Below are positions 1 to 34,368 of a DNA stretch of 34,368 nucleotides, piece after piece. The position numbers were made by a program, and so were the translations under genes. The DNA is from Candidatus Gastranaerophilales bacterium (GTDB taxonomy: Bacteria > Cyanobacteriota > Vampirovibrionia > Gastranaerophilales > Gastranaerophilaceae): assembly GCA_944325095.1 (NCBI GenBank), contig CALUYV010000016.1, positions 1-34,368 of the forward strand. The letters run 5' to 3'. Below the pieces are notes generated by a model. It had not been told where the DNA came from. It was given only the letters and a program-made list of their open reading frames with translations, and searched no databases. Every line of letters begins with the position of its first letter. The stretch's first letter is position 1.

Positions 1-158
1 TATATCAGAGGATATCTAAGCGTCAATCCGTTTGGATATTTTGGCTTAACCTTTCGTTACATTTTGAGTGGGGGAACCGCCGGAAGAAAAACTCTCATTT
101 TTACAGTATTGTCAAACCCGTATTATTTGTTTACAATTCGTTTGCAATTTATTTTTTT

Positions 159-167
159 TGTTATAAT
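159..167 (+). promoter_or_regulatory. Extended -10 promoter for rpmG operon
   Basis: TG at 159-160, one base, then a perfect TATAAT at 162-167 form an extended -10 element. A TTGCAA lies at 142-147 but only 14 bases upstream, so the promoter probably relies on the extended -10. It would give a leader of about 85 bases before rpmG. Confidence 0.55.
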
Positions 168-190
168 ATGTAGATATAAGCCGAAAATAG

Positions 191-218
191 ATAGAATGTG
201 TACTGCACATTCTATTTT
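191..218 (+). other. Hairpin in rpmG leader
   Basis: A perfect 10-bp inverted repeat (ATAGAATGTG / CACATTCTAT) with a 5-base loop is followed by TTTT. It lies between the predicted promoter and rpmG. The stem is AT-rich and the T-run short, so it could be a weak attenuator, a processing site or an mRNA-stabilising hairpin. Its role is not known. Confidence 0.45.
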
Positions 219-258
219 AAATAGGAAACAAGTTAATAATTAATAAGGAAATAAAATT

Positions 259-426
259 ATGGGTATCAAAGGAAAAAATGACAGAATGGTAGTTTTAGCA
301 TGTGAAGAATGCAAAGAAAGAAACTACACTACAACAAAAAACAAAAAAAATAACAAAGAAAGAATGGAATTGAACAAATATTGTCCTAAGTGCAAAAAAC
401 ACACAGCACACAAGGAAACCAAGTAA
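259..426 (+). CDS. rpmG: 50S ribosomal protein L33 (zinc-binding form)
   Basis: This 55-residue protein begins [20 protein letters not shown] and has two CxxC pairs (C15/C18 and C42/C45), the zinc ribbon of the C+ form of L33. The body is Lys/Asn/Thr rich, as expected for a small large-subunit protein. Length matches the family. The ATG follows AATAAGGAAATAAAATT, a usable ribosome binding site. It is followed by tRNA-Trp, secE and nusG, a conserved bacterial neighbourhood that supports the call. It is short enough to be missed by ORF cut-offs. Transcription is probably from the extended -10 promoter about 90 bases upstream. Confidence 0.95.
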
Positions 427-510
427 ATTTCCGGGGTTGGGAACTGATAGCGCAAAGGTTTAAAACAGCACAGGCTGTAACTCCAAGAAGTTAATCTTTT
501 CCCGGCACAG

Positions 511-583
511 GCGTCCTTAGTTCAGTTGGTAGAACGTCGGTCTCCAAAACCGGATGTCGAGGGTTCGAGTCCTTCAGGGCGCG
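511..583 (+). tRNA. trnW: tRNA-Trp (anticodon CCA)
   Basis: The 73 bases fold as a full cloverleaf. The acceptor GCGTCCT pairs with AGGGCGC with one G-T pair and discriminator G. The D-arm is GTTC/GAAC, the anticodon stem TCGGT/ACCGG carries loop CTCCAAA, and the T-arm GAGGG/CCTTC carries loop TTCGAGT. The anticodon is CCA (Trp). No CCA tail is encoded, so it must be added enzymatically; a probable CCA-adding enzyme fragment lies at the right end of the window. The 84-base spacer after rpmG contains a small ACAGC/GCTGT hairpin (465-478) but no second tRNA. Co-transcription with rpmG and secE is likely. Confidence 0.96.
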
Positions 584-613
584 ATTTTAAACTTAAAATA
601 AAGGATTATCAAA

Positions 614-805
614 ATGAACGATACTGTAGAAGCAATAAAAACATACTTTAAAGGCGTTAAGACCGAATGGGGCAAAATCAGCTGGCCGGAAAGAAAAACG
701 GTTATAAGTGAAACCATATCGGTTATTGTTATCGTATTTGTATTCACTGTTGCGATATATTTGATGGATCTGATATTCAAAGGGCTGTTCAGCCTTATAA
801 AATAA
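614..805 (+). CDS. secE: Preprotein translocase subunit SecE
   Basis: This 63-residue protein is the single-span form of SecE, the clamp subunit of the SecYEG channel in the inner membrane. The amphipathic N-terminal helix carries the conserved VKTEWGKISWPERKTV segment (residues 15-30). It is followed by one membrane helix (about residues 33-58). Length agrees with the minimal SecE of Gram-positives and cyanobacteria; the E. coli protein has two extra helices. It sits between tRNA-Trp and nusG, the usual place, with a 32-base gap to nusG. The AAAGGATTATCAAA preceding the ATG provides a Shine-Dalgarno sequence. Confidence 0.95.
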   Translation: MNDTVEAIKTYFKGVKTEWGKISWPERKTVISETISVIVIVFVFTVAIYLMDLIFKGLFSLIK

Positions 806-837
806 AATTTTAAGCGAAAATAACTAAAAGGTGGCTT

Positions 838-1476
838 ATGACTAAAAAAGAAAAAACAATGGAAGAAGAATTAAACGAAGATATCCTGGAAGAACAGTCC
901 GAGGCTGCAGAAAAAGCGGCAGCGGAACAGGCTGAAAAGGATGCCAAAAAGAATAAAAAGAGATGGTATATCGTTCACACTTATTCAGGGTATGAAAACA
1001 AGGTAAAAGTTAACCTTGAAAAACGTATTGAATATATGAATATGGGCGACAAAATTTTCAGAATCGAAGTTCCGCAAAAAACCGTCACCCAGATGAAATC
1101 CGGCAAAAAGCAGGAAAAAGAAGAAAAAATCTTCCCGGGTTATGTTCTTGTTGAAATGATTATGGACGAGGACAGTTGGTATGTTGTAAGACACACCTCC
1201 GGAGTTACCAAGTTTGTCGGCTCCGCTAAAAAACCGATACCTGCAAGAGAAAGTGAAATCAAGAAGATTCTTCACAGATCGTCTTCTCAGGTTGAAAAGA
1301 TTGAATTGGATGTCAAAGCAGGCGATAAAGTCAGAATTATATCAGGGCCGTTCGCAGACTTTGATGCGGATATTGTTGAAGTATATCCGGATAAATCAAA
1401 ACTTAGAGCAAATGTTTCTATCTTCGGCCGAGAAACGCCGATTGAGTTGGAATATAAGCAAATAAACAAACTTTAA
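838..1476 (+). CDS. nusG: Transcription termination/antitermination protein NusG
   Basis: The 212-residue protein has a Glu/Lys/Ala-rich N-terminal extension of about 40 residues. The NGN domain then starts at RWYIVHTYSGYENKVK (about residue 42) with the EEKIFPGYVLVEM core that contacts the RNA polymerase clamp. A KOW domain follows (about residues 160-212) with the GDKVRIISGPFADF motif. NusG increases elongation processivity and couples RNAP to Rho or to the ribosome. The start is preceded by AAAAGGTGGCTT. A charged N-terminal extension is common in this family. It lies between secE and rplK as usual. Confidence 0.96.
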   Translation: MTKKEKTMEEELNEDILEEQSEAAEKAAAEQAEKDAKKNKKRWYIVHTYSGYENKVKVNLEKRIEYMNMGDKIFRIEVPQKTVTQMKSGKKQEKEEKIFPGYVLVEMIMDEDSWYVVRHTSGVTKFVGSAKKPIPARESEIKKILHRSSSQVEKIELDVKAGDKVRIISGPFADFDADIVEVYPDKSKLRANVSIFGRETPIELEYKQINKL

Positions 1477-1502
1477 TAAAGAAAATCAGATAGTACAAAA
1501 AA

Positions 1503-1548
1503 TGTGGAAGGATTTTTATTTACCAGAATAAAAACCGTTATTACCACA
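1503..1548 (+). promoter_or_regulatory. Putative L1-binding leader hairpin before rplK
   Basis: Outer stem TGTGG (1503-1507)/CCACA (1544-1548). Inner stem GG plus TTTTTATT (1513-1520) pairs with AATAAAAA (1527-1534) plus CC, with one bulged A at 1512. Between the two stems lies an asymmetric internal loop: AA on the left, seven bases (1537-1543) on the right. This two-by-many loop flanked by GG and CC pairs resembles the ribosomal protein L1 site on 23S rRNA and on L1-operon mRNAs. The assignment is by structure only. Confidence 0.5.
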
Positions 1549-1561
1549 AAAGGAGAAAAAA

Positions 1562-1990
1562 ATGGCAAAAAAAGTAGTAGGAAAAATTAAACTTCAAATT
1601 GAAGCCGGAAAGGCTAATCCATCACCTCCTGTTGGGCCGGCACTCGGTCAGCATGGTGTAAACATAATGGATTTTTGTAAGCAGTTTAATGCAAAAACTC
1701 AAGACAAAGCAGGATATATCATTCCGGTTGTTATTGATGTTTATGAAGACAAAAGTTTTACATTCATCATCAAATCACCGCCTGCACCTGTATTGATTAA
1801 AAAAGCATTAAATATATCAAAAGGTTCAGCAGCACCTAACAAGGATAAAGTTGCTGAAATCACAAGAGCGCAGTTGGAAGAAATTGCTAAAATCAAAATG
1901 GATGACTTGAATGCTACAACAATGGAAGCAGCCGTTAAGATGATAGCAGGTTCTTGCAGAGCAATGGGCGTTACCGTAAAGGATGCCTAA
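1562..1990 (+). CDS. rplK: 50S ribosomal protein L11
   Basis: The 142-residue length matches L11. The N-terminal domain carries the hallmark [22 protein letters not shown] (about residues 21-42). The C-terminal domain binds the GTPase-associated region of 23S rRNA and ends in the family-typical [12 protein letters not shown]11 takes part in factor binding and in the stringent response. An AAAAGGAG Shine-Dalgarno precedes the ATG. The 85-base gap after nusG holds a hairpin that may bind L1 and control this gene and rplA. The following gene is rplA after an unusually long 152-base spacer. Confidence 0.97.
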
Positions 1991-2029
1991 CCGGTAATAT
2001 TGCCGTATGGCAGTTGTGAATACTTTGAA

Positions 2030-2090
2030 TGCCGTCAGTTAAATTACAAAATAAGAAAATCTTGCAAGTTCGGGAATTTTCGGGACGGCA
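2030..2090 (+). other. Inverted repeat in rplK-rplA spacer
   Basis: TGCCGTC (2030-2036) and GACGGCA (2084-2090) form a 7-bp GC-rich stem closing a 47-base loop inside the 152-base rplK-rplA spacer. It has no T-run, so it is not an intrinsic terminator. It may organise the leader that ends in the L1-like hairpin at 2097-2125. Confidence 0.4.
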
Positions 2091-2096
2091 ATGAAT

Positions 2097-2125
2097 ATGG
2101 AAGGACAAAAGTCCGCAAACACCAT
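2097..2125 (+). promoter_or_regulatory. Second L1-like hairpin, before rplA
   Basis: ATGG (2097-2100) pairs with CCAT (2122-2125). Inside, GGAC (2103-2106) pairs with GTCC (2111-2114) around an AAAA loop. The internal loop is AA on the left and GCAAACA on the right, the same two-by-seven geometry and flanking GG/CC pairs as the hairpin before rplK. It ends 17 bases before the rplA start, so a bound protein could block the ribosome. L1 as the ligand is inferred. Confidence 0.45.
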
Positions 2126-2142
2126 GAAAGGGAAATTTAAAA

Positions 2143-2865
2143 ATGTCAAAAATAACTAAAAAACAAAGAAAAATGCAGGAAATGCTGGAAGGGTTTGTAC
2201 AACCGGCTACAGCAGTTGATGCAATTAAGAAATTACAGGAAATTTCAAAAGAAGTTTCAAAATTTAATGAAACAGTTGAATGTCATATGCGTTTAGGTAT
2301 TGATGTTCGTCAGGCTGATCAGCAAATCAGATCAACGGTTGTATTACCGGCAGGTCTTGGCAAAGAAGTTAAAGTTTGTGTTGTTGCAAAAGGTGCTAAA
2401 GCAACTGAAGCAACTGAAGCCGGTGCTGAATTTGCAGGTGCTGAAGAAATTATTGATAAAATTTCAGGCGGCTGGTTTGATTTTGATACTTTGATAGCAA
2501 CTCCTGATTGTATGGGTATGCTCGGTAAATTAGGCCGTGTTTTAGGGCCTAAAGGTTTGATGCCAAACCCTAAAACAGGAACAGTTACTATGGATATTGC
2601 AAAAGCTGTTAAAGATGCTAAAGCAGGTAAAGTTGAATACAGAGCTGATAAACAGGGTATGATTCACTGTCCTATCGGCAAAATTCAATTCAGCGAAGAA
2701 GATTTGATTAAAAACTACGCAACTCTTGCTGAAGCAATATTGAAAGCTAAACCGGCATCTTCAAAAGGAACTTATGTTAAATCAGTTTACCTGTCAACAA
2801 CAATGGGACCTGGTATCAAATTAGATCCGAAAACTTTTGCTGCTGAAGTAAAAGAATTGATTTAG
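2143..2865 (+). CDS. rplA: 50S ribosomal protein L1
   Basis: The 240-residue length agrees with bacterial L1 (about 230). The L1 signature [20 protein letters not shown] lies at about residues 129-148, and [18 protein letters not shown] precedes it. L1 forms the mobile stalk that assists release of deacylated tRNA and represses translation of its own operon in many bacteria. An AAAGGGAAA ribosome binding site precedes the ATG. A strong intrinsic terminator follows directly, so L10 and L7/L12 (rplJ, rplL) are not co-transcribed here, unlike in many bacteria. Confidence 0.97.
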
Positions 2866-2883
2866 TTCCGGTAAAGAATACTA

Positions 2884-2921
2884 AAAAAGAACACTCTTTT
2901 TTTTAGAGTGTTCTTTTTATT
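2884..2921 (+). terminator. Intrinsic terminator after rplA
   Basis: A 14-bp perfect stem (2884-2897 with 2905-2918, core GAACACTCT/AGAGTGTTC) and a 7-T loop are followed by a T-rich tail. It lies 18 bases after the rplA stop and ends the rpmG-rplA unit. The stem base is A5/T5, so it could also work weakly in reverse. Confidence 0.9.
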
Positions 2922-2988
2922 TTGAGTATAACAGGTCAAAAAATATTTATGATATTATTTTAATATCAATGAAACAGGAGTTTATGCC

Positions 2989-3552
2989 GTGAACGAAAAA
3001 GAGAAAATGCAAAAAGGGCTGCTGTATGATGCAAATTACGACGAATCATTAAAATCAGAGCGAATCAGGGCAAAAAAAATCTGCCAACAATATAATTCTC
3101 TTCCGTATGAGAATTTTGAACAAAAAAATAAATTACTGAAAGAACTTCTTGGCAAAACCGGTGATAATTTTACAATAGAGCCTTCTTTTTATTGTGATTA
3201 CGGATATAACATTGAAATCGGAGAAAATTTTTATTCAAATCACAATCTTGTAATACTTGATCCCGGGCGGGTTGTCTTTGGCGATAATGTTTTTATCGGG
3301 CCAAATTGCGGATTTTATACAGCAAATCACCCTTTATCTCCTGAAATACGCAATAAGGGTTTAGAAGATGCAAAGCCGATTTTTGTCGGAAATAATGTAT
3401 GGTTTGGAGGAAATGTCACCGTCTTATCCGGAGTAACAATAGGGAATAACTGTACAATCGGCGCAGGCAGTGTTGTTGTTAAAAGTATTCCGGATAATTC
3501 GCTTGCTGTCGGTAATCCATGCAGAGTTATAAAAAAGATACCGATAAACTAA
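2989..3552 (+). CDS. Maltose O-acetyltransferase family enzyme (hexapeptide repeat)
   Basis: The 187-residue protein has an N-terminal Maa helical domain (residues 1-55, with MQKGLLYDANYDESL) and a left-handed beta-helix of hexapeptide repeats (about residues 60-185). His114 in TANHPLSPE matches the catalytic His of galactoside and maltose acetyltransferases. The VWFGGNVTVLSGVTIGNNCTIGAGSVV stretch holds the acetyl-CoA binding coil. It would acetylate a sugar hydroxyl in the cytoplasm; the substrate cannot be read from sequence. The start is GTG, eight bases after AGGAG. An ATG at 2984 gives only ATG-CCG-TGA. Its stop overlaps the stop of the convergent gene by four bases (CTAA). Confidence 0.85.
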   Translation: MNEKEKMQKGLLYDANYDESLKSERIRAKKICQQYNSLPYENFEQKNKLLKELLGKTGDNFTIEPSFYCDYGYNIEIGENFYSNHNLVILDPGRVVFGDNVFIGPNCGFYTANHPLSPEIRNKGLEDAKPIFVGNNVWFGGNVTVLSGVTIGNNCTIGAGSVVVKSIPDNSLAVGNPCRVIKKIPIN

Positions 3553-4076
3553 AGCCATTCCGGATAATAATAAATTGTTATAATATCTTTGGTTTTTATT
3601 CGCGCGTGCCCGCCCTTAATAAAATTAGTTAACGAACCAACAAACGGAATCGGTGTTAACGCCCACTTCAACGGATAGACCCAGAAGCATCTGTTCTGGC
3701 CTTTTTTAATGTATGTACTTTGCATTTGTGTTGATTTTATTCCGGGGATTTCAAAATCATCAACTATAATTTCGGCAGGAAATCCGTTCATGCCTGCAGT
3801 TATTATAGTTTCAATTCTTCCATTTATTATATCGCCTGCTTTGACAATGCTTTTTCCGTTATAATAAACATCTTTTCTGACTATGAATTTTAATGTATCA
3901 CCTTCATTAAGCGGTTCTTTGGTTGTAAATTCTTCCGCAATTGAAAGTTTTATCGGGACAGACCGTACACTTAAATAATTATACGGCAGAGTTTTAATCT
4001 CCGGAGTTTCACCAGCATAACAAACCGAAGAAAACATCAAACACAGCATTAAAACAAAGAAAACAAATCTATTCAT
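3549..4076 (-). CDS. Exported protein of unknown function
   Basis: I do not recognise this family. Starting at the ATG at 4076 gives 175 residues beginning MNRFVFFVLMLCLMFSSVCYA, a clear Sec signal peptide with likely cleavage after CYA. A longer in-frame start at 4118 lies inside the upstream gene and lacks a signal, so I prefer 4076, which also has AAAGGAAG six bases upstream. The mature part looks beta-rich (EGDTLKFIVRKDVYYNGKSI, KAGDIINGRIETI) with a hydrophobic patch near PLKWALTPIPFVGS. It overlaps the M48-like gene by eight bases (ATGAATAG), so the two are translationally coupled and probably act together in the envelope. Confidence 0.7.
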   Translation of the reverse strand: MNRFVFFVLMLCLMFSSVCYAGETPEIKTLPYNYLSVRSVPIKLSIAEEFTTKEPLNEGDTLKFIVRKDVYYNGKSIVKAGDIINGRIETIITAGMNGFPAEIIVDDFEIPGIKSTQMQSTYIKKGQNRCFWVYPLKWALTPIPFVGSLTNFIKGGHARIKTKDIITIYYYPEWL

Positions 4077-4755
4077 ATTTAACTTCCTTTGTTGATTTTG
4101 TTTGAATTTTTTCTTCAAGCAGTTTTCTGTTATTAACGGACGTCAGTAAAAAATTCTGATAATATTCATTATTAATATAGTTTTCATCAGTCAAATACTG
4201 CGGATACTTGTATGTTATATATTCGTAAATTCTTGCCAGCCGTTTGGAGGTCAAATTATGTCTTGAAAATCTGTCGGTACGTTTCTGCGGACATGTTTTG
4301 TTTATGAAAATTATAAGAGCAAGAGGGGAATAACCTGCATGAACCATATAATCTACTGCTCTTTTGTCTGCAACTGTTTCAAACTTTTTAGAGCCTAGTG
4401 CCACTTGAATAGAGTCTAATGCTCCGCCCCATATTCCGCTGTATGATTTTACGGCTGTTGATATTTCATGAGCAAGCATTGCAGCAAGTTCATCATCCGT
4501 CTGTACCGACTGATATAAGCCGTCATAAATTATAACCTGTCTTTTTGTCAATGTCTTATCTGTAGATAACAGTGCTTTTTTAGTCTTGGTAGTATAGGTA
4601 AACACTATCCGCTTTGGAATTTTATTATAATTCAACAAATCTGTGCCGATTCTATCAATTCTTGATTGAATTGCATTCTGTTCTTCAAGAAAAGCCGATG
4701 CAAATACCGCATTTGAACATAACAACAGAATACATATTGCAATAATTTTTTTCAT
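4069..4755 (-). CDS. Exported M48-like peptidase homologue with degenerate HExxH
   Basis: The 228-residue protein has a signal peptide (MKKIIAICILLLCSNAVFASA) and the M48 metalloprotease layout. A helix with LAAMLAHEIST (H96, E97) is followed about 30 residues later by FETVADKRAVDYMVHAGYSP, equivalent to the ExxAD helix with the third zinc ligand (E126). The canonical HExxH reads HEIST, with Thr100 (codon ACA) replacing the second His ligand. It also lacks the transmembrane part of HtpX. A weak or non-catalytic activity is therefore inferred. The start has AAGGATTGGTGG upstream and a good TTGCAA-N16-TATAAT promoter. The next gene overlaps its end. Confidence 0.65.
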   Translation of the reverse strand: MKKIIAICILLLCSNAVFASAFLEEQNAIQSRIDRIGTDLLNYNKIPKRIVFTYTTKTKKALLSTDKTLTKRQVIIYDGLYQSVQTDDELAAMLAHEISTAVKSYSGIWGGALDSIQVALGSKKFETVADKRAVDYMVHAGYSPLALIIFINKTCPQKRTDRFSRHNLTSKRLARIYEYITYKYPQYLTDENYINNEYYQNFLLTSVNNRKLLEEKIQTKSTKEVKYE

Positions 4756-4780
4756 CTATCCACCAATCCTTCCTTATATA

Positions 4781-4808
4781 ATTATATCGTCTAGTTGTTT
4801 TTTTGCAA
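4781..4808 (-). promoter_or_regulatory. Promoter of the M48-like gene pair
   Basis: On the minus strand, TTGCAA (4808-4803), a 16-base spacer and perfect TATAAT (4786-4781) end 25 bases before the ATG at 4755. The rest of the 308-base gap (4756-5063) is very AT-rich. It shows no gene; a TTTGACATGT motif lies at 5016-5025, upstream of the next gene. Confidence 0.6.
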
Positions 4809-5063
4809 TATATCTAAAATCTTTGTATATGCACAATTAAAACCGATTATGTAATGCCAAAATACAAAAAAATATGAAACCTAATCATAAAATTTTATAA
4901 TTTTTGATTTATTAACTGATTTATTAATAACAATTTGTAAATTTTTGTAAAATTATATTTTGTAAAATTTATGTAACGAAATGTAACAACTCCCGAAACA
5001 TGTGAAATTAGGCATTTTGACATGTTTTTATATATTTAAGAGCAAAAAAATGAGAGAGCAACT

Positions 5064-6590
5064 ATGAGTTTAAATGCAGTAAAAAAGCATAACCTCCCTG
5101 GTTTGGCTTCCGGAAGTTTCGGCAGCCGCTCTACGGGTGTGAATACAAAAACCTCAGGGGTTTCCTCTCAGGCTGCAAAAAATTTGAAAGGCGCCTCCGC
5201 TGCTACTTCTGCCAATTCCGTCTTTAACGGAATGTTCAAAAAGAGCAGTTCATTTAACAGAGTTGCCGGACAAAATACATTAAAAGGCAGAAATCAGGCT
5301 AATCTCAGCAGAAGAAGAGCCTCACTCGGAAATAACGGAGTAAGCCGGAGCATTCCGGCATCAGTTCCAACTTATGTTGCTGCTATGCCTGCCGGCTATG
5401 GCGCTCCGAAGATGAGCGGATTAGAAAAAGCATTGATGTATGCATCAGTCGGCATAAAAGCCTTCCAGATGGGTGCAGAATTATTCGGAGGCGGAGCAAC
5501 AAACGGACAGCAGATAGATGCTGCTATGGGCAGTCTCGGCGGAGCAACAGGCACACCGCAATTAGCATCAACCGTCGGACAATCAAGTATTGCCTCAATG
5601 CAGAATGCTCAAACATCAGGTGAATTATCAGCCGCAATCAGCGGAGCGGAAGGGCAACTGGCACAAATGCAGCAGACAGCAGCAAGCGGCAATTTTGAAG
5701 CAAAAGCAACGACCGCACAAAACAATATGGATACTTACAAAGATGATGTAAGCGAAACAAAAGACGGTGTTAAAGATGCTCAACAGGATGTCAAGACTGC
5801 TGACGGTGCAGTATCTTCAGCAACTTCAAATAGAGATTCCAAACTGCTTGCCCTGAAAAATGCTGATGCACAATACGGTGCAGCTGTCGAAGCAAATATT
5901 CAGGCAAAAGATGCGGTAAGCCAGGCAACACAAAACTTAGCAACCGCAGAGGCTACTCTTAATGCAACTCCGCAGACAATTACCGATGCATCCGGAAATC
6001 AGGTTCATAACCCTGCTTATGACAAAGCTAAAGCGGCAGTTGAAACAGCTAAAAAAGAAAAACAGGCAGCAGAAGCAAAACAAGAACAAACCCAGCAAGC
6101 AGAAGATAAGGCAGACGCATCACGCGACAAGGCTAATACTGCAGCAAATACAGCAAAAGAAAATCTTGATAAAGCACAGGATACATTAGAAACTCAAAAG
6201 AAAAAACAAACCACAGCACAGACAAATCTTATAAAAGCAGAAGATAAATTCAGACAGGCTCAGGAAATATATCAAGAAGCGCAGGAGGCTGTTCAGAAAT
6301 TCCAGGATTATCAGCACGACATAAAAGAACTTCAAGGCGAAATTGAAGATCAGAAAGAACGTCTTGAAAAAATGAAAGAAAAAGAAGATAAAAAACTGGA
6401 TAAATTAAGCAAAAAAATAGATAAACGAACTGCAAAAAATGACAGAGCTTATGCAAAAATTGATTCTTCAGACGGAATGAACTTAATAGAAAAAATGCGT
6501 TCAAATGCTATTGATAGAAGAAACAACAGGTCTGCACGAGATCTTGCAAAAAAAGAAGCAATAATCAACGGTCAAAATGTACCAAGTTAA
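5064..6590 (+). CDS. Large Ala/Gln/Lys-rich coiled-coil protein, unknown function
   Basis: I do not recognise this 508-residue protein. It has no signal peptide. Residues 1-110 are low-complexity Ser/Gly/Asn with many basic residues. Residues 118-145 form a short hydrophobic or amphipathic stretch (ALMYASVGIKAFQMGAELFG). Residues 210-300 and 320-455 are long coiled coils, broken by a Pro/Gly-rich turn (TPQTITDASGNQVHNPAY), so they could fold back as a helical hairpin. The C-terminus is basic. It could be a filament-forming, scaffold or secreted structural protein. A five-codon ORF (5050-5067) ends in TGA overlapping its ATG. Its stop is shared with convergent anmK. Confidence 0.75.
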   Translation: MSLNAVKKHNLPGLASGSFGSRSTGVNTKTSGVSSQAAKNLKGASAATSANSVFNGMFKKSSSFNRVAGQNTLKGRNQANLSRRRASLGNNGVSRSIPASVPTYVAAMPAGYGAPKMSGLEKALMYASVGIKAFQMGAELFGGGATNGQQIDAAMGSLGGATGTPQLASTVGQSSIASMQNAQTSGELSAAISGAEGQLAQMQQTAASGNFEAKATTAQNNMDTYKDDVSETKDGVKDAQQDVKTADGAVSSATSNRDSKLLALKNADAQYGAAVEANIQAKDAVSQATQNLATAEATLNATPQTITDASGNQVHNPAYDKAKAAVETAKKEKQAAEAKQEQTQQAEDKADASRDKANTAANTAKENLDKAQDTLETQKKKQTTAQTNLIKAEDKFRQAQEIYQEAQEAVQKFQDYQHDIKELQGEIEDQKERLEKMKEKEDKKLDKLSKKIDKRTAKNDRAYAKIDSSDGMNLIEKMRSNAIDRRNNRSARDLAKKEAIINGQNVPS

Positions 6591-7717
6591 TATGTAACTT
6601 TGCCTAAAATAACTCTTTTATCAGCACCCGTACAGCAAGGCAGATTGTTCGGAATTCCGTAATATGTACAGTAACCAAGCAGAGCAAATGCCATAACTTC
6701 TTTAAAATTGTTGGAGATATTATAATCTTCACAGGTTTTTAATGCTGTATGTCCCGGAAGATAAGTTTTTAACATTCTCATTAAAGTTTTGTTATATGCA
6801 CCGCCGCCGCAAACAACAACTTCATCAATGCCGGTATTCGGATAAACAAAACGCTCATAAGACTGTGCAATTGTTTTTGCAGTCAGTGCAGTCACGGTTG
6901 CAACAATATCTTCCGGTTTTTCCGGAGCATATTTTAGCGCATTTTCTATATATTCTGCCGAAAAATATTCTCTGCCGGTTGATTTAGGCGGGTCAATATA
7001 GTAGTATTCATCTTGAAGCAGACATTCAAGCCAATTATCGGAAACTACACCTGAAGATGCAATTTCACCATCATTATCATACGATTTTCCGAAATATTTT
7101 TGAGTACAATAATCTATCATTATATTACCTAATCCCGTATCAAATCCGAAGGTTTGATAATCACGGGAAACTACGGTAACATTTGAAATCCCGCCGATAT
7201 TTTGTATCGCAAAATTTTTACCTTTACCCTTAAACCACATTTCATCCGCAAAACAAACAAGAGGTGCTCCCTGACCGCCATTTGCAATATCCGCTTCCCT
7301 GAAATTTGAAATAACCATACAGCCGGTTTCTTTTGCAATAACCGCACTTTCACCTATCTGCAATGTACTTTTCATGCTAATATTATCAATTTTTTCATCA
7401 AAAGGATAATGATAAATTGTCTGCCCGTGGCTTGAAATAAAATCAGGTTTCCCGAACTCGGAAATCAAAACATTTGCAGCCTCAGCAAAGCATTTCCCTA
7501 TAACAAAATTCATTACGCAAATATCTTTTATAGAGGCAGCCCCCCTGAATAATTGAAAAATTTTTGCCCTGACATGTTCAGGGTAAGAATAATTTATTCC
7601 GTGAATTAATTTCACGGATTTATCCGGATAAACTTCGCAATATCCTGCATCAATACTATCGCATGATGTTCCCGACATTAACGCTATTACTTTTTTAGGT
7701 TCCAAATCTCCATGCAT
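6587..7717 (-). CDS. anmK: Anhydro-N-acetylmuramic acid kinase
   Basis: AnmK phosphorylates and opens 1,6-anhydro-MurNAc to MurNAc-6-phosphate in peptidoglycan recycling, in the cytoplasm. The 376 residues match the family (about 370). Signatures are LMSGTSCDSIDAGYCEV near the N-terminus (nucleotide loop), SSHGQTIYHYP, QIGESAVIA, NIGGISNVT and the GFDTGLGNIMIDY catalytic Asp region; VVVCGGGAYN is the C-terminal ATP site. No murQ homologue is adjacent. The ATG has no Shine-Dalgarno and lies eight bases after a perfect TATAAT, so the mRNA is probably leaderless. The stop codon overlaps the stop of the coiled-coil gene in a shared TTAA. Confidence 0.93.
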   Translation of the reverse strand: MHGDLEPKKVIALMSGTSCDSIDAGYCEVYPDKSVKLIHGINYSYPEHVRAKIFQLFRGAASIKDICVMNFVIGKCFAEAANVLISEFGKPDFISSHGQTIYHYPFDEKIDNISMKSTLQIGESAVIAKETGCMVISNFREADIANGGQGAPLVCFADEMWFKGKGKNFAIQNIGGISNVTVVSRDYQTFGFDTGLGNIMIDYCTQKYFGKSYDNDGEIASSGVVSDNWLECLLQDEYYYIDPPKSTGREYFSAEYIENALKYAPEKPEDIVATVTALTAKTIAQSYERFVYPNTGIDEVVVCGGGAYNKTLMRMLKTYLPGHTALKTCEDYNISNNFKEVMAFALLGYCTYYGIPNNLPCCTGADKRVILGKVTY

Positions 7718-7725
7718 ATTTCTAT

Positions 7726-7752
7726 ATTATAAAAAAGCCCGCACTCTTTCAA
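7726..7752 (-). promoter_or_regulatory. anmK promoter embedded in a terminator
   Basis: Minus-strand TTGAAA (7752-7747), 15-base spacer and perfect TATAAT (7731-7726). The -35 falls in the loop of the upstream terminator hairpin and the -10 begins on its last T. The ATG follows eight bases after the -10. Confidence 0.45.
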
Positions 7753-7761
7753 GTACAGGCT
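7731..7761 (-). terminator. Intrinsic terminator of an unassigned minus-strand transcript
   Basis: On the minus strand a 10-bp stem (AGCCTGTACT with AGTGCGGGCT, two G-T pairs), a 6-base loop and a run of six T form a textbook terminator. No protein gene on the minus strand lies upstream within 1.5 kb, since the next genes in that direction are on the + strand. It therefore marks the end of an unannotated transcript. Confidence 0.75.
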
Positions 7762-7846
7762 ATAAAGTTTACAACTATCCTTACAACTCTCTTCTAAAAG
7801 TCTTTACTTCCCCCAAAAATATACTAGATATAATTAAATTTTCTAA

Positions 7847-7924
7847 CTAAAAAAATATCCCTAACCATACAGGCAATTTATGCCTCAGCAATCTCTTTCC
7901 TTTTTTCTTGGACTTCTTCGCCAT
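7847..7924 (-). CDS. Possible 25-residue basic-hydrophobic peptide
   Basis: An ATG at 7924 opens 25 codons to a TAG. The peptide starts MAKKSKKKGKRLL and ends LPVWLGIFF: a Lys/Arg-rich head followed by a hydrophobic tail, a pattern seen in some small membrane peptides. GAGGTG sits directly against the ATG, too close for a normal Shine-Dalgarno. It lies inside the candidate small RNA. It may be chance. Confidence 0.15.
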   Translation of the reverse strand: MAKKSKKKGKRLLRHKLPVWLGIFF

Positions 7925-8075
7925 CACCTCTGTTTCTCTGCGTCCAACTATCTTATGTCATATTTGTTACTTACCGAGTAACTTATTTTACCCTTCCTTT
8001 GTCCGGCAGCCATATTTTTAAATTCGGCTTTCCTTATGTAATCTACTTTATTCCTAATTACCGAGAATTACAAGT

Positions 8076-8308
8076 AAATAAATTTTATTATTTTTTTACA
8101 TTTGACCATGCCCCTTGTAGTCATGGGTAAAAACTCGAGTTAATTATTCTTAATGAAGATAATTTAATGAAATCTTGTAAAATTTTTAGCAAATTTTATT
8201 TGACAAATAATAATTACTTAAATAATAATTTAGCATGGTTTTTGACATGTAGAAAATCTTGAAAATTTGTGATAGAGTGAATTACAGCAGTATTAGCACC
8301 GGAAATTT
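8076..8308. other. AT-rich upstream region of the WYL genes
   Basis: No gene is seen. A CCATG/CATGG inverted repeat (8106-8110 with 8122-8126) and two TTGACA hexamers (8200-8205 and 8242-8247) are present. Neither has a convincing -10 at 16-18 bases; AATAAT at 8224-8229 is the best, 18 bases after the first. The second is in TTTGACATGT, which also occurs at 5016-5025. Confidence 0.4.
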
Positions 8309-9250
8309 ATGAAACAATTTTATAAAACAAATACAATTACACATAACCTTTTATCATTAACCGGATTTAAATCCATGATAATTTTTTCTTTATTGGTTGA
8401 ATCTCCAAAATCCTATAAAGAAATACAGCAGCATATTAAAGAGCATGAATATCTGCACGAAGATTTATCCGTGGATGCTCTGCGAATTTATATAAATACA
8501 CTCAAAAATTTTGGCTGTAATATCAAAAGAATTAACGATAACGGAACATATAAATATACAATAGATGATCATCCTTTTCAATTAAAAATTGATGATTCTC
8601 AGGCCCAGAGTATTATAAAAATTTATAAAACAATTTCAAAATCAATAGATGTAAATGATTTAATTATTCTTCAATCATTTTTTAAAAAAATCTCAATACA
8701 TATTACAAACGAAGATTTAAAAAATAAATTAAACAATCTTTCACCGATAAGCAATATTGATATAAACCTTATCAAACAACTTAAACATTATGCCGAAAAC
8801 ACTACAGAAATTACAATATATTATAACTCTGCGATTTCCGGCCGAAAAAATATAACAGTATTAACAGATAAAATAAATGTTGAAAACGGGAAATTATATA
8901 TCTACGGATTCAACTCCGAACATAACAATTATGCAAAATTCCTCGTTTCAAGAATTATAAAAATTGTCAGTGTAAATCTATCCAAAAAGACTCTGCCCGG
9001 TCAGGAATACACTGTCGGTTATGAATATACAAAAGATATTAATGAAGAGTTTGAAACCCTCGAAAACGAAAAAATTATTTCGGAAACAAATAACAAATTA
9101 ATAGTCGAATTAACCTCCAGAAGTAAATTTGAACTGATACAAAGAATAATGTTTCTATCTAAAAAGTGCAAAGTTTTATATCCGGAAGATTTTAAATCCG
9201 ACATTATCGCAACACTCAAAAAAATGAAAGAGGGTTATTTTGAAAAATAA
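8309..9250 (+). CDS. WYL-domain transcriptional regulator (first of tandem pair)
   Basis: The 313-residue protein has an N-terminal winged-helix-like part (residues 15-75, IIFSLLVESPKSYKEIQQHI and ALRIYINTLKNFGCNIKR). The middle helical region leads to a divergent WYL domain (about residues 165-235: EITIYYNSAISGRKNITVLTDKI, then NGKLYIYGFNSE, then KFLVSRIIKIVSV). WYL domains sense nucleic-acid or nucleotide ligands and control DNA binding. The literal W-Y-L motif is replaced by LYIYGF. The downstream gene is a paralogue overlapping by 11 bases, like the pafB-pafC arrangement. The ribosome binding site is weak (CCGGAAATTT). Function is inferred from fold-level pattern only. Confidence 0.65.
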   Translation: MKQFYKTNTITHNLLSLTGFKSMIIFSLLVESPKSYKEIQQHIKEHEYLHEDLSVDALRIYINTLKNFGCNIKRINDNGTYKYTIDDHPFQLKIDDSQAQSIIKIYKTISKSIDVNDLIILQSFFKKISIHITNEDLKNKLNNLSPISNIDINLIKQLKHYAENTTEITIYYNSAISGRKNITVLTDKINVENGKLYIYGFNSEHNNYAKFLVSRIIKIVSVNLSKKTLPGQEYTVGYEYTKDINEEFETLENEKIISETNNKLIVELTSRSKFELIQRIMFLSKKCKVLYPEDFKSDIIATLKKMKEGYFEK

Positions 9251-10169
9251 TAAAAAATTAAATGACGGTTGTATAAAAATTTTCAAATTCCTCAATCTGC
9301 TTTATGAAGATAATGCCGAATACGATAAAGTGCTTGAAATCTTTAAAGGAGAAAACGAAACTCCCAAAGAAAATATACAGGTCACATTAAACAGATACAT
9401 CAATACACTCAAAGTTTTCGGAATAAAAATCGAAAAAGAAAATACTAAATATAAAATTCAAAACAGCATATATTCAATGAATTTTACAGATGCCGATTTA
9501 AAGGCAATAAGTATTCTCACAGAATACATACAGCATTTTCCGAATAAAAAATTATCCGCTCAAATGCAGAACTTTCTCGGGAAACTTGAATTAAGAATGA
9601 ATAATTCTGATAAAAATACATTAAATTCACTGTTAACCACAAACGAATATGATTTTTCTTTTTATTATTCAAATATAAGAGAACAGATTATTCAGTGCGA
9701 AAAGATTTGCAGTGAAAGACAATTTATAACAATAACATATATTAAAAATAATGAGAAATTAAAATGCAGAGGGGTTCTAAAAGAAGTTATATACGGAAGT
9801 AAAACGGTATCAATAAAAGTATATAATTCAGAAAAACACACAAATCTTGATATCCCGATAAATAATATTCTGTCAATCACAAGCCTGCCGCAGGTTGCCG
9901 GACAGGTAGAAATGCCGATGACAGTAGTTTTCAAACTTAAAGGCAGACTTGCAAAAACATACAAACTGAAAGAAAACGAAATCTCAAAAGGCTACGATGA
10001 AGAAGGCAGGCTTATTATTGTAAATAATGATGAAAGCTGGGATAAATTATCGCAAAGACTCCTGCGCTATACCGACTGCTGCGAAATAATTTCACCCAAA
10101 AATCTCCGTGAAGAAATGATTAAACTAATTAGCGATACAATAAAAAATTATGAAACCGGAGAAGAATAA
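9240..10169 (+). CDS. WYL-domain transcriptional regulator (second of tandem pair)
   Basis: This 309-residue paralogue has the same order: an N-terminal helix-turn-helix-like part (residues 8-70, with VTLNRYINTLKVFGIKIEKENTKYKI), a helical linker and a WYL-like beta domain (about residues 160-220: FITITYIKNNEKLKCRGVLKEVIYGSKTVSIKVYN). A WCX-like C-terminal part follows. The start is TTG at 9240, five bases after GAGGG, inside the 3' end of the first gene. The 11-base overlap implies coupled translation and probably a heterodimer. It is more diverged in the WYL core than its partner. It converges on der with a 61-base gap lacking an obvious terminator. Confidence 0.6.
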   Translation: MKNNKKLNDGCIKIFKFLNLLYEDNAEYDKVLEIFKGENETPKENIQVTLNRYINTLKVFGIKIEKENTKYKIQNSIYSMNFTDADLKAISILTEYIQHFPNKKLSAQMQNFLGKLELRMNNSDKNTLNSLLTTNEYDFSFYYSNIREQIIQCEKICSERQFITITYIKNNEKLKCRGVLKEVIYGSKTVSIKVYNSEKHTNLDIPINNILSITSLPQVAGQVEMPMTVVFKLKGRLAKTYKLKENEISKGYDEEGRLIIVNNDESWDKLSQRLLRYTDCCEIISPKNLREEMIKLISDTIKNYETGEE

Positions 10170-10230
10170 AATTCCCCTCCCGAATATTTCTAAAAATTAA
10201 AAGAACAAACTGTTTAACCGGAAATAATTA

Positions 10231-11571
10231 CTATTTGCTTTTATTATTTTTATCGCCTCTGTTACGAACTGAAATTCTGATAGGAGTGCCGTAAAATCCG
10301 AAGGCTTCACGCAATTTATTTTCTATATATCTTTTATAACTGTCTTTCAGGAGTTCTTCATTATTTACAAACAGTACAAATGTAGGCGGCTGAACTTTTG
10401 CCTGAGTAGTATAATATATTTTAAGCCTTTTACCTTTGAAACTTGTCGGCGGATTGAGTGCATACGCTTCATTTATGATTTTATTTAAAAGTCCGGTCGA
10501 AACGCGTTTTACACACTGCTCATAAACTTTTATACTTTCGGTGAAAATTTGATCCAACCTCTGTTTTGTAACAGCACTTATAAATATCTTCGGAGCAAAA
10601 CTCAAAAACGGGATATCTGATGCCAGTTTTTTTTCAAATTGATTAATTGTATTTGCTTTCTTATCTTCAATTAAATCCCATTTATTTATCGCAACAATAA
10701 GCCCTTTTCCGGATTCGGTAATAATTGATGAGATTTTTTTATCTTGATCGGAAATACCTTCTTTCGCATCAATCACTAAAATAGCAACATCACAATCTCT
10801 TATTGAGCGGATTGCTCTATCTACCGCAAACTTTTCAACCCCGTAATCAACTTTGGATTTTTTTCTGATTCCGGCAGTATCGACAATAATAAATTCGTTG
10901 TCTTTATATTTAATATAACTGTCAATACTATCTCTGGTTGTTCCGGAAACATCAGAAACAATAACTCTGTCTGTATTTAATAAAGCATTAACAATAGAAG
11001 ATTTGCCGGCATTAGGACGACCGACAATAGCAATTTTAATTTTGTTTTCATCTTCTTCATTTTCAAAAACTTCAAAATCCGAAGTAACCAACTCCAATAA
11101 ATCACCGACACCGCCGCTGCCGTGCAAAGCAGAAATTCCGACAGGCTCGCCGAGAGATAATTCATAAAAATCATTCACCATAAGCAAAGATTCTTGATTA
11201 TCACATTTATTCACGGCAAGATAAACAGGTTTATCCGTCTGGCGCAATATATTTGCAATATCATAATCTACAGGATTTATTCCGTCTTTTCCGTCAACAA
11301 GAAATATAATTTTATCGGCTTCTTCACACGCTAATTTCGCCTGATCAAAAATAGAAACCATTATATCATCTTCATCCCCGGGAATAATTCCGCCGGTATC
11401 AATTACGGTAAACCGCTTATTAATCCATTCGACATCAAAATATATTCTGTCGCGCGTAACTCCCGGCAAATCATCCACTATTGAATTTCTTGCCCCGGCA
11501 AGACGATTGACAAATGTAGATTTGCCTACATTCGGTCTTCCAACTATTGCAACTAACGGCTTTCTTTTCAT
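10231..11571 (-). CDS. der: Ribosome assembly GTPase Der (EngA)
   Basis: The 446 residues match Der. Two tandem GTPase domains are visible: G1 GRPNVGKS (11-18), DLPGVTRDR, DTGG and NKCD (121-124); then GRPNAGKS (184-191), DVSGTTRDS, DTAGIRKK and NKWD (296-299). A C-terminal KH-like domain contains YYTTQAKVQPPTFVLFVN. Der acts in late 50S subunit maturation. The ATG has no Shine-Dalgarno. A TTGCAA-N16-TAATAT promoter ends six bases before it, so the transcript should start at or next to the start codon. It stands alone, divergent from gdhA. Confidence 0.96.
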   Translation of the reverse strand: MKRKPLVAIVGRPNVGKSTFVNRLAGARNSIVDDLPGVTRDRIYFDVEWINKRFTVIDTGGIIPGDEDDIMVSIFDQAKLACEEADKIIFLVDGKDGINPVDYDIANILRQTDKPVYLAVNKCDNQESLLMVNDFYELSLGEPVGISALHGSGGVGDLLELVTSDFEVFENEEDENKIKIAIVGRPNAGKSSIVNALLNTDRVIVSDVSGTTRDSIDSYIKYKDNEFIIVDTAGIRKKSKVDYGVEKFAVDRAIRSIRDCDVAILVIDAKEGISDQDKKISSIITESGKGLIVAINKWDLIEDKKANTINQFEKKLASDIPFLSFAPKIFISAVTKQRLDQIFTESIKVYEQCVKRVSTGLLNKIINEAYALNPPTSFKGKRLKIYYTTQAKVQPPTFVLFVNNEELLKDSYKRYIENKLREAFGFYGTPIRISVRNRGDKNNKSK

Positions 11572-11577
11572 AGTTTT

Positions 11578-11605
11578 ATATTATCACGGATAATATTTTT
11601 TGCAA
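11578..11605 (-). promoter_or_regulatory. der promoter (leaderless)
   Basis: Minus strand TTGCAA (11605-11600), 16-base spacer, TAATAT (11583-11578), then only six bases to the ATG at 11571. This predicts a leaderless mRNA. Confidence 0.6.
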
Positions 11606-11641
11606 AAAACAAAAATTTAATAAAAATTTTTATTCAAATAA

Positions 11642-13066
<1,425 letters not shown>

Positions 13067-13073
13067 AAAAGTT

Positions 13074-13856
13074 TTAAATAATATTTGCAAAACTCAAAAA
13101 ATATTCTTCTATAACATTCATAAGCATAGGCAGAATCCAAACAAGAATTGCCGCACCAATAACAGGTTTGAACAGAAAACTCAAAGTAAAGACATTAACC
13201 TGCGGTGCGGTTCTTGAAATTACACCCAGAATAATATCCTGTGCCAGAGTCGCAAGCAATATCGGGGCCGCTATTTGCAATCCCATATATAAAGTATTTG
13301 ACGATAACTTTATTAGAAGTTCCATATTAGCAAGTTTTGAAATCTGCATTGCCGAAGAATATACAGGGAAAATTTCGAAACTCCGCAACAGAGCTTTGAA
13401 TAACCAGTAAACTCCGCCGATATTTATAAAAATCAAAATTCCCATAAGAGCGATTAATTTTGTCAAAATAGAAACCTGTGCTGATGTTGTCGGATCCAAA
13501 GCAGTGGCTGACTGCAGCCCCATCTGCATATTAATCATTTCTGCACCGGAATCAACCGCAAGAGTAATTAACTGTGCCATATATCCGATAACAGCACCGG
13601 TTACAACATTTAATAACAGCGACAGCGCAAAAGAATCGCACTGTGCCAGCACTTTATCAGGAGAAAGAAACGGCACAATGAAAATTGTAACCAATAAAGC
13701 AAGAGGAATTTTCACAAGAGAAGGAATATCCCTCCTGTTAAAAATAGGAGCAAATCTGAAGAAACCGAGCATACGTGCAAAAATTAATGCTCCTGCCATA
13801 ATGTAAGCATTCGCTGAAGGAAACATCTGCATTATTGCCGAGTACAAATTATCCAT
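13074..13856 (-). CDS. fliR: Flagellar export gate protein FliR
   Basis: The 260-residue protein is an integral membrane export-gate component, which assembles with FliP and FliQ in the basal-body membrane. It has about six hydrophobic segments, the conserved MINMQMGLQSATALDPTT segment, and the C-terminal signature GLQIAAPILLATLAQDIILGVISRTAPQVNVF. It is the last gene of the operon, three bases after fliQ. Neither flhB nor flhA follows; the next gene, gdhA, is on the other strand. FliR and its type III secretion equivalent SctT cannot be told apart by fold. FliO in the operon favours a flagellar origin. Confidence 0.9.
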   Translation of the reverse strand: MDNLYSAIMQMFPSANAYIMAGALIFARMLGFFRFAPIFNRRDIPSLVKIPLALLVTIFIVPFLSPDKVLAQCDSFALSLLLNVVTGAVIGYMAQLITLAVDSGAEMINMQMGLQSATALDPTTSAQVSILTKLIALMGILIFINIGGVYWLFKALLRSFEIFPVYSSAMQISKLANMELLIKLSSNTLYMGLQIAAPILLATLAQDIILGVISRTAPQVNVFTLSFLFKPVIGAAILVWILPMLMNVIEEYFLSFANII

Positions 13857-13859
13857 TTA

Positions 13860-14348
13860 CTACCTGCCCAAAATCCTCTGTGTTTCAACCAAATCCGGTT
13901 TCGGCATCGCATTTTTTGATGCCGGAATGTATTTTGGCTTCTGTGCCTGATCAAGATAAGGCAATTTGCCCGGATTTTTCATTATTTGTTCTATATTATC
14001 AATATTTTTAAATCTGTCACGCATCTCAGCCGAAAAAGGAATTGTATATTTGTGATAATCAGATTCCAGAACAAAATTATCACTTTTCGGAACAGTATTA
14101 AACGCAAGAACCATTCCTTCCTGAAACAGTCCGGTCAAAAGTCTTACAAACCCGACACCGCCGATTATGATAACAAGGAAAACTCCGAGAATCTTAGGAG
14201 CGGCGGCAATAGTCTGCTCCTGAACCTGCGTAACAGCCTGCAATATACCGACTACAAGCCCGATTCCCGCAGCAACCAGTACGCATGGCATCGATATTGC
14301 CAGCATTATTAAAAAACCTTTTGCTAAGTATTCTAACAGTATTTCCAT
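13860..14348 (-). CDS. fliQ: FliQ with unusual C-terminal extension
   Basis: Residues 1-85 are a normal FliQ: two transmembrane helices (residues 9-37 and 50-80) with VGILQAVTQVQEQTIAAAPKI between them. FliQ is usually about 90 residues. Here the frame continues to 162 residues with a hydrophilic, Lys/Pro-rich tail (DNIEQIMKNPGKLPYLDQAQ and following). The extension is in frame up to a stop three bases before fliR, so it is not a sequencing artefact by appearance. It may contact another export or C-ring component. It starts 14 bases after fliP. Confidence 0.88.
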   Translation of the reverse strand: MEILLEYLAKGFLIMLAISMPCVLVAAGIGLVVGILQAVTQVQEQTIAAAPKILGVFLVIIIGGVGFVRLLTGLFQEGMVLAFNTVPKSDNFVLESDYHKYTIPFSAEMRDRFKNIDNIEQIMKNPGKLPYLDQAQKPKYIPASKNAMPKPDLVETQRILGR

Positions 14349-14362
14349 AATCTGCCCTCACA

Positions 14363-15001
14363 TCAGTTATAACTGGACACAAGCCCTTGAACAATAAGTG
14401 TCCATCCATCAACTGCTATAAATATCAGTAATTTGAACGGCATTGATATGATTGTCGGTGATAACATCATCATACCGAGTGCTAACAGGATATTTGCAAC
14501 AACAAGATCCAGAATTATAAACGGTACAAATATAATAAAACTTATTTCAAAGGATGTTTTCAATTCACTGACAATATAAGCCGGTGCGACTTCCCATATA
14601 GATATATCATCCGGAGATTTCGGCTTAGGTTTTTGCGACATTTCGATAAAAAATGCAAGATCCGCTTCCCTTGTCTGCTTGAGCATAAACTCTTTCAGCG
14701 GCTTGGAACCCTCCTGAATGGCTGCCACCATATCGTGATTCTGTTTATACGGAACAGATCCCATATCATACATTTTTTGAAATGTTGAACCCATTGTATA
14801 AAATGTCAAAATTATAGACAATCCTATTATTACAATTGCAGGCGGTACAGATTGCGTACCCATTGCTGTTTTTAACATTGCAAATACTACAACAAATCTT
14901 AAAAAACTCGTCATACAGCAAAACATAAAAGGCAGTAATGAAAACATTGTCATTACTATCAGCATCTGTAATACGGGATTTAAAGTTTGTAATTGATCCA
15001 T
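14363..15001 (-). CDS. fliP: Flagellar export gate protein FliP
   Basis: The 212-residue protein shows the FliP signatures: SFLRFVVVFAMLKTAMGTQSVPP near the N-terminus, APAYIVSELKTSFEISFIIFVPFIILDLVVANILLALGMMMLSP, and SMPFKLLIFIAVDGW. Four transmembrane helices flank a central soluble loop. FliP forms the core ring of the export gate. Unlike E. coli FliP (245 residues with a cleavable signal), it starts at the first membrane helix, as in SctR proteins. It lies between fliO and fliQ, ten bases after fliO. Confidence 0.93.
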   Translation of the reverse strand: MDQLQTLNPVLQMLIVMTMFSLLPFMFCCMTSFLRFVVVFAMLKTAMGTQSVPPAIVIIGLSIILTFYTMGSTFQKMYDMGSVPYKQNHDMVAAIQEGSKPLKEFMLKQTREADLAFFIEMSQKPKPKSPDDISIWEVAPAYIVSELKTSFEISFIIFVPFIILDLVVANILLALGMMMLSPTIISMPFKLLIFIAVDGWTLIVQGLVSSYN

Positions 15002-15011
15002 AATTATATCC

Positions 15012-15662
15012 TTACAATTCGTTTATTTTTTTAGCCATATCCTTCATCGGAGAACCTGTCGAAATTGATTTTGCCGCAGGGGCTGATTTTGGAGCCGCCG
15101 GCTGCGGATTTCGTACGGAAGGCTGTACCGGCATCTGCACCTGTTTCTGCCTTACCGGCATTCTCACCACCGGTTTTTGCTGCACCGGCTGCTTAACAGG
15201 CATTTGAACGGGATTTCCCGCTCTGGTATCCATTGAATGCCTGATATTTGAAATTCCGATACCCCTTCTTGTTATAGGTTCAAGGTGCACCCGCTTAGAC
15301 TCTGGAGCCGGAGCCGCCTGCCGGCGTTCCTGCCGTTCAACAAATTCCATAGTATTTCTAAATGTCTGATTTGAATTTTGATAATCTTCAATACAATTCA
15401 TATCAGGTCTGCCGCTGTTTAATTTGGAGATTAAAGTTGTTCTGTCTATGTCGGAAGCAATTAAAAACTTTTCGTTTCCAACTCTTATGACCTGAAGGGT
15501 TTTTCTAGGATTTAAATTCATTGTATCTTCAATTTCAATACAATTTGTACGCTTTTTGCCAAGACTGCCGTCCATAATTTTTTTATACACAAACACGGCA
15601 AAACAGATTAAACCTGTCATTGCCATTGTATATACCATAAAATTTGCAACATATCCGCCCAT
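15012..15662 (-). CDS. fliO: FliO-like flagellar biosynthesis protein
   Basis: The 216-residue protein has one N-terminal membrane helix (residues 8-28) followed by a compact domain typical of FliO (NCIEIEDTMNLNPRKTLQVIRVGNEKFLIASDIDRTTLISKL). FliO helps FliP assemble. Beyond residue 110 lies a long low-complexity Pro/Gln/Val/Met tail with repeats such as VQMPVKQPVQQKPVVRMPV. The start has AAGGAGAGG upstream. Position directly before fliP supports the name. FliO is absent from injectisomes, so its presence argues for a flagellum. Confidence 0.75.
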   Translation of the reverse strand: MGGYVANFMVYTMAMTGLICFAVFVYKKIMDGSLGKKRTNCIEIEDTMNLNPRKTLQVIRVGNEKFLIASDIDRTTLISKLNSGRPDMNCIEDYQNSNQTFRNTMEFVERQERRQAAPAPESKRVHLEPITRRGIGISNIRHSMDTRAGNPVQMPVKQPVQQKPVVRMPVRQKQVQMPVQPSVRNPQPAAPKSAPAAKSISTGSPMKDMAKKINEL

Positions 15663-15690
15663 AAAAGCAACCTCTCCTTATTATAAAAAG

Positions 15691-16878
15691 TTATATATTT
15701 TCATCTTCCAGTTCGAAATCACTGTAATCAAATTCTTCATCCTCGGAATTGTTTTCTTCCTCCTCATTTTCGTCATATTCTTCAGAATTTTGAGGATTAT
15801 TATATTGCTCCTCTCCTTCCGGCGGCGGAGCACTTTCAACCGGAGCGGCAGGTGCGGATTTTTTATCTCCCGTTAAAATTTGATTAATTTTAACACCGTA
15901 CCTGTCATTAACAATCACCAGATTCCCGCTTGCAATCGGGTTTCCTTCAACTTTTAAAGTCACATTATTTTCATAAAGGGATGTCAAATCAACAACAAGC
16001 CCGTTTTCTATGCTTTTTAACTCCCCGAGAGATATCTTGACCGCATCAAATTCAGCTGTCATTTCTACTTCCAGACTGTCCCATATATTAGGAGTATTAC
16101 TGCTCATCTCTTCTCCTCCGTCCTCTTCTGCCGGTATCAGTATATCCATATTCGGATTTAATTTTACCTGAAATGCTTTTCCGTTTACCGCAAGCTGCAA
16201 ATTTTCTATATTACTGTCTTCAAATACAACTACATCATCATTTTCCAGATTTTTAATATCAAACAGTGAAAATTTTGTTTTGCCGACAAACACCTGCGCC
16301 ATAGTTTCGGTATTCGGAAAATCTTCTTCTGAAAATTTGTCCTGCTGAGAAACTACAACTTCAGGATTTAATAATACTGCAGGCATAGTAATAAAAACTT
16401 TTCCGGTTTTATTATTATATTCCTCAGTTTCTTTTATTATAAACGTTAGATGAATTACGTCAAAATTATTACGTTTTAATTCATTTTGCGGCGGCGGGCT
16501 CAACAAACCTTTCAAATGCTCAAATAAATAATCATTAAATGATGTAATAATCTTGGCTTCTAATTCGGATATTTTATTGATATTGAACTTCATTTTCGAC
16601 TGACCCAGAATTTTGGACAATATCAAATCTATAGTCTTTGATGTTAAGCGGAAAAACATTTCATAATCTTTTCCTATCTTAATCTTTGTAACAAAACAAG
16701 ATTCATCCCCCAAAAGACAATTTATATTTTTACTGATTCCGATTAGTTCCATACGAAAATTAGGGTTGAAAAATTCATTGCAAGATTCCTGTACAATTTT
16801 CGGGAAAGTGTTTTGATACCAGTTATACTCTTTGCATAACTGATTTGTTGATATTGAATTTTGTAATTCTTCCTTCAT
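15691..16878 (-). CDS. Double-SpoA switch protein (FliM/FliN- or SctQ-like)
   Basis: The 395-residue protein has an N-terminal region (residues 20-185) comparable in position to the FliM middle domain. A first SpoA-like domain follows (about 194-248: QVFVGKTKFSLFDIKNLENDDVVVF), then a second (about 266-336: VEMTAEFDAVKISLGELKSIENG and GVKINQIL). The end is a 57-residue tail rich in Pro, Asn, Glu and Asp. FliM and FliN normally carry one SpoA domain each. Two in one chain is the layout of injectisome SctQ. It should build the cytoplasmic C-ring or sorting platform. AAGGGA precedes the ATG by eight bases. It is the first gene of the fliOPQR operon. Confidence 0.7.
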   Translation of the reverse strand: MKEELQNSISTNQLCKEYNWYQNTFPKIVQESCNEFFNPNFRMELIGISKNINCLLGDESCFVTKIKIGKDYEMFFRLTSKTIDLILSKILGQSKMKFNINKISELEAKIITSFNDYLFEHLKGLLSPPPQNELKRNNFDVIHLTFIIKETEEYNNKTGKVFITMPAVLLNPEVVVSQQDKFSEEDFPNTETMAQVFVGKTKFSLFDIKNLENDDVVVFEDSNIENLQLAVNGKAFQVKLNPNMDILIPAEEDGGEEMSSNTPNIWDSLEVEMTAEFDAVKISLGELKSIENGLVVDLTSLYENNVTLKVEGNPIASGNLVIVNDRYGVKINQILTGDKKSAPAAPVESAPPPEGEEQYNNPQNSEEYDENEEEENNSEDEEFDYSDFELEDENI

Positions 16879-16934
16879 TGCAACTATCCCTTAAATTTTC
16901 CCGGAGTCTGTAGATAAAAATCCCCACATTTACA

Positions 16935-16963
16935 ATATTACAGATTTTTGTTTCTGACATCAA
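16935..16963 (-). promoter_or_regulatory. Promoter of the fli operon
   Basis: Minus strand TTGATG (16963-16958), 17-base spacer, TAATAT (16940-16935), giving a leader of about 50 bases. It sits in the 140-base gap after recG, so the fli genes need not depend on recG transcription. Confidence 0.4.
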
Positions 16964-17018
16964 TCTTTTAATGGATTTTTTTACAAAGTCAACTATTAAG
17001 ATGACAATGTCAATAAAA

Positions 17019-19412
17019 CTAGATATCAAGTCCTGTAAACATTTCCAGTGTTGTAACATTTTTAAGTGCAGGGTAATCTTCAATATTACGGGTTTTAACA
17101 AAATCCAGTGCTTCACTTCTTGCAAGTTCAAGAATTTTGGCATCTCTTACAATATCCGAAATAATTAAATCCGGCAGTCCTGACTGTCTTGTTCCCAGAA
17201 ATTCACCCGGGCCTCTTAACTGTAAATCTTTTTCCGCAATAACAAACCCGTCATTAGTCTGGGTCATAATACTCAAACGCTCTCTTGTTTCCTGTGAACG
17301 TGAAGATGTTATTAAAACACAATAAGACTGCAAATCACTGCGTCCGACACGGCCCCTTAACTGATGAAGCTGCGATAAACCGAACCTTTCTGCATTTTCA
17401 ATAACCATAACCGTTGCATTCGGCACATCAACACCGACTTCTACAACCGTTGTCGAAACAAGAATATTATATTTGCCATCCTTAAAATCTTTCATTACGG
17501 ATTCTTTTTCATCATTTTTCAACTTCCCGTGAAGCAGCCCGACTTTGTATTCAGGAAAAACTTCTTCTCTTAACTTTTCAGCTTCTATGGTTGCTGCCTT
17601 TGCAGAAAGGGTTTCGCTTTCTTCTATGAGCGGATAAACAATATAAACCTGCCTGCCGGCATCAACTTCTTCTTTTATAAGTTTCCAGACCTGCTTATGA
17701 GAACCTGTCAATGTTGTGATTATAGGCTTGCGGCCTTTAGGGAGTTCGTTTATAACAGTCAAATCCAAATCTCCGTGAACTGTTAAAGCAAGTGTCCTTG
17801 GTATAGGGGTCGCAGTCATAGTCAAAATCTGCGGATTTTGGGATTTCTTTTTCAAGACATTTCTTTGTTTTACCCCGAAACGATGCTGTTCATCAACAAC
17901 GATTGCACCCAGATTTTTAAATTCGACATTTTCCTGAATTAGAGCGTGCGTTCCGACTGCAACATGAGTCTGTCCGTTTTTCAAATCCGTTTCAAACTTA
18001 TTGCGGAGTTTTTTCCCGTGGCTGCCTAAAAACAATCCGACACTCAACCCCAGAGGAGTCAGCCACTGAACAAGATTATTGTAATGCTGCTGGGCAAGTA
18101 TTTCCGTCGGTGCCATCAGTGCGCCCTGATAACCGTTTTCAATAGCGGCAAGCAGCATAATTGCAGCAACAACAGTTTTTCCGCTGCCGACATCACCCTG
18201 CAATAATCTCTGCATAGGAGTATCTGAATTCATATCATTTAATATTTCATTAACCGCCTGTTTTTGTCCGGAGGTCAATTCAAACGGCAGACTTTGAATA
18301 AATTTCTGCACAAGTCCGTCTTTGTGAACAGTAAACGAATAACATGATGTCGTCTGCGCAGTTGCTTCCCTTAATCTTAAAAGCCGTAATTGTATCAGGA
18401 ACAATTCTTCAAAAATCAATGAAAATCTCGCCTGCTCCAGCATCTCCATTGATTTTGGGAAGTGAATCTGCTCAACCGCAATACTCTTATCAAGAAGCCC
18501 CAGATGTTCCCTTATAAAATCAGGAATGACATTTTTAATATCCTTTTTGTATAACTCAACAGCATTATAAATCGCCCGTCTGAGCGTTTTTATATTCAAC
18601 CCCTCGCAAACGGTATAAATCGGAACAATTCTTGCCAGATTCAAATTGGAATCCGGATTTTCAAGAAATTCACCGTTCATAATTGAATAAGTCGGCTTAT
18701 CCATTGTCAGTTGATAATTATAAGTATTTCGCTTTACTACTCCCGAAACCATAATTGCGGCATTAACAGGAAATTGTGCTTTCGTTCTTTCCAGCAGATA
18801 TTTATTTGCTTTTGCCTGAAAGAAGTTCAATTCAAAACTTCCGCTTTCATCTTTTATCAAAACTTTGATTACAGACAAATTATTTCTGGTATTAAACGCA
18901 GACACTGATTTTATATACCCGAAAACAGTTGTGGTCTGTCCTTCCTGCAAATTTTTGATTAATGTTCTTGATGAATAATCCACATGTTTTTTGGGGAAAT
19001 ACATCATTAAATCCTGGGCGGTAAAAATATTTAACTTGTTTAATTTATATGCAATCTTCGGTCCTACCCCTTTAATATACATAACATCAACTTCCGAGGG
19101 ATGTTTGCTCCTTTGAAGCTGCATTTTTTCTTCTTCCTGACGGCTTTCTTTTTCCTGCTGCAAATCAGTTCTTATAACTTTTATAAGCTGGTCAATCGCA
19201 CGTTTTCTGTCCGGTACGGAAAGACACGGATATTGTTCAAATGATTCAATAACAACTGCCCATCTTGGATTTTTCTTTGATTTTTTATAATTATTTTTTG
19301 CTTCCTGCCTGATAAAATCGGAAAATTTCTGCCGTTTTCCGTGAATATCAATATATTGATACTTAGTTTCAATACTAATAGCCGCTTTGATTTTATCAAG
19401 ATTTTCAATCAT
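17019..19412 (-). CDS. recG: ATP-dependent DNA helicase RecG
   Basis: The 797-residue protein remodels stalled replication forks and Holliday junctions. Residues 1-105 are an N-terminal extension absent from E. coli RecG (693) but known in cyanobacterial proteins. The helix-hairpin-helix-like IKGVGPKIAYKLNKL begins at about residue 113. The wedge/OB domain is at about 150-250. Helicase motifs include QRLLQGDVGSGKT (Walker A 406-413), DEQHRFG (507 on), TMTATPIPRT and QLRGRVGRS; the RecG-specific C-terminus ends GPGEFLGTRQSGLPD. A TTGCAA-N17-TAAGAT promoter lies 27 bases upstream. No overlap with neighbours. Confidence 0.97.
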   Translation of the reverse strand: MIENLDKIKAAISIETKYQYIDIHGKRQKFSDFIRQEAKNNYKKSKKNPRWAVVIESFEQYPCLSVPDRKRAIDQLIKVIRTDLQQEKESRQEEEKMQLQRSKHPSEVDVMYIKGVGPKIAYKLNKLNIFTAQDLMMYFPKKHVDYSSRTLIKNLQEGQTTTVFGYIKSVSAFNTRNNLSVIKVLIKDESGSFELNFFQAKANKYLLERTKAQFPVNAAIMVSGVVKRNTYNYQLTMDKPTYSIMNGEFLENPDSNLNLARIVPIYTVCEGLNIKTLRRAIYNAVELYKKDIKNVIPDFIREHLGLLDKSIAVEQIHFPKSMEMLEQARFSLIFEELFLIQLRLLRLREATAQTTSCYSFTVHKDGLVQKFIQSLPFELTSGQKQAVNEILNDMNSDTPMQRLLQGDVGSGKTVVAAIMLLAAIENGYQGALMAPTEILAQQHYNNLVQWLTPLGLSVGLFLGSHGKKLRNKFETDLKNGQTHVAVGTHALIQENVEFKNLGAIVVDEQHRFGVKQRNVLKKKSQNPQILTMTATPIPRTLALTVHGDLDLTVINELPKGRKPIITTLTGSHKQVWKLIKEEVDAGRQVYIVYPLIEESETLSAKAATIEAEKLREEVFPEYKVGLLHGKLKNDEKESVMKDFKDGKYNILVSTTVVEVGVDVPNATVMVIENAERFGLSQLHQLRGRVGRSDLQSYCVLITSSRSQETRERLSIMTQTNDGFVIAEKDLQLRGPGEFLGTRQSGLPDLIISDIVRDAKILELARSEALDFVKTRNIEDYPALKNVTTLEMFTGLDI

Positions 19413-19439
19413 ATTAAACTAAACTTCCCTACAAAATAA

Positions 19440-19468
19440 ATCTTACATAAACTAATCGTTTATTGCAA
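19440..19468 (-). promoter_or_regulatory. recG promoter
   Basis: Minus strand TTGCAA (19468-19463), 17-base spacer, TAAGAT (19445-19440), 27 bases before the ATG. The leader contains AGGGAAG. Confidence 0.55.
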
Positions 19469-19523
19469 ACTGTTAAACAGGAGAATGACAAAAAAATATT
19501 TTTGATGTTTTAATATAAACATA

Positions 19524-20144
19524 ATGATAAATCATAAAAATTCGCTGAAATACATTGCCGGAATTTTTACACTCGCTGCAGGACTGATATTTTTTCTCCC
19601 CGCAGAAATATATGCTGCAAACAGTTATAATTCTTATAATTTAAAACAAAATTATTCCGTTCCGACAACAGGAACAACTTCACCGCAAATCTTGAGTCTT
19701 GCTCCTTCTCCGGCAGTTCTGGTAGAAGGAAAAAGAAAAAATGCCGTAATCGTAGTTGATTTAGCAACCAACATTTTATATAAATACGATAAAAAAGGAA
19801 ACCCTGAGATTGCATACAGCGTTGCCAGCGGGAAAAAATCAACACCTACATCTGTCGGAGTAAGACTTGTTTCGCATGTTGAATCATACCCGTATAAAAC
19901 AGCACCGCCATTAACAAACAGAAGGAAAAAACCTTCAGCCTTCGGCCCTAATGTGATAATTCTGACAATGTATGATGCAAGAACAGGTCTAAAATGGAAT
20001 AACAGCGAATACATACACGGCACGGATGATCCTGAAAGCCTCGGGAAATACAGTTCACACGGCTGCATAAGAATGGATAACGATGTTATTATAAAACTCT
20101 CCGGACAGGTAAAGCGCGGGGATGTAATTGTTATGAAACGCTAG
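19524..20144 (+). CDS. L,D-transpeptidase (YkuD family)
   Basis: The 206-residue protein has an N-terminal hydrophobic segment (residues 9-32, ending PAEIYAA) that is a signal peptide or anchor. A YkuD domain follows (about residues 72-205: AVIVVDLATNILYKYDKKGNPEIAYSVASGKKSTPTSVG). The catalytic triad region reads YIHGTDDPESLGKYSSHGCIRM with H165, H179 and nucleophile C181. It would form 3-3 peptidoglycan crosslinks or attach proteins to the wall in the periplasm. The ATG has no Shine-Dalgarno, but TAATAT lies seven bases upstream (19511-19516), so the mRNA may be leaderless. It is convergent with ruvB, three bases apart. Confidence 0.92.
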   Translation: MINHKNSLKYIAGIFTLAAGLIFFLPAEIYAANSYNSYNLKQNYSVPTTGTTSPQILSLAPSPAVLVEGKRKNAVIVVDLATNILYKYDKKGNPEIAYSVASGKKSTPTSVGVRLVSHVESYPYKTAPPLTNRRKKPSAFGPNVIILTMYDARTGLKWNNSEYIHGTDDPESLGKYSSHGCIRMDNDVIIKLSGQVKRGDVIVMKR

Positions 20145-20147
20145 CCG

Positions 20148-21230
20148 CTAAAATAAAGACTGCTGATTAGTATTATATTTTGATAAGTTACAATTAAGAT
20201 GCCTGTATGCAGCAGGAGAAACTTTCCGCCCTCTCGGAGTTCTCTGTAAAAGACCGGATTGCAGCAAATAAGGTTCGCAAACATCTTCCAGGGTTCTTAC
20301 ATCTTCTCCTATAGCCGCTGCGATAGTTTCAATTCCGACAGGCCCGCCGTCATATTTTTCGATAATCAATTTTAAAAGACTTCTGTCTGTTGTATCAAGA
20401 CCAAATTCATCAATTTTTAAAATATCCAGTGCGCTATTTGCAATATCTTCATCTATTTTGCCGTTATTTTTAACTATCGCATAATCACTAACCCTTTTTA
20501 CAAGACGATTCGCAATGCGGGGAGTGCCTCTTGACCGTTTTGCAATCGCATAAGCACCTTTTTCATCTATTTCAATATTAAGGATTCCCGCTGTCCGCGT
20601 AATAACCTGAGAAAGTTCTTTTTCGGTATAAAATTCAAGCCTGTGTATAATTCCGAATCTGTCCCTCAATGGCCCTGACAATTCTCCGGCTTTGGTTGTT
20701 GCTCCGATTAAAGTAAATTTTGGCAGCGGAACCCTCAGGGTTTTAACTGTCTGGCTTTTTCCGGTTGTCATATCAAGATAAAAATCTTCCATTGCAGAAT
20801 ACAAAATCTCTTCCGCAACCTTGTTCAGCCGGTGAATTTCATCAATAAAAAGAATTTCGTTCCCTTTTAATGACATCAAAATTCCGATAATATCACGAGG
20901 TCTTTCAAGAGCGGGAGCAGAAGTTATTTTTAAATCGACACCCATTTCCTGCGCAATAACACCTGCCAGAGTGGTTTTACCAAGCCCCGGCGGGCCGTAA
21001 AAAAGAAGATGATCTAGCGGAAGTTCACGCTTTTTGGCAGCTTGAATTGTTATTTTCAAGGTATCTTTTAATGCAGATTGACCGATATAAGAATCAAAAG
21101 TTTTCGGCCGGATACAATTTTCAAAATTCTTATCACATTCGATTTTTTCAGGCTTTGTAACAGGATTTTTCTTTGCCTTTACTTCGTGAATATTTGTTTG
21201 AAATTCATTATCGTCAGATATTATACTCAT
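20148..21230 (-). CDS. ruvB: Holliday junction branch migration ATPase RuvB
   Basis: The 360-residue protein has a short divergent N-terminus (residues 1-38), then the RuvB core: [11 protein letters not shown], Walker A GPPGLGKT (79-86), Walker B FIDEIHRL (128-135), sensor [19 protein letters not shown], and the C-terminal winged helix ending [20 protein letters not shown]. RuvB hexamers drive branch migration with RuvA. RuvA and RuvC are not next to it. GGAAGG lies just before the ATG. The next gene upstream, a Xer recombinase, is on the same strand 60 bases away, so both may be co-transcribed. Confidence 0.97.
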
Positions 21231-21290
21231 AACCTTCCAAGTCCTACACTTTACAAGTATCGTACCATAAAAATATTGTTATTCCAGAAA

Positions 21291-22205
21291 CTAAGCTCTC
21301 GGGTGTGTTTCGTTATAAACCTCTTTCATATGCTGCATTGAAATATGCGTATAAATCTGAGTATTTGAAATACTGGCATGCCCCAGCAGTTCCTGAACAA
21401 CCCTTAAATCAGCTCCGTTCTCTATCAAATGAGTGGCAAAACTGTGACGAAACATGTGAGGCGTAACTTTTTTCGGAAGTTCGATTTTCTCAACTATATC
21501 GTTTATTACATTCCGCACCATTTTAGGCTGCAGGCGGAAACCGGTTTTATTGATAAATACCGGAGTTTCTTCTGTAACGGGCGGAAGAGGAAATCCTTTC
21601 GCAACCAGCGGCCTTGCATAATCTATATAGCCTTGAAGATATTTTTTTGCCCTGTCTGTAATAAGGATTATTCTTTCTTTTGCGCCTTTGCCAAAAACAG
21701 TAATTTCGTTATTTTCAAGATTTAAACTGCCGAAATTCAAACCGCTCAACTCTGATATACGCATACCGCTTGCCCATAACAATTCCAAAATTGCACGGTT
21801 GCGGTATCCCGCAGGAGTATCAATATTCACATTGTTCAATATCTGCTCGACCTCATCCGTTGTGAGGAATTTTGGCAATTCTTTCGGCCGTTTGGGGGAA
21901 ATTATATTTTCGGCAGGATTATTCGCTACTTTTTGCTCTCTGTGCAGATATTTGTAGAAGGTTCGAAGGGAAGCAATCTTTCTTGCTACTGTTGTTTTTT
22001 TGTAATTGTATATCTGCATAAAATGCAAATATTCTCTTATTTTTGAGAAACTAATACCTTCGCACTCATCCTCTCCGAGCCATAACAAAAATGCCAGAAT
22101 ATCCGCATAATAAGCCTTTGCGGTGTGAGGAGAAAAATTTTTTTCTATCGTTATATAAGATTTAAAATCCTCTAAATCCTGTTTAGATTTTGCATTTAAT
22201 ACCAT
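21291..22205 (-). CDS. Tyrosine recombinase XerC/XerD
   Basis: The 304-residue length and all active-site residues fit the Xer family: R149 in WASGMRISEL, Lys in VFGKGAKER, HMFRHSFATHL (H250, R253), GHASISNTQIYTHI (H276, Tyr285). The N-terminal SAM-like domain (residues 8-90) binds the core site. Xer recombinases resolve chromosome dimers at dif. No phage or integron context is present, so a housekeeping role is likely; whether it is XerC or XerD cannot be decided here. AAGG lies seven bases before the ATG, and a TATAAT is present on the minus strand at 22242-22237. It is divergent from the TPR gene. Confidence 0.92.
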   Translation of the reverse strand: MVLNAKSKQDLEDFKSYITIEKNFSPHTAKAYYADILAFLLWLGEDECEGISFSKIREYLHFMQIYNYKKTTVARKIASLRTFYKYLHREQKVANNPAENIISPKRPKELPKFLTTDEVEQILNNVNIDTPAGYRNRAILELLWASGMRISELSGLNFGSLNLENNEITVFGKGAKERIILITDRAKKYLQGYIDYARPLVAKGFPLPPVTEETPVFINKTGFRLQPKMVRNVINDIVEKIELPKKVTPHMFRHSFATHLIENGADLRVVQELLGHASISNTQIYTHISMQHMKEVYNETHPRA

Positions 22206-22217
22206 ACAAATACCTTA

Positions 22218-22246
22218 TTGCTTTTTTACAATATATATTATACAAT
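22218..22246 (+). promoter_or_regulatory. Promoter of the TPR gene
   Basis: TTGCTT (22218-22223), 17-base spacer, TACAAT (22241-22246), about 45 bases before the chosen start at 22292. A minus-strand TATAAT for the Xer gene overlaps it (22237-22242), so the two promoters are back to back. Confidence 0.55.
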
Positions 22247-22291
22247 ATTCTCATAATAAATAGAATAGTAAAAGTAAAAGTGGGTGAAAAC

Positions 22292-24100
22292 ATGAATTGT
22301 AAAAAAGTATTGATAATGTCATTGATAGTGACTTCTTGTATTTTTTGTGCCCCTGAAATTTCTACGGCTCAAACCCTAAAAGCCGGAGTGTCTGTATCCA
22401 AAACTTATGTAGATATCAGCCGATTAATTGAATATAACAATTATGAAGACGCGGACAAACGTTTAAAAGAAATTTTATCAAAAAACCCTAATGATATTGA
22501 TGCTAAGTCATTACAACTAATCTCTCAGGCAAAACAGTATAAATTAGCACCGGCACAATCAGAATTGGATAAATTGCTAAAAAAATATCCGAATAAACCG
22601 GAACTGCATTATGCGCAGGGTATGGTATATCTGATGCGTGAAACATCTTCGGATATTGAATATATTAAAAACATCAGAAACCTGTCAAATGCTGCAATAA
22701 AAGAATTTATGACAGCGGTCAACCTTGACCCGACATATTTCCAGGCATACAACGCTATGGGGGTCGCAACTTTAAAATTAGGCAACAAAACAGATGCACA
22801 GGATCTGTTTAAGATGGCATTAAAATACAACAAGAATTATGCGCCCGCTTATGACAATTTAGGCAACATTGCTATGCTGGACGGGGATTTAGATCAAGCT
22901 GAAAGATATTATCTTCAGTCTATCAAATGTAACTCCCACAACCCGACATCAATGTATCATATGGGACAGGTTGAAGCCCGCAGAGGAGATTACACAAAAG
23001 CTCTGACATGGTTAAACCACTCTCTGCACATTAACCCGAACTCTTCTCCGGGATGGAATCTGCAGGGTGAGTTGTATTTAAAACAGGGCAACCAGGCTGC
23101 TGCTATCAATTCATTCAAAAAAGCAATCCATGTAAAACCTGAAAATTCGCGTCCTTATATTAACCTTGCCGGTGTATATGAAAGACGTTCGGATCACGAG
23201 TTTGCAATGGAAGAATTGAAAACCGCAATCATCTTAAATCCTAATTACAAAGAAGGTATTTTAAGAGTTGCAAATATGTCTTTGGAAACAAAAAAATACC
23301 AGCAGGCTCTTGAATATTATTCAAGATTACTCGGAGATACAACTTATAACAATACTGCTATTATCGGACTTGCCAATACTTATTACGAAATGGCAAAAGA
23401 TACGGCAGACAGCAGAGATTACACAACCAACAAAGATGTATATCTCGCTTATGACTATGTAAATGAAGCTATTCAAAGAACTCCGAATGACTTAAAACTT
23501 CATCTAGCAAAAATTAAGTTAGGTAAAATTACCCACCAGATGGAATTAACTACCGAAAACTTAAATTATATTATTCAATCAGCAAGCAACAGTTTGATGG
23601 ATACAGTCATAAAAGGAGAAGCATATTTGTCTATGGGCAGAGAAAGAGATGCTGTTTATACATTTGAAAATGCCATCAACTTTGCAAATACAGTAGATGA
23701 TGAATTGTACCTGTCAGAAATTCTTGTTCAGCATAAACAATTCAGAACTGCAAGAAAAGCACTGGAAAAAGTGTTAATGACTGATTCTACAAACAGAATT
23801 GCACGGAACGGTATTCACTATATTGACCTTTGCGAAATGAAATCTAACGAATTCTTTGAAATTGCACTGCGTCAATATAAAGAAGGCAATTACGCTTCAG
23901 CAATTGAATACTGTAACAGAGCAATCGACTTTTACCACAACGCACCTTCAATTGCCAAGTTAAAAGCTCAATCATACGAGGCTGAGGGCAACTATCAGGG
24001 AGCAGTTAAATATTATACACAATATCTGGCTATGGCTCCGAATGCGTCTGACAAAGCAGCTGTTGAACAACGAATCACAGTATTCAGACAAAGATTATAA
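22292..24100 (+). CDS. Exported TPR-repeat protein
   Basis: Starting at the ATG at 22292 gives 602 residues with a signal peptide (MNCKKVLIMSLIVTSCIFC, cleavage near STA-QT). An upstream in-frame start at 22190 would overlap the Xer start and the promoter, so I reject it. The GGGTGA before 22292 fits. The mature protein is built almost wholly of tetratricopeptide repeats (for example AYNAMGVATLKLGNKTDAQDLF, AYDNLGNIAMLDGDLDQAE, SMYHMGQVEARRGDYTKA). TPR arrays are protein-binding scaffolds. The partner is not visible. The following small gene starts five bases after its stop and engB is coupled to that gene. Confidence 0.85.
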   Translation: MNCKKVLIMSLIVTSCIFCAPEISTAQTLKAGVSVSKTYVDISRLIEYNNYEDADKRLKEILSKNPNDIDAKSLQLISQAKQYKLAPAQSELDKLLKKYPNKPELHYAQGMVYLMRETSSDIEYIKNIRNLSNAAIKEFMTAVNLDPTYFQAYNAMGVATLKLGNKTDAQDLFKMALKYNKNYAPAYDNLGNIAMLDGDLDQAERYYLQSIKCNSHNPTSMYHMGQVEARRGDYTKALTWLNHSLHINPNSSPGWNLQGELYLKQGNQAAAINSFKKAIHVKPENSRPYINLAGVYERRSDHEFAMEELKTAIILNPNYKEGILRVANMSLETKKYQQALEYYSRLLGDTTYNNTAIIGLANTYYEMAKDTADSRDYTTNKDVYLAYDYVNEAIQRTPNDLKLHLAKIKLGKITHQMELTTENLNYIIQSASNSLMDTVIKGEAYLSMGRERDAVYTFENAINFANTVDDELYLSEILVQHKQFRTARKALEKVLMTDSTNRIARNGIHYIDLCEMKSNEFFEIALRQYKEGNYASAIEYCNRAIDFYHNAPSIAKLKAQSYEAEGNYQGAVKYYTQYLAMAPNASDKAAVEQRITVFRQRL

Positions 24101-24104
24101 TCTT

Positions 24105-24365
24105 ATGAAAAAAAAATTCGATATAAGAAAAACATTTGAAACTTTTTTGAGAGAGCCTCTTAGTATTTTAACTGAGGGGCTGTTTCAAATCGTAAATGTT
24201 CAGGCAAACATTTTCAACCAGCAATCCTCTTTCAGTGTTGATTTTTTAAACAATAAAACTCAATTGACCGTTGTTAACAACGAAAAAATGTGTAATTTAT
24301 TCCGAACAGTGTTATATAAAAGTAAATTAAAGGAAATTCAGGAGAAAAATACGGTATCTAAATGA
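24105..24365 (+). CDS. Small protein of unknown function upstream of engB
   Basis: I do not recognise this 86-residue protein. It begins MKKKFDIRKTFETFLREP at an ATG five bases after the TPR gene; an upstream in-frame start at 24042 lies inside the TPR gene and is less likely. The sequence has a basic start, then a mixed region (LSILTEGLFQIVNVQANIFNQQ) that may form strands and helices, with no signal peptide. Its stop overlaps the engB ATG in ATGA, so translation is coupled. Confidence 0.6.
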   Translation: MKKKFDIRKTFETFLREPLSILTEGLFQIVNVQANIFNQQSSFSVDFLNNKTQLTVVNNEKMCNLFRTVLYKSKLKEIQEKNTVSK

Positions 24366-24934
24366 AACCATTTATAAATGCAAAATTTTTAATAAGCGCA
24401 GAAAAGTTAAGCCAGTGTCCAGACCATACACTGCCTGAGTTTCCATTGCTCGGACGCTCGAATGTGGGGAAATCTTCTTTTATTAATGCTCTTGCAAATC
24501 ATAAAAAACTCGCAAAAACTTCCAATGTTCCCGGGAAAACGAGATTAATAAACTTTTTTAATTTCTCGGATATTTTTATGATAGCGGATTTGCCGGGATA
24601 CGGGTATGCTAAAGTTTCAATAGAAGAAAGAAATAAATGGCAGAAATATCTTGAAGAATACCTTTTAAAAAGAGAACAAATTAAAACACTGATACAATTC
24701 ATAGACAGCAGACACGAAATTCAAAAAAACGACTATAACATGAGAGAATGGATACTCGCCTATAAACTGCCGGTAATAACCGTTGTAACAAAAATTGATT
24801 GTATATCTAAAAATAAAATTCAGAGTACACTAAATCATGTCCAAAAAGAGTTCGGCGGAGAAATATTCCCCTTTAGTGCGGTAGATAAACGATATAACGA
24901 AAAAATTATAGCCTTCCTGACCGGTGACTATTAA
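24362..24934 (+). CDS. engB: Ribosome biogenesis GTP-binding protein EngB/YsxC
   Basis: The 190 residues match the YihA/YsxC family, needed for 50S assembly. The motifs are LGRSNVGKSSFINAL (G1, about residues 30-44), GKTRLINFF (G2), DLPGYGYAKVS (G3), VVTKIDC (G4) and FPFSAVD (G5). The start overlaps the stop of the small upstream gene. Two ribosome-assembly GTPases, Der and EngB, are thus both in this window but in separate units. Confidence 0.95.
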   Translation: MKPFINAKFLISAEKLSQCPDHTLPEFPLLGRSNVGKSSFINALANHKKLAKTSNVPGKTRLINFFNFSDIFMIADLPGYGYAKVSIEERNKWQKYLEEYLLKREQIKTLIQFIDSRHEIQKNDYNMREWILAYKLPVITVVTKIDCISKNKIQSTLNHVQKEFGGEIFPFSAVDKRYNEKIIAFLTGDY

Positions 24935-25009
24935 TATTTGTTAAAATTATAATAAAAAACAGGCAAAAATATTCAATTATATTTTTTTATATCTACAGGT
25001 GGTGCGTAA

Positions 25010-26155
25010 ATGGTCAGGATTCTGTCATTATTAAAATATACAGCAAATAAAATCCCTTCATTAAAAGGGGTAAGGCTTGCGCCGCCGCATACTTCTCCTG
25101 TTAAAATTCAATCGGAACTTCCCGCTGATACCGTAGTTTTTCAACGATTCAGTCCGAAACATCAAACAAGCATTTCCGAATCCGCATTAACCCGCGGGAT
25201 AAAACATATTACAGGCTCTTCTGCAGAAGATTCACGCGCCTTGCAGCCGATTATTGAAGAGTGCTTTGTAGGAATAAAAACACCTGCATCTGCAATAAGA
25301 ATTTTCCGCAGACAGGGAACTGAACTCAGACCGGATAGAGCCATATATATTCTAAATCCGAGTTCACTGGAAAAACTTGCAAGAGAAATGGGCACAAGTA
25401 ACTCCTATATGTCAGAATTATACAAACGGGCAAATCATACGGGCACCATAATTGACAGAACAAATGCATCACAGATTGCAGAAAATATAATCAAAAACGG
25501 GGAAAAGAAAATTACAATTGTTGTTCCCGATGATTTTGCAGGCAGCGGAAGAAGTATGATTGTAAATACCGCCGAAACATTAAAGAATATAGATATTCCT
25601 AAAGATGTGGAAATTGAACTCATATTATCACCAATGTGCGCAACACCTTATGCTAAAAAAGCATTTAAAATGTTTGAAAAATTTGATGGCGATGAACTTA
25701 TGAAAAACGGAGTTCTCAATAAAGACAAACTCCCCGGGAAAAACGCGGATAATTATCTAAATGATTCCGAAATTATCAGAAATTTTACCGAAAAATATAA
25801 AGACAGGATGACAATCAGAACTTCCTCTCATATAATAACTGCAAAACCGTACAATGAAACGAATGCATATATTAAATTAAAAGAAACCAATCCCGATGCG
25901 GCTCAGGCCATTGATATTCTTATGACGGAACACGGAAAAGGCTACGGCCGCCCGGGTTCCTGCGGAACAATCGTACTTGTCCCAGGCAGAGGGAACATTT
26001 TAAAAACCCCTAACAACAACTGTTACGGGGCACTCCCATTCATTTTGGAAGAAGGCGGAACAATAGGAAAAATTAAAAATCCTAATCAAAAATGGTCTGC
26101 AAAAAAATGGGAATTTTATGTAAAAAAGATGGCTAAAGAACTTGGAGTAATATAA
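25010..26155 (+). CDS. Phosphoribosyltransferase-like protein
   Basis: The 381-residue protein has a low-complexity N-terminus (1-60, Pro/Ser/Lys rich, no signal peptide). In the middle, EKKITIVVPDDFAGSGRSMI (about residues 165-185) fits the PRPP-binding loop pattern of type I phosphoribosyltransferases: four hydrophobics, two acids, then small residues with G and S. Near the C-terminus, HGKGYGRPGSCGTIVLVPGRG and TPNNNCYGALPFILEEGG resemble the end of PRTase-CE type proteins, where a PNN-LP motif follows. That family match is from memory and tentative. It is followed one base later by a kinase-like gene. AGGTGG lies before the ATG. Confidence 0.5.
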   Translation: MVRILSLLKYTANKIPSLKGVRLAPPHTSPVKIQSELPADTVVFQRFSPKHQTSISESALTRGIKHITGSSAEDSRALQPIIEECFVGIKTPASAIRIFRRQGTELRPDRAIYILNPSSLEKLAREMGTSNSYMSELYKRANHTGTIIDRTNASQIAENIIKNGEKKITIVVPDDFAGSGRSMIVNTAETLKNIDIPKDVEIELILSPMCATPYAKKAFKMFEKFDGDELMKNGVLNKDKLPGKNADNYLNDSEIIRNFTEKYKDRMTIRTSSHIITAKPYNETNAYIKLKETNPDAAQAIDILMTEHGKGYGRPGSCGTIVLVPGRGNILKTPNNNCYGALPFILEEGGTIGKIKNPNQKWSAKKWEFYVKKMAKELGVI

Positions 26156-26156
26156 A

Positions 26157-26783
26157 ATGAAAATCAACAATTACCTTGAAAAATTTCAAATAGCAGCAAT
26201 ATTAAAAAAGAATTCCGAAAATGATAAATTTTCCGGTAAGATAAACGAATTGTGCAAACAATTCAAACAGGAAAACAATTTAATTGATATTATTAAAATA
26301 TTCAATAAAGACAAAACATTAAAAATGCAGGAAGCTTCTGCTTACTATTTAGAAAATTATAAATTTATAATCGGAACCAAAGAAAATATACAGGATTATA
26401 AAAATAACTTAAACCTGTTAAAAAAATATAATATTTCATGCGCCCCGAAAATTGAACAGACTGTATCAAACAAAAATAAACAGTACATCATGCTGGTTAT
26501 GAAACTTCCGGAAAAAGAATCCGTAATGAAAAATTATACAGCAAATCCAAACATGGTTGATACTCTCGCAAAATGCCAGTTCATAAATGAATTGGAAAAT
26601 ATGGCAAGAAGCAGCAAAAATTATAATCCGCTGATTACTCAAGAGCCAAGCAGTATAAAAGTTACCTCTGACGGACGGTTATATGTATCCGATTGGAATG
26701 AAATGGATAAGTTCGCTAATGATAAAGAACAGGCGCAATATTTTAAACAATTGCGAAAATTGCTTAATCTGATATTGATTTAA
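26157..26783 (+). CDS. Small protein with kinase-like C-terminal motif, unknown function
   Basis: The 208-residue protein follows the previous gene by one base (TAA-A-ATG), so they are coupled. Weak kinase-like features are QYIMLVMKLPEKES in the position of a hinge, and near the C-terminus PSSIKVTSDGRLYVSDWNEM, similar to the metal-binding segment after the catalytic loop in small-molecule phosphotransferases. A glycine-rich loop and HxD motif are not seen, so it may be a remnant, a pseudokinase or a chance match. Its TAA forms part of a TTAA shared with the convergent gene. Confidence 0.4.
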   Translation: MKINNYLEKFQIAAILKKNSENDKFSGKINELCKQFKQENNLIDIIKIFNKDKTLKMQEASAYYLENYKFIIGTKENIQDYKNNLNLLKKYNISCAPKIEQTVSNKNKQYIMLVMKLPEKESVMKNYTANPNMVDTLAKCQFINELENMARSSKNYNPLITQEPSSIKVTSDGRLYVSDWNEMDKFANDKEQAQYFKQLRKLLNLILI

Positions 26784-26816
26784 CCGTTTGAATCTCTCAG
26801 GTCGGTTAATATTTTT
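26780..26816 (+). terminator. Terminator built on the shared stop codons
   Basis: TTAACCGTTTGA (26780-26791) pairs with TCAGG and CGGTTAA (26797-26801 and 26803-26809), with one bulged base and two G-T pairs. A 5-base loop separates the arms. TATTTTT follows. The stem begins with the TTAA that holds both convergent stop codons and extends into the last codons of the opposing gene. It should end transcription of the + strand pair. Confidence 0.6.
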
Positions 26817-27388
26817 ATAAATTCCTCTTTGGTAATAATTGTCGTTGCAGCGTCAGACTTCCCTCTTGTATGGGTAAGAGTTTTGCCGCAGGTATCTTTG
26901 AGAGCCTGCCTGAATATGGCATTCTGTTCATAACAAGCCTTGAATGCTCTCACCAGCAGTTTATTATATTTGTTTGAAAATCTGTCATATTCATCTTCCT
27001 GCCAGTATAATTTGTGAGTGGAAAGCCACTGGGTGAATTTTTTAGAACGTTCTTTGGCACTTCCTCCGTACATACCGCAGATTTCTTTCTGTTTAATCTT
27101 ATCTTTAACCTTCAAACTCTGTAAAAATCCTTCTATTGATGCACATTTTACACCGTCAAAAACAAATTCCTTAGGTGCAAGATTACTTAAAACATTAGCA
27201 GGATACAAACCGCTTGAATATATATCCAGAGTATTTGTTTCCTTATTAAATGTATCTTTTAAAAGATGTCCGTTTCTGCTTCTTGCAAAAAAATCTTCTT
27301 TCATTTTTGGCAAAAATCCCGTATAAGCAATATTTTTCTTTGGTCTGTTTGAATAAGTTATATTATTTGGATACAAAGATATTAACAT
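26780..27388 (-). CDS. NADAR/YbiA-family protein
   Basis: The 202-residue protein has an N-terminal leader of about 50 residues (LYPNNITYSNRPKKNIAYTGFLP) and a NADAR-like domain: YSSGLYPANVLSNLAPKEFVFDG, then the hallmark ASIEGFLQSLKV (usually SvEh-qa-K), GGSAKERSKKF, LLVRAFKACYEQNAIFRQALKDT and GKTLTHT. NADAR proteins are N-glycosidases; members act on riboflavin biosynthesis intermediates or remove ADP-ribose from guanine. The substrate here is unknown. The fit of domain order is good, with the key Glu in SIEG. GGTG lies seven bases before the ATG. It faces the phosphoribosyltransferase-like cassette. Confidence 0.7.
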   Translation of the reverse strand: MLISLYPNNITYSNRPKKNIAYTGFLPKMKEDFFARSRNGHLLKDTFNKETNTLDIYSSGLYPANVLSNLAPKEFVFDGVKCASIEGFLQSLKVKDKIKQKEICGMYGGSAKERSKKFTQWLSTHKLYWQEDEYDRFSNKYNKLLVRAFKACYEQNAIFRQALKDTCGKTLTHTRGKSDAATTIITKEEFIKILTDLRDSNG

Positions 27389-27461
27389 ATTTCTACACCG
27401 GTTAACAAGTACGTACCTTAATAAAATCCGTAAAGGTGAAAAATTTATATATTTAAGTGAT

Positions 27462-27481
27462 TTGTAAACAAATATTTACAA
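27462..27481. promoter_or_regulatory. Perfect palindrome in the flavodiiron gene promoter
   Basis: TTGTAAA-N6-TTTACAA, a perfect 20-base palindrome, 79 bases before the start of the flavodiiron gene. Its right half overlaps a possible -35 (TTTACA), 15 bases before TATTAT at 27496-27501. A dimeric regulator of the Rex or CRP/FNR type is plausible by shape; the exact sequence is not a standard box that I know. Confidence 0.45.
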
Positions 27482-27560
27482 TAATAATAAATATATATTA
27501 TACATTAAACAGACTATTTTTTGTGATATCATTAGTAAAGATAGTAAAGAGGAGAAAAAG

Positions 27561-28763
27561 ATGCATAATATAAAAAAAATCACGGAAGATTTATTCTGGG
27601 TCGGAGCAAACGACAGAAGAATTGCACTGTTTGAAAGTGTTTACCCTGTTCCGTCCGGAGTTTCTTATAATTCATATCTGCTGCTTGATGAAAAAACAGT
27701 ACTTTTAGATACCGTAGATAAAGCAGTAACACATCAATTTATGGAAAACATTGAGCACGCACTAAACGGCAGACACCTTGATTATATGATTATCAATCAC
27801 ATGGAGCCTGATCATTGTGCGGAAATTCCGACTATTGTGAATAAATATCCGGATGTAAAAATTGTCTGCAACGCAAAAATACAGGCTATGATTAAACAAT
27901 TTTTCGATTTTGAACTGGATGATAATCAATATATGATAGTTAAAGAAGGCGACAGTTTAAATACAGGCAGACACAATTTAACCTTTGTCTTTGCTCCAAT
28001 GGTGCACTGGCCTGAAGTTATGGTGACTTATGATACGACAGACAAAATATTGTTCTCTGCAGATGCTTTCGGTTCTTTCGGAGCGGTTGACGGAAATATT
28101 TTTGCCGATGAAGTTGATTATGAACATCGTTATATGGATGAGGCAAGAAGATATTACACAAACATTGTCGGAAAATACGGCCCTCAGGTTACGGCTGTCC
28201 TAAATAAAGCGGCAGGTCTTGATATTAAAATGATTTGTCCGCTTCACGGATATGTTTGGAGAAAAAACCTTGAAACTTTTATAGACAAATACACAAAATG
28301 GGCATCATACACACCGGAATTAAATTCTGTTCTGATTGTTTATGCTTCCGTTTACGGCGGAACACAGAATGCGGCAGAAATCCTTTCTACACAACTTGCC
28401 CAATATGGTGTGAAAGATATAAAAATGTATGATGTTTCAGTAACACATCCTTCATACATTCTGGCTGATGCTTTTAAATATTCGCATATTGTATTTGCAT
28501 CAACAACATACAATAACGGTATTTTCGTTAATATGGAAAACTTCCTGCACGATATCGTTGCACACAATTTACAGAATCGTAAAGTTGCGGTTATTGAAAA
28601 CGGAAGCTGGGCTCCAACCTGCGGCAAATTAATGACCGAATTAATTTCAAAATTAAAAAATACAGAAATCATCGGCTCCAATGTAATGATAAAATCCGCA
28701 GTAAAAGCAGATAAAACAGCAGAACTTGACAGCCTTGCCAAGGCAATAGCAGATTCAATATAA
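27561..28763 (+). CDS. Flavodiiron protein (oxygen/NO reductase)
   Basis: The 400-residue protein has the two-domain layout of the FprA/ROO family, which reduces O2 to water or NO to N2O in anaerobes. In the N-terminal metallo-beta-lactamase-like domain the diiron ligands are all present: H80-x-E82-x-D84 (HMEPDH), H149, D168 and H229. The C-terminal flavodoxin domain starts near residue 255 with VYASVYGGTQNAAE (FMN phosphate loop). No rubredoxin or NADH-oxidase domain is fused, so an electron donor must come from elsewhere. GAGGAG lies before the ATG. A palindrome upstream suggests redox control. A terminator follows directly. Confidence 0.94.
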   Translation: MHNIKKITEDLFWVGANDRRIALFESVYPVPSGVSYNSYLLLDEKTVLLDTVDKAVTHQFMENIEHALNGRHLDYMIINHMEPDHCAEIPTIVNKYPDVKIVCNAKIQAMIKQFFDFELDDNQYMIVKEGDSLNTGRHNLTFVFAPMVHWPEVMVTYDTTDKILFSADAFGSFGAVDGNIFADEVDYEHRYMDEARRYYTNIVGKYGPQVTAVLNKAAGLDIKMICPLHGYVWRKNLETFIDKYTKWASYTPELNSVLIVYASVYGGTQNAAEILSTQLAQYGVKDIKMYDVSVTHPSYILADAFKYSHIVFASTTYNNGIFVNMENFLHDIVAHNLQNRKVAVIENGSWAPTCGKLMTELISKLKNTEIIGSNVMIKSAVKADKTAELDSLAKAIADSI

Positions 28764-28782
28764 TTTTGATATATCAAACACA

Positions 28783-28831
28783 TTAAACCCTGTCGTGAAA
28801 ATATATAATTTACGACGGGGTTTAAATTTTT
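28783..28831 (+). terminator. Terminator after the flavodiiron gene
   Basis: A 14-bp stem (TTAAACCCTGTCGT with ACGACGGGGTTTAA, one G-T pair) extended by AAA/TTT across a bulge, an 8-base loop, then five T. It separates the flavodiiron gene from the convergent aminotransferase. Confidence 0.9.
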
Positions 28832-28842
28832 GACATAATTTA

Positions 28843-29961
28843 TTACATTTTTCTAAGCCATTTTGAAAAAATATTTAGTGCGGTTTTCAACCGTTCAAAA
28901 TTATTTGCATAACCAATCCGTAAATAACCGTCAAGTTCCATTGTTTCCCCTGGTAAAATCATAACCCCCGTTTCCGATTGCAAATTTTTACACAATTCGG
29001 CAGAAGATACCGGCAGATTATATCTCGCAAACACTGTCGTTCCGCCATTTGGAGGCACAACGGTAATTTTAGGTTCGGAAGATGCCCAATTGAGCAGAAT
29101 TTCTTTACCCGTTTTGATTTTATCAAGATTTCTTTTAATAATTTTGTCTTTATTTTCAATAGCAAGACTTGCAAAATAATCATCTATCATCCCGACACTT
29201 ATTGTATTATATTCCCTGTGATGATTAACCTGCTTTATAACTCCGATACCGGCAGCAATCCACCCGAGCCTTAATCCGGCAAGAGAAAATGTCTTTGACA
29301 TACTGCCCGTTGAAATTCCATTTTCATATATATCGGCAATTGAAACTGAAAAAGGATTTCCACAGTGGTTCAAGCCGCGGTAAACTTCATCACACAATAT
29401 ATAAGCACCGGATTTTCGAGCAATATTTGCAATTTCGGAAAGCATCTCATCAGGAATGACGGCACCCGTCGGATTATTAGGATTATTTATACAAATCATC
29501 TTTGTATCACTGCCAGCAAGATTTGCTAATTCCTCTAAATCAGGAAGCCAGTTATTTTCCTCTTTCAAAAAATACAAATGAACATCAGCACCGAAAGATT
29601 TTGGAATAGAATAATGCTGCTGATATGCCGGAACAACCGAAACAACTTTATCCCCGGGATTTATTAATGACATAATAACCAGTTGATTTGCACCGATGGC
29701 ACCGTGAGTAATCGTAATATTTTCAAGAGTTTGATTTGCATACAAAGAAGAAATTGCATTTCTCAATCTCAAAGAACCGTGAATATCCCCGTAATTCAAT
29801 TTCTTAGAGAAAATTTCATTTAAATATATCTCTTTGCCTCCGGCAATTTCCAGAAGTTCATTAAGCGTCAATGAATCTACGCATGTATCAGCCAGATCAT
29901 ACACTGCATCTTTTTCATACTTATTAAACCACTCTTCGACTTTGAAATTTTCAATAAACAA
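28843..29961 (-). CDS. PLP-dependent class I/II aminotransferase
   Basis: The 372-residue fold-type I enzyme shows NPNNPTG (160-166), CDEVYRGL (190-197), the PLP lysine K223 in TGSMSKTFSLAGLRLGW, and GYLRIGYANN for substrate carboxylate binding. An N-terminal LNYGDIHGSLRLRNAISSLY is typical of the aspartate-aminotransferase-like group. The substrate cannot be assigned. The start is TTG at 29961, 14 bases after the stop of the upstream gene, with GGTG nearby; no better ATG is seen. It is probably co-transcribed with the GNAT-like gene. Confidence 0.88.
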   Translation of the reverse strand: MFIENFKVEEWFNKYEKDAVYDLADTCVDSLTLNELLEIAGGKEIYLNEIFSKKLNYGDIHGSLRLRNAISSLYANQTLENITITHGAIGANQLVIMSLINPGDKVVSVVPAYQQHYSIPKSFGADVHLYFLKEENNWLPDLEELANLAGSDTKMICINNPNNPTGAVIPDEMLSEIANIARKSGAYILCDEVYRGLNHCGNPFSVSIADIYENGISTGSMSKTFSLAGLRLGWIAAGIGVIKQVNHHREYNTISVGMIDDYFASLAIENKDKIIKRNLDKIKTGKEILLNWASSEPKITVVPPNGGTTVFARYNLPVSSAELCKNLQSETGVMILPGETMELDGYLRIGYANNFERLKTALNIFSKWLRKM

Positions 29962-29975
29962 ATTACTGCACCAAA

Positions 29976-30704
29976 TTAAAACTTATAATCAAGATAATGT
30001 ACATCCATAAGTTTGTCGAGATATCTTTTATTTGTGACAAGTTCCCAGTCGGTAAATTTCATATCCGAACCGACTTCAAGATAAGGATAATACTTCTTCG
30101 GATAATTATGGCGGACAAGAAATTTTATATAATCGCTCAAAACCTGACAACCGCTATGGAATAAAGATTTGTCATCAGGAACAACATCCCCGAGCATATC
30201 AAGTCTTGAATGTAAATACCTTGACTTATACTTAAATTCTTCAATATTAGGGATTTTACTTCTTATGATTTGTTTTAGCCCGTTCATTAAATATCTTGTA
30301 TCATCATTTTCCAGCACAAACCCGAATTTTGCAAGAAACGGAATATTCTTGGTATCACCGGCGAAATATGTCAATTTATTCATTCTGTTCTGGGCAAGTT
30401 CCATTATTGATGCCAGGGTAAGCAGTTGTCCGTTACCCTCTCTTTCGGTATAAGAAATCAACTGTTGTCCTTCAATAGTTGACTGATTCTTTTTGAAAAC
30501 GACTTCAAAAGTCCCGAGATTTTCACCTTCGGCATCATCAATCATTATCGCATGAAATTTGCCTTTGTCTTTGATATACAAATCCACCGGCTTCATTTTT
30601 GTATTCAGGGCATTAAATTTATTAAACAACTTAATACCGTTATTCTCGTAAAATGAAACAAATCGTTTAGAAAAATCAATCTTCATATTATTATTTAAAT
30701 TCAA
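29976..30704 (-). CDS. GNAT-like protein of unknown substrate
   Basis: The 242-residue protein has no close family I can name. The middle part looks like an acetyltransferase of the GNAT fold: HAIMIDDAEGENLGTFEV as the central strands, QLISYTEREGNGQLLTLASIMEL in place of the acetyl-CoA loop and its helix, and YFAGDTKNIPFLAKFGFVLEN as the C-terminal strand-helix. The classical R/Q-x-x-G-x-G/A loop is altered (REGNGQ), so activity is uncertain. The C-terminal 100 residues are Tyr/Lys rich. It precedes the aminotransferase by 14 bases. Confidence 0.5.
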   Translation of the reverse strand: MNLNNNMKIDFSKRFVSFYENNGIKLFNKFNALNTKMKPVDLYIKDKGKFHAIMIDDAEGENLGTFEVVFKKNQSTIEGQQLISYTEREGNGQLLTLASIMELAQNRMNKLTYFAGDTKNIPFLAKFGFVLENDDTRYLMNGLKQIIRSKIPNIEEFKYKSRYLHSRLDMLGDVVPDDKSLFHSGCQVLSDYIKFLVRHNYPKKYYPYLEVGSDMKFTDWELVTNKRYLDKLMDVHYLDYKF

Positions 30705-30764
30705 ACATGAAAATTTTTGCTAGTTAAGTACATAAATCTTAATACTTATTAACCTAACAGAAAA

Positions 30765-31514
30765 TTACAGATAATAATACAAAATACATTTAATTTTTTC
30801 GGATACGGAAAGTGCTTTGAAAATTTCATTAATTTGTGATTTTGAAACCCCGAGAGCAGAAAGTTTATTTTTGTTATATTTCAAACTTTGCGCAAGAAAT
30901 TTTACGGTATGCTGATTATATTCAAAAATACATTTTTCATGATTAGATTTCAGATATTTTAGAATATCATCCATCGTATATTCCGAATTTACATTATTTA
31001 ATATTGATTTTATTATATCAACAGTTGTTGTTGAATTTTCTTTTTCAAAATATTTCAAACTGTCTTCAAAAAGAAAATCTAAAGACGGCTGATTAGAAAT
31101 TCCAAGAGTTTTCATTGCTTTTACAGGCAGAGATAATTTTGTTTTCTTATTATCAAAAATATTCCAGATTTCTTTACATTTCCGGTCAAGAAAAGTTTTT
31201 GCCAGCGCAAATTCTTTTGTATTGCCATATTCAGCCTTTAGTCTTTTCACTTCTATTTCGGAATTATCATCAACTGCTTTTGCGAGTTTATAAATAAGAC
31301 TGCGCAGTTTTTCATTCCGCAATTCATCATCTATCTGTATAACCCCGAAATTATAACCCGCATACGGGTTAATTTTATCAATATAATTAAGGCTTGAAAC
31401 AAGTGAATGTTTGGATTGCACGCAGGCAGGAAATGTACAGGTATTTAAACCCGCAATCATATTTAAATCCCTCGTTTCAGCAGACGACGATTTTAAGATT
31501 AATTTTTTTCCCAT
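30765..31514 (-). CDS. Hypothetical protein
   Basis: I do not recognise this 249-residue protein. The first 60 residues are Ser/Asn rich with three Cys-containing or aromatic stretches (NTCTFPACVQS, INPYAGYNFGV). The rest is predicted mostly helical with many Lys and Glu. No signal peptide or membrane helix is clear. A good AGGGG precedes the ATG. The gene lies 60 bases upstream of the GNAT-like gene on the same strand. The style of the N-terminus is like that of other lineage-specific genes in this window. Confidence 0.55.
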   Translation of the reverse strand: MGKKLILKSSSAETRDLNMIAGLNTCTFPACVQSKHSLVSSLNYIDKINPYAGYNFGVIQIDDELRNEKLRSLIYKLAKAVDDNSEIEVKRLKAEYGNTKEFALAKTFLDRKCKEIWNIFDNKKTKLSLPVKAMKTLGISNQPSLDFLFEDSLKYFEKENSTTTVDIIKSILNNVNSEYTMDDILKYLKSNHEKCIFEYNQHTVKFLAQSLKYNKNKLSALGVSKSQINEIFKALSVSEKIKCILYYYL

Positions 31515-31578
31515 GATAAAATTATTCCCCTATGTATTAATATAAAAAATTTCGGGAGATAAAAATTGCCAAAGCAAG

Positions 31579-31629
31579 ACCTGAATGTTACAAAATTATA
31601 ACTACGGGTAAAACTCCTTATATTCAGGT
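31579..31629 (-). other. Inverted repeat directly after aroB
   Basis: ACCTGAAT (31579-31586) and ATTCAGGT (31622-31629) are perfect 8-base complements 35 bases apart. The minus-strand reading continues into a TTGC/GCAA hairpin followed by TTTTT (near 31561-31578). Together they could act as a weak aroB terminator. Confidence 0.35.
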
Positions 31630-32718
31630 TTAAACTCCGGAAACTCCCGTCAATTTCAACAATTCCTCATGAGTATATCTGTACTCTTTTACCTCTGCAT
31701 ACCCGACAGGCAGAATAAAACTTATATAATTCCCGACCGCTTTTTTATCGGTTGTCATAACCGGTATATATTTATTTGCCGGAAATGCCTTAAGCGGTTT
31801 GTATCCGAATTTTTGAATAATATCCATACACAAAAACTGGTATTCTTTATCTATGAAATTTTGTTTGTGTGCCAGATTAACCGCAAATTTTATCCCCTCA
31901 ATCACGCATTCGCCATGCGTATATTTTCTGTAATTTGTCAGTTTTTCAATTGCATGAGCGTATGTGTGCCCGTAATTCAAAACTTTTCTCAAACCGCTTT
32001 CTTTTTCATCTTTTTCTACTACATTGATTTTTAAACGAACACAGGCAGAGATAAGTTTTTCCAGTATATATCCGTCTTTACTAAGAATTTTCTCGTAATT
32101 TTCGGTCAAAAAATTCAACAGGTTAAACTCATTTGAATCAGCACAATTTTTTTCGATAAAACCGTATTTAACAACTTCGCCGAGTCCGCTTTTATACTGA
32201 TTCATATCAAGAGTTTTGAGAAATTTTATATTTATAAAAACAACATTCGGCTGATAAAACGCACCGACAAGATTTTTACCGTATTTTGTATTTATTGCAA
32301 CTTTCCCGCCGACAGAACTGTCTGTCATTGCAAGCAAAGTTGTCGGCACCTGAATAAAATTTATCCCGCGCATATAAACTGATGCGGCAAACCCTGCGAT
32401 ATCCCCGACTACACCGCCTCCGATTGCGATAATATAGTCTTCCCGTTTTAATTTTTTTGACAGGGCAAAATTCAAAATTTTTATATAGTTTTTATAATTC
32501 TTTTCTTTCTCTCCGTCATTTAAGACAAATATCCTGTCTTTTGGGAAATTCAGTTCTTTAGAATACAATTTATAAACTTTCCGGCTGAATACAATAATAT
32601 AATTTTTATCCGAACATTCTTTGAGAATTTTCTTTTTTAAATCGGCAAAACCAATATCCCCAATATAAATAGGATACTTTTTATCCTGCGACTTTATATT
32701 AACCTCTAATGTATTCAT
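31630..32718 (-). CDS. aroB: 3-dehydroquinate synthase
   Basis: The enzyme converts DAHP to 3-dehydroquinate, second step of the shikimate pathway, with NAD and zinc. The 362 residues match the family. Signatures are AIGGGVVGDIAGFAASVYMRGI (NAD loop), PTTLLAMTDSSVGGKVAINT, GLGEVVKYG (zinc ligand E181), NYGHTYAHAIE and THGE (the two His zinc ligands). The ATG overlaps the aroK stop by one base (TAATG), so the two shikimate-pathway genes are coupled. Confidence 0.96.
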   Translation of the reverse strand: MNTLEVNIKSQDKKYPIYIGDIGFADLKKKILKECSDKNYIIVFSRKVYKLYSKELNFPKDRIFVLNDGEKEKNYKNYIKILNFALSKKLKREDYIIAIGGGVVGDIAGFAASVYMRGINFIQVPTTLLAMTDSSVGGKVAINTKYGKNLVGAFYQPNVVFINIKFLKTLDMNQYKSGLGEVVKYGFIEKNCADSNEFNLLNFLTENYEKILSKDGYILEKLISACVRLKINVVEKDEKESGLRKVLNYGHTYAHAIEKLTNYRKYTHGECVIEGIKFAVNLAHKQNFIDKEYQFLCMDIIQKFGYKPLKAFPANKYIPVMTTDKKAVGNYISFILPVGYAEVKEYRYTHEELLKLTGVSGV

Positions 32719-33215
32719 TACAAAACCCCCGTAATCTCAGAAACAATCTGCCCGATTGTTTTGCCGTCCGTTTCTATCACATAATCCGCTTTCAGATAAT
32801 TTTTTTCTCTTAAACTAATCAGCGAGCGGATTCTTTCAATATTCATATTATTTTTTAACAACGGTCTTGTCAAATCTGTTTTAATCCGCTCATAAATAGT
32901 TTCCGGCTGTGCTTTGAGATAAACAACAACAGAAATATCAAGCAGAAATTCTCTCAGACGCGGATTTTCAAAAACGCCGCCGCCGGTTGCAATAATCATA
33001 TTCTCCGGCTTTGACCGGTGCAAAATGACTTCTTGTTCAAGATTTCTAAAAAAATCCTCGCCTCTGGTTTCAAAGATTTCGGAAATTGAACATTTCATAT
33101 CCGATTCAATAATTTTATCAACATCAAAAAGACTGCAGCCTGTTTCTTCTGCCAGAAGTTTTGCGCAGGTTGTTTTCCCCGCCCCCATCATTCCTATTAA
33201 TGTTACCGATTTCAT
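32718..33215 (-). CDS. aroK: Shikimate kinase
   Basis: The 165-residue protein phosphorylates shikimate. It has Walker A GMMGAGKT (8-15), the DVDKII shikimate-binding Asp, ETRGEDFFR (Arg), the GGG of IATGGGV and the LTRPLL lid. It lies just upstream of aroB; the order aroK-aroB is common. The ATG lies seven bases after TATTAT (33223-33228) and its nearest AAGG is 13 bases away, so it may be leaderless. It is divergent from the binding-protein gene. Confidence 0.95.
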   Translation of the reverse strand: MKSVTLIGMMGAGKTTCAKLLAEETGCSLFDVDKIIESDMKCSISEIFETRGEDFFRNLEQEVILHRSKPENMIIATGGGVFENPRLREFLLDISVVVYLKAQPETIYERIKTDLTRPLLKNNMNIERIRSLISLREKNYLKADYVIETDGKTIGQIVSEITGVL

Positions 33216-33265
33216 ATTAAGTATAATACCTTAAAATTATTTTGAAAGAAATATATTTAACTTTT

Positions 33266-33293
33266 TTGACTTGATTTATGGATAAGGTATTAT
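33266..33293 (+). promoter_or_regulatory. Promoter of the binding-protein gene
   Basis: TTGACT (33266-33271), 16-base spacer, TATTAT (33288-33293), 21 bases before the ATG. AGGGG lies nine bases before the ATG. Confidence 0.6.
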
Positions 33294-33314
33294 TAGAAAA
33301 AGGGGATAAACAAA

Positions 33315-34100
33315 ATGATGAAAAAGATATTTATATTTCTGGCACTTATTGTTCTTGTATGCAGCGGATGCGGCAAAAAGAAAGATGCTTTATTCACAAG
33401 TGACTTAAGCACTATAATAAAACGGGATAAATTAATTGTAGGGGTGAAAACTGACACATATCCGTTCGGCTACAAAGATAAAAACGGGCGATATCTTGGA
33501 TATGACCCTGCACTTGGAAGATTAATCGCTAAAGGGCTTCTCGGAGATGAAAAAAAGATTCAATTTGTGCCGGTAACATCATCTGATAGAATCATGAAAC
33601 TATATTCCGGTGATGTTGATATGCTGATTGCCACAATGACTATTACACCCAAAAGAAAAGATTTAATAATGTTTTCAAAACCTTATCATGTTGCAGGGCA
33701 GGCTATTCTTGTAAAAAAAGGCAGCCTTATCCGCAATATACAGGACTTAAACGAGAAAAAAGTTATTATCGTTTTCGGCTCAACAAGTGAAAAAAGCATA
33801 AGACTGGCTGTTCCGGGAGTAAATATTATCGGATGTAAAACCTATCCTGCCGCTCTGCAATTATTAAAATCCGGCAAAGCCGATGCTATAGTTTCCGATG
33901 ATACAATATTACTCGGCATGGCTCTCAGAGATAAATCCGTTGAACTCTTGCCGAAAAGATATTCCAAAGAACCGTACGGGGTCGCTCTGCGCAAAGGTCC
34001 GGAATCAGAAGATTTATTGACAGCCATTAATAATGTCATTGATATCGAAACCCACAACGGACATCTCAAAAAAATTAAAGCAAGTTACGGAATTAAATAA
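33315..34100 (+). CDS. Amino-acid-type ABC transporter binding lipoprotein
   Basis: The 261-residue protein has a lipoprotein signal (hydrophobic residues 5-18, then CSGC-GKKK, lipidation likely at Cys19). It is followed by a family 3 solute-binding domain: DKLIVGVKTDTYPFGYKDKNGRYLGYDPALGRLIAKGLLG, SGDVDMLIATMTITPKRKDLIMFSKPY, KSGKADAIVSDD and KEPYGVALRKG. It likely binds a polar amino acid. No permease or ATPase gene is adjacent, so it is an orphan or pairs with a distant transporter. The residue before the lipobox Cys-1 set (Cys at -3) is unusual. The start is the first of two ATGs, chosen by Shine-Dalgarno spacing. Confidence 0.9.
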   Translation: MMKKIFIFLALIVLVCSGCGKKKDALFTSDLSTIIKRDKLIVGVKTDTYPFGYKDKNGRYLGYDPALGRLIAKGLLGDEKKIQFVPVTSSDRIMKLYSGDVDMLIATMTITPKRKDLIMFSKPYHVAGQAILVKKGSLIRNIQDLNEKKVIIVFGSTSEKSIRLAVPGVNIIGCKTYPAALQLLKSGKADAIVSDDTILLGMALRDKSVELLPKRYSKEPYGVALRKGPESEDLLTAINNVIDIETHNGHLKKIKASYGIK

Positions 34101-34368
34101 TTTCAAAAAATTGCTTAGCAAGATTTATTTCCTGAACTTTTGTGAGTTCAGGATTTTTTAATTTCTGTTTAAGTATAAAATCAAAACACTGCTGATATTT
34201 TGATGACGGACTTATTCCCAACTCTATCAAATCTTTTCCTGTTATTTCAATTTGAACATGCCGGAGTTTATTCAGATATTTTTCAACAATATCATTATTG
34301 ACAGAAGAATACATTATTATTGATTCCAAATTAACACTTTCAAAAGTTTTACAAATTTCAAAATCATC
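34093..34368 (-). CDS. Probable CCA-adding tRNA nucleotidyltransferase, C-terminal end (partial)
   Basis: The frame is open from the right edge of the window to a TAA at 34093, so the start lies outside. The visible 91 residues contain VQIEITGKDLIELGISPSSK, which matches the conserved C-terminal segment (G-x-DLI-xLGI-x-PGPK) of class II CCA-adding enzymes. A helical tail follows. The encoded tRNA-Trp lacks CCA, consistent with need for such an enzyme. It overlaps the end of the binding-protein gene by eight bases and carries that gene's terminator within its last codons. Without the catalytic head the call is provisional. Confidence 0.6.
   Translation of the reverse strand, partial: DDFEICKTFESVNLESIIMYSSVNNDIVEKYLNKLRHVQIEITGKDLIELGISPSSKYQQCFDFILKQKLKNPELTKVQEINLAKQFFEII
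34130..34159 (+). terminator. Terminator inside the opposing gene
   Basis: TCCTGAACT (34130-34138) pairs with AGTTCAGGA (34145-34153) in a perfect 9-bp stem with a 6-base loop and six T after it. It lies 30 bases after the binding-protein stop and within the coding 3' end of the minus-strand gene (encoding NPELTKVQEIN). Confidence 0.85.

What the first reader, a model, noticed from the sequence alone, without database searches (positions are those of the whole stretch)
25010..27388. Phosphoribosyltransferase-like, kinase-like and NADAR cassette
A PRPP-loop protein with a PNN-LP-like end is coupled to a small protein with a kinase-like DGRLYVSDW motif. Both face a NADAR-type N-glycosidase. All three point to phosphoribosyl, nucleotide or ADP-ribose chemistry. 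They could form a nucleotide-based defence, effector or salvage system not yet described. This is the best candidate in the window for a new system.
Basis: inference. Interest (0 to 1): 0.65.

Follow-up and report, generated by a model that had tools for sequence, protein, structure and literature searches.

The report
Phosphoribosyltransferase toxin, pseudokinase, NADAR eraser cassette
A gut cyanobacterium carries a transferable three-gene unit that pairs a predicted phosphoribosyl-transferring toxin and a small inactive-looking kinase with an enzyme family known to cut ribose off DNA bases, which suggests a toxin-antidote system built on a chemical mark not yet described.

Summary
The three genes are real and belong together. 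Gene 1 (25010-26155 +) is a PRTase-CE domain protein (Pfam, above cut-off) with a predicted type I phosphoribosyltransferase fold. Gene 2 (26157-26783 +) matches no family, but its model has a protein-kinase fold and lacks catalytic motifs, so it looks like a pseudokinase. Gene 3 (26780-27388 -) is a gp30.3-type NADAR glycosidase with the catalytic Glu/Lys kept.

The cassette sits between engB and fprA in four congeneric species; in 13 others engB abuts fprA, so it is an accessory insertion. It recurs intact in another genus at an unrelated site. Across 383 Gastranaerophilales-family genomes, 29 of 43 gene-2 homologues lie just 3' of a PRTase-CE gene, and 20 of 27 NADARs lie within 2.5 kb of one. 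Long relatives (about 830-2060 aa) carry PRTase-CE at the C-terminus. One shared N-terminal module is joined to PRTase-CE, ART or AvrB domains, a polymorphic-toxin hallmark. In sister loci the third gene is NADAR, ADP-ribosylglycohydrolase or PHP.

Best reading: a PRPP-using effector, a pseudokinase partner and a de-ribosylating antidote. Linkage is shown; chemistry is inferred. I found no earlier description of this pairing.

The parts
25010..26155 (+). PRTase-CE protein (381 aa): residues 1-51 predicted disordered, 52-381 type I phosphoribosyltransferase-like
   Evidence: Pfam PF24390 30.8 bits, cut-off 27; AlphaFold2 pLDDT 79; the top 50 VIA rows are PRTase-type folds, best Z 9.1
25514..25555 (+). 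PRPP-binding loop, VVPDDFAGSGRS (residues about 169-182)
   Evidence: D174 D175 G180 S182 invariant in 12 diverse relatives
26009..26020 (+). C-terminal PNNN motif (residues 334-337)
   Evidence: 90% or more conserved in 12 relatives, invariant in six orthologues
26157..26783 (+). small kinase-fold protein (208 aa), probable pseudokinase partner, starts 1 nt after the PRTase-CE stop
   Evidence: no convincing HMM match; kinase fold by prediction; catalytic motifs not conserved in 34 homologues
26780..27388 (-). NADAR N-glycosidase of the phage gp30.3 type (202 aa), convergent with the other two
   Evidence: PF08010 140.6 bits; E86, K93 and H173 invariant in 11 homologues; E/K segment aligned to YbiA
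24935..27560 (.). insertion locus of the cassette between engB (24362-24934) and fprA (27561-28763)
   Evidence: engB directly followed by fprA in 13 congeneric genomes, cassette in 4

Best explanation
The cassette is a toxin (effector) / partner / antidote unit. Step 1 (inferred): the PRTase-CE protein uses PRPP to attach a phosphoribosyl group to a nitrogen of a target, most likely a nucleic-acid base, possibly a protein or nucleotide. Step 2 (inferred): the co-transcribed kinase-fold protein binds the PRTase-CE as chaperone or inhibitor. Step 3 (inferred from the known chemistry of NADARs): the convergent NADAR hydrolyses the ribosyl N-glycosidic bond and restores the target, protecting the producer. 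Shown here: the domains, the conserved linkage, gain or loss as a unit, relocation as a unit, the exchange of NADAR for ADP-ribosylglycohydrolase or PHP in sister loci, and the use of PRTase-CE and ART as interchangeable C-terminal domains behind the same N-terminal module with NADAR next to both. The window version lacks the long N-terminal region, so it may act inside the producing cell or leave by a signal not yet recognised.
For: PRTase-CE, NADAR and kinase fold. Same cassette in four species and in a second genus at an unrelated site. Linkage: 29/43 gene-2 homologues directly 3' of a PRTase-CE gene on the same strand, 20/27 NADARs within 2.5 kb; 13 of 16 NADARs not used to build the model are also linked; chance per gene about 1e-3. 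Third gene NADAR, ADP_ribosyl_GH (PF03747, 244 bits) or PHP (PF02811). The N-terminal module is shared by PRTase-CE, ART-like and AvrB-type proteins, and NADAR sits beside both the PRTase-CE and the ART version. NADARs reverse guanine ADP-ribosylation and are antitoxins of ART toxins: PMC11543638, PMC11125620. YbiA cleaves the N-glycosidic bond of riboflavin intermediates (PMC11543638); from general knowledge these carry a 5-phosphoribosyl group, the bond type a PRTase makes.
Against: No activity of any PRTase-CE is shown here. Most weak PRTase-CE-like hits in the family (78 of 91 without gene 2, 85 of 91 without NADAR) lack the partners. About a dozen gene-2 homologues sit beside other toxin domains (AvrB type where identified), so gene 2 is not PRTase-specific. 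PHP is a phosphoesterase family, not a known deribosylase. NADAR faces the other genes and may be separately expressed. In the loci of other phyla found with the NADAR, no PRTase-CE was seen nearby.
Confidence: 0.55

Rival explanations
1. The PRTase-CE makes a small toxic or signalling nucleotide from PRPP and a free base, and NADAR destroys that product. It is still a toxin-antidote pair, but the substrate is a metabolite rather than a macromolecule.
For: The model matches base PRTases (OPRT, APRT, UPRT). YbiA-type NADARs act on low-molecular-weight N-glycosides (PMC11543638), and phage NADARs are argued to prefer soluble ADP-ribose derivatives (PMC9503650).
Against: NADAR beside ART toxins in the same clade, and swapping with ADP-ribosylglycohydrolase, points to removal of a covalent mark.
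Confidence: 0.22
2. The proteins act as exported effectors on a eukaryotic host or on competitor cells, with gene 2 as secretion chaperone and NADAR as self-protection or co-effector.
For: Long homologues share N-terminal modules and end in ART, AvrB or PRTase-CE domains. FlhA and FliF are present although flagellin was not detected in the window genome and four relatives.
Against: No secretion signal was identified. The window protein lacks the long N-terminal module. Export was not tested.
Confidence: 0.13
3. Housekeeping nucleotide or riboflavin salvage: PRTase plus N-glycosidase recycling damaged intermediates.
For: NADAR/YbiA has a damage-control role in riboflavin biosynthesis (weak TIGR02464 match).
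Against: Patchy presence (4 of 46 congeneric genomes), an empty site in 13, relocation, and fusion of homologues to toxin-like N-termini.
Confidence: 0.05

Closest known systems
DarT1-NADAR (DarTG1) and YarT-YbiA toxin-antitoxin pairs
   Same: NADAR-family antidote encoded next to a toxin that adds a ribosyl group
   Different: The toxin is a PRTase-CE (PRPP fold), not an NAD-using ART; a pseudokinase is added; the NADAR is gp30.3-type with His
PRTase-CE family / type III-A retron PRTase effectors
   Same: PRTase effector domain (Pfam PF24390; weak PADLOC PRTase_III-A match, E 8e-6)
   Different: No reverse transcriptase gene recognised among the neighbouring ORFs; partners are a pseudokinase and a deribosylase
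Polymorphic toxin systems
   Same: Shared N-terminal module joined to different C-terminal domains (PRTase-CE, ART, AvrB), partner gene directly 3'
   Different: The antidotes are enzymes (NADAR, ADP-ribosylglycohydrolase, PHP); the window copy lacks the N-terminal module
Legionella SidE-SidJ (recalled, not tested)
   Same: Kinase-fold protein next to a ribosyl-transferring effector, with reversal enzymes
   Different: SidE uses NAD and acts on ubiquitin; no sequence relation was tested

Membership tests
PRTase-CE (PF24390) | profile match above the curated cut-off, with acidic pair in the PRPP loop | tested here: met
   30.8 bits against 27, partial (profile 74-204 of 253); D174 D175 invariant
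PRTase-CE (PF24390) | type I phosphoribosyltransferase fold | tested here: met
   the top 50 VIA rows are PRTase-type folds, best Z 9.1, rmsd 2.6, 113 aligned; Foldseek alone gave no significant match
NADAR | NADAR-clan profile and catalytic Glu and Lys | tested here: met
   PF08010 140.6 bits; E86 and K93 invariant, aligned to YbiA with the same spacing (weak score)
NADAR | hydrolysis of ribosyl N-glycosidic bonds | not testable with these tools
   needs enzyme assay
DarTG1 | DarT ART toxin next to NADAR | tested here: not met
   the neighbour is a PRTase-CE, not an ART
Type III-A retron | reverse transcriptase and ncRNA | tested here: inconclusive
   no RT recognised among the neighbouring ORFs; ncRNA not searched; PADLOC PRTase_III-A E 8e-6
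Protein kinase | kinase fold | tested here: met
   Z up to 10.9, rmsd 3.4, 147 aligned
Protein kinase | conserved catalytic Lys, HxD Asp and DFG Asp | tested here: not met
   not conserved in 34 homologues; the Asp before Trp is kept in about half
Polymorphic toxin | same N-terminus with different C-terminal toxin domains | tested here: inconclusive
   met for the long relatives; the window protein itself lacks the module
Polymorphic toxin | dedicated secretion route | not tested
   FlhA/FliF without flagellin noted, no link shown

The most novel reading that the evidence does not exclude
PRTase-CE domains are PRPP-dependent toxins that phosphoribosylate macromolecules, a covalent mark parallel to ADP-ribosylation. 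NADAR, ADP-ribosylglycohydrolase and PHP enzymes are interchangeable erasers, and a pseudokinase is the dedicated partner.
Probability: 0.33. Interest if true: 0.88.

Novelty: new variant of a known kind. Interest (0 to 1): 0.68.

Why it matters
PRTase effectors are named in several conflict systems, but none of the papers I could find states what they do. An adjacent antidote of known chemistry makes the question directly testable: if NADAR rescues cells from PRTase-CE, the toxin's product must be a ribosyl N-glycoside. That would define a PRPP-based counterpart of ADP-ribosylation and give NADARs a new class of partner. It also shows that gut Gastranaerophilales, little studied and mostly known from MAGs, carry a large family of polymorphic-toxin-like proteins.

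Tried and rejected
Profile libraries for gene 2 gave only chance-level matches. PADLOC suggested only retron-type PRTase at weak significance, and no RT was recognised beside it. Weak PRTase hits in five congeners (L005-L009) come from a long protein of about 820 aa without the PRPP motif; L005 was read. Solved-structure sequence searches found nothing for the PRTase; Foldseek for the PRTase gave only insignificant aminotransferase-like rows, while VIA placed PRTases on top. tblastn against plasmids and phages found no relative. Outside Gastranaerophilales, the NADAR loci fetched, mostly Bacteroidales, showed no PRTase-CE neighbour by my model or motif. I tested whether an N-terminal F-x-G tag could explain export: it is only about twofold enriched at N-termini (8.9% against 3.6-4.3%), so I do not rely on it.

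Full report
What is there. Three complete ORFs occupy 25010-27388. Gene 1 (381 aa) and gene 2 (208 aa) run on the + strand with 1 nt between stop and start; in the congeneric relatives the stop abuts the next ATG. Gene 3 (202 aa) runs towards them and overlaps gene 2 by 4 nt. The window is contig 16 of a draft genome. Relatives with the same cassette are titled Candidatus Gastranaerophilales, the gut non-photosynthetic Cyanobacteria (L184 matches G006 contig 2 in length).

Gene 1. Pfam PRTase-CE, E 3.6e-7, 30.8 bits against a cut-off of 27, over residues 128-275. The PRPP loop VVPDDFAGSGRS and the PNNN motif are conserved down to relatives of 16-26% identity. AlphaFold2 on six sequences gives pLDDT 79, with residues 1-51 at low confidence. 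VIA-align's top 50 rows are PRTase-type folds (OPRT, UPRT, APRT, XPRT, HGPRT and relatives), best Z 9.1 over 113 residues at 2.6 A. Foldseek alone gave no significant match, so the fold rests on the motif, the Pfam match and the VIA ranking together.

Gene 2. No convincing family in four libraries. The model (pLDDT 85) is a small protein-kinase fold: Foldseek probability 1.00, E 5e-5; VIA Z 10.9, 147 residues at 3.4 A, with kinase folds in all listed rows. Across 34 homologues the positions expected for the catalytic Lys, the HxD Asp and the DFG Asp are not conserved, so I call it a pseudokinase by sequence.

Gene 3. PF08010/gp30.3, E 3.7e-41, a NADAR-type family. E86 and K93, seven residues apart as in E. 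coli C7 NADAR E88/K95 (PMC11543638), are invariant, and so is H173, the residue type described for phage NADARs (PMC11543638, PMC11125620). A profile comparison places the Glu/Lys segment on YbiA (2b3w, weak score).

The genes travel together. G003, G006 and G020 have all three genes at the same place. In 13 further congeners engB is followed directly by fprA, so the cassette was gained or lost as a block. In G202, of another genus, all three genes recur in the same order and orientations between unrelated genes (titled Gastranaerophilales, L187).

Wider linkage. Profiles built from 11-12 diverse members were run over 383 genomes of the family. Of 43 gene-2 hits, 29 have a PRTase-CE hit immediately 5' on the same strand, within 600 bp. 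Of 27 NADAR hits, 20 lie within 2.5 kb of a PRTase-CE hit. Some loci helped to build the profiles; among the 16 NADAR hits that did not, 13 are still linked. The chance of a random gene lying that close is about 1e-3. Of the other seven NADARs, five are next to ART-like genes (L047, L052, L053, L171, L173), one (L049) is next to a long protein of unknown type, and one copy is degraded.

Polymorphic-toxin architecture. Many PRTase-CE domains are the C-terminus of proteins of about 830-2060 aa. Pfam recognises PRTase-CE above cut-off in L156 and L054 and just below it in L045 and L048. One N-terminal module (L054 residues 90-340) is shared, at 26-62% identity, by proteins ending in PRTase-CE, in an ART-like domain (L171) and, at low identity, in AvrB_AvrC (L183). 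My 'ART' assignment rests on motifs read by eye and on an HMM made from three proteins here; Pfam did not name it. NADAR sits beside both the PRTase-CE and the ART version of this architecture.

The third gene varies. Where NADAR is absent, the gene after gene 2 is an ADP-ribosylglycohydrolase in L148, L151, L154, L155, L156 and L161 (PF03747 244 bits for L155, the others by sequence likeness) or a PHP protein in L044, L045, L046 and L144 (PF02811 for L045). Some loci have no recognisable third gene (L145, L149, L160, L162). Two of the three families are known deribosylases. This is the best reason to read the third gene as an eraser.

Mechanism. Shown: domains, fold predictions, linkage, mobility as a unit, interchangeability of third genes, interchangeability of PRTase-CE and ART. 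Inferred: that gene 1 transfers phosphoribosyl from PRPP to a nitrogen, that gene 3 removes it, and that gene 2 binds gene 1. NADARs are proven antitoxins that reverse guanine ADP-ribosylation (PMC11543638, PMC11125620), and YbiA cleaves the N-glycosidic bond of riboflavin intermediates (PMC11543638), which from general knowledge are 5-phosphoribosyl compounds. Known NADAR chemistry therefore fits a PRTase product. I give 0.55 to the toxin/partner/eraser reading, 0.22 to a soluble product, 0.13 to an export-centred reading and 0.05 to salvage.

What is known. Searches for PRTase-CE, for PRTase with NADAR and for PRTase conflict effectors found retron PRTase effectors (PMC12548924), PRTase domains in phage polyvalent proteins, whose role is called enigmatic (PMC5512222), and NADAR work (PMC9503650, PMC11125620, PMC11543638), but no description of this cassette. 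The library holds only open-access papers, so a description elsewhere is possible; the paper that named PRTase-CE could not be found in it.

Limits. No biochemistry. MAG contigs may be misbinned, although the four congeners share synteny. Most weak PRTase-CE-like hits have neither partner, and about a dozen gene-2 homologues sit beside other toxin domains. The pairing was not seen outside this family in the NADAR loci of other groups. The gene 1 and gene 2 models rest on alignments of only six and five sequences.

Noticed in passing
window 13074-16878 (-): FliR, FliQ, FliP, FliO and a FliN/SctQ-like gene in a genome without detectable flagellin; FlhA, FliF and rod-like proteins are present in all six genomes tested. 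One relative (G232) has flagellins plus a second FlhA/FliF set: a candidate filament-less type III export system.
   Followed up: partly
L183 1319-5206, L163, L168-L170, L182: Long toxin-like proteins next to gene-2 homologues that end in another C-terminal domain; in L183 it matches AvrB_AvrC (PF05394).
   Followed up: partly
L189 1-15800 (Prevotella MAG) and other Bacteroidales NADAR loci: Clusters of several NADAR and ADP-ribosylglycohydrolase-like genes, a phosphatase-like fusion and a distant gene-2-like protein (E 1e-5): an ADP-ribose gene cluster in rumen and gut Bacteroidales.
   Followed up: no
L041 1811-3034: NADAR fused to a C-terminal domain that by eye resembles a dual-specificity phosphatase, directly 3' of a PRTase-CE gene.
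   Followed up: no
L054, L150, L152, L153, L157, L158, L174, L175: Tandem double-NADAR proteins next to PRTase-CE genes, most of them short.
   Followed up: no
N-termini of window genes 25010 and 26780, and other proteins of the clade: Short F/Y/L-x-G motif in the low-confidence N-terminus; F-x-G is about twofold enriched at N-termini in 395 kb of G006. Possible lineage-specific sorting tag.
   Followed up: partly
L051 6793-11001: PRTase-CE followed in the same protein by a region that resembles RelA/SpoT by eye; not confirmed by a profile.
   Followed up: no
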